A stretch of DNA of 64,000 nucleotides from Cliona cf. orientalis (lineage: Eukaryota > Porifera > Demospongiae > Clionaida > Clionaidae): assembly GCA_963930775.1 (NCBI GenBank), contig OZ005697.1:4238292-4302291 (forward strand), given 5' to 3'. Made by a program: the position numbers and the translations under genes. The notes below the pieces were generated by a model. It searched no databases. It was not told the origin of the DNA and saw nothing but the letters and a program-made list of their open reading frames with translations. This document shows, piece after piece, positions 1 through 64,000 of the stretch. Position 1 is the stretch's first letter. The number at the start of each line of letters is the position of its first letter.

Positions 1-134
1 ATGTCATAACAATTTTGAGACTCACTTCACAACATTTTTCTTCTTTTTCACATTTCCTTAATAGACATCTGACTCTGATCCAAAATTTCAATGATTATCG
101 TGCTCATTAAATGAGGAAACTTATTAAAACATAC

Positions 135-225
135 CTGTTCAGTGCTATAAAGAGTACCACAGATAGAACACTCAATATCAATGCAGTTACTGTTGTCAGA
201 GCTATCACAATAGACTTGATTCTTC
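135..225 (-). CDS. Candidate small cysteine-rich exon
   Basis: A 91-nt open stretch lies between a good acceptor (...TATGTAG) and a good donor (CAG|GTATGT). It encodes a peptide with YCDSSDNSNCIDIECSICG. The CIDI motif and the spaced cysteines resemble the exon starting at 5668 (SCIDIQ), so it may be a further or duplicated exon of the same minus-strand gene, which would then run off the left edge. This is inference from position and motif only. Confidence 0.4.
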
Positions 226-2787
226 CTACATAATAATATTATAATTATAGACATTGTAATCTCTAAGTTCTAAGGCGCCAAATTATTTCAACAAATTTAG
301 TAATACCTCTCTGCAGGGCTTAGCCTTTGAATTAGTGGGAGTTTGTGCAAATTAAAGGGAGGGAATTATACTATTAGTAGCTATACGTGGAAATTTCACT
401 GGACAAAGTTTTGCCAAGCCCACCTATTACACTTTTGTATTGCCCTTCATTTGCTATTGAGCTGACAGGTATTGTAGTAATCTTCCTCGTATAAGAAAAT
501 TAATGCTTAGAATTTCTTAATACTACACCTACTTATATCAAGTGCTTATATGTAGGCATAATAATAGTAATCTGTAAGAAATCTTAGATACATGTTTAGT
601 GCATTTTACTATCGCTACTATAACAGCTTAAGAATTTAAGTCTGGGGAAGAGGAGAGGGAGAATAAACCTTATGAAACCCTTAATCCCACTTGCTATTGA
701 GAATGTAGTGTTGTCAGCTACTGTTGTGATTTTGTATCTATGTTAGAAATATAATAATATTACTATGCCCATTAATTATTATATTATAATTATACCAAGA
801 TAGCATTTCATTGCTTGTTTAGAGCATAATACTTTTTCGCACCTCTGCAGCTTTGACAGTTTGAGGGTGCATGGTGGAGATACATGGGAAGGGAACTACA
901 TCATACCTGCTATTGAGAATGTAGAGTTGTCATCTGTTGTGGTACTGCTTACATCTGTATAAGAAATGTTGACAATTTTTATATTAATTATCCAATGATA
1001 CTAGTTGAGGCAACAACAATCAATAATCTGTAAAAAGTCTTGGATCTTTAGTGTATTTACTATCGCTACTATAACAGCTTAAGAATGAGTGAGTTTAGGT
1101 CTAGGGGAGAGGAGAACCTTATAAAATACTTCCACTTGCTATTGAGAATGCACGTACAGAGCACAAATTAAAATAACAGCCAGCCATCAGCCATTTTCCG
1201 TGCATTTCAACCAGATGGCCGCTTAAGCTACTTTTTTGGTTGGTCATAGTGTCCAGGCAAAAGTTTCCAAAGCTATACAACTACCTGTATGGTTTGGATA
1301 GAAATATCTACTCTCATTTATACAGTCTACTAGAATTTTATCTTACTTTTTATGTCAAAAAGGTGAGCAAACGAGCTCCTTAAAGTTTACGGTCATTTTT
1401 GCTGTTCATTCGATTGCTCAGTATTTATTTAGCCAAACACAATAAGTCAAAGTGCAATTGTTGTGCAAGATGTCCACGTGTACCTGTGGTTAAACTAATT
1501 GACCTTGTTTGTGGCTTCCTAGTACAGCCCACTAGCACTTGTACTCCCAGTTGTACAAGCATGGACTAGAGACAGCAAGGAATCTGGACTCAGTGGCATG
1601 TCCTAGCAAATGAAGCAAATGACCGACCAACTTGGGAATTGGTTGGCCATCATGGCGACCCATTTTGAAAAACTTATTTTGTCCTCTGCATGTAAAGTTG
1701 TCTGCTACTGTTGTGATTCTGTATCTATATAAGAAATGTTAGAAATATACTATGCCCATTATTTATATACCAAGATAGCATTAATTTTTATTACTCGTTT
1801 AGAGCATGCACTTTTTCGCACCTTTGCAGCTTTGATAGTTTGAGGGTGGTGGAGATGCATGGGAAGGGAACTATATCATATATACCTGCTATTGAAAATA
1901 TAGAGTTGTCGTCTGTTGTGGTATTCCTTGCATCTGTATAAACAGTAGCTATTTAGAATTTTTATATTAATTATCCAATGATACTAGCTGAGGCAATAAC
2001 AATCAGTAGCTACAGGACTCTTCTATATGGCAAGTATAATCTGATCTCTATGCTTTTATTAGTATTATACCAGGAACTGTAGTTGTGAGCTGCTCCATGC
2101 ATTTCTGTAGAGGTACTACTTGGATTCCAATCACATGATGTGCCCACCTATTATACCTTTGTATTACTCTTCATTTGCTATTGAGCTGTCGGGTATTGTA
2201 GTAATCTTCCTCATGTAAGAAACGCTTAGAATTTTTTAATACTACACCTAATTATAGTAATCTACTATAACAGCTTAAGAATGAGACTCAGTGAGTTTAG
2301 GTCTGGGGGAAAGGAGAGGGAGATTAAACCTAATAAAATACTTCCACTTGCTATTGAGAATGAATGTATAGAGGAACTACATCATACCTGCTATTGAGAA
2401 TGTAGAGTTATCATCTGTTGTGGTACTGCTTACATCTGTATAAGATTCTGAAGTGTTTAGAATTTTTATATTAATTATCCAATGATGCTAGTTTAGGCAA
2501 TAACAATCAGTAGCTACAGGACTCTCCTATGGCAAGGACAATCTGATCTAGGCTTTAGAAATGCTTAGACTTTTTTAATACTACACCTATTAATTATAGT
2601 AATCTGTAAGAAGTCTTAGATCTTTAGTGCATTTTACTATCAATACTAGCTATAACAGCTTATTAAAGAATGAGCGAGTTTAGGTTTGGGGTAGAGGAGA
2701 GGGAGATTAAACCTTATAAAAATTACTTCCACTTGCTATTGAGAATGTAGAGTTGTCAGATACTGTTGTGATTTTGTATCTATATAC

Positions 2788-3230
2788 TATACCGTAGACT
2801 CTGATTAATAAGCGCATGCGCTTATAGCGGTAAAAGTATGCGCTTAATATATGGCACATAACCACGCCCACTAACGTTTGGGCACGTGATGCATGCGAGG
2901 CCTGCTAGCACTAGCACTAGCGCTCGATCGATCGAGCACTTTAATGTTTACAGTTGCCGCTCAAGATGACGAGTGCTGGCTAGTTGTCGATCTTCTTGCA
3001 TGACAACGTTATTCGTGGCCATCATTTCTCCAAAGATAGCTGGACTCCAAATATATACTTTCCAGCCGTCAAGGTCACCGGTCAGGTTACGTTCATAGAA
3101 CGCCACGCCTATTAAGCGCATGCGCTTAATAAACAATAGCTTACAGTGTATGACAAGAAGAGGGCATGCGCTTAATAACTAATGTGCGCTTAATAGCAGG
3201 GTGCGCTTAATAACCAGAGTTTACAGTATA
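2788..3230. mobile_element. TIR element with GCGCATGCGCTTAAT subrepeats
   Basis: The ends are inverted: TATACCGTAGACTCTG at the left and the complement of TATACTGTAAACTCTG at the right, next to TA/TATA target sequence. Other copies of the host repeat run straight through this point without the insert. The motif GCGCATGCGCTTAATA recurs inside. No intact transposase is visible, so it is non-autonomous. Partial relatives lie at about 5822-5875 and 8205-8323. Confidence 0.7.
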
Positions 3231-3268
3231 TTATGTAAGAAATAATATATAACTATGCCCATCAATTT

Positions 3269-4264
3269 TATAAGGTAAAGGGCCCCTCTGTTGGACAGTA
3301 CCGTTTATTGGACATGCTGCGGATGATCATGTGCCACGAAGCGTACACATCTGCAATCCTTGTGTTTAGCCGTTTCAGTTAAAGCGCATTTATCCAGCTG
3401 CTGTTTGATACCCAAGAAGTTGGATAATTCCTTGTAGTTTGTCTCTAAATGCTGCTAGAAAGAGGTAAGGGTTTTATGCTAATGATATTTGTTGTGTTAT
3501 TTTTGGGATAAGTAAGAATTCTATGAAGTTAGACCACTCGCTAAAATTGTACCACTTAAGCAAAATTCATGATTTAGCAGTCATTTGAAAGCTAATTTTT
3601 TGCTCTTTCATGTTAACTACTGGTTTGTTATTATAAGGTACTGTGGTGTATAAGGGAGTGCTTTATATACGGACTATCCTTGCACCAGATAATGGACAAT
3701 TTCTTTTCTAGATCAAATTGGTGATGGCTGGCAATACCAGATGTAATTGGTCAACTGATGACTTGCAGGCTGCTGTTTCAGTGGTAAAAAACGACGAAAT
3801 CACACTTAAAAGAGCTGAAACTGTAAAACCTATAGATTAATGTTTCTTGTTGTAAATATTGTGTTTGGAGTCATAGTGTCTTACATTCTGTTGGTGTATA
3901 CAACAATTTTGGACTCGTTATCAAAATTTAAATTAGTGGTATGCAATTGATAACCATAAATTAATATTTCTTGGTATGACTGTATGATTTCTATCATGTA
4001 AATATTGCGTTTGTAGTCATAGTACCTTGTTTTCTTACTGTGTTCAACAATTGGACCGTTTGTCCAATAACTAGGACAAAAACGTGATGTACAAAAATAG
4101 GTGTCATTGTCTAACAAATGGTCCATTCATGTCAGGAATTGAGTTATACATTGTCTGATGTCCCTAAATTGTGGATCTCAAGTACGGTTTAGATTGGTAG
4201 AAAATTGTGGTGTATAGAGCCAATCAAACCTTAAGTGTCCAATACATGGACCCTTTACCTTATA
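3269..4264. mobile_element. Pogo-like DNA transposon remnant, ~1 kb
   Basis: Inverted ends TATAAGGTAAAGGG and CCCTTTACCTTATA sit at a TA-rich target, and uninterrupted copies of the host repeat show the empty site. Inside, 3724-3840 (+) encodes a 38-residue peptide with NWSTDDLQAAVSVVKNDEIT, which matches the pipsqueak/CENP-B-type helix-turn-helix found at the N-terminus of pogo/Tigger transposases. It is preceded by a plausible splice acceptor (TTTCTTTTCTAG). TGGACAA-type strings recur near both ends and could be transposase-binding sites. No DDE catalytic domain remains. Confidence 0.65.
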
Positions 4265-4352
4265 CCAAGATAGTATTTCATTGCTCATTTAGAGCATGCA
4301 CTTTTTCGCACCTCTGCAGCTTTGACAGTTTGAGGGTGGTGGAGATGCATGG

Positions 4353-4602
4353 CAAGGGTACAGACACCGGGGGGGGGGGGGGGGGGGGCTTTGGGGACTG
4401 AAGCCCCCCCCCCCCAAATATTTATATTTCATTTGGAACAATTATTGACTTGTATCAAATATTGGCTTTTATCAGTCAAAATTGCAATTCATGAGAATTT
4501 CTCCTCAAAAGTATTTTCAATAACAGGGCAGGGAATTTTCGCGCACTTTGTGCACAATGATCATCAAGCCCCCACATTATAAACTGTGTCTACACCTATG
4601 CT
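4353..4602. mobile_element. Short insertion with a long G/C homopolymer hairpin
   Basis: The host repeat reads GAGATGCATGG at the left and GGGAAGGGAACTAC at the right, and is continuous in the other copies. About 250 bp is inserted between them. It begins near GGTACAGACACC, contains a G run followed by a C run, and ends near GTCTACACCTATGC. It is probably a small non-autonomous element. I could not settle the exact ends. Confidence 0.45.
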
Positions 4603-5519
4603 TGGGAAGGGAACTACATCATACCTGCTATTGAGAATGTAGAGTAACTGTTGTCATCTGTTGTGGTACTGCTTACATCTGTATATAAGAAATGTTTAGA
4701 ATTTTTATATTAATTATCCAATGATGCTAGTTGAGGCAATAACAATCAGTAGCTACAGGACTCTTCTATGCCAAGGATAATCTGATCTCTATGCTTTAGA
4801 AATGCTTAGAATGTTTTAATACTACACCTAATAGTATTAATTATAGTAATCTGTAAGAAGTCTTAGATCTTTAGTGCATTTTACTATCGCTACTATAACA
4901 GCTTAAGAATGAGTGAGTTTAGGTTTGGGGGAGAGGAGAGGGAGATTAAACTTTATAAAAATTACTTCCACTTGCTATTGAGAATGTAGAGTTGTCAGAT
5001 ACTGTTGTGAGTTTGTATCTATAATATGTAAGAAATATATTACTATGCCCATTAATTTTAAATACCAAGATAGCATTTCATTGCTCGATCTTTTAGAGCA
5101 TGTACTTTTCGCACCTCTGCAGCTTTGACAGTTTGAGGGTGCATGGTGGAGATGCATGGGAAGGGAACTACATCATAATAATTATACCTGTTATTGAGAA
5201 TGTAGAGTTGTCATCTGTTGTGATGTTCCCGGTTACATCTATAATATAAGAAATGTTTAGAATTTTTATATTAATTATCCAATGATATACTAGTTGAGGC
5301 AATAACTAACAATCAGTATAGCTACAGGACAGTCACTCTTCTATGGCAAGGATAATCTGATCTCTGTACTTTAGTATTATACCAGGAATTGTAGTTGTGA
5401 GCTGCTCCATTTCTGTAGAGGTACCACTTGGAGTCCCATCACATGATGCAGAGTTATCAGATGGGTAATTCTCTGATCCACCATCTTCATCAACTTTGTT
5501 GCAAAATGTAAACAAGATA

Positions 5520-6943
5520 GTGATTAGTGCATGATTGTGTCTTCATGATACAGTTCGATTCTGTATCAACACAGTTGCTCTCACTACTGCAGACATGCCC
5601 CCCTCCCCCAAAATTATCTACAATTAACTGTATATCAATGCAGCTCTGATCAGTCCTGCACACGCATACTGCATGAATGTGTGTTGTAATAATTATATTA
5701 TACAAGTGCAAGGTTACCAGGGTACCATATTTATTGCCTGTAAGTTTTATCCATGCACAGAATTATGTAAACCAATGTGATGTTCTTGTCAGAGAAGGTA
5801 ACATGCTACCATATTTTTTCCCTATTAAGCGCATGCGCTTGTATCTCCACGGGAAAAAAACCTGCACTTAATAGTGAGGTGTGCCTATATATTATGTCAA
5901 GTCTAAACTCCTAACTTTATGTATGAATAAAGTTATGAGTCAAAATAGGCAAAAAAATTCAAGATTTGAAAGCCGGAAAGGACAAAATGGCAGGTAATTA
6001 GGGTGGGTGTGTCATTTTTGTCAAATTTGACCTTGCCATGGATGTCATCTTAGAAAGACTTGCTATTAGTGTCAGGCCTCAATGAATAAACTTTGATGTT
6101 TGACCCAATCTAAAAAGTTTTGCTCTCTTCGCTTGGAGCACTGTAGCAGTAGCATACCACGACTGTAGCTACTGTGATGTAAAGTTCATCTCATGATCAG
6201 TGATTGATCATGAGCATCAAGACTTGTCATTATCAAGGTTGAGAGTTGGTCTCAGGCTCTATCTATGTGATTGAGGCACTGAACGTAGACAGTGTATGTA
6301 CTATATTGACAATGTTTCACCACAAGCATTATGCAGCTACTGGGGATAATAATATTATGGTAAAGTATACTACTATATAATCTTACGTGTGCAGTACTGA
6401 TAATCATCATATCCGATTTTAGTTGTAGTGAAGCCCTGTCCACAGTCACAGGAACATATTCCATCGCCTGGAAGTATATCTCCAGTACAAATAGAATCAG
6501 GAGTATTAGAACATGAAACACCTGCATGATTTGTTTATATAATGGAAGGTGGGGGTAAATATTATATTACTGTGCAAAGATATAGTGACTACTCCCACTC
6601 TTGGTCAAATAGCTAATTTTGTACGATATTTTTGTATAATATATGTGTGTGATTTATCACTGTGAATGCGAGTCCACAGTTCTCCGTGTACTAGATATAA
6701 ATATTTAGTAACAATGATCGATCACTGCTTATATTGTGACACAATAACTTTAATAAGGATACACCCCAATGGAGGAAGGTTGATTAGTACTAAAGAGTTG
6801 ATTTTGAGGTGATCTTGAAGTATCGATGGTATTTTTATGGGTTTTAATGAGGTATTATAGACACCATTGTGGATATATAGCAATGAAGTACTGTGGGGAC
6901 ATGGGGGCATAATTGCAGGGTTCTGATTTTGCAGTGAATGGAG

Positions 6944-6977
<34 letters not shown>

Positions 6978-9900
6978 ATTCGCTCACTATTCAAGGAACC
7001 TTAGCCTATAGTATTGGTACTTTCTTAGGCCTGAATAATATGAGTCCAAAATATTTTTGTAAAATTAATATTGGCTGCATTGCTGACAGGTGCTCCTCCT
7101 ATACACTCCAGAACGCCATTGAAGGACGAAGCAAGGACTTACGTAATCGTGGCGCTGCTAAAGGATCGGTGTTTCTGTCTGCTGCTTAAGCTGCTCTCGC
7201 TCGCTAAAGGTAAAGCTAGCTACTACCTTGCACATGGTAGACCTAGCTAGACAGTACGCATAGACATCGTTATCTGGTGTGACCGACTCTCGCCCGTCCC
7301 CCAGACAGAACTGCTGCTGGCTGAAAACCCTTCAACTCCCACTTTTGAAGTCAATGATCGTGTTTTACCTCCGCTAACTGCAATTGTTGATTGAAAAGGG
7401 ACCTCATTATGTACATCCTATAAGAACTTAGAAAAATTCGAGAGGAGAAAAAAACCAAAGCGTAAAGCGAGATTTGAACCCGCTACATTCTATTCTCTAC
7501 ACACAAGAGCCCCAACCACTCAGATACCGCTGTTGTCACTGCTAGCAATTATTTCATCTATCTTATAGACCAACCCACCCTGCTACTAACGATTTGTAAC
7601 CCAGCCCCTCCCATCCATACCACATATATATAATGTATAATATACGCACGCATATTGGCTGATGATACGTAATTACATCATAACCACGCACCAATAATCT
7701 CTCTATACATAACGATTTTGATTGAAAAGTGGCTGCCAGATTTCAATCTATAATAGATATCATGTGTGACACTTAATAATAATAATAATATGTACTATAG
7801 AAATGGTCATGGCACAATACCTTTAAGGTCGCCATTCAACTTCTATTATTTCACCAACCCTAAAATATTAGCAATGCTGATTTGAAACATACATGTAATG
7901 GTTAATGCATATGCATAAAGGCGTCAATAAATGCGTGGCCCATTGATAAAAGAGCTGAAGGTTTGTCATTGACAAGTATAAACGATCCAACACTGACTCT
8001 TGGAGAAATTGACAATATATCCATGTTGACAGGAGTAAGATTAATATGATGCAATATTTATTAAAGAGGAAATCATACCACACTTAATCCATATGATCCA
8101 ATTTAACGTAAGAAATTAATATTGAACAATTTTCACAAAAATGTGTATGTGGAGTTATTGACGACCTTTACCAGAATAGTGCATGTTTCAAAGAAATCTG
8201 AACTCCACACACTTTCCAGCCAGTTATTGAAGTCAAGATCAGGGTTCATAGAACGCCACGCCTATTAAGCGCATGCACTTATTAAACAATATAGCTTATG
8301 GCGAGAAGGGAGCATGTGTGCTTAAGGTACCATTAAATTGCGTGGGCGTGAGGTGGGGGATATGACACCTAAACCACATCAAAGTCATTAGTGAGGTGCA
8401 TGTTGTGTAACCACGCCCTTTTAATTGCACAGGTCTCAGGGGTGTGGCTGCTAGAGCCGGAAGTGTTCATTTAATATCCTCCATGGACCGGAAGCCGAGC
8501 CGGAAGGGAGGGGCCAGGCCACGCCCAAAACAGCCCCACCCTGTTCCCCAAGGACCACCATTCTCAATCAAGTGCCTACTAACCACCGGATGTCCACCGG
8601 AAGCCCACAATCAATCCCAATTAAAACACACAGCTTCCTCAAGGCCAAAACACACACAAACACTTGGAGGCCGTTCTGCCACACCGCCCACGCAAGAGCT
8701 CACCTCATTTCCTGTGTGGGCGGAGTAACAACACGTCATCGCAACCACATCCGCTTCAAACCATCGTCAGCTTCCGTCCAGCCGTACAGGCCCCTCGATC
8801 GCACCGCCGTACAGTGCCTCATTAACGGACATGGCCTCACCTTTGACCTCCTGCCACGCCCCCAAAGCCTCCTGGACGGGTTCAAAGGTCACCACCGCAT
8901 CCGGGACACGCCCACCTATCGCCGCAGCCAAGTCCCCGGCCCCGATGTCCAAGCACTGGCCCGTGAAGCCACGCCCAATCGGAAGCAATAAAAACCTGCA
9001 TTAACGCACACGCACACACTGCACACAGTGCCAGGAACACGCCCACATGCTTAATTAGGCCTAATTAGCTTTTTTTTTTTGTCGTTGCGGTTAATAGTTA
9101 AGCAAGAATGCTTTGATCTTGCTTTGATGTGGGCAATTACCGGCCTTTTCTTCAGGGGCCACTTCCGGTCGCTAATTACACGCGCATAATCATCCCTGGC
9201 CGATTCTGGACACGCCCACCTTCGACCAAAAGCACTCGTATGGCCTCTTCGGCCACGCCCCTTCACGATTCGCTAATTGAATTAGCCATTCCTGACGCTC
9301 ACGCCCACGCAATTAAATGGTACCTTAAGGCCATATAAAATAACTTACTTGATTCTCATCCACCTTTTTCCAAAAAAATAGGGGCGGGAGGAGGCATTTT
9401 ATTTTTATTTTTTACTCATCAGGACACTAGAAAGAGCAGTATCTGGAGCATATTTTCGAGATATTAAATTTTGGTAAAGGGTCGCTACTGCGCACGCGCG
9501 ATAGCAATAAAATTCATAGAGGCGGCGTGTAAAAATTGGGACGGGCGGGGATGAGAATCAAGTAAGTTATTTTATACGGCCTAATAACCCGGCAGAGTCT
9601 ACAGTACATTCGATTACAATAATACCGTAGTCTCCTGGGCAAAGGCCCACTCCCAGATAAGCGCCCATCAGGGGCGTAGCCAGGATTTATAGAAAGGGGG
9701 GGCTGAGTATAAAAAAGAAGTGCGCGCGAAGCGCGCGAAAAAATTTGCAATTGACCACGCCGACTAATTATGTCACGTGACCATGGTTAATTGCATGCTC
9801 GTTATTACATGTACAGTATACTACAATTGTACTGCAGTCGACCACGCCCATCGTTTGACCTTTCGAACTCTTGTATCTTGGAGTGGTAGCTGCCTCGCTT

Positions 9901-11324
9901 AGCAGCTATGTGTCTGAACGAGCTTAAAATAGTAAGTATAGAAACTTATCCTTAGTGTTCTATATCATTTTAGTTACAAACTTTATTATAGTTTGTCGTG
10001 CAGCTTCAGCTTGTCAGGCCAAGCTATTGTATATCCATAGACAGTGGGCCCACTCACTGAGCCCACCATGGGAAGACAAAGGGGGGGCTCGAGCCCGCTG
10101 AGCCCTATGCTAGCTACGCCCCTGCCCATGTACCTCGGGGTCAATGTAGCAGCTTCTATACAAATGTACCGTATAGCGGGAAATTTTTGAGGGAGAAAAC
10201 TTTCGCGGATCGGTAGGAAAGGAGTATTTCACGGAGAAAACTTTCTCGGAATGTTAAAACTGGTCGCATAATGGGTGTGGCATGCCTAGAATTTCGTGGA
10301 GAAAACTTTCGCGGATGGCGGATGGCGGAAAAATCGCGAAATTCATGAAAGTTTTCCGCTATACGGTATGTCCTGGGTATAGACCCATGCGAGCCAAACT
10401 CGTGATGTAGCTTACCTGGAACACTACGGTAGGTACAGTAGTCGTTTCAAACCGATCAGTTAAGGTGACCTAACTAGTCCAAAAGCCAACAGCTCTTTGT
10501 GTCATATTATTGTCATTTTTGTGCTCATCGAAAGCGCAGAGATCACACTGTGTGCCAATATGGCGTTCATCGATCGGCAATTGCCGTCACGCGGAAATAT
10601 CATGATCCCACATACCTCGGTAGGTGCCCAATGCAAATGCAAATGAAAGGACAGCATAATCTTGGTATTTATGTTACTACTATCCACTACAAACTACAAC
10701 TCGCTTACTTTTCTTGGTTATAATGCAAGAAGTGTTCATGCGCAGATCAGAGATTTCTCGGCCTGTAATAGTTTGATATTTTGCTGTGAATATGCAATTG
10801 GACCCAACTTGAAGCCGTTGTTCTAGAATATACCACTGCCACACATCAGTTTCGGCAATATTTCTCACATCAGAAAGTAATGTCCCATCAAAGCAATCAT
10901 CACGCTCATAATATACCTACAATAAACTTAATATACAATCATACAGGATAAATCAATGATTACACACATACCTCATTGTCCACTGTACCACTGTGACAAC
11001 GAAACATTACATCAATTGAACGTGCATCTTTCCATAGACCTTGATTTTGATCAATGGTGCTGTATATCTTCAGCTTCATACCAGTAGTGCTCTCTGAGCA
11101 GAAGGCGCACATGGAGACTGGCATGTCTTCTGTTGCTGCAATATCCAACATTACATTGTATCAACAAGATTAGATGCCAAATTGAAATCCTAATCTCACG
11201 TTCAGCAACTTTCTTAGACTACTGTACACGTACTCTGTTCGAACTTACGTAGTGGGCAAGAATTGCTGCAGGGAAACACTAGAATTGCGCACAAAACACA
11301 CGCAATGAGCAATGTTCTCAGCAT
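5520..11324 (-). CDS. Secreted cysteine-rich protein, 5'-complete, 3' end unresolved
   Basis: Not recognised. Exon 1 (11324-11249) starts with ATG and encodes a classic signal peptide (MLRTLLIACVLCAILVFPCS). Exon 2 (11135-10972) and exon 3 (10916-10709) carry paired cysteines (MCAFC, RDDCFDG, GSNC, TSC). Exon 4 (6521-6387) is EGF-like, with CSCDCGQGF near its end. Exon 5 begins at 5668 (CRTDQSC, CSSESNC) and runs to about 5520, where I find no convincing donor. All joins use GT-AG sites and the phases agree (1, 0, 1, 1). The 4.2-kb intron between exons 3 and 4 holds several transposons. A frame at 5515-5333 (SASCDGTPSG region) may be a further exon. The product is presumably extracellular. 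I am confident of exons 1-3, fairly confident of exon 4 and unsure of exon 5. Confidence 0.6.
7399..7717 (-). mobile_element. TIR element carrying tRNA-Ser/Leu-like sequence, copy 1
   Basis: This 319-bp element is flanked by a perfect 12-bp duplication, TTGATTGAAAAG (7387-7398 and 7718-7729). Its ends are inverted relatives of ATCGTTATGTACAGACATCC. On the minus strand it contains an A-box-like string (CTGAGTGGTTGGGGC) and a T-arm with B box (GCGGGTTCAAATCTCGC) that can pair as a T-stem, as in class II tRNAs. A long direct duplication plus an internal Pol III promoter suggests a SINE. The inverted ends suggest a DNA element. Copy 2 is at 17246-18655. Confidence 0.65.
8205..8323. repeat. Fragment related to the 2788-3230 element
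   Basis: The strings TTCATAGAACGCCACGCCTA and TTAAGCGCATGCACTTATTA match about 3088-3140 of the element at 2788-3230 with a few changes. The fragment ends at the TTAA that borders the next element. Confidence 0.6.
8326..9324. mobile_element. TTAA-flanked non-autonomous element, ~1 kb
   Basis: The ends are long inverted repeats: GGTACCATTAAATTGCGTGG at the left, and its near-complement ending AATTAAATGGTACC at the right. TTAA lies on both sides (8322-8325, 9325-9328). TTAA targeting is typical of piggyBac and Kolobok elements. The interior is markedly GC-rich, with many CACGCCC strings and overlapping open frames on both strands (8572-8991 +, 8988-8767 -), none of which I recognise as a transposase. 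I treat these frames as a by-product of base composition. Confidence 0.6.
9329..9581. mobile_element. PIF/Harbinger-type MITE
   Basis: The ends are GGCCATATAAAATAACTTAC and its near-complement, with a 3-bp TAA duplication (9326-9328, 9582-9584). TWA target duplications and GGCC-starting ends are typical of PIF/Harbinger MITEs. The insertion used the right-hand TTAA of the preceding element. Confidence 0.75.
9669..10124. mobile_element. CAGGGGCGTAGC-end element with 5-bp duplication
   Basis: The inverted ends are CAGGGGCGTAGC and GCTACGCCCCTG. The flanking duplication CCCAT (9664-9668, 10125-10129) is perfect, and the other copies of the host MITE show the uninterrupted site (GCACCCATGTACC). 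G runs sit just inside each end. The ends resemble those at 40237-40518 and 42810-42995. Confidence 0.75.
10169..10366. mobile_element. TACCGTATAGCGGGAAA MITE
   Basis: The inverted ends are CCGTATAGCGGGAAA and TTTTCCGCTATACGG, with TA on each side (10167-10168, 10367-10368). Internal repeats of GAGAAAACTTTCGCGGA are visible. The TA duplication points to a Tc1/mariner-class donor. Confidence 0.75.
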
Positions 11325-11639
11325 ACTGACAGAACACTATCACCAGGTCTGCATCAGCTCACCCAGTGCACGACTGGGCTTGATATATATAACGATCCAA
11401 TATTATTCCTCTTACGTGTTAGGGCGGGAATGCTTGGTATGACATTGTAGTGATCACGTATTAATTACTATACGTACACTCTGGTCATGGAACAGTACAT
11501 TCCACGCATGCCCAAAGCTAGTAGCAATTGACATCATTACATGCCCAGTACCAATTTACTTTTCTGCGGTTATTAGGTAATGATGACATAATCTACGAGG
11601 TGATTGCCTGAAAATCGGTATAATAATTATTTAGTGTAG

Positions 11640-11790
11640 AGTATCCGACTCATGTATCCCAGTGAATACATTATAAGCTCAGTGCTACTTTCTCTGACAA
11701 GTACCGCCAGCCGAACTTCACGTGTTCTCTTGGCTGACGTAATCCCGTGGATAAACTTGATACAGAGCTTTGCAGGTTAGCTACTTGTCA
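11640..11790. repeat. Repeat copy matching 38.77-38.87 kb in reverse
   Basis: CTACTTTCTCTGACAAGTAC, then GCCGAACTTCACG, then TTGGCTGACGTAATCC appear here and, in reverse complement, at about 38770-38870. This is a dispersed family with no coding potential. The remaining sequence between 11.33 and 12.05 kb holds nothing else I can name. Confidence 0.6.
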
Positions 11791-12055
11791 ATGGCAATAG
11801 GAAAAGGGGAATGGTGTGGTTTTGTACTTCTTGTACTAGAGTGCATGACTAATTGGATTGTGGCCAACCATACAGCTAGCTGCAGTCTATAGATCTAGGG
11901 ACTGTACTGTACTACTGTGTACACAGCTGCTATTACCGGGGTTTTCAGGTCCGTTGTCAGAGCAGCGTTACAGTTTATTCGCGCATGCGCGTTTATCATC
12001 ATACCAGTACGTTCGAGACCGTTCGCTCTTGGTATGTACTGTATGTCTCGTCGAA

Positions 12056-13094
12056 ATGACACAACATTCTCGATCTGTGAATGGTGGGGCTGGAGTTTCA
12101 GTGTCGGTCAATACTGGGAGTTTCACTGGCCTCATTCCTGGCAGCAGTGTCTCTGTTCGGCCCATGACCCCCACCAGCGCTATGAGTATCGGCATTCAAT
12201 CAGCCCAGCGGTCTGCTTCGCAGCTGACTAACAAAGTGATTAACAAGGTATTTTTAAAGGCTGTCAGCAAATCTGGTGGGAAAAAAGCCTCTAGCTTTAA
12301 AACTTTTACGCTGAGAAACATAAACACTCGTGACATCAGCACATGTTCACAGCTGCGGGCTCTAATTAGAGATCAACTTACCACTGATATTACTCAAGGC
12401 AGTTTCGATGTTGGATATCTTCAGAATAATATGGTAATCAGTGTTACAAATGGTGAAGACCTAGCAGAAAGAAATCTGGGCTACCTTGCACAAAGGAACA
12501 AGCGTTATGTTGTGGTGTGATGGATTGAGGCAGTCGGCAGCTGAGTCAGCATCCACCAGTTCAAGGAACATGAGAAAGCAACAAGTGTCACCTGACTCTG
12601 ATCTTGAGTGTTGCAGTGAGGAAGAGGACACAGTGCAAAGCAAGCGTAAGAAGAAGGAAGATAAGGTTGCCACCATAATTGCTGATTTAAAGAAGCGCCA
12701 TGGTGACTCGTATACCACAATGCAATATAGGATCTGGGCTGAGATGGTATCTGGTGGCCTGCATAGCAGTTCAACAGATCCCCCTTCAACATCAATGTTC
12801 ACACGGGCTGGAGGAAATCATGGGAACACTGGTGGAAGCAAAAAAAGCAGCAGTGACACAACTGCATCTGTGCTAAGCCAACTTACGTCAGCTCTATTGC
12901 CATGTCCACCTACCAACCCCTCATCTAAGTCAGACAGCCCTGGTAAAATCATTGAGAACCGATCCAAATGTTACAGGCAGCTAGGTGAGCTCAAAAATCT
13001 CCGTGAAGGTGGACTTATTTCTGAAGATGAATATGCTTGTGAGAGGGAGTGCATTATGGATACTCTTAAAAAGCTTGCTGGAGGTAGCCAGTAA
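12056..13094 (+). pseudogene. Transposon accessory gene, copy 1 (beta-grasp-like + SHOCT-like)
   Basis: Not a named family to me. The chosen start is the ATG at 12056; the open frame begins at 11858. Region one (about 12250-12520) ends a ubiquitin/PB1-like stretch with SFDVGYLQNNMVISV and then MLWCDG. Region two has a Ser-rich acidic linker, a basic patch (SKRKKKEDK), the box KKRHGDSYTTMQYRIWAEM, then a proline-rich linker with TSMF, and a C-terminal hairpin (GGLISEDEYACERECIM) like SHOCT domains. The reading frame shifts once near 12470, so this copy is probably dead. It is homologous over its full length to the gene at 14399-15471, and like that gene it converges on a transposase (13324-13506). 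Confidence 0.65.
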
Positions 13095-13299
13095 GTTTTC
13101 CCCCCAAAGCTACACAACACTGACAATAATAATACTGTTATCAATAATATTAATACCGGTACATTGTGCTGTGGTATAATAGTGATTAAAATGACTGTGT
13201 TCAAATGTATCCACATCTTGAGATATGACCATAACAGTTTTCAACTGAGACCATCCCAAATGCCATGGCTAGTACTGAGTACTCTGGGAGCAGAGCACA

Positions 13300-13510
13300 C
13301 CTAGAAGAGTTGATGATTCTCTTTCATGATGTTTTGATTTGGCTGAATACTCCCTCAGCAGGCATCAGATCTGGTGAGTAAGGAGGTAAGTAACACAGCC
13401 TGGCACCAGCTTGGTTCACAATCAAATCTTCAACTTCACACACATGGTGGATACTGGCATTATCCATTATGACTACCGAGTAAGGGTTGACATTATTGAA
13501 GGGCAAAAGA
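13300..13510 (-). pseudogene. Tc1/IS630-like transposase fragment, copy 1
   Basis: Only the middle of the catalytic domain survives: SVVIMDNASIHH (second Asp), then LCYLPPYSPDLMPAEG (Glu), with 35 residues between them. A Met replaces the usual Asn in the SPDLNP motif. The first Asp and the N-terminal helix-turn-helix are absent. It lies about 230 bp past the stop of the accessory gene, on the opposite strand, the same arrangement as copy 2. Confidence 0.75.
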
Positions 13511-13519
13511 ATGGGTAGT

Positions 13520-14390
13520 AACTAAAACAACCCACTGCGTTCAACTTTTGTATTATTAATAGCATCACTAACAAAACGATATACCTACCTATTCAGCTCG
13601 TTTTATCTGATCTTCAAGTTGGAGGAATGATTAGTAATAATAATATAGGTATAATATTATGATAATAATAGGTACGTATATGAAAGCCTCAAAAACTAAT
13701 AAAAATATATAAAAAGAGCTTTACTAGAGTATACCAAAAAGAACAGCTGCAGTAGCTATATATAATTTTGGCATTGTAAATTAATTTTAGCTATTTAGCT
13801 TTTTTCTGATATGAGGCAGTACAGTACCATGGACTCTTGCTATTTTCGATGCTCTTTACTAGGGCCTGGATGATCTTAAAGTTTCATGCAGTTACAGTGA
13901 TACCAACACTTGCAAGTTGTACACTGTATCATTTTGCGGCCATCATCACGTTGCCTACATATACAACAAACATGGATTCTCTCTCGAAACACAATCTCCT
14001 GCTTTCTTCTTGTCTTCCTCGACGGAAATGGAAGCTTATTTCCAACGTTTAGCCACCTCAGGTCGTTTTAGCATCGATACAGCGCATGCGCGACAGTATT
14101 TCCTGGCAGCAGCAATATCTCCTAGGAAATACGGTCGCGTCGCATAATTGGAGCGACGATTTTTCCTAGGTATATAATTTTGTCGCCGCGACACAACTTC
14201 CTAGCGACCAAATTTCCTGTGACACCGGTACCCGGTACTAGTGCTACAATGCTGATTGTGCGCATGCACATAATATTTTAATATTATGCACGCGCGTACG
14301 GAAATCGTTCCATACGCGCGCATGATTACAGTTCTGTTTCCTTCCATTTCCTTCCATTTTGGCGCGCTCTACCAAGTAATAGTGCAACTC
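13520..14390. other. Spacer between the two transposon modules
   Basis: There is no gene here. It is AT-rich up to 13.8 kb, then GC-rich with CpG-bearing strings (GCGCATGCGC at about 14082, TACGCGCGCAT at about 14315) and a short hairpin around ATAATATTTTAATATTAT (about 14270). The TIRs of either module may lie here, but I found no end matching the region right of the second transposase. Confidence 0.5.
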
Positions 14391-14398
14391 AGTGTTGA

Positions 14399-15471
14399 AT
14401 GATGGCAGGCAATTTTGACCCATCTGCTATTGGATCCGGGCACAGCTTTCAGGCTAGAGTGCCTGGTGGAGTAACTAACTACTACACCCTCTCTGCTACT
14501 GGTATGTGCGGTCCTAGTTCTGAGCCCTATCTTCTACCACCGCCTCAAAGCCCTATTCTAATTGGAGATCATCATCACACTCAACTACCACCACAAGCCC
14601 TGTTTGGACAGCGTGAACGCGCACCCTGGCCAAGGCCTATGGAGCCCCATCATGGCCCGGATGTGGATCTGACTGGACATGATTCATCTCCTGAGCCAGG
14701 AAACACTCAGGGTGAGGAGTCCACTATCTCAGAATCTGCTACAGTATTTCTAAAAATTTTTAATCCACAAAATAAGAAGCAAGTGATAAACATGCGTACA
14801 TTGAGGGATTTTCCCTGTAATTTGGGAACAGTTGATAATCTCAGGGAAGAACTTTTTTATGTTTGTGGAGAATCGGAGCTACCAAGGAATTTGAAATTTG
14901 ATGTTGGTTATTTTAACAAGAACAAAAAGCTTTGGATTAATTGTTCGCAGGACCTGTGTGATGCTTGGTCTATTGTCCGTAAAGGTGGACGTCTAACATT
15001 TTGGTGCGTAGGTGTAGGCAGTGAATCAGATGATGCTCAGAAGAGGGGGGCTAGTACTAGCAATGCCAGTACGAGTCATCCTTCGAAAAAGAGAAAAATC
15101 TCCATGGACGATAAGTTGCTGAGATCAAAGCTGAACTAAAAAGCATACATGGGTCTAAGTATAATGAGCTCCAATATCGTCTTTGGTCGGAAGTGGTTGT
15201 ATCTGGAATGCACACAGATATGCACAAGCCCTCTTCATATCCTATGTTTGGTGGACCTCGTAAGACTCCAGTTAAGCAGCGCAGCGACTCACCGACATCA
15301 CCAACTACCAGTACTGCCATTTCTCCAGTATCACGCACTATGGAGTTGCGAGGCAAATGCATCTCTCATATTAAAGAGCTGGTAGGATTGCGTGATGTTG
15401 GTGCTCTCACACAGGAAGAATTTGATAAAGAACGGCAATTTTATATTAAGAAAATGGATGAATATCGTTAA
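14399..15471 (+). pseudogene. Transposon accessory gene, copy 2 (beta-grasp-like + SHOCT-like)
   Basis: The ATG at 14399 opens a 246-residue frame. It has a disordered Pro/His/Ser-rich N-terminus (about residues 1-115), then a compact domain of about 90 residues beginning TVFLKIFNPQNKKQ and containing LKFDVGYFNKNKKLWI and LTFWCVG, which looks like a ubiquitin/PB1-type beta-grasp. A basic SKKRKI string that could be a nuclear signal follows. The frame shifts near 15112 and continues with AELKSIHGSKYNELQYRLW, GMH..PSSYPMF, and a C-terminal helix pair (DVGALTQEEFDKERQFY) like SHOCT domains, stopping at 15471. The stop lies 67 bp from that of the convergent transposase. Its role is unknown; binding to the transposase or its DNA is a guess. 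Confidence 0.7.
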
Positions 15472-16374
15472 AAATGACACAATAAAAAAAATTAATTATT
15501 CTGTAGGACCTGGTATAATGTTTTGTTGGCTACTATAATTAACAATAACCAGCATGCTTAATATAATTTATACAATCCTCTTGTGTGACTGTGTGAAATG
15601 CACTAAGAACAAATGGACGTGGTGATTGTGTGGCTAAGTACAAAGCATCATTTGCTTTCAAGTACCGCTTAACCTTTGAGAATAATTCCTCTATGGGATT
15701 CAAATCAGGGCTGTATGCTGGGAGGAATCGTATTAGTGCCCCCACTCCCAAGATCATATCTTGCACACGTTGAAGGTGGTGAATAGTGGCATTATCCATT
15801 ACCACCACTGAGTGCATGTGTATTGACACCATTGTAAGGCATTAACAGGGGTAGAAGGGTAGTACGAACAAAGTGTTCAAACACATCCCCATTGACAGAG
15901 CCCTCATAAATGTATGCATCCTCAATTCCACGCATACTCATTACACCAATAGCTGTTATTCTCTTTCCCCACACTTGTAGTTTATGTGTTACGGGTGTAA
16001 GTCCACGTAGACCACATCCATAAGCTCTTATACTATTCCTGCGATCTGAACCAGTTTCATCAAGCCAAACAATCATCTCTGGCTCAAACATAGATAGGTC
16101 GGCCATGAACATGACCCGCTGATCCACACTTTGTTGAAGGGCAACATATCTGAGCTTTTGTCTGGTCATACCCAGTCGATGAACAGTGCGACAGATTGTG
16201 GAAATATGGACAATTGTGCCAGTAAAATCATAAAGCTCCCTTCGAATCTCATCTAGGTACATGTTAGTGTTGTCTAGCAGTAGCTGAAGCACAGTCAGCT
16301 GTTCAAAATCAGTGAGTATTCTAGGTGGCCCATGCCTTTGATTGGCAGGTTCTACAGTGCCTGTAGTGTAGTAC

Positions 16375-16934
16375 CAAGAGTATATAATAGAGAGAGACTC
16401 CGGGGAGAGTATCCTACTCCATATGCCACAGTGCAAACGCGTTGCGGATAATTAGAACTCAACATCCTGCCAAAACAAGCTGTGAAACCACCAGACTGTG
16501 TTGCAAGGTAAACAGATGAGCAGCTTAGAGGCTGGGCTCTGGTTCACAGTTTGGATAAGCTCACACATCTACAAGGTGGAACAAAGGGACTTGGTGGTTT
16601 CACAGCTTGTTTTGGCAGGATGTAGAGTTTTAATTATCCGCAACGCGTTTGCACTGTGGCATATGGAGTAGGATATCTCTATTAGGCCACTCCAAATTAA
16701 TTCATTGTTTCTCATCCCCCTGAGCCAAAAAACTGATACGGGCGGGCGGCTGGAAATGGTCGTTTATTCACAAGTTTGATGGGAAATGGTCGTCAAAACC
16801 ATAAGTTTAGCGGTCCAAAAAAATAGAGGCGGTATACTTTTGTATTGTGCTGGTGCTGGCGGAATACATGCGGGCGGAAATCAAGGGGGGATGAGAAACA
16901 ACTAATTAATTTGGAGTGGCCTTATATACTCTTG
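16375..16934. mobile_element. Fold-back element inside the transposase gene
   Basis: It is flanked by the perfect 7-bp duplication GTAGTAC (16368-16374, 16935-16941). Its ends are CAAGAGTATA and TATACTCTTG. The arms include the near-perfect pair around 16410-16495 and 16595-16675 (CATCCTGCCAAAACAAGCTG and its complement), with a central spacer of about 100 bp. Removing the nested MITE leaves about 320 bp. It carries no coding sequence. The superfamily is uncertain. Confidence 0.75.
16685..16921. mobile_element. PIF/Harbinger-type MITE in the fold-back arm
   Basis: The ends are GGCCACTCCAAATTAATTC and its complement, with TTA duplication (16682-16684, 16922-16924). TCTCATCC lies just inside each end, as in the MITE at 9329-9581. 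It is inserted in the right arm of the fold-back element, so it is the youngest layer here. Confidence 0.8.
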
Positions 16935-17705
16935 GTAGTACTTTTCTGTGTACCTTCTCACACTCCTTGATGACATGTAGAGCAGTTTTCCCACTTCCTC
17001 ATAGTTCAAACCACTAAAAATGTGCAGCCATACAGCGCGCCACCTCAAATCATCGGAATAGGCCTTCCCTTGGACATTATCACTGCGCATTGAATTCAAA
17101 ATTTGCACAGTGGCACCTGTGCATGCTCATGAATGCTATGGTTGTACTTATGTAAACAATTATGGTCACCACAAGTTGTAGCTAAACAAACTATGTTTGC
17201 AGGCATTGACAAGTAGTTAGCCTTGTGCTATAACATTAGCTATGGATCTCGTTATGTACAGACATCCTACGAGAACTTAGAAAAATTTCAACAACTAAAA
17301 ACTTGAAACTTGAATCAAAACATAAAGCGAGATTCAAACCCGCTACATTCTGTTCCACACACAAGAGCCCCAACCACTACACCACCGCTGTTATCGCTGC
17401 TGCCAATCATTATTTCCCCCCTTTCATAGACAAACCCTGGAGACTAACCCTGCTAACCACTGATTAGTCTCGTCCCCAGACCCCGCCCCAAAAAGAAGGC
17501 GAGCGTTTTCTTGGTTGTGCATCATCAGCAGTTTTGTTTTCGCCGAGGTAAACCAATCAGATCACAGCTTTGGCACTGTCATATGACTCACTGCCCGCAG
17601 GAATGTAACAGTAGAGCCTACTAACCAATCAGATTCGAGGTTTGTTGAGCGCTGGCGGTGTCGGCGCGCGCACCCAAAGCCGGCCAAACCCAGCAAACGC
17701 TCGCC

Positions 17706-18075
17706 TAGTCTCGTCCCCAGACCCCACCCCCAAAAAGGAGGAAGAGGGTCTGGTGACATTTGAGCGCTTTCTTGGTTCTTGCAAGCTCAGCATTCTTACT
17801 TTTGCGAAAGCCAATCAGATTGCAGCTCCACGGTTTTCATGTGACCTTGCATCTGGTCGCGCAGCAACAATCGTGCAATGTCAGCTGGCGGTTTAGCGCT
17901 AGCCAATGAGAACGCAGTTCTTTGATTGTGCATTGCATTGCGTAGCAACGTGGGACTGGCACGTGATTGATTGCATAATATTGGCATGAAATCACGCGCC
18001 TGTACAACCAAGAAATCGTTCCAATGTCACCAGACCCTTCCCCGCGCGGGGATTTGGGGGCTGGGTACGAGACTA
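17706..18075. mobile_element. TAGTCTCG MITE, inner copy 1 (370 bp)
   Basis: The inverted ends are TAGTCTCG / CGAGACTA, and the 9-bp duplication ACGCTCGCC is perfect (17697-17705, 18076-18084). Nine-bp duplications are typical of Mutator-like elements. The terminal repeats extend inward through GGGTCTGGTGACATT. It is nearly identical to inner copy 2. Confidence 0.8.
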
Positions 18076-18098
18076 ACGCTCGCCAGCCCCAGACCCTT

Positions 18099-18468
18099 TA
18101 GTCTCGTCTCCAGACCCCACCCCCAAAAAGGAGGAAGAGGGTCTGGTGACATTTGAGCGCTTTCTTGGTTCTTGCAAACTCAGCATTCTTACTTTTGCGA
18201 AAGCCAATCAGATTGCAGCTCCACGATTTTCATGTGACCTTGCATCTGGTCGCGCAGCAACGATCGTGCAATGTCAGCTGGCGGTTTAGCGCTAGCCAAT
18301 GAGAACGCAGTTCTTTGATTGTGCATTGCATTGCGTAGCAACGTGGGACTGGCACGTGAATGATTGCATAATATTGGCAAGAAATCACGCGCCTGTACAA
18401 CCAAGAAATCGTTCCAATGTCACCAGACCCTTCCCCGCGCGGGGATTTGGGGGCTGGGTACGAGACTA
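18099..18468. mobile_element. TAGTCTCG MITE, inner copy 2 (370 bp)
   Basis: The ends and length match inner copy 1. The 9-bp duplication is CAGACCCTT (18090-18098, 18469-18477), perfect. The few differences from copy 1 suggest recent activity of one source element. Confidence 0.8.
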
Positions 18469-18691
18469 CAGACCCTTTTCCCTTCTTTTTGGGGTGGGGT
18501 CTGGGAACGAGACTAGCTATTAAACCATTGGCAACCCATCCCCAGCCCCTCCCACGAGTCCATACCGCGCATATCGCGATCGTTATGCATGCGCGTGTGA
18601 TTGCGTCATAACGACGCGCCGATAATCTAATCAGGATGTCCGTATATAACGATTTGTGCCACGCCGCGACCTAGTCTGGGTGCCAGCCCTG

Positions 18692-18778
18692 GTACCCAGG
18701 AAGCTGTATGGCGCTGTCGAGTTCGTATTGAAAATTGTCTGTGTCGAGGTCGAGAGTCGGTCTTAGACTCCATCTCTG
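18692..18778 (+). repeat. Left ~85-bp direct repeat flanking the LINE
   Basis: GAAGCTGTATGGCGCTGTCG through GACTCCATCTCTGC matches 22970-23052 almost perfectly. A third, inverted member lies at about 38600-38715. This left copy stops exactly where the LINE's AAT-type tail begins. The right copy continues into GATTGAGG...GGCATCGA, as does the 38.6-kb member. Confidence 0.75.
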
Positions 18779-18780
18779 CA

Positions 18781-18847
<67 letters not shown>
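18779..18847. repeat. (ATT)n microsatellite, LINE 3' tail
   Basis: About 23 uninterrupted ATT units. On the minus strand this is (AAT)n at the 3' end of the LINE, as is common for CR1/L2-type elements that end in short tandem repeats. Confidence 0.85.
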
Positions 18848-18850
<3 letters not shown>

Positions 18851-18925
18851 CTTTACAGCTTCCATAGCTGAGGGTCTGTTACGGGGTTGTAACAGCCTGA
18901 TACGTACAGAATAATTAGTATAGGT

Positions 18926-19083
18926 AATAGTGAGGTTGTATGTTGAATTTGGGTAAAATAGCTCTCTGAAATAGGTATTTGGTTCAAAAATTGTACGAGC
19001 GATAGCGAGTACAATTTGATGGACCAAATGCCTATTTCGGAGTGCTATTTATCCAAATTCAATATACAACCTCACTATCACAG
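18926..19083. repeat. Long hairpin in the LINE 3' region
   Basis: The two arms of about 73 bp are near-perfect inverted repeats: GTGAGGTTGTATGTTGAATT and AAATAGGTATTTGGTTC at the left are matched by complements at the right, with a very short loop around 19003-19008. It could be a small MITE or a structured RNA in the LINE's 3' untranslated region. Confidence 0.75.
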
Positions 19084-22000
19084 GCTAATAGTATACATAC
19101 ACAAAGTCAGATAGGTATTTCAACTCAGAATGGTATTTCAAACTCAGATGCCTATTTCACTTAATTGTAATACTTGTAATTGGTATACAAGATTTGTACA
19201 CATCAAAGTACAAGTATACTATTAATAATATAATAATACGATAAAAATTAGTTTGGTGATTGATAGTTGTGTATATACATCAGATGAAGGAAGACTTTGG
19301 CTGGGAGAAACGTAAACACCTCGAGCAAGGACATGCGAAGTAATAGGTGCAAGTGGTGTCAGAATTAAATTTGGCGAGAAAGGATTTCCAAAAAATGTCT
19401 ATTAGTTGCTTTCTGATTGTTGGGAAAGATAAGTTCAGATCAATAGGTGGTAGTGAATTCCAGAGACGAGGAAGTCTATTGAAATAAAATTGTTTATCCC
19501 TAGTGAGCTTGATAGGCGGCTGGACTAGTTTGTTGAAGGTACCAGACCTGGTATTATTCTGGCTGAAGGAGACGTGGTTGAGGATATTGAAGGATTGGTC
19601 GGGTGACTCACGGACTTTAAAAGATCTCACAAAGAAACAGATGTCACTGAGTTCGAACAGCATAGATAATGGTAGGACATTAAGCATAATTAGTCTAGAT
19701 CTGTAGTCGGAAGTGTAGTCATTTAATAGCTATGTACTTCGTTGCACGACGTTGGATTTGTTCTAGTGTGTTGGTATCTCTTTGTAGGAGTGGTCTCCAA
19801 ATTGGGGATCCATAGATGAGTTGAGATTTCACCAGGGAAAGGTAAAGCTTTTTCTTGGTAGTGACATTGTTTGATGATGTGAACGTGCGACAAAGTAGGC
19901 CTAGTATTTTATAGGCTTTGGAAGTTATCCTTGATATGTGGTGGGACCATGACAAGTCAGATGATATAAGTATACCAAGGTCTTTTTGTTGGTTACATGG
20001 GGAGATACTAGGGAGTCCGTTGATGAAATACTCTGTGAAGGTATCGTTATGATCTGATTTGTCTCCTGACTTGAAGATAGGAGTGATTGAATGGCATTTC
20101 CATTCGTAGGGGATGCTTTGCTTGGACAGACTCACAGAGAAGAGGTGGTGTAGGGGTAGATAGAGTGCTGAAGCGCAGTGTTTTAACAGTTTGGAACCAA
20201 TACCATCACAGCCACTTGATTTTGTAGGGTCAAGTGATGAGATGGTATCGAATACTTCAGAATCTGTGAAAGATATATTGCATAAGCATGAGGGTGGGAG
20301 TGGGAGGGTACTCATATCTGGTAGAGTGAAAGAGCTACTTGTAAAGACTGAATGAAAGAAAGTATTAAAGAGTTCAGCCTTGTCAGTATCAGAGGTAGCA
20401 TTGGATTCGTTGAGGGAAACAGAAAGAGGAATAGAGCGGCTCTTACACAGGGTTCCAATGTAGTTGTATATCTTTGAGTTATGTGATCCAGCAAAGGATT
20501 GGACTAGACGGGATTCATAATTAGATTTGGCAAGTAATATCTTGCTGCGATACTCAGATTCAAGGTTGTTTATTTTGAGTTGGAGATAAGGTGTTGCATG
20601 CTTGGTGAACCTTTTCTTGGCTGAGCGTAGGCATTTTGAAAGATGCCTAAGCTCAGGTGTGTAGCTACCAGCAAGGGAATTGGTGTCTCCTAAGTCTGAC
20701 CTTGGGTATGAACAGGTGCATGGCAGTACACTAGTATCAATGGAGCTCTTTATCGTGAGCCATATTAATTCGATATCCTGACTCTGGAAGCATGAGGAGT
20801 AGTCAAAAGTGGTTAGATGTGACAAGATGCCATCATAATTGGCTTTTGGGTAGTCAAATACATACTTTGGAGTTGTAGTGGTAGTCAAATAGGTTTGCTG
20901 CGATAGTTGGAAGGTGATTATAAAATAGTCTGTTGCTATCCAGTTGTTATCATTGATTACAGTTAGGCTGGCAACACAGTCGACTGAGTTGGGTAGCACC
21001 AGGTCAAGGATATTTCCTTGTACATGAGTAGGATGGTTAACTAATTGTGTCAATGAGTTATCAAAAACGAAGTCACAGAAGGCACGTGATGTTGAGGATA
21101 GCGTATCCCACTGTACATCTGGTAGATTGAAGTCACCCACAAAGATGGTATCAGCCGATGGGTTGGCATCAATAATTTGTGTCAGATTTGAAATAACATC
21201 ATTCATGTTGGAGTCACTTGGACTGGGGGGAAGGTAAACACAGCTAAGGATAGTGGTTTTGCGAAGATTCAGTCTGACCGATACGGTTTCAGGGGCATGA
21301 CTGGATAGGTTAGAGGGGATAACCGAAGCAGGAATGGTGTCTTTTATGGCAATCAATACGCCTCCTCCACGTGAGGGTCTGTCTTTGCGGTATATATTGT
21401 AGCTAGTTGGAAGAATCTCTTGATCAAAGATTGAGTCTGTTAGCCATATCTCTGTAAGACAAATGATATCGTAATCAGAAGAGTAGACATAGCTAAGACT
21501 GGAATAATGACAATTTATTTACTAAACTTCGTATATTAAGGTAGCAACAGTTGATTGTAGGATTGTAGTTAGTTGTGATTTTGCTTGTTATTGGATTAAT
21601 TTGAGAGTGATTGGACAAATCGGAATTTGGATGTAGATTAGGAGACGCTAGTCAGTTGGAGTTGGTGGACAGGGGTGAGCTTGAGTGAGGCCTCCCATCT
21701 GTTTGTGCCCTCTGACTGTGTTCGTCATTTGTGGACCTGACATCGTTAACAGTGGTGTTTGCGGTGTGGTTAGTAGCACTGCTAACAGCAGTAGCAGACG
21801 AGATATTATTAGTGTTGCGACGGGTTGGGGTTGGGTCAAGGGTTGGATCATGGGATTGATCTTGCAGTTGTTGACATCTAGTGAAGATGTTTTCATTTGC
21901 AGAACCTACTTTGGTTTTGTTGATGTATATTGAGTTTCCGTGTATTTTGATTTGGTTCCTCTCAACTCCACTGTCGATAAGGGTTCTCCTTTCCTTGAGG

Positions 22001-22969
22001 AGTATTGATTCAACATTTCTTTCGGCAGTTGTCATGAAGGGTTTTATGAAGACATTGGGGTGATCAATTTTGATAATTTGTACCTGTTGGAGAGGACTGC
22101 GGCTACATCACAAGAGCGAGCAAATTTAACACATAGAGGCCTTGATCTTTGTTCGGAGTATTTACCAATCCTAGAACAGTCACAGACAGCATAGTCATTC
22201 ATATCAGGACATATTATAGATTTGATAATCTTGCAAGCTAGATTGGTGTCGTGGGATATGCGTTCATGCCTGGGAGAGCCTTTAGGGCACTCACATGCAC
22301 CATACATGACAATATTGAACTTTTTTTCAACGGAGTTGTTACGTTTGAGACTAGCACTAGATTGAGCATGAGTGATACTGATTGGAGAATTGGCCGAGTT
22401 GCCAGCCGGTTTCAAGGTGGAAGCATACGTGGGACCATTGCTAACGCTGTTAACACTTTTATTTGTGTTACTGAGTGGTTGACTTACATGCAGTAGCTTC
22501 ACCGAGAGAAGCATGCAGTGATCAGCGTGGCCAGCTGTTCAGATAGCTTGGTAATTTCTCCCTCAGAGCCAGGTGGGCTACTTCACTTTGTAGTTGTTTC
22601 GTTATAGATAGTTGAGAGCGCTGGTAGCAAGCGTAGCACACGAACGGCTCGGGGCTGTTGGAAAGCTCTGCGAAGTAGGATGCAGAAACGCGGCCTGCAC
22701 AGTAGCGGTGGAACCACAGGTTACAGCCACCTTCACACTGTAGAGCTTCTTCAGTTGCCGCTTCCACAATACGCTTGCAACATAGATCGCAGTCGGTAGG
22801 CTTGGATTTCTTAGGCGGCATCTTCTAGCGTAAGAATTGGATCTCAATCATGATAATAATCATAAGACTGGAATAGTCCTGACAATGAAAAAGAAAGAAA
22901 GAAGAAAGAAGCGGCTACATCACAAGAGCGAGCAAATTTAACAGGCTAGCCGCGACCAACCTGATGTTC

Positions 22970-23070
22970 GGAAGCTGTGTGGCGCTGTCGAGTTCGTATT
23001 GAAAATTGTCTGTGTCGAGGTCGAGAGTCGGTCTTAGACTCCATCTCTGCGATTGAGGCGCCGGCATCGA
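22970..23070 (+). repeat. Right ~85-bp direct repeat beside the LINE
   Basis: This is the intact partner of 18692-18778. It reads through CTCTGCGATTGAGG and on to CGGCATCGATACG. The sequence 22911-22943 just before it is a filler copied from LINE ORF1 (see findings). After it, 23082-23200 begins with TAGTCTCGTGCCCAGCCCCC, resembling one end of the TAGTCTCG MITE family. Confidence 0.7.
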
Positions 23071-23489
23071 TACGTGTATTTAGTCTCGTGCCCAGCCCCC
23101 TTCATGTACACGCTACTAATTGGTGGGTGTGGTCATACATCCGGCATGAGCGGGGTGATCCCCCGGCTTGCAAACAAAACTTTGCGCATGCGCTCAGCCT
23201 TTAAACTAACTTCCCATGGCTATTTAAACACTTCAGTTCACGCTGAGACCACTGAAAGTTCACGCTAAGACCACCGGAAGTCTATACCGATCGATCTGAA
23301 CGTGTGTCAACTGAATGCATTATGATCTTGGTGAGTTTAATTTTCAATGGGACAGCTAATAAAAAAAAAAAACTCAATTGAGACAGCATAGATGCACACT
23401 GCATGAGCTTGTATGTCACTGTGCTATACTGTAAATGCATACTGAAAGTATATTATATTAAAACATATCAGTGATAATGTACATTATTA

Positions 23490-23764
23490 GGCCAGACCAA
23501 TTTAATTTGTTGTTGCTCGGATATTATGAGGTAAAAATTGTACCGAGTGATCGAAAAAAAAAGCAATCAATTGGGGTGTGGTTATAGACCACAATCTAAT
23601 TAAGACAGACTAATGTGACTATATCTAGGACCAGGGAATCAAGATAGAATACAAAAACCACTCTACTGTACATAAGCTCCACCCAACTTAATTAATTTTT
23701 TCTTCAGTTTGCCCAAAATTGGAGCGAGCAAATCCGTGCAACAACTTATTTAATTGGTCTGGCC
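23490..23764. mobile_element. PIF/Harbinger-type MITE upstream of the receptor gene
   Basis: The ends are GGCCAGACCAATTTAATTTG and the complement ending ATTTAATTGGTCTGGCC, with TTA duplication (23487-23489, 23765-23767). It ends only about 50 bp before the receptor gene's start codon, so it may lie in its promoter or 5' leader. Confidence 0.8.
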
Positions 23765-23813
23765 TTATCATAATTATTATCGGTGAGCAATTAACATTAA
23801 ATAATTATTTTAT

Positions 23814-26800
23814 ATGCACTCCTCCTTATCATCCATTGTTCCAAAATCGAAGAAATCCAGCAACGGGAACACAGCAAGCACTGTGATAATTTTTCTGGTG
23901 TTTCTATTGTTAAGGATTAATAGCTCTTATGGTTCGGTGATCCATGTGTGTTCGTCAAATTCCGATAATTTTGAAAGTTATTGCTCGCTAGAATACTATG
24001 CTAACCACATTCCCCAAGCAAACAACACTCTTTTAATTTTGGATGAAGGAACTCACATATTACATCTCAATGAAAGTATACGCTTTGATAACCTCAAAAA
24101 TTTCACGATTGTTGGAAGTGGAATATCTACTATCACGATCAGAAAGGGCTTGAATGATTCCTCTAGGCATAGGACAACGATTCAATGTATAGGAACATCA
24201 GGGCTGTTTTTCTCTAACATTCAAGGTCTCCATATTTCTGGATTCTCAATTATTAACTGTGAAGGAACATTTATGAATGATTTCAACACCAGTGCAGCGC
24301 TAATAGTCAGAGATACATTTAATGCATCCATAGAAAATATGATTGTGAAAAATTATCCCCATTATGGGATGTTGGGCTTCAATATCTTTGGATTTTCCAG
24401 TATTCACAATAGTATGTTCATTTCAAATGTGGCCTCATATTATACAAGTGTACCTGCAGCTGGAAGCAATATGCTATTATCATGGTTCCAGTATGCTGGC
24501 CTTAGCGTAGATAACAGTCATAATCATCACTGCAAGGAAATTCATCTACTAATTGATAGTTGTCGATTTATCAATGGATATGGGGGTCAGAATAGAGCAG
24601 GAGGCCTGCACGTTGACTACCATAATTCCTGCAGTGCATCTCAAACTGTCTCTGTTATTGATAGCATATTCCATGGCAACAGTGGTGGAAGTTTGGCTGT
24701 TGTAGTTCATCAAGTGAACCATAGCAATTTCAGCTCCTTTGAGCTGCATTTGATAAGATCATATATAATGGGTGGTATGAGGAACAATACTCTGGGCTCT
24801 GGTGGATTGTCTTTCATGTTTGAATTAAACACAAAATTAAATGCTGTCAATGTCACATACCTGTCCCAATACACTTTAATTGTTAATGATTCAGTTTTCA
24901 CTGGAAACAGAAATAACTATTCCAGTGGTGCTATACATCTCAACTCAAGCCTAATGAGCTGGGGCAAGCTTCTAGCAGTATTTCATAATTGCAGCTTTCA
25001 CAATAATTCTGGGTATGTCGGTGGAGCACTTGGCCTACACCTCAAACGTGGATTCACAAATCTTTCCTTGTCCTTGTGTACATTTGACAGAAATTTAGCT
25101 TTATGGGGTGGTGCTATTCTCATACAAACTGAAGACAATCCACTACACAAATTTAATGCTACGTCATTTCAAAGTGCAGGAATTACTATGATTGAACTAA
25201 AGGACTGTGTGCTTCAACATAATATTGCATACGAAAATGGATCTGTATTGGTTATTGACAATTCCTCTTTAGATGGCGGTTCAGCAAGTCTTTTCATAAA
25301 CAACACAGTGATTCAACAAAATAAGGTGTATGATTTGAGTAATAGTAGCCAGCAGCAAGCAAACACTGATGCCACTGTCATCCTCAAAAACACTAATACA
25401 GTGGTAAATAACAGCAGCTTCTTGAAAAATATTGGGAGTGCAATTTATGCCAACAAATTAGAATTGCACTTCGCAAACTTTACTGTTTTCGCTGGTAATA
25501 GTGCCACAATAGGGGGTGGAATTCAACTGTCAAAAGCAAAACTTCATTTATCAATAGATACACAGGTTCTGTTTAAAAACAATCACGCAGGTTATGGTGG
25601 TGCTATATATGCACTTGTTGATGAGATCACAGATGAAGATTGCTTTATAATATCTAATTCAGAATCAGGTCCGCTCCCTGGTGAAGTACCGCAACTGTTT
25701 TTTGTAAACAATAGTGCAGAATATAGTGGAAATATCATGTATGGACCACAAACTAATTCTTGTTTGACAAGCAAAAATATATCCTATTTGTTTAGCTTTC
25801 AGGATCCTAATGAATTGTCAACTACTGAAACACTACCAGTAACTGTTGAGCATAACTCAGCTACACAAATCTGCATGTGTAGCCTTGATAACACATCACA
25901 TTATTATTGTGACATCCTCAATGTATCGAAGGACGTGTTTCCAGGTGCTACATTATCGTTTGCCGTGGCTACATTATATAACGGGGAATTAGTTCCAAGA
26001 GCAATTACTGCCAACTTACGAAATGACCCTTTATTGGACAACGTTAGTAGCAGTGTCCTTATTGGAGATCTCCAGATGACACAGAGATCATGTACGCAGT
26101 TGAATTATACACTTTTATCCTATAGAAGCACTGAGATTATCACAGTAACCTTGGTTGACAATACTGTGTTACACCCACTCAATGTCCTTGCTCACATTTT
26201 ATCATGCCCATTAGGGTTCTCTATTCAAAGTACTTCTCCAGCATGTGACTGTATACCACAGCTAGCTCAGCTAGGAGTCACTTGCAACATTCAGGATCAA
26301 ACCTTTGGGCATACTGGAAATGTTTGGATTGGTGTGTATAATGATTCAAGCAGCAATAACTTTGATGCATTTTACACATTGATCTATAGCTCTTCTTGTC
26401 CCTTTGACTACTGTAATTTAGGGTATAATGTTAGAATGGTAATAGAAGACGCAGATAAACAATGTAGCTCTAATCGTTCAGGTATTCTTTGTGGGGGATG
26501 CTTACCTGGACTCAGTGCTTCTCTTGGGCCAACACATTGCATAGAGTGTGAAAGCAAGACTGGTCTACACACTGTACTCTTTGTATTCTTATTTAGCACA
26601 GCAGGAATCGTCTTGATCGCATTCTTGAGACTGTGCAATTTGACGATATCTCAAGGATCTGCAAATCCAGTTATGTTTTATGCCAACGTTATACATGTCA
26701 ATGGTACATTCTTCTTTGAGCAGAGAAATCCCCTCACCGTGTTTATATCTTGGTTCAATCTTGACTTTGGTTTTGAAACATGCTTCTACAATGGTATGGA

Positions 26801-29800
26801 TGCTAGTGCCAAGGCATGGCTGCAATTTTTGTTTCCTTTCTATCTTTGGGTGATGATTGCTATCATATACTTTGCAAGCAAACAATCATCGAAGTTTGTG
26901 AGACTAATGGGAAGAAACAATCACTCTATAATACTAACTCTGCTACATCTTTCCTTTTTCAAACTCTATCGAGCAACTATTGCAGTTTTACTATACACTG
27001 ACCTTTACCATGGCAATGATGAATACTTGCGAGTGTGGCGTTATAATGGAAATGTGAACTACTACAGTAGAAAGCATACACCTCTTCTGGCATTTGCTAT
27101 AATCGTCTTAATTTTATTCATCATTCCTTATGCTCTCTTCATGATTTGTGCCCCTCTAATTATCCGTAAGGGCTATAAAGTTCAATGCGTCAATTTCTGG
27201 AGACTGAAGCCATTCTTTGATGCATACACTGGATTGTATAAGGACAAAGCTATGTTTTGGAATGGACTGACAACTGTAATCTACACAATCCTCCTGATAA
27301 CAAGTACAGAAGTTGATACCATCCTCAACCTTGTGATTGTGGCACTCAGTGGCGTGACACTTGTATTCTTAAACTTTGCCTTTGGTGGAGTGTACAGGAA
27401 GTGGACTCTTAGTGTAATGGAAGCTATCATTCACACAAACATAATTTTCTTATCAATTCTTTCAGTGCTATCACTTACTAAGGGACACTCTGTTACTGCA
27501 GTTGTGTACACTTCAACCGCAGTATCATTCACTCTCTTCATAGGAGTAGCAACTATCAATGGTATAAAAGAACTAAGCAAGGAATCAAAAACTATCAAAG
27601 TGAAGATAACATCCCTAACTAGATGGTATGATCATATGCTTGGCAGGGATAAAGGTTATAGGTACAACTGTAGCAGAAATGATGATGAAAGTAACAAAGC
27701 AGATCTACCCAGATTGAGTGACTATTTGTTAATAGAAGAATCCATGATGGATAATTACTATGCTACTATTCATCGTGATGAAATTCTCACAACTATACAA
27801 GATGAACAGGGCACCAATGAAGCAATACAGCCACTTCCATTGGCAGCTTCTAGTGCAGCACACCAGGAAAGCAATCAAGGACAAAATCTTCAAAAGGTTT
27901 GTCATAAAGCAGTAACATTTTCTGTTGTAGCCCTTGAAGATTATGAGGAGAGTGAAGACAATAGTAGTAGTGGCACTGATAACCACGAAAAGATTTATGC
28001 AGACTCAGTAACTGAAATTTCAGAGATGTGTATTGATATTGATGAGAATCTACCTTTGTTGTCACCAAGCACTGAATCACCATTGAATGTACCAAATTAC
28101 TCTGCATTGGACATACAAGAATCGACATCGCCAGTTGGGAAGGCCTGTGATTCAGAGGTGCCTCAAAATCATGAATCTTTCTCTTTATACAAGTCTCAAA
28201 ATTTAATGGTATCAACAAAGTTTAATCATCCATTAGATAGTGATATTGATGCAACTGGACAGAGGCCATCCTTAGTCAATTTGTCTACCCATAAACATAC
28301 AGATTATCTACAGCGCCTCACAGATCCAATTGCACTAGCTATTTTTGATGAGGGTGAAAGTGATGAGGATGAAACTGTGGAACCCAAAATTTACCACCTT
28401 AATCCACAATCTAAGAAGATTTGGGCGTCAAAAAAGGTAGTGGCAAACCATAAGAGGTCCAAAAAGATTCTGAAAACACGATTTGGCCGATTTCAGTCAC
28501 AAACAAATGAGACTATTCCACTCCTTCCTCTGGAGAAGGAAAGAGGGAATCTAATGTACTTGAATGGCACTAACACTGTGGCAGAAACATGCACTTCTGA
28601 ATCAGTAAACTTCTTCCAGGATAAAGAAAGTGACAACCCTTGCCATTCATCTATCATCCATTATCCTAAAGAATGGCAATCTACGCCAATCCCTCATTGT
28701 ATGGCACAATCAATTGGATCACAATTTGCAGCATCCGTTCCTTTTCTCAAACCAATTGAAGTAATTCCAGTAACCAGCAATGGAGCTGAGTACTTGTGTG
28801 AAGAATATGGTGTCAGAGTGAAGGTGCCTGAAGGAGCTTTTCCTCCGTTGATGCACTCAACTTTGGAGGTAGGCATCACTTCACGTGGCCCATTTGAATT
28901 TCCGATTGGAATGATACCTATTTCACCTATTCTTTGGATCTGTATGCCACACGAGTCACTACTACTAAAGCCTGTGGAAATCACATTACCACATTGTCTC
29001 ACAGATCTCACTGAAAACGATCCTGTTAAAGATGATATTGGGTTTCTTAAGGCCAACCATCACAATGATTACATCACAACTTCTAGTGGAAAAAGAGTGT
29101 ACCAATTCAGGGAAGCAGAGGGAGATGTGAGGTTTCCAGATCCATCTAATAATTGTGTGGTGCTATACACAAAGCACTTCTGTTTTGAGTGTTTAAAGGT
29201 CAATGTGACCCCAGAATCCACAAGAAAAAGAGGATACTGCCTCATCTATGGAATACCTAGGCCTTGGCCAAACATGTCAACTGATATCAACATTGGCATA
29301 ACCCACTACCTACAAACATGTATTGAGGTAAAATTAATATTAATTGATGTATAATTATGGACTATCATCTTAATATTATTATTGATTTTCACACAACAGA
29401 CATTTAAGAAACAGATCAAAAACTCAGATATGGAATTCAACTTTTACTGCAGCAAGCCGTTTCATTTTAAAGATGAAATCCAACCAGTGAGAGTTGTCGT
29501 AAAGTATGATCTCTCAAAGCAGTGGATTGTGATTGTTCAGAGTGGAGAAGAAGGAGTAAGTTAACGGCTTTGTCCGTGCAGTTGTAGGTTGTTGATTTAA
29601 GATTGTTAATCATCTATAGATTACAGCTGATGAGGTGGACTTTTGGAATAAAGATGAATCCTTACTTGAAATCATGGAGAAAAACAATGTATACCCACCA
29701 CGATTTGTGCTGTCTGTGGACAAAAATGGAGCTAGATCATCATCCGTAGTTAACCTTCACTTTGAAGGGACACGAGAGTCTGTAAAGATCAACATAATTC

Positions 29801-30882
29801 TTCAGCATAACAAAAGTATGTACAGTATGTATAACTTATCCAGCTGACACAATATTATAGCTAGCTAGCATACTGAGTGTTTCCAGCCTACAATGGCTAA
29901 TATAGCTACAATTAAGGGGGCGGTTACTAGCCGGGAAAACCAAGGTGATGGATTCCTACGTATACCCTAGTCGTTTAAAGAAAGGTAGCTAGACAATGAT
30001 AATGAATTATAATAATTAGCTTGCAGTTAATTATTATAATTAGCTAAATGACAATGTGTTCGCTTGAGGCTAGATATGTGGGATTAGCCCACAAATGTAC
30101 ACACACTGTAGCACTCGATAACCCTACCTTTAACTCAGGGGATATAGGTTTGTCTGAGCAGGCAATAAGATGGTTACCCTGGGCCCTTAGATTTAATAGG
30201 TTTAGGATAACTGGTACCAGAAGAATGTTATACTTAAACGAACTAAATTTTCATGTGATAGCAGATATTATTAATGTTACTAGGATGAAATGTAATTTGC
30301 ATCTACTAGGTGCTGCAATGCAAAGAAAGCAGAATTCGGATGGTGGTTCTACATGTACAGCTAGCTCTGCATCATCATTCCCACAGGTGGATGTCATTGG
30401 ATCTGACTTTGAAGGTAATCCTTCTAGAAGTATGAATAATAAGCCCAGAGGCATCATATCCACAATTATTATCGTAAATTGTAGTTATCAGATTTTAAAA
30501 AGCTACCAACTACCAACTATTAATCTATTATTATTCTCTAGGTGAAGACGATAATGTACTGTGGAAAGAACCTGAACTTGCAGTATTTTTGAATGAAGTA
30601 GCAACAAAAATTCCGGCTACAAAATGGGAGATGCTTGGAGTTCAGCTGAGGCTTGACATGAGTGTCATTGGGGATATTAAGGCACAGCTGGCATATGAAC
30701 CAACTGACAGTCGAAATGATGCTGCCTTTATAGCAATTTTTACAAATTGGAAGAAGAGCCGCCCCTCAGCCTTTGCTTGGGGAACCCTTATTTCTGTACT
30801 TCAAACACGTTCACTTGGTGAACAAACTCTGGCTCAAGAACTTCATGAGAAATTGGTTAATGGAGAGATTCAACTCCAATGA
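23814..30882 (+). CDS. Giant receptor: beta-helix, multi-pass membrane, ZU5, death domain
   Basis: Five exons: 23814-29327, 29400-29555, 29620-29815, 30310-30414, 30542-30882. All have GT-AG sites and matching phases, giving about 2103 residues. Residues about 22-40 form a signal or anchor (VIIFLVFLLLRI). Residues about 60-790 are a right-handed beta-helix-like ectodomain rich in Asn-glycosylation sites and GGA turns. A Cys cluster (GILCGGCLPG) is at about 885-915. Several membrane spans occupy about 920-1255. A long acidic cytosolic tail follows, then a ZU5 domain (about 1655-1735; YGVRVKVPEGAFPP, KPVEITLPHC). The last exon is a death domain (ATKWEMLGVQLRLDMSVIGDI, WKKSRPSAFAWGTLISVL). ZU5-plus-death proteins relay receptor signals to apoptotic or immune adaptors. 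Ligand and pathway are unknown. The 105-nt exon 4 is symmetric and could be skipped. Confidence 0.88.
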
Positions 30883-31021
30883 TAATATTAGATCATGGTA
30901 GCTATTGCCTCTTACTATAATAGTATGACATATTATGTGCCATGTTTGAGATACATAATATAGTTTGCAATTTTGTGCTGAGTACAAATTTGTATGCATG
31001 CAGGCATGCGATTGGTAATGT

Positions 31022-31305
31022 ACCTATCAATGTAATGCCCCACTACCCCCCTCCTGGGCACCATAGGGGCAAGGTGGGGATTTGACTAATGAACTCGTCA
31101 ACTTCCTGTAAGGTGGGGCCAGCCTCGTCTGTCAAATCCCCGCTCTATCCCCCTTCCAGGGTGGGGAAATGATAGGGGATTTGACAAATACCGAATACAT
31201 GCAAGTCAAATGCCCCTGTCTGGGGCTTGGTATTCTATGTCAATCCCCCTGTGTTGTCCTCACTACCCCCCGGGAGGGGGGTAGTGGGGCATTATATTGA
31301 TAGGT
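31022..31305. mobile_element. TIR element with C-rich ends
   Basis: ACCTATCAATGTAATGCCCC at the left and its near-complement at 31286-31305 (GGGGCATTATATTGATAGGT) form long inverted repeats continuing through ACTACCCCCC. Internal GTCAAATCCCC strings occur in both directions. The target duplication is unclear. No coding sequence. Confidence 0.65.
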
Positions 31306-31498
31306 GCATAAGGAAGTTGTCAGAACTGTATAAATAATGCTCATGTACTCATGAGGGTTCATGTAAAGAACAAAACTTGACTTCTATGATTGTACACAAT
31401 TCAACCCAGGCTCCTAGTAAGGCAGGTGTTGAAACAGGTGATTGAGAAGTGAAGGGAAGAGAAAAAAGTCAAGCTTATGGTAATTAGCCTATATAATA

Positions 31499-31643
31499 GT
31501 TAGAGACTGAGTCCAAGGTCTCTACGCATTTTAAGAGATCCAAAGGCCCGAGGCTGTAGCTAGCATCCCGAGCAAAGCGAGGGTGCTACTTAGGGCCTGA
31601 GGGTCTCTTAAAAGCGTAGAGACCATTGGACGAGGTCTCTAAC
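31499..31643. repeat. Fold-back repeat
   Basis: GTTAGAGACTGAGTCCAAGG and GGTCTCTACGC at the left are answered by complements at 31613-31640, around a GC-rich centre containing CCCGAG and CGAGGG. It is a small hairpin element of unknown family. Confidence 0.65.
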
Positions 31644-32679
31644 TGATTTAGAATGTAGCAACTATAACCATGACATTTAGCCTAGGGACTAGCCTAGGCT
31701 ACTGTTGCACTGTGCATCTTTTTTTTTGCCCTTGGCAGCTCAATAATAGACCTACCTCTCCAAGAGGTCTATAAGTGAACTGAGAGGTCTCTAAGTGAAA
31801 TAATGGACCTCCAATTGACCAATCAGATTGCTGTATATGTTACAACTAGCTAAATAATATTATATTCTAAGTAATAGTTATTGACCGACTCCCGAGGTAT
31901 ATTATATGCTGTATAGAAGCATAAATCCCAAAGCCAAAGCCTGAAGCATGAGCACTTCGATCTATACTGCATACGAAGTGAGGGATTGGTGAATAATTAT
32001 TTTCTAGCGCATTGTTTCCATGGATTAGGCCTGGGCCAAATATTCCTTTAAATTTGCCCATTATTCATTATTCTTCACTTATCTACTTCATATATTCAAG
32101 AGAAAGTTGCCTAAGTATTATTCTTAAAAAATGAAAGCTGACAAAATGCAAATGAATATGAGAATGTACATGTACATTTTGGCCAACAAGTGCTGAATTG
32201 CATAATATTGTATTAAGTTCTGAGGTTTTTGCACTCCCAAAAATGATTGACGACTAGTTGTTTGAGCCGTTTGCTCAAGTGCTACAATAAACATGTTTTA
32301 ATTAGCCCTCAAGAGCTGTATGAATGTTTGCCCTGGCCCCTATAGGAACTGTAGAAATATAATTATGGATATGAACCCTACAAGGCCTAGAATGGACTGT
32401 ATCACATATTATGACATTGTAGTACCCTGTATGCCTAAGCAACCACATAGCAACAGGCTAGAAAATTACATATCAACCCTGCCATGACTGGAAACGATTC
32501 CTTGGAGGACCTCGGCCATAGCTGTGAACTCAAGCTGCTTGCAGCTCGAGTCATACCATCACTGAGGTTGAGAAATGAAATGGCCAGGTTTAAACTAGTT
32601 CCTAGGATGTATTATACCACCAGGAGTAGATTACTACTCCTGATACCACCTATATCCAACACTCCCCTGCCATCAGGGC

Positions 32680-32790
32680 TCAGTATGTAGTAGCTCAGTT
32701 AGTAAGAGTGTCTGACTAGAATTCAGAAGGACCTGGGTTCAAATATCTCCCAGCTTGGTCCTGAGATTTTTCTCTTCCCTTCATTTCTCC
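32680..32790 (+). repeat. tRNA-derived SINE fragment
   Basis: An A-box-like string TAGCTCAGTTAGTAAGAG is followed, at about the right distance, by a B-box-like string GGTTCAAATATC, then unrelated sequence ending TTTTTCTCTTCCCTTCA. A complement-like string (GAAGGGAAGAGAAAAAAG) sits at about 31450. The tRNA folding is imperfect, so a working tRNA is unlikely. Confidence 0.5.
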
Positions 32791-33114
32791 GTTACTTGTT
32801 ACTTTAGACCATGTTCATGTTGATATTTTATGCAGTACAGTTAATAAGTGCTGCAACTGTCAGTTAATATGTATTATGTCGGTTAATTTACTTCATGTTT
32901 ATGTGGCTGCTAATGAAAGTTTTATTGTAGATCGACTGATAATAATTGTTATTACCAGACCTGGCCAAGGCCTGAAGGCCATGCAACACTCACTAGCTAC
33001 ATGACATGTCACAAAGAATAATAATTATTAATAAAGTATAACTGCTCAATAATAATTAGCTATTAGTCACAGTCGTTATCACTGTCTAGGAACACTCATT
33101 CTTTAATAGAGCTA

Positions 33115-36100
33115 TTAGTTGTAGCCATCATCATGACCTACATCTGTCATTTGCACCAGTACAACCTTATCATCTTCCACCTTTTTATTGGGTAATTCAG
33201 GCTTAAACGAAGAGCTGCATGTGTGGGGTAAAAGGTAACTTTGGATCACTCACAACAGTTACTAGTACTGTAACAATAATATTATTATTATGATTGGATT
33301 GGTGCTTACAAAGAATTGCTATGCTCAGCCACTTCATCACTGTTACCCCAGATGTTGGTGCCCCTCATGGATACCGGTTCATTTGGACTAAAGGAACCAG
33401 AATCTGACCTGAAGTTCAATTTATGAGCACAGAGTGACATAATATTAGTGACAATGCTATTATTAATACTATTTCACCTTTAGCAAAATCACAGGTATAA
33501 CGTAGAAAGATTAAGGCCAATAATTATTTTCATTCATAGCAAGCTGAATGTTCACCCTTATCTAATGCAGTAACTTCATTCTCAGTACACATCACACAGT
33601 AACATGCACATGCATGCCCTGGTATGTCGGATAGTAATATCTGTAGCTATGTGGATAGCTCAGCCATGCAGTTGCGCTAGACTAAATGTAGCTATAAATG
33701 GAGCTATAATTATACTACACTCTAAAGCATCAATACATGGAATGTCACAATAATAATATTATTACTGCATGGAACTGACTCTAGATAGACCCTTAATTCA
33801 CCAGCTATGATGTACAATGTCATGTCATGTAAGTACATGTAGATATTCAAATTGACATTAACGATGATATAGCTACAATACATCTAGAGTTCTTAAATTT
33901 TCTTAACTGTACCAAAGTCTTCCTTACCCAAAGAAAGATAATGCATATGCAATTCCAAAAATTTGGATCAGAATAAAGAGCAGAGTCAAGCCAATCCCAA
34001 GTAGGAAGAGAATGAAACCATTCTGGCTGTAAGCAAAAGAGATACCAATAATAATGTCCTTCACTATCCTCTATTATATTGGCACTCGCACATGCATACA
34101 CACACACACACATTCACATACAGTGTCATACATAATATTATTACGTACACACACATTCAACACTATTGGATCAGCAATTACACTTACACAGAGTTATTAC
34201 AAAAGACATCAAGTGAGTCTACAAAAACAGAGAACACCTACATGTTTAAAAAAAAACGTACAACCAATAATGACGCATGATGTTTGCAGGGGGGTCACAT
34301 TATACAGCTCACCTCAGGTCCAAGATCCAGATCAAGAACATTGCACAAGATACTAAAAAGGGCTACACATACATCTGAGTATATCTGCAGCGAACAATAA
34401 CCGAGCAAATAATAATGATAATAATGATTAATTAATGTCTAGCAGTAAAACATTAACATTGTGCATTATATCAACGTACGACAAGAACTCCAAACATGAA
34501 CACGGAGAGAGGAGCATGGATAAGAAATGTATCAATGCCAACCAGGACAAGAATACTGCAATGAAAGTGATTGTAACTTGCATGAGAAAGTCTAAAAGGG
34601 TTAGCTAACCATAATAATAATAATATAATAGCGCAAATATTCATGCATCAGCTACAGCCTACAGAACACCACACACCCAAACAGTTAGAAACATGTGATG
34701 CACACATGCATGGATACACTATTCATAGCACCATGAATCTTGATGTGGATTATGTATGCATGCACACACTACAAGTCACTTACACTATCACTCCGATGCC
34801 ACTTTTGCAAACTGGAGCAAGAATGACCACAAGAAACACAGCGATCAAGAATAGTAGCAGTATGATAAGATAAATGAGGAATGCCAGATGTCTGCATAGA
34901 CGCAGCAATGCAGAATAATAAAGGAGACTTTGCATGACGTTACATGACAATAATTCAATAATTTCATATGGATATACCGTATTGTCCCGGGTAAGCACCC
35001 ATGTACCTCATTTCAAGGGGTCAATGTATAGCAGCTGCTATACAAACGTACGTAATTTATATCCCAGGTATAAGCACCCAATGCATGCAGATCAAAATTG
35101 CGAGTTATGTTTAGCAACTATGGGCGCTTAGTACCTGAGACACTACGGTAGCTGTACACAAGGATTATGAGACGCTCTCCCAGTCAATTAAAATTGTGAG
35201 GCAGTGCAAAGATTAGACTATAGCTAGAAACAGTTCACCTTTATTATTACGCAGAGACAAACTAAGACTTCATAACTAAGTCTTACCTTTTATCTTCCAC
35301 CAGTACAACAACATTATCCACAACAGAACTAGTTGCAGGATCAGTGAAGTTTCCAATAAACATACTGACAGACAGAATTTGACTGACCAGACCATTGTGC
35401 AATGAAGTCTCAGCCCAGAATGCAGTAAAGAGAATAAGCCTGCATGGCAGCAAAGAAATATGAAACTCAGTCACATGATCCTGCCATGACAAGGTCTAGG
35501 ATAATGTCTCACAGAAAATAGATAACAAAAAGGTAGCTTTCTACTATATGATATTATTAAGCTTATAAGCTTTTTATCCCAATATAATTTGGATCTTGTA
35601 GCTATATGGATTGCAAAAATACAAGGACCAACCTAGAGCTAAAATGTTCAACAATCAAGTATGTAAGTATAGAATAGTAAACTGTAAATTAACCATACTT
35701 TGAGATAGTGCCCCTAACATAAGGATGAAGACAACTATTAAGTAGGCAAGAGAACTGCAGCACTCCGATCCTAGGAGTGATTGGTGATTTTTTAAGCTAC
35801 TAATTGCACCTCTTCCTCTCCTTCTTTCATGCAATACCAGCCTTACCAGTAGCTAATTATCTTAATGAGTTATGTGCTTACATGCAAACAACAATAATGG
35901 CACTCGTCACTAGTCCAAGGAGCACCTTGAGTACGGTAGGCTTCCTCTCTCCTCTACAGCAAAAGATACATGCACAGCAGCAATAGATCCAGGTGACTAT
36001 CATGAACAGTAGCAATCCAGCAAAAATGATACCCGACCACACTCCTGCACGCTGAAAAGGACAATAACGATTATTATTATTATGAGTGTTGACAAAATAC

Positions 36101-36254
36101 TGGACAAGCATGCAGTAACTACCAGGAGATCTTCCAAAATATTATCAACGGTGATGGTAGCATTGGTGAGATTCACTCCCTCAAAGGGATTGTTGGTGAA
36201 GTAAGGTAGATTGCGATGAATCGCACTGATCAGCGAACTTGGCTCGCAAGACAT
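33115..36254 (-). CDS. Five-pass membrane protein, nine exons, family unknown
   Basis: Exons: 36254-36123, 36051-35882, 35439-35287, 34891-34784, 34555-34480, 34384-34313, 34022-33928, 33408-33310, 33214-33115. Every intron is GT-AG and every phase fits, giving 334 residues. It has an extracellular-looking N-terminus with NLTNAT, then TM1 (IIFAGLLLFMIVTWIYCCC) followed by a Cys/Arg-rich turn (CIFCCRGERK). TM2 leads into a short loop with a glycosylation site (NFTD), and TM3 has LIYLIILLLFLIAVF. A hydrophobic stretch over exons 5-6 and TM5 (FILFLLGIGLTLLFILI) come next. The tail is polar and acidic and ends GHDDGYN. The cysteine-rich first turn recalls tweety and prominin proteins, but the loops are much too short, so I leave it unnamed. 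It is divergent from ASTE1. Confidence 0.8.
34974..35150. mobile_element. TACCGTAGTGTCC-family MITE in an intron
   Basis: The ends are TACCGTATTGTCCCGGGTA and the complement ending GAGACACTACGGTA. The core is GGGGTCAATGTA. It lies in intron 3 of the five-pass protein gene. It belongs to the same family as 9623-10431, 44666-44848 and 51855-52013. Confidence 0.75.
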
Positions 36255-36501
36255 TGTATCCTCGAAAGCTTAAAATTGCATGACACGCCCCCTAGTACTA
36301 GAATGGTTGGACACACCCCTTTCCTATAACACGCATAATTAATGTCATAGACGACCCCATACCTAGTGCCTACATACCACACCCCCTATTAAGGTCATAT
36401 GATTGTCAGATTTGCGGCATGATCTAGCTATCTGGCCAGGACATCGACGCTGGAAAAGCTGACCTCTACAGCAAGAAGCTTAAGAAAACGCAGTGACCAG
36501 A
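36255..36501. promoter_or_regulatory. Short shared divergent promoter region
   Basis: Only about 247 bp separate the start codons of the minus-strand five-pass protein gene and plus-strand ASTE1. It contains CACGCCCCC (about 36283) and ACACCCCC (about 36380) strings and no repeats. A bidirectional promoter is inferred from spacing; no core promoter motif is clear. Confidence 0.5.
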
Positions 36502-38385
36502 ATGGGTATTCCAAAGCTTACATCATTTATTAACAATTTCTTTACTGGTTGGAAAGAAGAGGAGCTTGGAAAATATCTCGTTATTGACGGATGCAGCCTC
36601 TGCTACAATCTCTATACATTTGACTGGATTAACGGAGGCCAGTATACTGACTATTACCGCACTATGGTCGAGTTTTTTGAGGCATTACGGTCATCAGCAG
36701 TTGAATCAATCGTGGTCATCGATGGGTATGCTTATCCGGAGGAGAAATCAGATACAGTTAGCAAACGGATTGCCGCTAAGGCACAGGAGGTGTGTGATCA
36801 ATACATTGAACCTAGTACCAGTCCCAAAAGAGCATCATCAGCATATTCCGCCAGTAAAACGGATGTGTTGCCGAAGCTGGCACCAGCTGTGTTCCAAGAG
36901 GTGCTGTGTGAACTAAACATCACGTGTATCATGGTGGACGGTGAAGCTGACAAGGAAATTGCCCAACTAGCCAATTTCTATTCCTGTCCGGTACTTTCTA
37001 ACGACTCGGATTTTTACATGTTTCCACTGAAAGGTGGTTTCATTCATCTAACCATGTTCGATTGGAGAGCTTATCCACTTACAGCCAAGGTGTATCACGT
37101 GGACGCATTCCTGGAGCAGTTCAACCTAGCACATGATAGCTTACGATTTATCATTCCTGCCATATGTGGCAATGATTTCCTGCCATCTGTTGAAGGTCAA
37201 TACAGACGTTATTTGCAACACATAAGGCAAGTGACTCTGTGCATAAAGGGAAAGCACCACCCAATCAAGTCTGTGATAGACTATGTAAGCCATTATGACA
37301 ATATGGAGGATTTTATCGCTCGAATAAAATCAGGAAGTGCCAGATACTTGAATGAGGCTGGGAAAGATCATTTAATAGACAATTGTATGAAAGCAGCACT
37401 TCAATACGACATACAAGATATCGTTTCTCTCGAAGATATTCACTCGGAAACCCGGCTAAGTCTCGTCAGCGAACAGCCTCTTCCTGACTGGTTACTGCGA
37501 CAAATCCGTGGATGCAAGTACACTGTTGGTTTGTTGATGATGATATGTGAAGGTGGGCTTGACTCTCCAGTTCCAATTGGAAATCCTAACAGAGGAAATC
37601 CCCTTTATATCAGTCTGCCACTTCGTCAAGCAATCTATAGTCTACTTGAATTGCACCCATTCGTATCTGAAGGAATATTTGATAGATTCGAGATGGTCGA
37701 TATACAAATATGCACTCGTATAATTGTATGTGAGAAACAGGTGATTACCCTAGACATGTTGCCAGATTTAGAGTTGAGAAAGAGAAAGAAAATGATCTAC
37801 TACTTCCTTCACTCTAATACTGACCTAGTGGAATTACTTGAACCAAAGTGGAGACTCGTAATTGCTTCGGTGATCTACTTGAGCCGGACTGCGAGGATTC
37901 CAATACTCATGATAAAGATATTGATTCTTACATTTATCTTGTGTTCCAGAAGCACAACTGCTCCAAACGATCCTCTGAGGATTTACCATAGTGTTAAATT
38001 CAGTAACTTCTTGAAGACTCCAATTTGGTGGGAAGGTCTTCACTGTTTCGCTGAATGGCAGTGTGTATATGGAGATGCATGTGACTTGAATATGATACTA
38101 CAGCTACCACTACAGATCTTGTCAGCAGCCCATATTTTCAATGGTGAAATGGCTATGTACATTTTATTTACCGGCGATGTTTCTGTGGTGGTGTCTAAAC
38201 TTCTGAGCAATGACAGAGAGTTGTATGATCAGCTTTTAAGCACAGTTTTATCTCACAAGTCGGCACTCTATGAACCCTATGCCTCGATATCTGTCCATGT
38301 CAGACAATCAGAGATGGTCCCTCCTAGAAGACCAGAAGCTCCAACCTGTGCCATGTCATTGGTTAGCCATCACATTGTTGAGTGA
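36502..38385 (+). CDS. ASTE1: Asteroid homolog 1, XPG/FEN1-like nuclease family
   Basis: A single exon of 627 residues, taken from the ATG at 36502 because the family begins MGI; an in-frame ATG lies 9 nt upstream. The N-region (MGIPKLTSFI, LVIDGCSLCYNLY) and the internal region (VDGEADKEIAQLANFYSCPV, SNDSDFYMF, CGNDFLPS) carry the acidic residues of XPG/FEN1 folds in the right order. The length fits ASTE1 of other animals (about 680). The family is linked to DNA repair and to genome maintenance with shieldin as a structure-specific nuclease; its role here is by homology. The C-terminal half is diverged but continuous. Confidence 0.88.
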   Translation: MGIPKLTSFINNFFTGWKEEELGKYLVIDGCSLCYNLYTFDWINGGQYTDYYRTMVEFFEALRSSAVESIVVIDGYAYPEEKSDTVSKRIAAKAQEVCDQYIEPSTSPKRASSAYSASKTDVLPKLAPAVFQEVLCELNITCIMVDGEADKEIAQLANFYSCPVLSNDSDFYMFPLKGGFIHLTMFDWRAYPLTAKVYHVDAFLEQFNLAHDSLRFIIPAICGNDFLPSVEGQYRRYLQHIRQVTLCIKGKHHPIKSVIDYVSHYDNMEDFIARIKSGSARYLNEAGKDHLIDNCMKAALQYDIQDIVSLEDIHSETRLSLVSEQPLPDWLLRQIRGCKYTVGLLMMICEGGLDSPVPIGNPNRGNPLYISLPLRQAIYSLLELHPFVSEGIFDRFEMVDIQICTRIIVCEKQVITLDMLPDLELRKRKKMIYYFLHSNTDLVELLEPKWRLVIASVIYLSRTARIPILMIKILILTFILCSRSTTAPNDPLRIYHSVKFSNFLKTPIWWEGLHCFAEWQCVYGDACDLNMILQLPLQILSAAHIFNGEMAMYILFTGDVSVVVSKLLSNDRELYDQLLSTVLSHKSALYEPYASISVHVRQSEMVPPRRPEAPTCAMSLVSHHIVE

Positions 38386-38539
38386 TAAATTATTTACCTT
38401 TTCTCACTTTATCAGTTATTATAATGACATTGTACATTTGCATTGTCGACTTTTACTAAGTTATAGTTATATTATGAAGGGCCAATACAAGACAGTGGCT
38501 GCCATATAACTGACTTGTTAGCGGTTGACATAGGAATTT

Positions 38540-40230
38540 AATGAACCCTTGACCACATCCCCAGTGGCTGCATAGTTCTAATGGTGCATGTGGTAAAGGT
38601 CGTCAACACACCTCGATGCCGGGACCTCAATCGCAGAGATGGAGTCTAAGATTAACTTTCGACTTCGAGTTTCGATACTTCAATCAAAGGAGATGAACTC
38701 GACAGCACAGTACAGCTTCCGAACTTCAGATCGGTCGTGGCATGACCGCGTGCTATAAATAGCGCAAGGCTAGCTTTATTTATCCACAGGATTACGTCAG
38801 CCAAGAGAACGCGTGAAGTTCGGCCGGCATTACTTGTCGGAGAAAGTAGCACTCAGCTTTTAATGTATTCGCTGGATATGTATGTAAGTTAATATATGAT
38901 TCTGTGGATTTTCAGGTCTCAGAAGTGTTCTGTAAAGGCTCTGAATTTTAGCGCTATGACGACATAGGTTACATCATAATTACAACATAATTACCTAATA
39001 ACCGCAAAAAAGTAAATTTATACTGGGGATGTAATGAAAAACTTTGAGACTACGTCCAGAGTCCCTCACGAATACGCCGCCATAAATTCGAACTAGGACA
39101 CATTGACAAACTGCGCATGCTCCGTATGCGCGTACAATATTGGGGCGAGCCGGTTGACCTTCACCTGCCACGTGCTCGACTGAATAGGGAAATCCCCCTG
39201 CCCTGAAAGCGAGCTCGCTAGAGAAAGCGAACTGAAAGAAGCGCCAAAAGGATATCATCGGGTAGTCCACGATCTCTTCTACGCTAGGTTCGAATTCTGG
39301 GTTCCAACAAGCTTTCATGCGTGCTAAACATTTTGAAACAGTCTTAACCGCATTTTCGTCATATTTTACATCACAATTACCTCATCGATCGGCCGAACAG
39401 ATTTTCTAATTGGGACTCTGGACGTAATTAGTACCTGGTCCAATTCTTTTACATTGAGCATGTTGCCCACAGTGTCACTGTGTACACTAACATATGAACC
39501 TGTTTGAGACTATAATTGTGTTTATCATGTGATTTGTGTGCACATGTGCAGTATGTGTATTGTGTTTTTGTAGTAACTACAGATGTGTCTGTGAACCTTA
39601 ATGTAACAGTACATAATTATTATGTAAGCTAGTGTTTTAGTGTTAAGTTCTAGAAGTTTCTGTTACTGCCACGGTAATTAGGGAATTAGGTGCATGAGAA
39701 TACTATAGGTGTAATGTATATGCTTAGTCATAGTGTTAGGTTATGCAATACTTTGTAGTCTCTATATAAGTAAGTTGTGTAAGTCAGTATTTGTGTTGGT
39801 ATTGAGATAGTATCTATTAAAGTCATATATCGCGTGCAAATTAAAGTACAAAAGATATTACAGTTTTGTATGGATTCTGAGTACATGGTGTTCTTAGTAT
39901 TAATTTTAAGGCTGTGTTTTGTATCATTAAATTTAGTCAGTCTGTATGTGTTGTCAAGTCTATTATGAAAGATATTCTTGCGCTGGCCGCCACGACGTTA
40001 CAACTATAATATTAATTGATGTTCTTCTGTATTGGAGAATATTCTGTCACTAGTTGACTAGGTAACATCTAACAATATTTATTATTGTGTGGACGTAGTC
40101 AAGTAGTATACCATGCAAGTCTATCCAAGTTTGTCAAAGGTTGTGCCAATTCACCACATTATTTTTATCACTATAAATCTGTGTTGTATTTTCTCTGACA
40201 AGTATAGTAGCTATTATACATGTACCGCTG
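38540..40230. other. Intergenic repeat region
   Basis: About 38600-38715 is the inverted third copy of the 85-bp repeat that flanks the LINE (GATGCCGGGACCTCAATCGC, then AGAGATGGAGTCTAAGA). About 38770-38870 is the inverted relative of 11640-11790. Beyond 38.9 kb I see no gene; the frame at 39318-38995 is unsupported. Confidence 0.55.
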
Positions 40231-40236
40231 ATGTAA

Positions 40237-40518
40237 CAGTGGCGTAAGAAGTTGTTTTTGAACAGGGGGGGGGGCTGTAAATAAAATTGTGTGCAAAGCA
40301 CACAAAATAAGTTTTTGGATCACACAATATGCCTTCAAACCATGCATGCCCATTATTATGCTAATTTGGCTGTCAAGTAGACTTTACATATCAAATCTGA
40401 AGATGTCAAGGCCTAGTGGAATAAATGTCTTCCTAGGTTTAGGCCCACTTGGCTGACACTGAGATGGAGGGGGGGGGGGAGCTACAGCCCCCCAGCCCCC
40501 CTGCTTCTTACGCCAGTG
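40237..40518. mobile_element. CAGTGGCGTAAGAAG MITE, copy 1
   Basis: The ends are CAGTGGCGTAAGAAG and CTTCTTACGCCAGTG, with a 5-bp flank duplication that matches in four of five bases (TGTAA / TGTAT). A G run lies inside the left end and a C-rich run inside the right. Close relative of 42810-42995. Confidence 0.75.
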
Positions 40519-40849
40519 TGTATAATCCCTTGGATAAAATTAATAAAGCTGAGTGGGGGAAGCTGGAGAGTGGCCATTGATCTTTATCTCAGTCGGCACC
40601 ATAGAAGTATTCACTGATAGGATATTTCTTATGTACATGCATACAGCGCGTGGACACATGAGTAGCCATTGGTTAATAGCAAAGTATACACGTAATTCTA
40701 GGAGTTTCTGGAGACCATACTCTTGGATTTCCACTGAGCTGCAGTTTTTCGATTCAGGAACTGGGTAGACCGGAATAATGGCTGTGGAGTTGTCTGATCT
40801 GCTGTTGTAGTGGAAAGTTCTGAAGTCAATTGGCACATTCAGAAAGTCG

Positions 40850-41510
40850 GTAAGCTGTACATTATTTTGTACATATCAGATAGCCTGGCTTGTGATCACC
40901 GTTTCATAGATAGGGGATGTTGGCACTGGATAAGAGGCTGGTGTAGTGAGAGGACCAGTGTTTAAAGACAAACCGGCTCTTAGACCAAATTTCTGCATCT
41001 TCTCTGGTAGCTCCGCGTCTTTTACAAGGTATGGGGTCTCACACTACTGAACACTGGCAGGTGAGGCCTGTGTATACGCTGCAGCGGAATACTTGAATTT
41101 CCTGTCACATGGCATTGCCGATGAGTCATCTCACTTTAGCTAAGGTGCAAGTTGGAAATGTGTTGAGACCAGGAGAGACTGATCTTGAATGTTATAAGTA
41201 TACCCAAGTACTTAACCGAGTCAACATACAGAAGAGGAATGTCTTCAATGTATAGAGTGTGTGAAAGGCTTCTTCAGGCTGGGGAATTCGTCTGCGGGTA
41301 AACATCATTGCAAGATATTTAGCCGGCTGAAGAGATAGGAAGTTATTTCTTATCCATGTGGATATGTCACACTGAACCATCGAGAAATCAATAATATTAT
41401 TGAGCCAATATCTATGGTTGAGCAGGGTAGGACACATAATAATATTAATAATTTTATCATCCGCAAACAGAGACAGAGAGCTACCAGGCAATATTCGAGT
41501 AACTAGCTAC
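40850..41510 (-). mobile_element. LINE RT fragment
   Basis: 41491-41192 encodes the RT catalytic region: SLFADDKIIN (the FADD box of the palm), then DISTWIRNNFLSLQPAKYL as in CR1-type RTs, followed by a frame with KYLGI. The rest toward 40850 is decayed. It is 5'- and 3'-truncated. It cannot be the missing RT piece of the 19-22 kb LINE in any simple way. Confidence 0.75.
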
Positions 41511-41818
41511 ATCATTTATGATGATCAAGGGATTCTGAGAAGCAAGGGACCTGTCACATGATACTTGGATCCCCGAAATATTCGGACCCCCATGTAGACC
41601 CTGAAGATTCTCTTTGTATAATATTATCTATAGCGCTATAGCGCTACTAAGCTACCGTATAAGGATATACCGGATGTGGCTGCCCTGGGCGGATGAATCT
41701 CATTAGCCACATCGCATATCGCGGCCCGCGCCAGAACGACTAAGTTCAAGTGGGCGTGTAACTACTATAAAGTGACCTTTGAAAACCATAATATTATTAT
41801 TATAGTAAATAATTCGCT

Positions 41819-42719
41819 ATGGCCCAGTCAACTCCACAGGAAAGCAGTCTTCCAGTGATCGACATGTCAAGCCCAAATAGAGAAGAAACAGCTAGAAAGG
41901 TGGTCAAAGCTATGGAGACTGTAGGGTTTGCGTATCTGGACAATATCCAAGGATACAACAAAGAAGTAGAAGCAGAACTACTCAAAGCATCTCAAAAATT
42001 CTTCTCCTTGCCTTTGGAAGAGAAGCTTCAGTACTCCAACTTACTGTCCAATCAATGTTGCACACAATTCGCTACTGGAATTTTTCCTAGTGGGTGAACC
42101 AGTACCAGAGAACGAGAAAGTTATTGATCCTTTGCATGAAAGTACACCTATGCCATCACATGATATTGCTTTCTGTACTATCATAAATTCACACCTTTCT
42201 TGCATGTTTGATGCTGCCATGGAGATTTTACGACTCACTGCACTTGGATTGGGTTTCAACGAGCATGTATTCGAAGACCGATTTCAACCCAAGTCTCTGT
42301 CTAATGTGAAGCTTTTGCACTATCCACCACTAGACGAAAATGCAAGCCAACCTTTGTTTCGGACTGATGATCATACAGACGCAAGCTTTGTCACACTTCT
42401 GGTTACATTTGAATATGAGGGTCTTGAGTACTTCAGCAATGCGTGTGGTACCTGGCTGAAAGTTGCACCACGTCCAGGCTCAGTCATTCTGAATATTGGA
42501 GAGCTTCTATCACAATTATCAAATGGAAGAATACTTGCTACCCGCCACCGAGTTCGAGACACTATTGGAAAAGGTCGCTTCTCAGTTCCTTTCTTTCTTG
42601 AAGCCCGGGCTGATGCAAAGTTTGAGATTCCTGGATCACCAGAACCAATTATTTATGGACCATGGATGAAAAAGCTTTTAGGTCGTGGTTTTGTCTTTCA
42701 ACAACTAAAGGATGTGTAG
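41819..42719 (+). CDS. 2OG-Fe(II) oxygenase, isopenicillin-N-synthase-like
   Basis: The first frame (41819-42097) has the N-terminal fold signature LPVIDMSSPNREETA then GFAYLDNIQGYN and FFSLPLEEK. The second frame (from about 42085 to the stop at 42719) has the Fe-binding His-x-Asp (DDHTDAS), the distal His (TRHRV) and the 2OG-binding Arg-x-Ser (GRFSVPFF). The combined length of about 300 residues is normal. The frames join near 42060-42095. A very short intron would need weak sites (an acceptor TTTTTCCTAG exists), so a frameshift is equally likely. Substrate unknown: a soluble dioxygenase of amino acids, lipids or secondary metabolites. Confidence 0.75.
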
Positions 42720-42809
42720 CTATAGTCCTACTGCTGCTTGGACTATTTTGAACAATGCAGTGCAGCAGTGAGTGTTGTAACTAAAGTTTTGTAAATACAT
42801 GCATTATTA

Positions 42810-42995
42810 CAGTGGCGTAAGAAGATATTTTGAACAGGGGGGCTGTAAATAAAATTGCGTGCAAAGCATGCAAAAAATTTTTTTTGGATCATACGATAAC
42901 TACACCTTAATTAATAAATATCTTCCTAGGTTTAGGCTGACGGGGGGGGGGGGGGGGGGCTACAGCCTCCAGCCCCCTAGCTTCTTACGTCAGTG
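42810..42995. mobile_element. CAGTGGCGTAAGAAG MITE, copy 2
   Basis: The ends are CAGTGGCGTAAGAAG and CTTCTTACGTCAGTG, with a perfect 5-bp duplication TATTA (42805-42809, 42996-43000). A long G run sits inside. It lies between the oxygenase and the sugar transporter. Confidence 0.8.
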
Positions 42996-43237
42996 TATTA
43001 CAAGCTTTGCTATAAAGTTTACATGATACCGGTAGTAGGTGCATGGGTCTATAGATCCAGGAGTAGAAAAATGATTCATAATATAAAAAAATGTTCACGA
43101 CGAATCAATTCCAGATCGCCTATATACATCAAGGGCTTACCGAGCCGCCGAAAGCTCGATAACCCTTGATACATGCAGTCAGACACCCACGTTCTACTTA
43201 TGTACCACGCCCATTTTTACACCAGGTCAACTCCAAC

Positions 43238-46056
43238 ATGTCTCAAAAATCTGAAACAAACCCTCTACTCGTGAACAGCTGCGCAGTGAAGGAAGACTCC
43301 GAAGAGTCAGAAAACGATATAAATACACTGCAGGTGGCGATCAATTCCCCCAGTACCAAACTACAGTCTCCGCTCAGAAACAAGTACACTGCGCCGCCGT
43401 GGTATAAGTATGCCACTGTGGCCGTAATTTATTACGCCGTGGCAGCTTCGTTTGGAGCTCTGGTGACAGGATGCACTCTCAGCTTCCCTTCAAGTGCTGT
43501 GCTCGACCTGACCGACTCGGAGCTGAGGAAAGAGTATAGATTTGATGAAAGGCTCTCGGATATATTTGGAGTAAGCAAGGCATGGTGTTAGATTTTAATA
43601 CCCCAGACCCTTTTTTTTTTTTTTTTGCACTCGAGCCCCGCCCCCTCAATCAAAAGGTCAAGCCTCGTCCCTTAAGGCCACTTCTACTTAATACTCTGTT
43701 TCTCGGGCCCGACCGACTCTACTTTGGAAAACTTTTGTTAGTTTTGAGGCCAGAGATCGGGTTTAATTATGTTCTGAGCATGCGCAATAGGTTATTGACC
43801 TAGGACACGCCCAGTTAATTGAACTTATTTTCATTTACAAGCTGGCCTACCGACCCTATCCTGAGGAAAGGCCAGCCCGAGAAACAGAATGTTAAATTGA
43901 AGTGGCCTAATTCTCGCACAAAGTAGCAGAGGGTGGGTCTGGAAACTGGACTAGCTATAGCTACTGTGGGCTGTGGACATTACATAATTTGATACATAAT
44001 GATCATGCTCCCCAATTTTAACAGTTACTGGGTCCATTGGGGGCTCTGTTTGGTGGTCCGATTGGAGGCTTCCTCATGGACTACTGGGGAAGAAAGCCAT
44101 CACTCTTGCTCGTCAGTCTGCCATACTTCTTTGGCTACCTCATGATGGTCTATGCTCACATGATCAACCATCCTGCATTATTCAAAGTGGTGCTCATGTT
44201 TGGACGATTTCTGACAGGAGTTGGACTTGGGTGGACTTCATCAGTAATGCCTGTAAGTGCTATTACTATAGCATCATAATTAGCAAAATAATCATTGTAT
44301 AATTATGGAGCTGCCATAGAGCAGCGAGAGGGCATGCAATGGGACTGAGAGTCATTGATTTGACTGAAAATAGTTTAATGCTAGGAGCAAGCTCAATGAA
44401 TGGACGATAACTATTATGCTTGTATGTTTTTCCATTGGCAGTATGGTATCACAGTGGCTTTTGTTAGCAAGTGCCTGTAATAATCATGGTCAGGTAGCAT
44501 TATTCTGTCATTGTAACTAGATACCCAAAGCCTGTGCTAGTTTCTCACTGACCAATACCTATAGCTGTGATCCTGTTCCCCCCCCCCCCCCCCCCCCGAT
44601 GCACATGCATACATGAAGGAGTGTTTTGACAGTTCGGCTAAAATAATTAATGGTTATGTAGAATGTACCATAGTGTCCCGGGCAAGCACCCATGCATTGA
44701 GTTTTGATTCATGGGGTCAATGTAGCAGGTGCCGTACATGCAAATGTATGGAATTTATATCCCCATGCATGCATGCAGGCCAAAATCATGAATAATATTT
44801 ATTATGTTTAAGTGCCCATGGGTGCTTACTCGGCCTACTACTATGGTATACATGTATTTATTTTTGTGGACATTTGCAAATTCATCACTGAGATTTGATG
44901 TGTGTTTGCTTGTTCCCATCCATGGTACTCTTGTACTCCATTCTTATAATATTTCTTGTATATAGGTATATGTCGCTGAAATATCACCAGCTAGACTCAG
45001 AGGAATGCTCTCTTTCTTCAGTCAGCTACTGCTCTCAGTGGGTTTACTCATTGGCTATCTACTGGGCTCCTTCCCGTCCTTCAAATATTATGATGCTGCC
45101 CTTGTTCTTGCTAGCTTAGGTATGGTTAATATGTTATTGGTACTACCAACACCTGAAACACCGCGATGGTTACTAGTCCATGGCAAGCATTCTCGTGCAG
45201 TTGCAACGTTAGAATTACTAAGGGGAAAACGTAATGATATTCGCTTGGAACTAACTGAGACAGAGAATGATATTGCCAAAACGAAGGGCTGGAAATTCTC
45301 TCAGGTGATGAAAATGGTGGTGACTAGAGCTGTCCTGGCCCCTCTCTTCATCATACTTTGTGCAGTGATATTTCAAGAGTGTGGAGGAATGTTGGCTGCC
45401 ACAACATACTCTGCTTCAATTTTCAAAGCAGCTGGCGTAAAGGCATACCGAGCGACATCGACCTATTCTACTGCAGCCGTGCAGGTAGTGGTTACTGTCG
45501 TTGCCGTATTCCTAGTGGACACCTGCGGTCGCAAGCTGCTTCTCATAGTCTCTGGAATTGGCTGTTTTATTGCAACTTTGATGCTTGGAGTACAGTTTTA
45601 TATCACAAGGCCATCACTCTGTGCCCAAACTGTGAACAACACACTCGAAGCACTCGCTACAGATGCGCCAAGTATTGACTGCAATCAACAGTTTGCTCCG
45701 ATTGCCATTGTCAGCGTGATGCTGTTCTTCTCAGCCTTCACAATAGGTTGGGGTCCCATTCCTGGGATACTTCAGGTGAATTGCTGCCTCTTCGTGTCAG
45801 AGGAGTGGCCAGTGGTATTGCCATGCTTCTCAGGTGGAGTATGGCTGCTCTGGTGTCAGGAACTTACTTTGACTTGACTAAGCTTGTAAACTCGTGGTTT
45901 GTGTGGTGGTTCTATTCGCTGGTCAACTTGCTATCTGTGGTGTTTGTGGTTGTATTTGTATTTGAGACAAAGGGCAAGAGCCTTGAGCAGATAGAAGAAC
46001 GCTTCAGAAGGAAGCGGTGTGTTCACTGTAACAGTAACTGTTGTGTACAATCTTGA
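43238..46056 (+). CDS. SLC2-family (GLUT-like) sugar transporter
   Basis: Exons: 43238-43570, 44025-44252, 44966-46056, with clean GT-AG sites, all phase 0. It is a 12-TM MFS protein of about 550 residues. After a polar N-terminus come the SLC2 signatures DYWGRKPSLL, GRFLTGVGLGWTSSVMP, then VYVAEISPARLRG, PETPRWLL, VDTCGRKLLL, GWGPIP and, at the end, ETKGKSLEQIEERF. It probably moves hexoses across the plasma or endosomal membrane (class III / trehalose-transporter-like by motif; substrate not provable). In exon 3 the frame slips near 45770: GWGPIPGIL is in one frame and ELLPLRVRGVASGIAM in the next. This is either a sequencing error or an inactivating change. MITEs sit in both introns. Confidence 0.88.
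43676..43907. mobile_element. PIF/Harbinger-type MITE in SLC2 intron 1
   Basis: The ends are GGCCACTTCTACTTAATAC and the complement ending AATTGAAGTGGCC, with TAA duplication (43673-43675, 43908-43910). A second inner inverted string is CTGTTTCTCGGGC. No coding sequence. Confidence 0.8.
44666..44848. mobile_element. TACCGTAGTGTCC-family MITE in SLC2 intron 2
   Basis: The ends are TACCATAGTGTCCCGGGCA and the complement ending ACTACTATGGTA. The core GGGGTCAATGTAGCAG matches the other family members. A poly-C tract at about 44578-44597 lies just upstream. Confidence 0.7.
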
Positions 46057-46374
46057 ACTAGACCACCTGGGGTAAGAACCTCATTATACAATAATTTTTT
46101 GTAATGGTCATCAATTATATGTTTATATATCTTGAAACTGAATGCAACATACTTTATAATAATTATTGTGGTGCATGACATCCTGTAAAGCTCATGAATA
46201 GTCATTTCTTGTGGGCACCATTGAGACAAAAATTAATGATGGCTCCAATGATACAAAATAATTATTAGATATCTGCCCAATACCCAATACCCTGTTAACT
46301 TATAGGAACATCTGGCTGTCCTAATACTCTAAGCTATTGTCACAACAAGCTGATAGATACAACACATGTGCTCA

Positions 46375-49300
46375 TCACTTCACTTTAGTCAATTTTGCTT
46401 CATGTTGAATAGTTTGTAAATCATTGAGAATCTGCTTCGTCTTTTTTGCACGCTCAGCGTCTCTGCATTGGTAAACACATTACATGCACGCAAAATTACC
46501 TTTGCAATGTTTCCTTCAGTTTTTCCTTGGCTAAGAAACTGTTATCCTTCCTAATCTCTCGTAAGGCACCCTACAAATTCAAACTCATATTATTATTATG
46601 CATACAATTGACACAAATGCCCAAGCACTTATTAGAAGCAAATATTCCTGTGCACATAATTATTCTATTTTATAGCGCATACAAGTATAGCGACCTCCAG
46701 ATGACAGAAACAATCGTATGATATTATTAATGAGGGGGGTGGTTGGGACTAATCCTCATGTACCTTGTGTACCTTCACTACCTTTGGAGCTAGAGCCGCT
46801 CATGGACAACATGTACAGCATTAAGTCTAATTGCATCAAACCTCAGGGGTTGGGGTTGGGTTCCATATTCTACCCAGTTGTCAAGCATGCTGAGTAGCTT
46901 TCCGATCAAGCTACGTAACCGTCAATTATGCATGTAACTACATTAATTTTAATGGAACGTGTCAATCGATGCCAGTATAATATATATCTCTTTGGTGTGA
47001 AGATTTTGTTTGCATGCATGGGCATTGGCTATACATGGCAGTACGGATCTAGCCTGGGCACTTACCTGGGTGGGAGGATAGACGCTCTCCATTCACGTAA
47101 CCAAAAGCACCTAGGCACTGTTGGGCACTTGCTATAGTAAATATCCCAAGCAAGCTTCTAAGTCTATAATCTCTGAGAGTGTTTTCAAGAAACCATTGAA
47201 GATATTATTACTCTTATGATTGTTATCAAAATCAAAAAATCAACTCTGGCTGTCAGCAGAGCATCACTGTACTGTATTAATCTCTGTACATGTATTTAAT
47301 AATATTATAGGGTGTGGCTCATGTGTGAATATCAAGCACTCAATCATTATCATACACTACCCAGAAAGATTAGGTGACTAGGCTTGGCTAAACGAGCACC
47401 CCTAATAGTGATTAACAGCCACTACTGGGCATGGCAGGAAGGGGGGGGGGGTAAACTTTCAACTGACCTTTTGTTCCTTCTTCACTTTGTACTTTAGTTT
47501 CTGTCTTCCTCGTGATGACTTGGCCCCTCCTCCTCCTCCTCTCTTCTGACCATCATATCTGAAGACAGAAAGTAGCATCTTGGATGAGATTTTGCTGACA
47601 TGGCATTTTATTAACATGTTGCAATAATATACCGTATTCTATTGATCAGACGCTGCAGCTACTATCGATTTCATCGCCCTAGTTTGTGCGGCACTTATTC
47701 GAGAGCGGCGTTTATTAATACCAGTAGCTGCCAGAGAGGCAATCCTTAGAGAGAAATGGTCGATTGATACCACTGATCTAGGAGATTCTGGCCCCTTTGC
47801 TGATGTAGAAGAAGATTAGAACTCGTTCTAGACTGTTTATCATGTACCTGCCATCAAAAGCGAGTCGCGAGGCATGTGCACATGTTGGAGTTCTCAAATA
47901 GTAGGCGTGGCGCAGCTACTACAGTAGAACTTCCGAATAACGGACACATTGGGAGCAGGCCTTTTGTCCTTTATATGGAGGTTGTCCCTTTACAGAAGCG
48001 GAGACAATTTACATATTAATATAATATAGTCTACACATTATGATAGCTATATAGCTAGTTAGCGTTTGCAGAGGTGACAGGAGAAAGAATCAACAGGAAA
48101 GCAGGATATGAGCTGGATTTGAGTACTGTGTATACACTTGAATTGTATCATGCATTGATGCATTAGTCTTGCCCCAGACCCACCTTCAAGATATCACCCC
48201 TCCTACAAAGGGGGGAGGGCCTGGCTAGGCTATCATGATTACGTCACTGGCCGCGAAAAGGGGTGTGGCTTCCTGGCCGTCCGCTATTTAGAAAAAAAAT
48301 TATACTGAGATGTTCAATCAATCCGTCCGTTATAGAGAATTGAGAGGTTGTCCGCTCCTCGGAGGTTCGTAATGTACTAAGTCTATGGCAAATTCAATCC
48401 GTTCCATAGCGGTTGTCCGTTATATAGTGGGTGGTCGCTCCTGGGAGGTGCAGCAATTATTCAAGAGCGGCGACTAATTGAGAGCGGTGTCTGATCGAGT
48501 GAATACGGTAACTATGACTAGAACTAGCATGCAGGGTGTACATGCACATCTATATTCGGACATGACCTTGTTTTCGTTCCAATATTGCGAGCTGAAACCA
48601 TACTGAACAGCTGAAAATAGGGCAAGCAAGGCCTAGCTACTAAACAATGGTCATGTCCAACTATCTCTGTAATTTTGACTTACATAACATCAATTTTTGG
48701 GGTATAGAATGCGATGGATTTAGGTTTCTGTCTGAGGTAGAGGGCTGTCCTGGGAATGGTAGCCACACATGATATCTCCTTGTTCACTGCTTCTAGTAAC
48801 TCCTACAGAGGGATAAAAATTTTTTAATATTATAGAACTACGCAGCAACATGCATTCTTGCCTGTATTTCCACTGGAACATTCTTCTCTTCTATTCTGTA
48901 TTATGCATAAAGATAAACAATGGGAGATTACTCCATGGAGTTATAATGCACAACGTACATTGTACATTACAATACATACATGTATGCAGTTATTAACTTA
49001 GTTCTAATTCTCGGGCAGCTCACAGTAAAAAGGAATCAACCCACTTTGCAACGTTGAGGTGGAGAGGTGAGAATAGCTCCATGAACGAGGGTAGGTCACG
49101 GTAGAGCCTCATGACTCTTGCTCCAAGAACCACCGTGTGTCTTAGAATGGCCATGGTGACTTGTGATGTTGGTAGCGAATGGCCAGAGGTATTGGCACAA
49201 CTAAGACTAGAAATCAATGAATGAAGCCTACAGATGTGAAATAAAAAAGTTCTCAATATAATATTGTACTGTACATGCATAGTGTCTGTATGCATGTACA

Positions 49301-51782
49301 TGTACTATGTTGTGCACTAAACTCTACTCACGATGGTAGACTGTCCATGTCAGTGCCTTCACCAGGTTCACTTTCAAACTCCAATACAGGACAACTTTTC
49401 AGAGAGAATGGTGGAAACACTTTACCTACATATACATACATGTACATGTACATGTACATGAGTATGTATGTGTAATATACATGTACATGCAGCAGGTTCT
49501 GATCTACACGTTGTACATGTATGTGTACCTTCTCCATTGCAGAAACAAGCAGAGCAGCTTGTCAAGTAGTTTACCACCTCTGGTATATACCGCTTGGACT
49601 TTGCAACGTACTGCATGTGTACTATAGTGAACAGCACATGCACAAGCAAAATGTCATGTACATGTACCTCAGTGAGAATGTCACACACAAGTAGTCCACA
49701 CACCATCTCTAATCTGGACTTCACCTCACACTAAAGTAGTAGATATGGTAAGCAGAGAAACTTGCATGTAGTACAGTACATGGATACAACAATTACATAC
49801 AATATACATGAACTCATTATTCCGAGATGAGCACTGACACATTAATTGTTGCATCCCCCATTTGTGTCCTCCATTAGGGGACAGGTTAGGGGAGGAGCAA
49901 GTTAGTACAACTCAAGCCAGTTCCTATCACTTTGGCCTCTGAGTGTTACATTGTACTGAATTACTAGCAATGCAAACAATTCAGGTACATGTACGATTAG
50001 CACAATCAGTCAACACATACCAGGGCAACCACTACCATAACATGCACGGATACAATAATAACATAAATACCATACCCTCGTGAAAGAGGGCCCATGGGCG
50101 GTGCACCTTACATTGGGCCAAGATTGGGGGATGGGCCGATATTCGAGGTATCAGTATCGCGTTTATACGCGAAAGAGCGCCCAGGTAAGTTTACCCACGC
50201 TGGCTTCATAATTTGAATAATAGCAGCGGCTTATACTATTGATTTCAGCCTTATTCAAGCACGGTTACCAATCCAGAGCAAGGGCGGCCGCGATACTTCA
50301 CCGTGTGTCGTTGAGTGCAGCTGTATTAAGTGGGTGTGGCTACGATAGTACGATTGTATGCTGAAACGTGGCATAAAGCTAGCTAGGCTTAGTTTTATGG
50401 CTGTTTGGCACGTTATTTATCGATCTTACATAGGATATTCAAAGTTCAGTCCTCATAAACCAGCCATTTGAGCTGCATTTTCAAGGGCAGCTACACATGG
50501 GTGCATATTCGAGTAAACAGTAGACCTTAGCATGAAATTAAGCCCAAAGTGGGGGGTGGGCCGACATTCTGTAGTGGGCCCTCTTTCGCGAGGGTACGGT
50601 ACATACATGCATGTACAGCTAGTGTACTAATAGTAACTGAATGGATTATACCTTCTGCAGTAGTTGTGCCATCAGTAGCATGGCTGGAGTGACAACAGGA
50701 TGCCGGAAATCAGACATTGGAAACACTGCACCAATCAGCTTAAATACCAACAACTGCAGCAAATATTCACATTGATCATGAAAAGGCCATTAAAAATCTC
50801 AGGTGTATACAGTAGTGGACAAAAAAAATATTGCCATTTCTCCTTCCATCCATACCACTTGTACACTTGTAAAGTGGAACACAAACATATTTCCTTGGCC
50901 CTTGACCATATTGCAATGTAATAATAATATTGAGCATGTACACACGTACACAGTCGTACTAATACGGTACGCTCACATACCTCCGCCAGGGAGGGGTATC
51001 TCGGCCGTCTTTTAGCTGCTATCCATGCTCTGTGATAGTTGCATATCGTATCTTTAAAGAATTGGCCGCTGTGGACGGGATCAGCATGGCACTGCTGGAA
51101 GATCAACCTGCACAGGTAATGCATCATAAATTAAGTCTACACACAAACATTTTTAGCAACTGTACTGGTTATCGTGCTCAACAGGGATCTATTTAGAGGA
51201 TGGGAAGCACAGGGATTTACCATCCCTGAGATTAATTTCACCCCTTAAGTCAAATGTACGTCGAGAACAGTACCAAAGCACTGATATCTGGTTTCCCCCT
51301 CCTGAGAAATTCCTGCATAATGACTTTTAATACCTTATCAACTGATCAAGTGAACGTAAATTCAATGACTGGTGTTGCCCCACTTCAATGAACTGTTGGA
51401 AGAGTTGGTCAGTGTTCAAGCTACTAGCTGATGAGGGGGATGGACTGCCACTGCTCACACCTTGGACTGGCATGATATCTTCACCAGCATCACTAGCATC
51501 AGTGGTATCATCCGAATCAGTAGTATCATCAGTATCAGTGGTATCATCAGTGTCAGTGGCATCACCAGTATCACTATCGGAGCTTTGCTCTTCTGATGAC
51601 AATGACTCCTCACACTCAGCATGTTCCCTGGGTGCTGCAGTGTTCTCCTCCTCTAGGTCTTCAAGATTGAAGTGGACTTTTCTGTCATGGGTAAGATTTG
51701 GTACATGCATGTAGTCTGCCGAAGCCTCCAGTGAGGTATCTATGGTGGGTAGTCCAGGCTTCATCCTCTGCTCTTTCTCCAC
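46375..51782 (-). CDS. NOP14: NOP14 nucleolar protein, C-terminal half only
   Basis: Twelve exons in phase: 51782-51334, 51107-50981, 50753-50652, 49730-49668, 49610-49529, 49425-49332, 49227-49024, 48895-48862, 48802-48684, 47558-47468, 46570-46500, 46462-46375. NOP14 acts in the nucleolus in 18S rRNA processing and small-subunit assembly. Family landmarks are VFPMSDFRHPVVTPAMLLM, YVAKSKRYIPEVVNYL, YRDLPSFMELFSPL and the C-terminal GALREIRKDNSFLAKEKL..RDAERAKKTKQILNDL. The first exon seen has an odd run of DTDDTTD-type repeats followed by family sequence. The usual N-terminal ~400 residues were not found, so the gene is either truncated or has small exons further right. The 34-nt exon at 48895-48862 uses a GC donor. 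Confidence 0.85.
47630..48510. mobile_element. TACCGTATTC TIR element in a NOP14 intron
   Basis: The ends are TACCGTATTCTATTGATCAG and the complement ending TGATCGAGTGAATACGGTA, with AGCGG-type subterminal repeats (GAGAGCGGCG). About 880 bp. Its middle holds strings such as CCGAATAACGGACA and GTCCGTTATA in both directions, which look like a second nested TIR element. No transposase was seen. Confidence 0.65.
50068..50601. mobile_element. TACCCTCG TIR element in a NOP14 intron
   Basis: The ends are TACCATACCCTCGTGAAAGA and the complement ending CTTTCGCGAGGGTACGGTA, followed inward by GGGCCC on both sides. About 534 bp, non-coding. Confidence 0.7.
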
Positions 51783-51854
51783 CTGTGAGATATAGAGTAC
51801 ATGTAGCTACCAAGAGTGCACAACTACAATGCAACAGCAAGAAATTATGATATA

Positions 51855-52013
51855 TATCGTAGTGTCCTAGGCAAGCACCCACTCCTGGGTAAGCGCCCAT
51901 GTACCACATTTCAAGGGTTAAATGTACCAGCTTCTAAACTAATGTATGGAATTTGTGCGGGCCAGAATTGTTTAAGTGTCCATGGGCGCTTGCCTACCCG
52001 GGATAGTATGGTA
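51855..52013. mobile_element. TACCGTAGTGTCC-family MITE
   Basis: TATCGTAGTGTCCTAGGCA at the left and the complement ending GGGATAGTATGGTA at the right, with the GTAAGCGCCCATGTACC core. It lies just upstream of the first NOP14 exon seen. Confidence 0.7.
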
Positions 52014-52019
52014 CTATCA

Positions 52020-53040
52020 AAGCGATAATGAGTTGCAATAGGACAAAATGACTGTTGTAATAGTAGCTACTGTGGCAGTGCCATCCCCCAATGAAGACAT
52101 GTTTGGGTGGGGTCACTAAAACTCTCCTTTGTCAAAAAATTGTCTATAGCTACTTGGCACTTGTAGGGACATGGTACATGTACCGTAGAATCCCACGATT
52201 ACGCTCGCCCCCCTAATTCACTTGCTGAGTTTCGGTATGTGATTGGTTAGTAGCTATAAAGCCCATGTAGCTACGCAATAAGAATGGTGGACAAAAAATT
52301 AATGACATTGTGTATGCAAGGGTTCAATACCAATAGTATGAGTTTAATTTCCCCTGTCTTTTCTGTCGCTGCTCTACGGCTGATTTAGAGAAGAAGGTAG
52401 CTAGCTACTAGCTATGTGAGATCAGAGATGATAATATGAAAGTTACTCTGGATCGTCAATAAAGGCGTGCTGTAGGCAGGGGTCGTTTTTTTTTGTTTTT
52501 TTTGTATGTGTGTGTGTGGGGGGGGGGTGACAATGGAACCGTTTCTCCTTAATTGATTACAGCTGGACCAAATTAAAGTTATTTTTAGGCTTATAGAATT
52601 GTGTCACATATCCTTCTTTTGATGTCAATAAATCCTACAAGCATATAGTAAAAGACAATGATTACGTTCACTACATTATTGTTTGTTGCTATACTGGCAT
52701 GGGGGTCTGGGTGTTCCTAAGAGCAGTACTTACATACTGTAAACCTGGTCCTGGAAATGTGCGCTAGTCCCTCCTATGATACAACCTTGAAGGAGTCTGG
52801 ACAGTGCCCTTTCAATCAGATGCAGAAACTAAGTCACATGATAATAATTTCGATTAATACTTTGTACTCTAGTAATTGATGCATACATGCAAGATGCCGA
52901 AACTAGAAGCAATGTTGGTAGCTAGCAGTGAAGTATAAAGGTGAATCTGTTGTAAATTTTGTTTGAGGAGCTTGTGTGGGAGACTAACTTAACCCATGCT
53001 TCAAATGTATCCCCTCATAGGCTGTGATTGTTGTGAATTA
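52020..53040. other. Intergenic or unresolved 5' side of NOP14
   Basis: No recognised gene. A minus-strand open stretch at about 52831-52735 (FLHLIERALSRLLQGC) is followed by a good donor (AGTAT|GTAAGT) and might be a small exon, but its acceptor is weak and it does not match NOP14. A T-run and a G-run lie at about 52487-52527. Confidence 0.4.
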
Positions 53041-53044
53041 TTAA

Positions 53045-53394
53045 CATAGGCTCCAACTGTCCCGGAATCTCCGGGACAGTCCCGGATTTGTAGTCTCTGT
53101 CCCGGGTCCCGGAAGGACTTAGCGTAGTTGCATTGTTTGTCCCGGATGCTGGCAATGCTGTATATACCGCCATAGATGATATTGTACTGACGTATAACCA
53201 CTTCAGCCTCGTCCCCAGGCCTTCTCATAGAAGGCCTGGGGACAAGGCTATAACCACTTACACAGGCACTTTGGGTACCAGGTATAAGTGGGAGTGTCTG
53301 GGGCGGGGTTGCACTAATGAGAGGTGTGGCTTCCGCATTTATGCGCAATGTGATATGTGTCCCTGAAGCTTGCCTGGAAAAGTTGGAGCCTATG
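53045..53394. mobile_element. CATAGGCTCCAACT TIR element
   Basis: The ends are CATAGGCTCCAACT and AGTTGGAGCCTATG, with a perfect 6-bp duplication TATTAA (53039-53044, 53395-53400). Near the left end is a CCCGG-rich stretch (GTCCCGGAATCTCCGGGAC). The centre contains a fold-back (CCTCGTCCCCAGGCCTTCT and its complement, 53206-53250) resembling TAGTCTCG ends. Confidence 0.75.
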
Positions 53395-54209
53395 TATTAA
53401 AATTTATAGGAAACCTCTTTGAACTGGTTTTGATAAATCTGGTATCATTCTTGTTCCACAATAAAGCCTGACTGACTTTTAAAAATTCATTGTGCATGGT
53501 CTTGTAACCGTTTTGTCCTGTTCTGTAACTGATATTATTCATAAGAAACTGATAGGTACTGAATGCAACACTTACATACATGAAGCCTTAAAAATGACAT
53601 TTTGTGTGTTATATACATTTTAGCTCATGTGACTGCATGGACCAACAGAACTGCCTTTAGTGTTCTTTTGTCTATCATTTGTCGTCATAAAAAAAATGTT
53701 TCCCGATCACACGTTTTAGATCCATTCTTTAGCCATTGTTTGCATCAACCGGTAAAAAAAAGGGAGTAAAATGATGTTCCTGAAATGCTTGATAAAGTTC
53801 TAAAATTGTACTTTTGAATAGTCACACCTATCAACCTCACCCACTCAAGCTACATGTTTGTTGCACGGGTAAAGTCACCTATAGATTAATACTACTATTT
53901 AATAGCGAGACTTTAAATTAAAAGATGGTCCTCGTAGAACGCCTATTCATAGTTTACTCACAGAGTATGCTGTAGAGAGCATTACTTCAAAACTATCACT
54001 AAAATCACATACAAAGCAAATTATAGAGTACTAATGACATTGTGTGGTTTGGATGTTTTTTTTATCATATTGGTGTACTAGAATAGCACCAAACTACTGT
54101 GACCACATGCAAGCAGAGCTGCACAGTATGTACAATAATAATGTTCGCAATAATTGGTAAGTGCACATGCAGTACACAACTGTGTTTGGTTTAATGGATA
54201 TAATATAAC

Positions 54210-56055
54210 GGCTATACCTTCATGTAAGAATCATAAAGCATGAATATCATTAAGTATATTATTGTAGTTGCATATGGTTGCCTAAAGTTGCCAGTAGTTG
54301 CCCGTTGTAGCCCAGTGTTGCCAGAGTCTCCACCATCTCCTCCCAGTTGTTGCTGAGTTGCCAGCAGTTGCCCGTTGTAGCCCAGTGTTGCCAGAATCTC
54401 CACCATCCCCTCCCAGTTGTTGCTGAGTTGCCAGCAGTTGCCCGTTGTAGCCCAGTGTTGCCAGAATCTCCACCATCCCCTCCCAGTTGTTGCTGAGTTG
54501 CCAGCAGTTGCCCGTTGTAGCCCAGGGTTGCCAGAGTCTCCACTGTCACTCTTATTTGTTGCTGAGTTGCCAGCAGTTGCCCGTTGTAGCCCAGTGTTGC
54601 CAGAGTCTCCACCATCCCCTCACAGGAGTTGCTGAGTTGCCAGCAGTTGCCCGTTGTAGCCCAGTGTTACCAGAATCTCCACCATCCCCTCCCAGTTGTT
54701 GCTGAGTTGCCAGCAGTTGCCCGTTGTAGCCCAGTGTTGCCAGAATCTCCACCATCCCCTCCCAGTTGTTGCTGAGTTGCCAGCAGTTGCCCGTTGTAGC
54801 CCAGGGTTGCCAGAGTCTCCACTGTCACTCCTATTTGTTGCTGAGTTGCCAGCAGTTGCCCATTGTAGCCCAGTGTTGCCAGAGTCTCCACCATCCCCTC
54901 ACAGGAGTTGCTGAGTTGCCAGCAGTTGCCCGTTGTAGCCCAGTGTTGCCAGAATCTCCACCATCCCCTCCCAGTTGTTGCTGAGTTGCCAGCAGTTGCC
55001 CGTTGTAGCCCAGGGTTGCCAGAGTCTCCACTGTCACTCCTATTTATTGCTGAGTTGCCAGCAGTTGCCCGTTGTAGCCCAGTGTTGCCACAGTCTCCAG
55101 GCTGGCAACACTGAGCTACAACAGGCAACTACTGGCAACTTAGCAACTCCTGTGAGCAGACGGTGGAGACTCTGGCAACACTGGGCTACAACGGGCAACT
55201 GCTGGCAACTCAGCAACAACTGGGAGGAACAGTGGAGACTCTGGCAACCCTGGGCTACAACAGGCAACTGCTGGCAACTCAGCAAAAACTCCATGGGAGG
55301 GACAGTGGAGACTCTGGCAACACTGGGCTACAACGGGCAACTGCTGGCAACTCAGCAACAACTGGGAGGAACAGTGGAGACTCTGGCAACCCTGGACTAC
55401 AACAGGCAACTGCTGGCAACTCAGCAACTCCTGTGAGGGGATGGTGGAGACTCTGGCAACACTGGGCTACAACGGGCAACTGCTGGCAACTCAGCAACAA
55501 ATAGGAGTGACAGTGGAGACTCTGGCAACCCTGGGCTACAACGGGCAACTGCTGGCAACTCAGCAACAACTGGGAGGGGATGGTGGAGATTCTGGCAACA
55601 CTGGGCTACAACGGGCAACTGCTGGCAACTCAGCAACAACTGAGAGGGGATGGTGGAGACTCTGGCAACTCTGGGCTACAACGGGCAACTGCTGGCAACT
55701 CAGCAACAAATAGGAGTGACAGTGGAGACTCTGGCAACCCTGGGCTACAACGGGCAACTGCTGGCAACTCAGCAACAACTGGGAGGGGATGGTGGAGATT
55801 CTGGCAACACTGGGCTACAACGGGCAACTGCTGGCAACTCAGCAACAACTGGGAGGGGATGGTGGAGACTCTGGCAACACTGGGCTACAACGGGCAACTG
55901 CTGGCAACTCAGCAACAACTGAGAGGGGATGGTGGAGACTCTGGCAACACTGGGCTACAACGGGCAACTACTGGCAACTTTAGGCAACCATATGCAACTA
56001 CAATAATATACTTAATGATATTCATGCTTTATGATTCTTACATGAAGGTATAGCC
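54210..56055. mobile_element. Fold-back transposon built of 70-bp tandem repeats
   Basis: A near-perfect palindrome 1846 bp long. The ends GGCTATACCTTCATG / CATGAAGGTATAGCC are flanked by a perfect 8-bp duplication AATATAAC (54202-54209, 56056-56063). After about 75 bp of unique arm, each arm is a tandem array of about a dozen 70-bp units (GTTGCTGAGTTGCCAGCAGT, then GCCCGTTGTAGCCC, then CCAGAATCTCCACC) in opposite directions, meeting near 55100. Long tandem-repeat arms with 7-9-bp duplications are the hallmark of Foldback and Galileo-type elements (P superfamily), but no transposase is present. The open frames here are repeat artefacts. Confidence 0.88.
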
Positions 56056-56069
56056 AATATAACACTGCT

Positions 56070-57000
56070 ATTGCTATAAATGGACATTGGAGTCATTGGA
56101 CACCATGTATAGGGAAACCACTACCAGCTGAGTTGGGTAGTGGCACCCAGCAAAGAAAAACACAGAAAAGGTGGGGAATGAGGCTGGTGATTTTTGGGGT
56201 TTAGAAGACTGCTCAATAGGAAACAATTAAAACGCATTGTTTTATGTAGGGTTAATTAAGAGGTTACTAGGTTCATTTCGCAAATCCTGCAGCATGCATG
56301 TCCTCCTTGGAGCACCTGTACCCATTCACGCTTTACACTTAGGAATCCAAGTTTGTTAACCACACACTACGGTCACTAGAGAGTGCAACTAGCGACATTT
56401 GGTTTGAAGTCTGGAGTACGCTCAACCACCCACACAATTATTGTGAACTTGCTTTTCTCTGAATGGCATAAGACAGAGGAAGTACTACAGCAACTACCAT
56501 TAATTTTGCTCATTGGGTCACTAATGAGGGCCTCTTCACTGATTGCCTACCTACCTTGCCTCTGGGAGATCATAAAAGGCCCTCATTAGTGACCTAATGA
56601 GCAATGGTCATTATTGTCGTACCTTTACTGTGCAAGAAAAGTCTAGGAACACACATAAATATTAAGCATCAAGTGACCCTCTTGGCCACTGTATGTAGCA
56701 GGAGTCTGCATAGGTAGCTATCATGTCATATTATGTTTAATATAGTACATAGCTGAAAAATGAAAACTGTTTATCTTCATAATATTAATAGAGCATAATG
56801 TGATTCACCCATAAAAAAGATAGGACATTGGATATCATTATATGCCAGATAATGACGTATGAAAAGGTGTCACCTCTGGTTAGCAACCTGTCGTTTCCAA
56901 AGTGGCCATAACATCACCTTCACTCTGTCATCAAAGGTGTGCATGAGTGGAGATGCATATTAGCTATATATGGTCACAGAGGCCGACTTCTGTTGTTTAG
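56070..57000. other. Intergenic with one hairpin
   Basis: A strong inverted repeat at about 56493-56610 (TGCTCATTGGGTCACTAATG and its near-complement CATTAGTGACCTAATGAGCA) looks like a small fold-back element. Nothing else is supported. Confidence 0.55.
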
Positions 57001-57800
57001 CAGTTTCTTGAGTGTGGCATAGCTAGTGTGATCGTTTTATTGAGTGTTAAATCTTTCTCCTTGAGGAGGTCTTTGACTGTATCACCATTCATGAAGCTTT
57101 CAAAGATCTGATCACGTATGTCTCGGAGAGCCACCAGGAAATCATCGAATAATTATCCGGGTTGCTGGATGCGTTGTCCGGCATTCAACTAATTCATTGA
57201 GATGACCTTCTATGTATTGTTGTGTGGCGGTGATGATCTGCTTGGCGTCGCCCTTTTGCGTCGCCGTGAGGCTGAGGTTATTGATGATGGTCATAGTTTC
57301 ACGCGAGAAACAGAGGGTTAATGCTTGTACCTGTTTATCTTGAGATTGCTTGTTCAGTTCTTGCACGTACTTCATTTGAGGAGCATCCCCAACAGCATAA
57401 AATGTAGGTGGGAGTATTAGAATAATTCCTTCTGCGCATTTCATCAAGAGGCAACTGTTGGTAAGCCTAGGATAGGTCCAGCTTTGTGTATAGGTCTGTC
57501 CACCAGTTAGAGAGAAGAGAGCAGATCCTCGATCTTGGAAATCGGATACTTATCCAAGTATATATTATGCTCGATTTGTCGCTTTTAAGGACCAGCATGA
57601 TTGGTGACTCCCAATCTGAGAATTGTACAGATTCCTGGATGCTTTCTAACCGACTTAGCTTCTCATCCATCTTGTCTTGTAGCCCGCTGATGCATAGGGC
57701 TCCCTGTGGGCTTTACAGAACCATGGCTGTGCATCCATGTCAACCAATATCTTAGCTTTGAACCTTTGAAGGCTCCTACTTAAAAGCACTGGAGTAACGA
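57000..57800 (-). mobile_element. Fossil Ty3/Gypsy LTR retrotransposon fragment
   Basis: Two decayed pieces lie on the minus strand. One resembles the start of a Gypsy reverse transcriptase (57670-57467), including the KLDLS motif. The other, nearer the left end, is gag-like (about 57447-57000). No LTRs were seen. It is a broken, internally shortened relic with several breaks, and probably old. Confidence 0.65.
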
Positions 57801-57809
57801 CTTAGCACA

Positions 57810-59030
57810 GCATGCATAAGAGACATAGCTGATGGATCTCTTATCAATCAAGTTGAAATCTCTGTAGCTATATAACCGTCAAAAAAGACAAGGACTGATT
57901 CCCTGTACTACCAGTAGGAGCACCCTGCTCCTTGTACTGCAAATGATCATTCACTCTACCTAGAACATGTACAGAGAACGCTTTTCCAGAATAGCTACAA
58001 GCATAGTCACACCTTGGAGGAGGACTTGTATTAGCTATTTTGTGGTGGCTGGACAGACAAAAATTATAAGATAGCTAGCACGCTTCTTGTATACATACTA
58101 TCCCAAATGCCGTTTGTGTCGAAAAAAGTACCGAGATGTTGTACATAGCTACTTGGACCAGTCTTCTTTGCTTGCGTCAAATTCCTCCACCATTCTGAAA
58201 GTGTGGAGGCTGTGACAAGCTCGACCTTGTCACCAATTTGTTAGCTATGTCTTGGACTTCATCATATGTGCGAGCTATCAACAGCCACTTATGTGTGTAC
58301 TTTATTTACATGATTGTGCTCAGAAACTTCTACAACAATTTATGTGCATGCATGAATTATTTATGAAACATAAGTGATATATAGCTACAACATGCATGCA
58401 TTCAGAAATTATGGAAGTGTCCACAACATTCAAAGAAATACTAGCTAGCTCTTAACTATGATAGCGATAGCTAAACTATGATAGCGATAGCTACAGTGCA
58501 TGTGTGACTAAGTGACTCCATAGAGTCTCTACAAGCCTGCAATAGTAGCTAGCTACATACAGCTAGCTAATATTGTGCTAATATTTTATTTTTGCATTTC
58601 CTATAGTTTGCATGATTATGGTATATACAGCTGGAGCATGTTTTGTTTATATTTAGCTGATAGCTTTGGTTAGGCTAGTTACAAAATCATCATCCCCCTT
58701 CTTAATTGGCTATTATTATATAAATAAGTAGCTAGATATAGCTATTTGTTTTATAATAATAATATAGCTTATCACATTAATACTTAATAATATTATTATC
58801 TCTGAATGTCTGTGACCTTTATAATATTATACCCAGTATTCCAGTACTAACATTACACTGTAATTTTGGAAATATTTAGCTAGCTACATATATAGCTACG
58901 AGTTAAAGGTGGCTAAAGCTATATACACTTTTGCTTGTCATAAGAGAGAGACTATAATAATATTATTGCTTATAATATATAGCCAAAGCCAGCTAGCTAC
59001 TTGTATAAACATTGCTAAGAAGTGTTTATG
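57810..59030. other. AT-rich intergenic stretch
   Basis: Rich in TAGCTAGCTA-type simple strings; no gene or element recognised. Confidence 0.5.
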
Positions 59031-59038
59031 AACCAGAT

Positions 59039-59923
59039 ATGACTTTTTTGCTGTGTATGGTGTTGACCTTGCTGCTACCACCTAAAATTACAAGTATGAT
59101 GCTAGTTGATCCAGTGATTATACATCAACAGGACATAGGGATTTGCAATTGTCCATCACAGCAAGAGAGAAAAAAATGCAACTCGAATTATCAGTGCTTC
59201 TGTTCAAGCTATCCTGCAAAATATCGATACAGTCAGTTCCTGTGGAGAAGGATTGTGGTATAAAGTTGCTGGTCTCAACATGAGTGATCCTTCACAGCGG
59301 TGTCCATCAGAGTGGAGGGAGTACAATAATCATACTCTCCACATCCGTGCTTGTAGAAGACCACAATCAACTTCTGCTAATTGTGTCGGAACATTTTATG
59401 TAGCAGGACAGCAATACAGCAAGGTGTGCGGAAGAGCAATAGGTTACCAGATTAGAAGTACTGATGCATTTTGGCACCAAGTAGTGGCACAGTCAATTAA
59501 CTCATACTATGTCAATGGAATCAGTATTACACATATGGAGAACCTCGTAATCACATTTGGACTTATGCTGCAGAATTCACTGAAGGTGTCACTACTGTTC
59601 AAAGTGTTAACTGCCCCTGCAGTGATCCAACTTCACCTGACAATAACCATCCACAAACATTTGTGAGTGATAACTACTTCTGTGAATCTGGCAATCCAAT
59701 AGGCAGAGTAATGCATAACAATCACATTTACAGCGATGATCCACTCTGGGACGGAAAGCAGTGTGAAGGAGAGTGTTGTAGTAATGGAAAATCTCCTCCA
59801 TGGTTCAGTGTGGAGCTTCCCAACCCAACAACTGATGATATTGAAATGCGGTTTTGTTTTACTGGACCTAGCATATCAGATGATGTGGCTCTGGAGTTGC
59901 TGGAGATATTTGTGCAACAGTGA
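59039..59923 (+). pseudogene. Secreted sponge-type extracellular protein, two frame breaks
   Basis: The chosen ATG at 59039 gives a signal peptide (FLLCMVLTLLLPP). The rest shows a conserved extracellular module that I recall from sponge and cnidarian gene families without a standard name: CGEGLWYKVAGLNMSDPSQR, then CGRAIGYQI, and at the end YFCESGNP, DPLWDGKQC, CCSNG, PPWFSVELPNPTTDDIEMR. It has many paired cysteines. The frame changes at an A7 run (about 59168-59175), and again near 59533 where an extra AT sits after CAT. The C-terminal frame stops at 59923. This is either a young pseudogene or assembly errors. About 290 residues if read through. Confidence 0.65.
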
Positions 59924-60381
59924 TTCAAAGAAATACTTACAATAACCAAGCGAAGTAATGTGACAATACAATGTAGTAAACGGTAGCAATAACTTTTCTA
60001 ATGGACAAATACATCATGGAATCCTTAGAATTAAATTGTAGATAATATAGCTAGCTATATTCTGTCGAAAACACTCATGCCATAATTGTTACAGTATACA
60101 TCTATTAGTAAATATATAAGTAATCTTAGGTATCAGCTCTCATGCACGTTTGGGTGTTAAAATTAATGGAATTTGATTTAATTGTCACCAGATACAGTAA
60201 AAACTAGACAATTACATACTAATTTTATCTTATGTATAGTGTGTACAAGTAATATAATAATATATGCCGGCCACTGTCCTGTACTCGGCTTTACAGATTT
60301 CCTAACTCGACACTGCAATCTAAACTGTCCTGAATAACTGTGACACTTCTAGCAAGTCAAATTAAGCTACACTCAATGTTG

Positions 60382-60861
60382 TTATGATGACCTTTTCTTG
60401 ATGTGTACTATTTTCTCGACACATGCGACTGCGTCACCACTAGAATCCAAAACATTGACCTGAAAGCTCTCAATTACTCGTTCACCACTCTTGGCTCTCT
60501 CAACAATATCTGCAATTCGTTTTTCGGTCAGTTCAAACTTGGCTGTCACTTCTCCTCTTCCTGGTTTAATAAATTGAATGGTGGCAGCTTTATCCCAAAC
60601 TGTATATTCCTTACCGATGTGGTATATAAGCATTATCATATAAAAGGGGTCTGTCATAGAGTAGAGGCTACCTCCATAGTGAGTCCCAACACCAGACTTG
60701 TTGTAAAATCGTAAACGTAGTCCTACTTCCAGTTTCTTTAGGTCAGCACTAACACGTTTAACTCTTATGCCTGCACCTAGCATAGGTGGCCAAAAGTTGA
60801 ACAGGAATCCTAGAAAGAGCTTCGGATTTCCGATCAGACGTCGAGTTACTCCAACAAACAT
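60382..60861 (-). CDS. DUF4442 hotdog-fold protein (thioesterase-like)
   Basis: A single exon of 159 residues, full length for the family. Motifs: FNFWPPMLGAGIRVKRVSAD, then RFYNKSGVGTHYGGSLYSMT, then DPFYMIML, then YTVWDKAATIQFIKPGRGEV, then an acidic central helix and a closing beta strand (VACVEKIVHI). These match the DUF4442 / putative acyl-CoA thioesterase-like family. Substrate unknown. The start at 60861 fits the usual short N-terminal helix. No neighbours on the same strand suggest an operon or pathway. Confidence 0.85.
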   Translation of the reverse strand: MFVGVTRRLIGNPKLFLGFLFNFWPPMLGAGIRVKRVSADLKKLEVGLRLRFYNKSGVGTHYGGSLYSMTDPFYMIMLIYHIGKEYTVWDKAATIQFIKPGRGEVTAKFELTEKRIADIVERAKSGERVIESFQVNVLDSSGDAVACVEKIVHIKKRSS

Positions 60862-60869
60862 AGCTACTT

Positions 60870-61100
60870 TTCAACAGAAGGGGAATGTGCTTTAACTAGA
60901 ACGGACGGCACTGGCTGCTACGATTCGACTGTTGCCAAACAGAAACTCCAAAGCGTGACTGATTTACACACGTAGCTAGCTATACATCGTGACGTTTTAC
61001 ATCCGTGTTTACATGTGCGTTATATAGAAGTTGCGTGCTAAATCCGAGCAAGGTTAACTCGCCAGTCGACTCACGTGACGTGAAGAGGTCCATTAAGGTC
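60870..61100. other. Upstream region of the DUF4442 gene
   Basis: CpG-containing sequence with no repeat ends recognised, likely the promoter. A small tandem repeat GAGGTCCATTAA occurs at about 61085-61125. Confidence 0.4.
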
Positions 61101-61109
61101 CATTAAGAA

Positions 61110-61580
61110 GAGGTCCATTAAGAAGCAGCTCAACATCAAGACTTACCTCAGGCCTCGTACTGACTGTGAGGAAAGTTATGTGAGCGAGTGCGACCTCAAG
61201 ATAGGCCGCCCGATACAATACTAGGCTGTTACACGCGGCGATTCCAAGCTCAGCCGAGCAAACAATTTTAGAATTCGCCTGCTAGTGGGGTGCAATGGCC
61301 TTGAAAAGGATGCTGCCAGATTCAGACGCAGGAATATTAATGACAGGGCTCCTAGCGATCCCTCCTGTAAGCTGTGCAATGCCGGCTCCAGTCAAGGACG
61401 CACTCCACTTCATCTCCCGCTGCCCAGCTCTTGAGGCGGAGAGACTGCGTCTACTAGAGTGTGCCCCTCCCTCTATCAAAGGTCAGCTACCAGATCATGT
61501 CACGTGACTGGATGTGTTTGCTGAGATCATTCTTGGCACCAATTGGATCGACGATCGTCGAACTCAAGCCTTCTGCATCG
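61110..61580 (+). mobile_element. LINE ORF2 C-terminal fragment
   Basis: Plus-strand frames encode QLNIKTYLRPRTD, then a segment ending CKLCNAG, then LHFISRCPALEAERLRLL. The Cys-x2-Cys ... His-x4-Cys pattern is typical of the C-terminal zinc knuckle of CR1/L2/RTE-type LINE ORF2 proteins. It is broken into at least two frames and lacks RT. It is only the 3' end of an element. Confidence 0.65.
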
Positions 61581-61599
61581 AGTAGCTACTTGCGGGATC

Positions 61600-64000
61600 T
61601 GAGGTCTCACTGCATTAGCAAATTCAATGTTGGCCTTTAAACTCTCAAGGTAACTCTCCCATAGAGGAGGCAAAAAAGAAGAAGAAGAAAGAAGCCGTGT
61701 CGTTTGATTTCTAAAACTTGTCATTTTCGACATCCAGAACAGCAACGGCTCTCCCACTCGCTTTACATGTTTCTTAGTAGCTTTCCTCCCCCTGTGTACC
61801 TCCAGATAATGTGTGAACTATGACAGATCCTCGATCCGCCTCTGAGCTGACTGAGAAACTTGATTTGGACGGTCCCATGCAAATCTCGCTTTCCACTATC
61901 ATTGCTACTAGGCTAGACTCATTAACCACTGTATCCGATACAATTCTCTCCAAACAACCATAACTACTGTACCACTACACTTTTGTGTTAGTTAATTGAC
62001 GTACCATGTAGCTAATTGCGCCTGTGCTGAAATGTGGTATTGATTTCTTTAATAAGATGTCAAAAGTGGTGACCTAACAGTTACTACCATTGTCTCAATT
62101 TTATAGCTACTCTGTGACTAGCGTTTCTCCAGAGACAGCTAACAATTTTACTTGTCCAGCTAGCAGAATGAGTCAGCACAGTGCTCATTATAAGCTAAGC
62201 GAGGAAAACCCTGCACTTTAGTGTCTTCCTAGTAATAATATTATTGGGCATATAGCTAGCTACCGTATCAGAGGAGGTTAGACTTCACCACTCACACAGC
62301 CCAAAGCAAATTGATTTCATGTTCCGGTGGGTCCTCTGAACTCAAGCCTGTAGCCAGGGTATTTAAAAGGGGGGTGCAACCTATTGCAGCTAGCATCCTA
62401 GCTTAGAAACCAAGAAAAAATTTAACTTGGTGTAGCTAGCTAGGTGATTCTGGGGCATTTAGCTAGTATACCTGTTGAACGGTCATTCCATTCATGATCA
62501 CAATCTAGCTTTCTCATTTTAAGTTCATAAAGTGAGTGAATTTATACTCGCTGAGTCTAGCTACTTTGTCATAAAAACTACACCATAACCTTGGCTATCA
62601 TGCTGCCCAATGATCAACAATTCTGCATGGCACGGTCACAGTTTCTTCCTGACTAAATAGCCGATTACTATCAGAATATCAGTACTAGCTAGTGATACAC
62701 TCAAGTGCAAGGATTTCCTTGCTCACCTCTATTCATTTCCAGATCCCAATTAGCTAGCTATCTGAGACTCCACTAGTCACCTGACATATATGCGATACCA
62801 TTTCTGCAGGTTGCAAAAATGATTGGTTTCAGTTAGCTAGCTATAGGCCTCTGATAAACTTAAAAGTGTTGGTCTAAAGTATGAAACTGATAGCTAAGTA
62901 AGTAACAGTAGCTAACATGTTTCTTGCTGCACATAAATTTGTTGACACGGTTAGTCCATTCTATAGCTAAAGTGTAAGGTAGTGGAGCCAGTCTTATTTC
63001 ATTGACTTATAAAATGTGTAGTGTCTACTACGATATTTGTTGGAGATGTCATATCAGTGGGCCTCCTGTCTGTCAGTCGAGGGGTAGTTAGCTAGTAAGA
63101 AGAGTGAATGACAGCCACTGTACACACCGAGGGAGTTGTGTCTATGTACTCGCTATTAGTTATTCTGTGTGGTAATGGTCATAATTTTCATATGTGATGT
63201 GTATCATGTTACGTATAGCTAACTGCAACTTAGCAGTCATTGAAGATCCTCTCATAACTCTCGACCAGTTCTCATCGTTCAACACATTCAACACATACAA
63301 GCGAGTCATGGAGGAAGTACTACCAGGTGGCATGGCCCCCTTGATCACACCTTAATTAGAGCACTGACTTTGAGTAATAACTGTAACTCTTAACTCTAAC
63401 GTTCTTTGTTAGTATTGTTACAGTTGTTTCTCTGAAGAGCTGATAATTCAGGCCTCAGAAACTTTCTATGTTAAGCAAGCATTTCACTTGTTGATGACTA
63501 CGGGATACTGAGAGTCTGTAGGAAACGACAAAGGGCTTGTACAGTAGTAGACATTTAATCATTCTAGACACGAAACACCCGCTTAGCTGCTAAGCTCCTG
63601 ATTCGTTCTGAACACATCCGCCTCCTTCATCGTGGCTCATTTTTTGCATCCTCCTCTTTGTTCCAGTCGTTAGGCCGCGATCCAAGAACAATAGAAATCA
63701 GGAAGCGTCACATAGCCACATTCCATTGTGTAATTATCTCACCGCGAACATCCTCCTTTTTCTAAGAGCCACAAAAACCTTCCAAGTAGCTAAGCTCTAA
63801 GCCCCATTTTGCAGCAGTTGAATATAGAGTAACTCTTCTTCTTTCCAAGTGCAGCTGCCAAGTTTGACTTCCAGGGGGTGTTCCTAAGCCGTTCTATGAA
63901 CGCTAGACTATACAGGCCATTTTAACGGCGACATAAAAGTAGTATTCGGAAAACTTAGAACTTTTTTTTTTTTTTTTGCCAGGTGCAAATGTCCTGATTT
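61600..64000. other. Right end of window, no supported gene
   Basis: A plus-strand open stretch at about 63225-63355 (ITLDQFSSFNTFNTYKRVME) has a weak acceptor and could be a last exon. A string GTAGCCAGGGTATTTAAAAG at about 62350 resembles one end of the CAGGGGCGTAGC element family without its partner. Otherwise TAGCTAGC-rich simple DNA and a T-run at 63963-63977. Confidence 0.4.

Follow-up and report, generated by a model that had tools for sequence, protein, structure and literature searches.

A two-gene IS630-Tc1-mariner transposon family in the sponge Cliona cf. orientalis: a transposase and a candidate cofactor

A family of transposons in the sponge Cliona cf. orientalis carries, beside a transposase gene of the IS630-Tc1-mariner group, a second, convergent gene for a conserved accessory protein, and the two genes move as one unit. 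Together they form the coding part of one cut-and-paste family, in which, by a narrow balance of the evidence, the accessory protein is best read as a cofactor of the transposase. Tc1/mariner elements normally carry a transposase alone; they are the standard case of a transposon that gets by with a single protein, hence their species crossing and their use as gene vectors. A preliminary description of the window (the whole 64,000-nucleotide stretch of contig OZ005697.1 analysed here) had claimed a two-gene transposon module from two copies found in it. That central claim is upheld by convergent gene pairs at 18/18 loci retrieved via the transposase and 36/36 retrieved via the accessory, by terminal inverted repeats (TIRs) outside both genes and by five unoccupied sites.

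The accessory (plus-strand) and transposase (minus-strand) genes of both window copies were found again where they had first been placed. The copies had been taken to lie side by side; both are present, but copy 1 is nested in copy 2, as seen from the unoccupied site at locus L042. The locus contains the following features.

11761 to ~17232, no strand assigned: copy 2, the outer, two-gene DD34E element, enlarged by nested copy 1 and a ~560-bp insert
11936-14235, no strand assigned: copy 1, the inner element, with TA duplicated at 11934-11935 and 14236-14237
11934-11958, plus strand: left TIR of copy 1, matching the left TIR of locus L012
12056-13094, plus strand: accessory gene of copy 1, a profile match (as locus L011), frame-shifted between 12465 and 12500
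13324-13521, minus strand: DDE_3 transposase remnant of copy 1, 65 aa, catalytic spacing 35 (DD35E)
13526-14228, no strand assigned: foreign repeat replacing the remainder of the copy-1 transposase; similarity to L012 stops at 13525
13876-14067, minus strand: PHD-finger open reading frame inside this foreign repeat, with a PHD match
14399-15471, plus strand: accessory gene of copy 2, by alignment to the family, frame-shifted near 15120
about 14735-15037, plus strand: PB1-like region of the copy-2 accessory
15124-15471, plus strand: HG..QYR.W box and SHOCT-like tail of the copy-2 accessory
15539-17108, minus strand: transposase of copy 2, catalytic spacing 34 (DD34E), with DDE_3 and weak winged-HTH matches
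16375-16934, no strand assigned: insert of ~560 bp in the copy-2 transposase, with two palindromic MITE-like units and a flanking direct repeat, GTAGTAC

L042 is a 95% copy of copy 2, 2566 bp long, with TIRs alike at 25/26 positions, and aligns with window stretches 11758-11936, 14236-16374 and 16935-17216. At the site of copy 1 its sequence is continuous, with a single TA. Because L042 lacks copy 1 and retains one TA, the adjacency of the two window copies is a nested insertion, copy 1 having inserted within the 5' leader of copy 2; tandem duplication is rejected on the same evidence. An inverted pair at 11774-11793 and 17204-17223, considered as the TIRs of a single 5.4-kb element, was likewise rejected, as these are the two ends of copy 2, the right one eroded at about 17216-17232. 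The right TIR of copy 1 has shrunk to 7 bp including the TA (14231-14237). L012 is a copy of copy 1, 96-98% alike as far as 13525, and further copies of the foreign repeat that follows were found. The copy-2 transposase lies 67 bp from its accessory gene, carries a frameshift near 15800 and is interrupted by the insert, which L042 and L043 lack; beyond the insert its position is set by alignment to L042. The C-terminal halves of the two window accessories share 35% identity.

At 22/60 loci, a long accessory frame runs uninterrupted to its C-terminus next to a complete transposase frame; the broken accessory frames of the window are therefore frameshifts, and an intron was rejected as their explanation. 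The assignment of the transposase to DD34E holds for copy 2, whereas copy 1 is DD35E. The genomic family has intact two-gene copies; in the window both accessories are frame-shifted and both transposases damaged.

Genome-wide, the accessory family comprises at least 209 merged loci, a union of best-match lists formed from all 150 rows of one accessory list, a second list minus a few split pieces, and 46/150 rows of a third, whose remaining rows were set aside on visual inspection because their loci seemed to be included already. A convergent IS630/Tc1-type DDE_3 transposase accompanies the accessory at all 36 accessory-side loci, a set in which accessory copies away from the transposase were looked for and of which 6 were chosen because the lists gave no convergent transposase. 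From the transposase side, all 18 loci have a convergent accessory, L010 retaining remnants only. Eight of these 18 were chosen from 28 DDE_3 matches in which a single-sequence search had found no accessory, and 8/8 proved paired by profile. Because the other 36 were fetched by the accessory itself, its loss is detectable only in these 18. The 54 loci (L001-L040 and L047-L060; the count omits L041-L046, which were retrieved by DNA, and the later L061-L062) are partly non-independent: L003/L032 represent the same locus, L011 is that of the window, L024/L025 lie next to each other, and several are near-identical copies. Their matched stretches are separated by -10 to 242 bp.

By coordinates, 120 of the best 150 (of 548) DDE_3 matches are convergent with an accessory, with 44-663 bp between matched stretches. 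Conversely, 94 accessory loci have a listed DDE_3 match within 3 kb, and 91 of them are convergent, against about 0.6 neighbours in all expected by chance. In the pogo (DDE_1) control, none of the best 150 (of 210) matches has a convergent accessory within 1.5 kb; one has an accessory inside this range in a different arrangement, and one convergent pair appears when the range is widened to 3 kb. The mariner profile PF01359 gave no match in this genome or the control genomes and is hence uninformative. Single scans of viral contigs and of prokaryote genomes with the accessory-family alignment found no relatives of the accessory. Wnt matches at 3 loci mark the genome as that of an animal and agree with a sponge, known sponges having few Wnt genes.

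Elements of the family measure ~2.2-2.7 kb, and TIRs of ~26 bp enclose both genes. Transposon ends excluding the accessory were looked for; what was found is inverted repeats outside both genes in 25/50 loci scanned (some near-identical copies), compared with 0/50 in direct orientation and 0/200 with shuffled flanks. Of the half that gave no TIR, several are degraded or truncated where the locus sequence ends. One of the 25, L021, has a differing terminal motif that may belong to a flanking repeat, and stands outside the set of 24 elements. A search among the retrieved loci and the window gave a match across the joined flanks for 4/24 elements and none for 20. The five unoccupied sites, those of window copy 1, L030, L004, L023 and L033, establish that accessory and transposase move as one unit; a single TA occurs at four of them, and in L023 it is displaced by one base.

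Intact copies hold two convergent genes, each one open frame, coding for a transposase, mostly about 320-330 aa long, with HTH and DDE_3 regions, and an accessory of about 217-393 aa. DDE_3, HTH_23, HTH_29 and HTH_33 matches at E<=1 occur in 16/16 transposases, and a PDB profile search with the transposase returned PAX-6, Sleeping Beauty and SETMAR chains (E 0.0003-0.006). The third catalytic spacing, examined in 33 transposases, is 35 in 16 and 34 in 15, with no call in 2. With its DDE_3 domain, HTH, spacing of 34 or 35, TA target and TIRs, the family belongs to the IS630-Tc1-mariner group. Its members (among them Tc1, mariner, Traveler DD35E, Incomer, Intruder, Gambol and Sailor) are alike in DDE_3, this spacing, N-terminal HTHs, short TIRs and TA; typical ones differ from the present family, which adds a second, unrelated conserved gene at every transposase-fetched locus.

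The two genes have a common history. Of the splits in the accessory tree, 11/19 are found again in that of the transposase, and every one of the 11 splits with bootstrap >=90 is among them, while shuffled labels gave at most 4 common splits in 2000; accessory and transposase distances are correlated (Mantel r 0.92, p 0.0001). Pooled over nine recent pairs (L005 in two of them), with difference-dense stretches masked as frameshift artefacts, both genes show purifying selection of equal strength, with an omega of 0.24 each (accessory p 4e-6, transposase p 1e-7). Unmasked single pairs vary, with a transposase omega of 1.09 in L020/L033 and 0.56 in L004/L005. Over 22 elements, mean identity is 31.5% for the accessory versus 50.3% for the transposase, and transposases of accessory-bearing elements are as little as 36% identical. 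Accessory and transposase have thus travelled, diversified and stayed constrained together.

The accessory is laid out as a PB1-like region, a charged linker, an HG..YTPMQYRIW box and a SHOCT-like tail. The beta-grasp-like domain of the preliminary description corresponds to the PB1-like region and is weak in the window, with a Pfam PB1 match at E 0.023 in copy 1 and none in copy 2. In the family, 5/18 members match PB1 at E<=1; among those checked singly, one, L027, exceeds the cut-off (25.2 bits against 23.6; positions 10-82 of 84). A single-sequence model of this region orders its elements as E E H E H E E at low confidence (pLDDT 41), and PDB profile searches with the accessory found nothing relevant. 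The SHOCT-like tail, also proposed earlier, is matched by 14/18 relatives at E<=1 (best 3.4e-6), those checked singly all falling below the cut-off; in the predicted model the C-terminus forms a confident helical hairpin. A stretch with >=5/6 basic residues is present in 11/22 accessory proteins (1.7 expected) and 0/22 transposases (0.3 expected), and the looser K[KR]x[KR] motif in 19/22 (10.4 expected) and 3/22 (2.3 expected), respectively. The strict cluster is absent from 11/22 accessories, including all seven of a deep clade (L002/L004/L008/L048/L050/L053/L054). Neither Myb nor MADF appears among 25 of the 38 families listed for 18 accessory members.

The preliminary description offered a transposase cofactor, a DNA binder and a host-interaction factor as candidate roles. 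As a cofactor, the accessory might oligomerise and/or bind the transposase through its PB1-like region and helical-hairpin tail, and its basic linker could take the transposase complex into the nucleus. By analogy with the Myb-like protein that serves PIF/Harbinger transposases, it may also aid assembly of the two transposon ends. The basic clusters, the PB1 match, the C-terminal hairpin and the PIF/Harbinger precedent of import by a second protein favour this cofactor role. Against it stand a PB1 cut-off passed by one singly checked member and the low-confidence model, as well as the strict basic clusters missing from half of the accessories and the variable unmasked omega. A stronger version, in which an obligatory two-component clade of animal Tc1/mariner elements needs a PB1-type, oligomerising, nuclear-signal partner with its DD34E/DD35E transposase, is put forward tentatively, at somewhat less than even probability.

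Other roles for the accessory are less well placed. It may instead act on the host, its PB1-like region engaging host PB1 proteins or chromatin to counter silencing of the element. PB1 domains do join heterologous PB1 partners, and the accessory has diverged more quickly than its transposase, as expected in host conflict; the congruent trees, however, suit a partner within the element at least equally well, and equal omega in recent copies gives no whole-gene sign of positive selection. Host action is unlikely. Rather unlikely, too, is an accessory that represses or activates element expression or copy number. Negative regulators or second genes are encoded by other transposons (CACTA, Mutator), and convergence, with -10 to 242 bp between matched stretches at the 54 loci, permits antisense transcripts, but a protein that only represses would be expected to disappear time and again from successful elements, and no loss occurs in the 18 transposase-fetched loci, although L010 keeps only remnants. 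That a host gene was picked up a single time as a passenger and plays no part in mobility is improbable: PB1 domains are present in cellular proteins, which lends no direct support, and purifying selection and retention across elements with such divergent transposases argue against it. Coincidental pairing, or a host gene neighbouring the transposon beyond its ends, is rejected as virtually excluded by the excess of convergent pairs over chance, the pogo control, and TIRs and unoccupied sites that take in both genes.

Among known systems, DNA transposons typically have a transposase between TIRs, with extra ORFs possible, in the available portions of two accounts (PMC7325037, PMC2874221), and pogo members, in those of a third, contain either one or two transposase ORFs (PMC7386202). 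In PIF/Harbinger elements, as far as the accessible text describes them, a transposase and a partner of ~300-400 aa are both required for transposition, and their interaction is required for nuclear co-localisation (PMC9710019). They resemble the present family in having two genes, transposase and partner, and differ in transposase family, 3-bp targets and a DNA-binding Myb/MADF partner, compared with DDE_3 and TA here. The ciliate elements TBE, Tec, Anchois, Sardine, Thon and Tennessee combine an IS630/Tc1 transposase with extra ORFs, a hypothetical ORF being common to Sardine, Anchois and Tennessee, according to the sections available (PMC3464196, PMC7325037). They differ in being germline elements, some with a tyrosine recombinase or long TIRs, and the same sections mention no PB1 or SHOCT-like protein among their extra ORFs. 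The MUSTANG-B proteins, domesticated plant Mutator-like transposases, join PB1 to a transposon-derived protein; they differ, in the available part of the source, in that PB1 is fused within one domesticated plant protein with a MULE transposase (PMC3435246). No two-gene Tc1/mariner element like the present family is described in the literature searched, which excluded Repbase and most subscription papers.

In the copies examined, a large animal family of a normally one-gene type has a conserved companion gene, which points to a two-protein form of a very widespread class of mobile DNA. If true, an obligatory pair would be a further two-protein transposon design, in addition to those of PIF/Harbinger and of ciliates. 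The second protein has been kept across deep divergence, and the partner's contribution, whether to nuclear entry, end pairing or evasion of silencing, is testable. The accessory would also represent a new family of proteins that have a PB1-like region, and its recognition would guard annotators against mistaking such accessory proteins for host genes.

The window holds two copies of a two-gene element, both broken. In each, an accessory gene on the plus strand converges with a minus-strand DDE_3 transposase gene of the IS630-Tc1-mariner group, the arrangement that a preliminary description had reported for both. The transposase of copy 1 (window 11936-14235) is reduced to a 65-residue fragment, the rest of this copy having later been displaced by a different repeat with a PHD-finger ORF. 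That of copy 2 (11761 to about 17232) is mostly kept, though interrupted by a palindromic insert of 560 bp and by a frameshift:

13520-14228: end of the foreign repeat in copy 1, with the PHD-finger ORF at 13876-14067 (minus strand)
16375-16934: insert in the copy-2 transposase; two palindromic MITE-like units, with CAAGAGTATATA as inverted ends and GTAGTAC as direct repeat

Further copies of the repeat in copy 1 lie at C1:25212326-25212990 and C2:4153119-4153764, and a piece of it in inverted orientation at C1:25212144-25212277; the insert at 16375-16934 is not present in loci L042 or L043. Nearby, window 17446-18500 carries dense direct and inverted repeats with 393-bp spacing (300-nt copies 98% alike), and a 545-residue ORF at 19719-21356 (minus strand) resembles, by eye, a non-LTR retrotransposon in its endonuclease and reverse-transcriptase parts, the catalytic part being absent in frame.

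The copies had been described as diverged and side by side; there are indeed two, but copy 1 lies nested inside copy 2. Another locus of the genome, L042, holds a 95% copy of copy 2 that is uninterrupted across the site occupied by copy 1: window 11758-11936 and 14236-16374 are contiguous there, joined at a single TA, and window 11936-14235 is bordered by TA on both sides. Because L042 has an unbroken site with one TA and the window has two, the comparison indicates that copy 1 transposed into the copy-2 leader. A relative of copy 1, L012, is 96-98% alike along window 11934-13525, and its terminal inverted repeats (TIRs) match over 25 bp. Members of the two-gene family seem to land inside or next to one another.

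Searches of the window's genome found at least 145 merged accessory loci with the copy-1 query and at least 209 with three queries combined, some rows of the third match list being omitted by eye as loci already listed. Where a listed DDE_3 match lies within 3 kb, 91 of 94 accessory loci are convergent with it, as the preliminary description had anticipated, against a chance expectation of about 0.6 neighbours. A convergent accessory stands beside 120 of the best 150 of 548 DDE_3 matches, with 44-663 bp (median 197.5) between matched stretches. Single-sequence search found no accessory at 28 of the other 30, and a profile revealed a convergent one at all eight loci examined from these; the last two, differently arranged, each turn out to be part of a convergent pair, in L055 and L056. 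The ten best DDE_3 loci, all paired (L010 through accessory remnants only), and these eight form the transposase-side sample, the one in which loss of the accessory is detectable, and it is present in 18/18. From the accessory side, a convergent transposase occurs at the 30 best loci and at all six picked for having none listed (36/36), the opposite of accessory copies never beside this transposase. Both samples bear out the proposed two-gene transposon module. As a control, no accessory stands in convergent order within 1.5 kb of any of the best 150 of 210 pogo-type DDE_1 matches; one match has an accessory that near in another arrangement, and one is convergent within 3 kb. Pairs of two-gene elements, adjacent or nested as in the window, were observed at L055, L056 and L058, and at L024/L025 (C4:5068595-5075184) two nearly identical elements in opposite orientation appear to abut.

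Comparison of near-identical copies gave sharp element ends. A scan for inverted repeats starting with TA placed TIRs outside both genes in 25/50 loci (controls: 0/50 in direct orientation, 0/200 with shuffled flanks), several loci without TIRs being degraded or cut by the locus edge; ends excluding the accessory, a case raised against the module, were not seen among these 25. They include L021 despite its differing terminal motif, possibly that of a flanking repeat. TIR-bounded elements span about 2.2-2.7 kb, except L047 (1940 bp). When the flanks of the 24 elements other than L021 were joined and searched against the compared loci and the window, four (L030, L004, L023, L033) matched another locus across the junction, with a single TA there in three and a TA one base off in L023. 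At 22/60 loci a complete transposase frame stands with an accessory frame that is 200 residues or more in length and open to the C-terminus. The element is a TA-targeting transposon with two convergent genes.

All 16 transposases searched match DDE_3 and several HTH families, and among PDB chains the transposase profile matches those of PAX-6, Sleeping Beauty and SETMAR. Catalytic spacing is 34 in 15 and 35 in 16 of 33 transposases (no call for two); the earlier label DD34E therefore suits part of the group and is not apt for the whole.

Of 50 elements with both genes, 33 in which each gene was of sufficient length were dereplicated at 90% transposase identity to 22 for evolutionary comparison. 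Distance matrices of the two proteins correlate (r 0.92, p 0.0001), and the trees have 11 of 19 splits in common, compared with at most four in 2000 label shuffles; all accessory splits with bootstrap of at least 90 recur in the transposase tree, the eight unshared ones having 81 or less. Over nine recent pairs, with difference-dense stretches masked as frameshift artefacts and L005 used twice, omega is 0.24 for both accessory (21 replacement, 24 silent changes; p 4e-6) and transposase (25 and 31; p 1e-7). Unmasked single pairs vary (transposase omega 1.09 for L020/L033, 0.56 for L004/L005). The two genes share a single history and, in recent copies, the same level of constraint. Over the long term the accessory changes faster (mean identity 31.5% versus 50.3% across the 22).

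Besides a PB1-like region and a SHOCT-like tail, the accessory has a linker with many charged residues and an HG..YTPMQYRIW box. At E<=1, PB1 matches 5/18 members (one above the PB1 cut-off) and SHOCT 14/18; PDB profile searches returned nothing relevant. For the C-terminal half of the copy-1 protein, AlphaFold gave a model (mean pLDDT 62) in which a long helix, the QYRIW helix after it and a terminal helical hairpin are confidently predicted and the remainder is not; the PB1-like piece alone is poorly predicted. Five basic residues within six occur in 11/22 accessory proteins (1.7 expected) and 0/22 transposases, and in 0/7 accessory members of one deep clade. Relatives were not found in scans of one viral and one prokaryote collection. 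The host, whose genome matches Wnt at three loci, is an animal and probably a sponge.

As excerpts of the literature put it, DNA transposons typically consist of a transposase between TIRs, with extra ORFs possible (PMC2874221, PMC7325037); pogo members encode transposases in one or two ORFs (PMC7386202), ciliate elements of the IS630-Tc1-mariner group bear other ORFs (PMC7325037, PMC3464196), and two genes distinguish PIF elements from other DNA transposons (PMC9710019). Our literature searches, which did not extend to Repbase, found no description of the present pair. A host-directed role for the accessory seems unlikely, and a regulatory one somewhat more so. Among tested systems, PIF/Harbinger is the closest model: there the second protein is reported to bind the transposase so that the two co-localise in the nucleus (PMC9710019). 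The accessory may well be a similar partner of its transposase, one that would oligomerise through the PB1-like region and hairpin, provide nuclear entry and help assembly at the TIRs.
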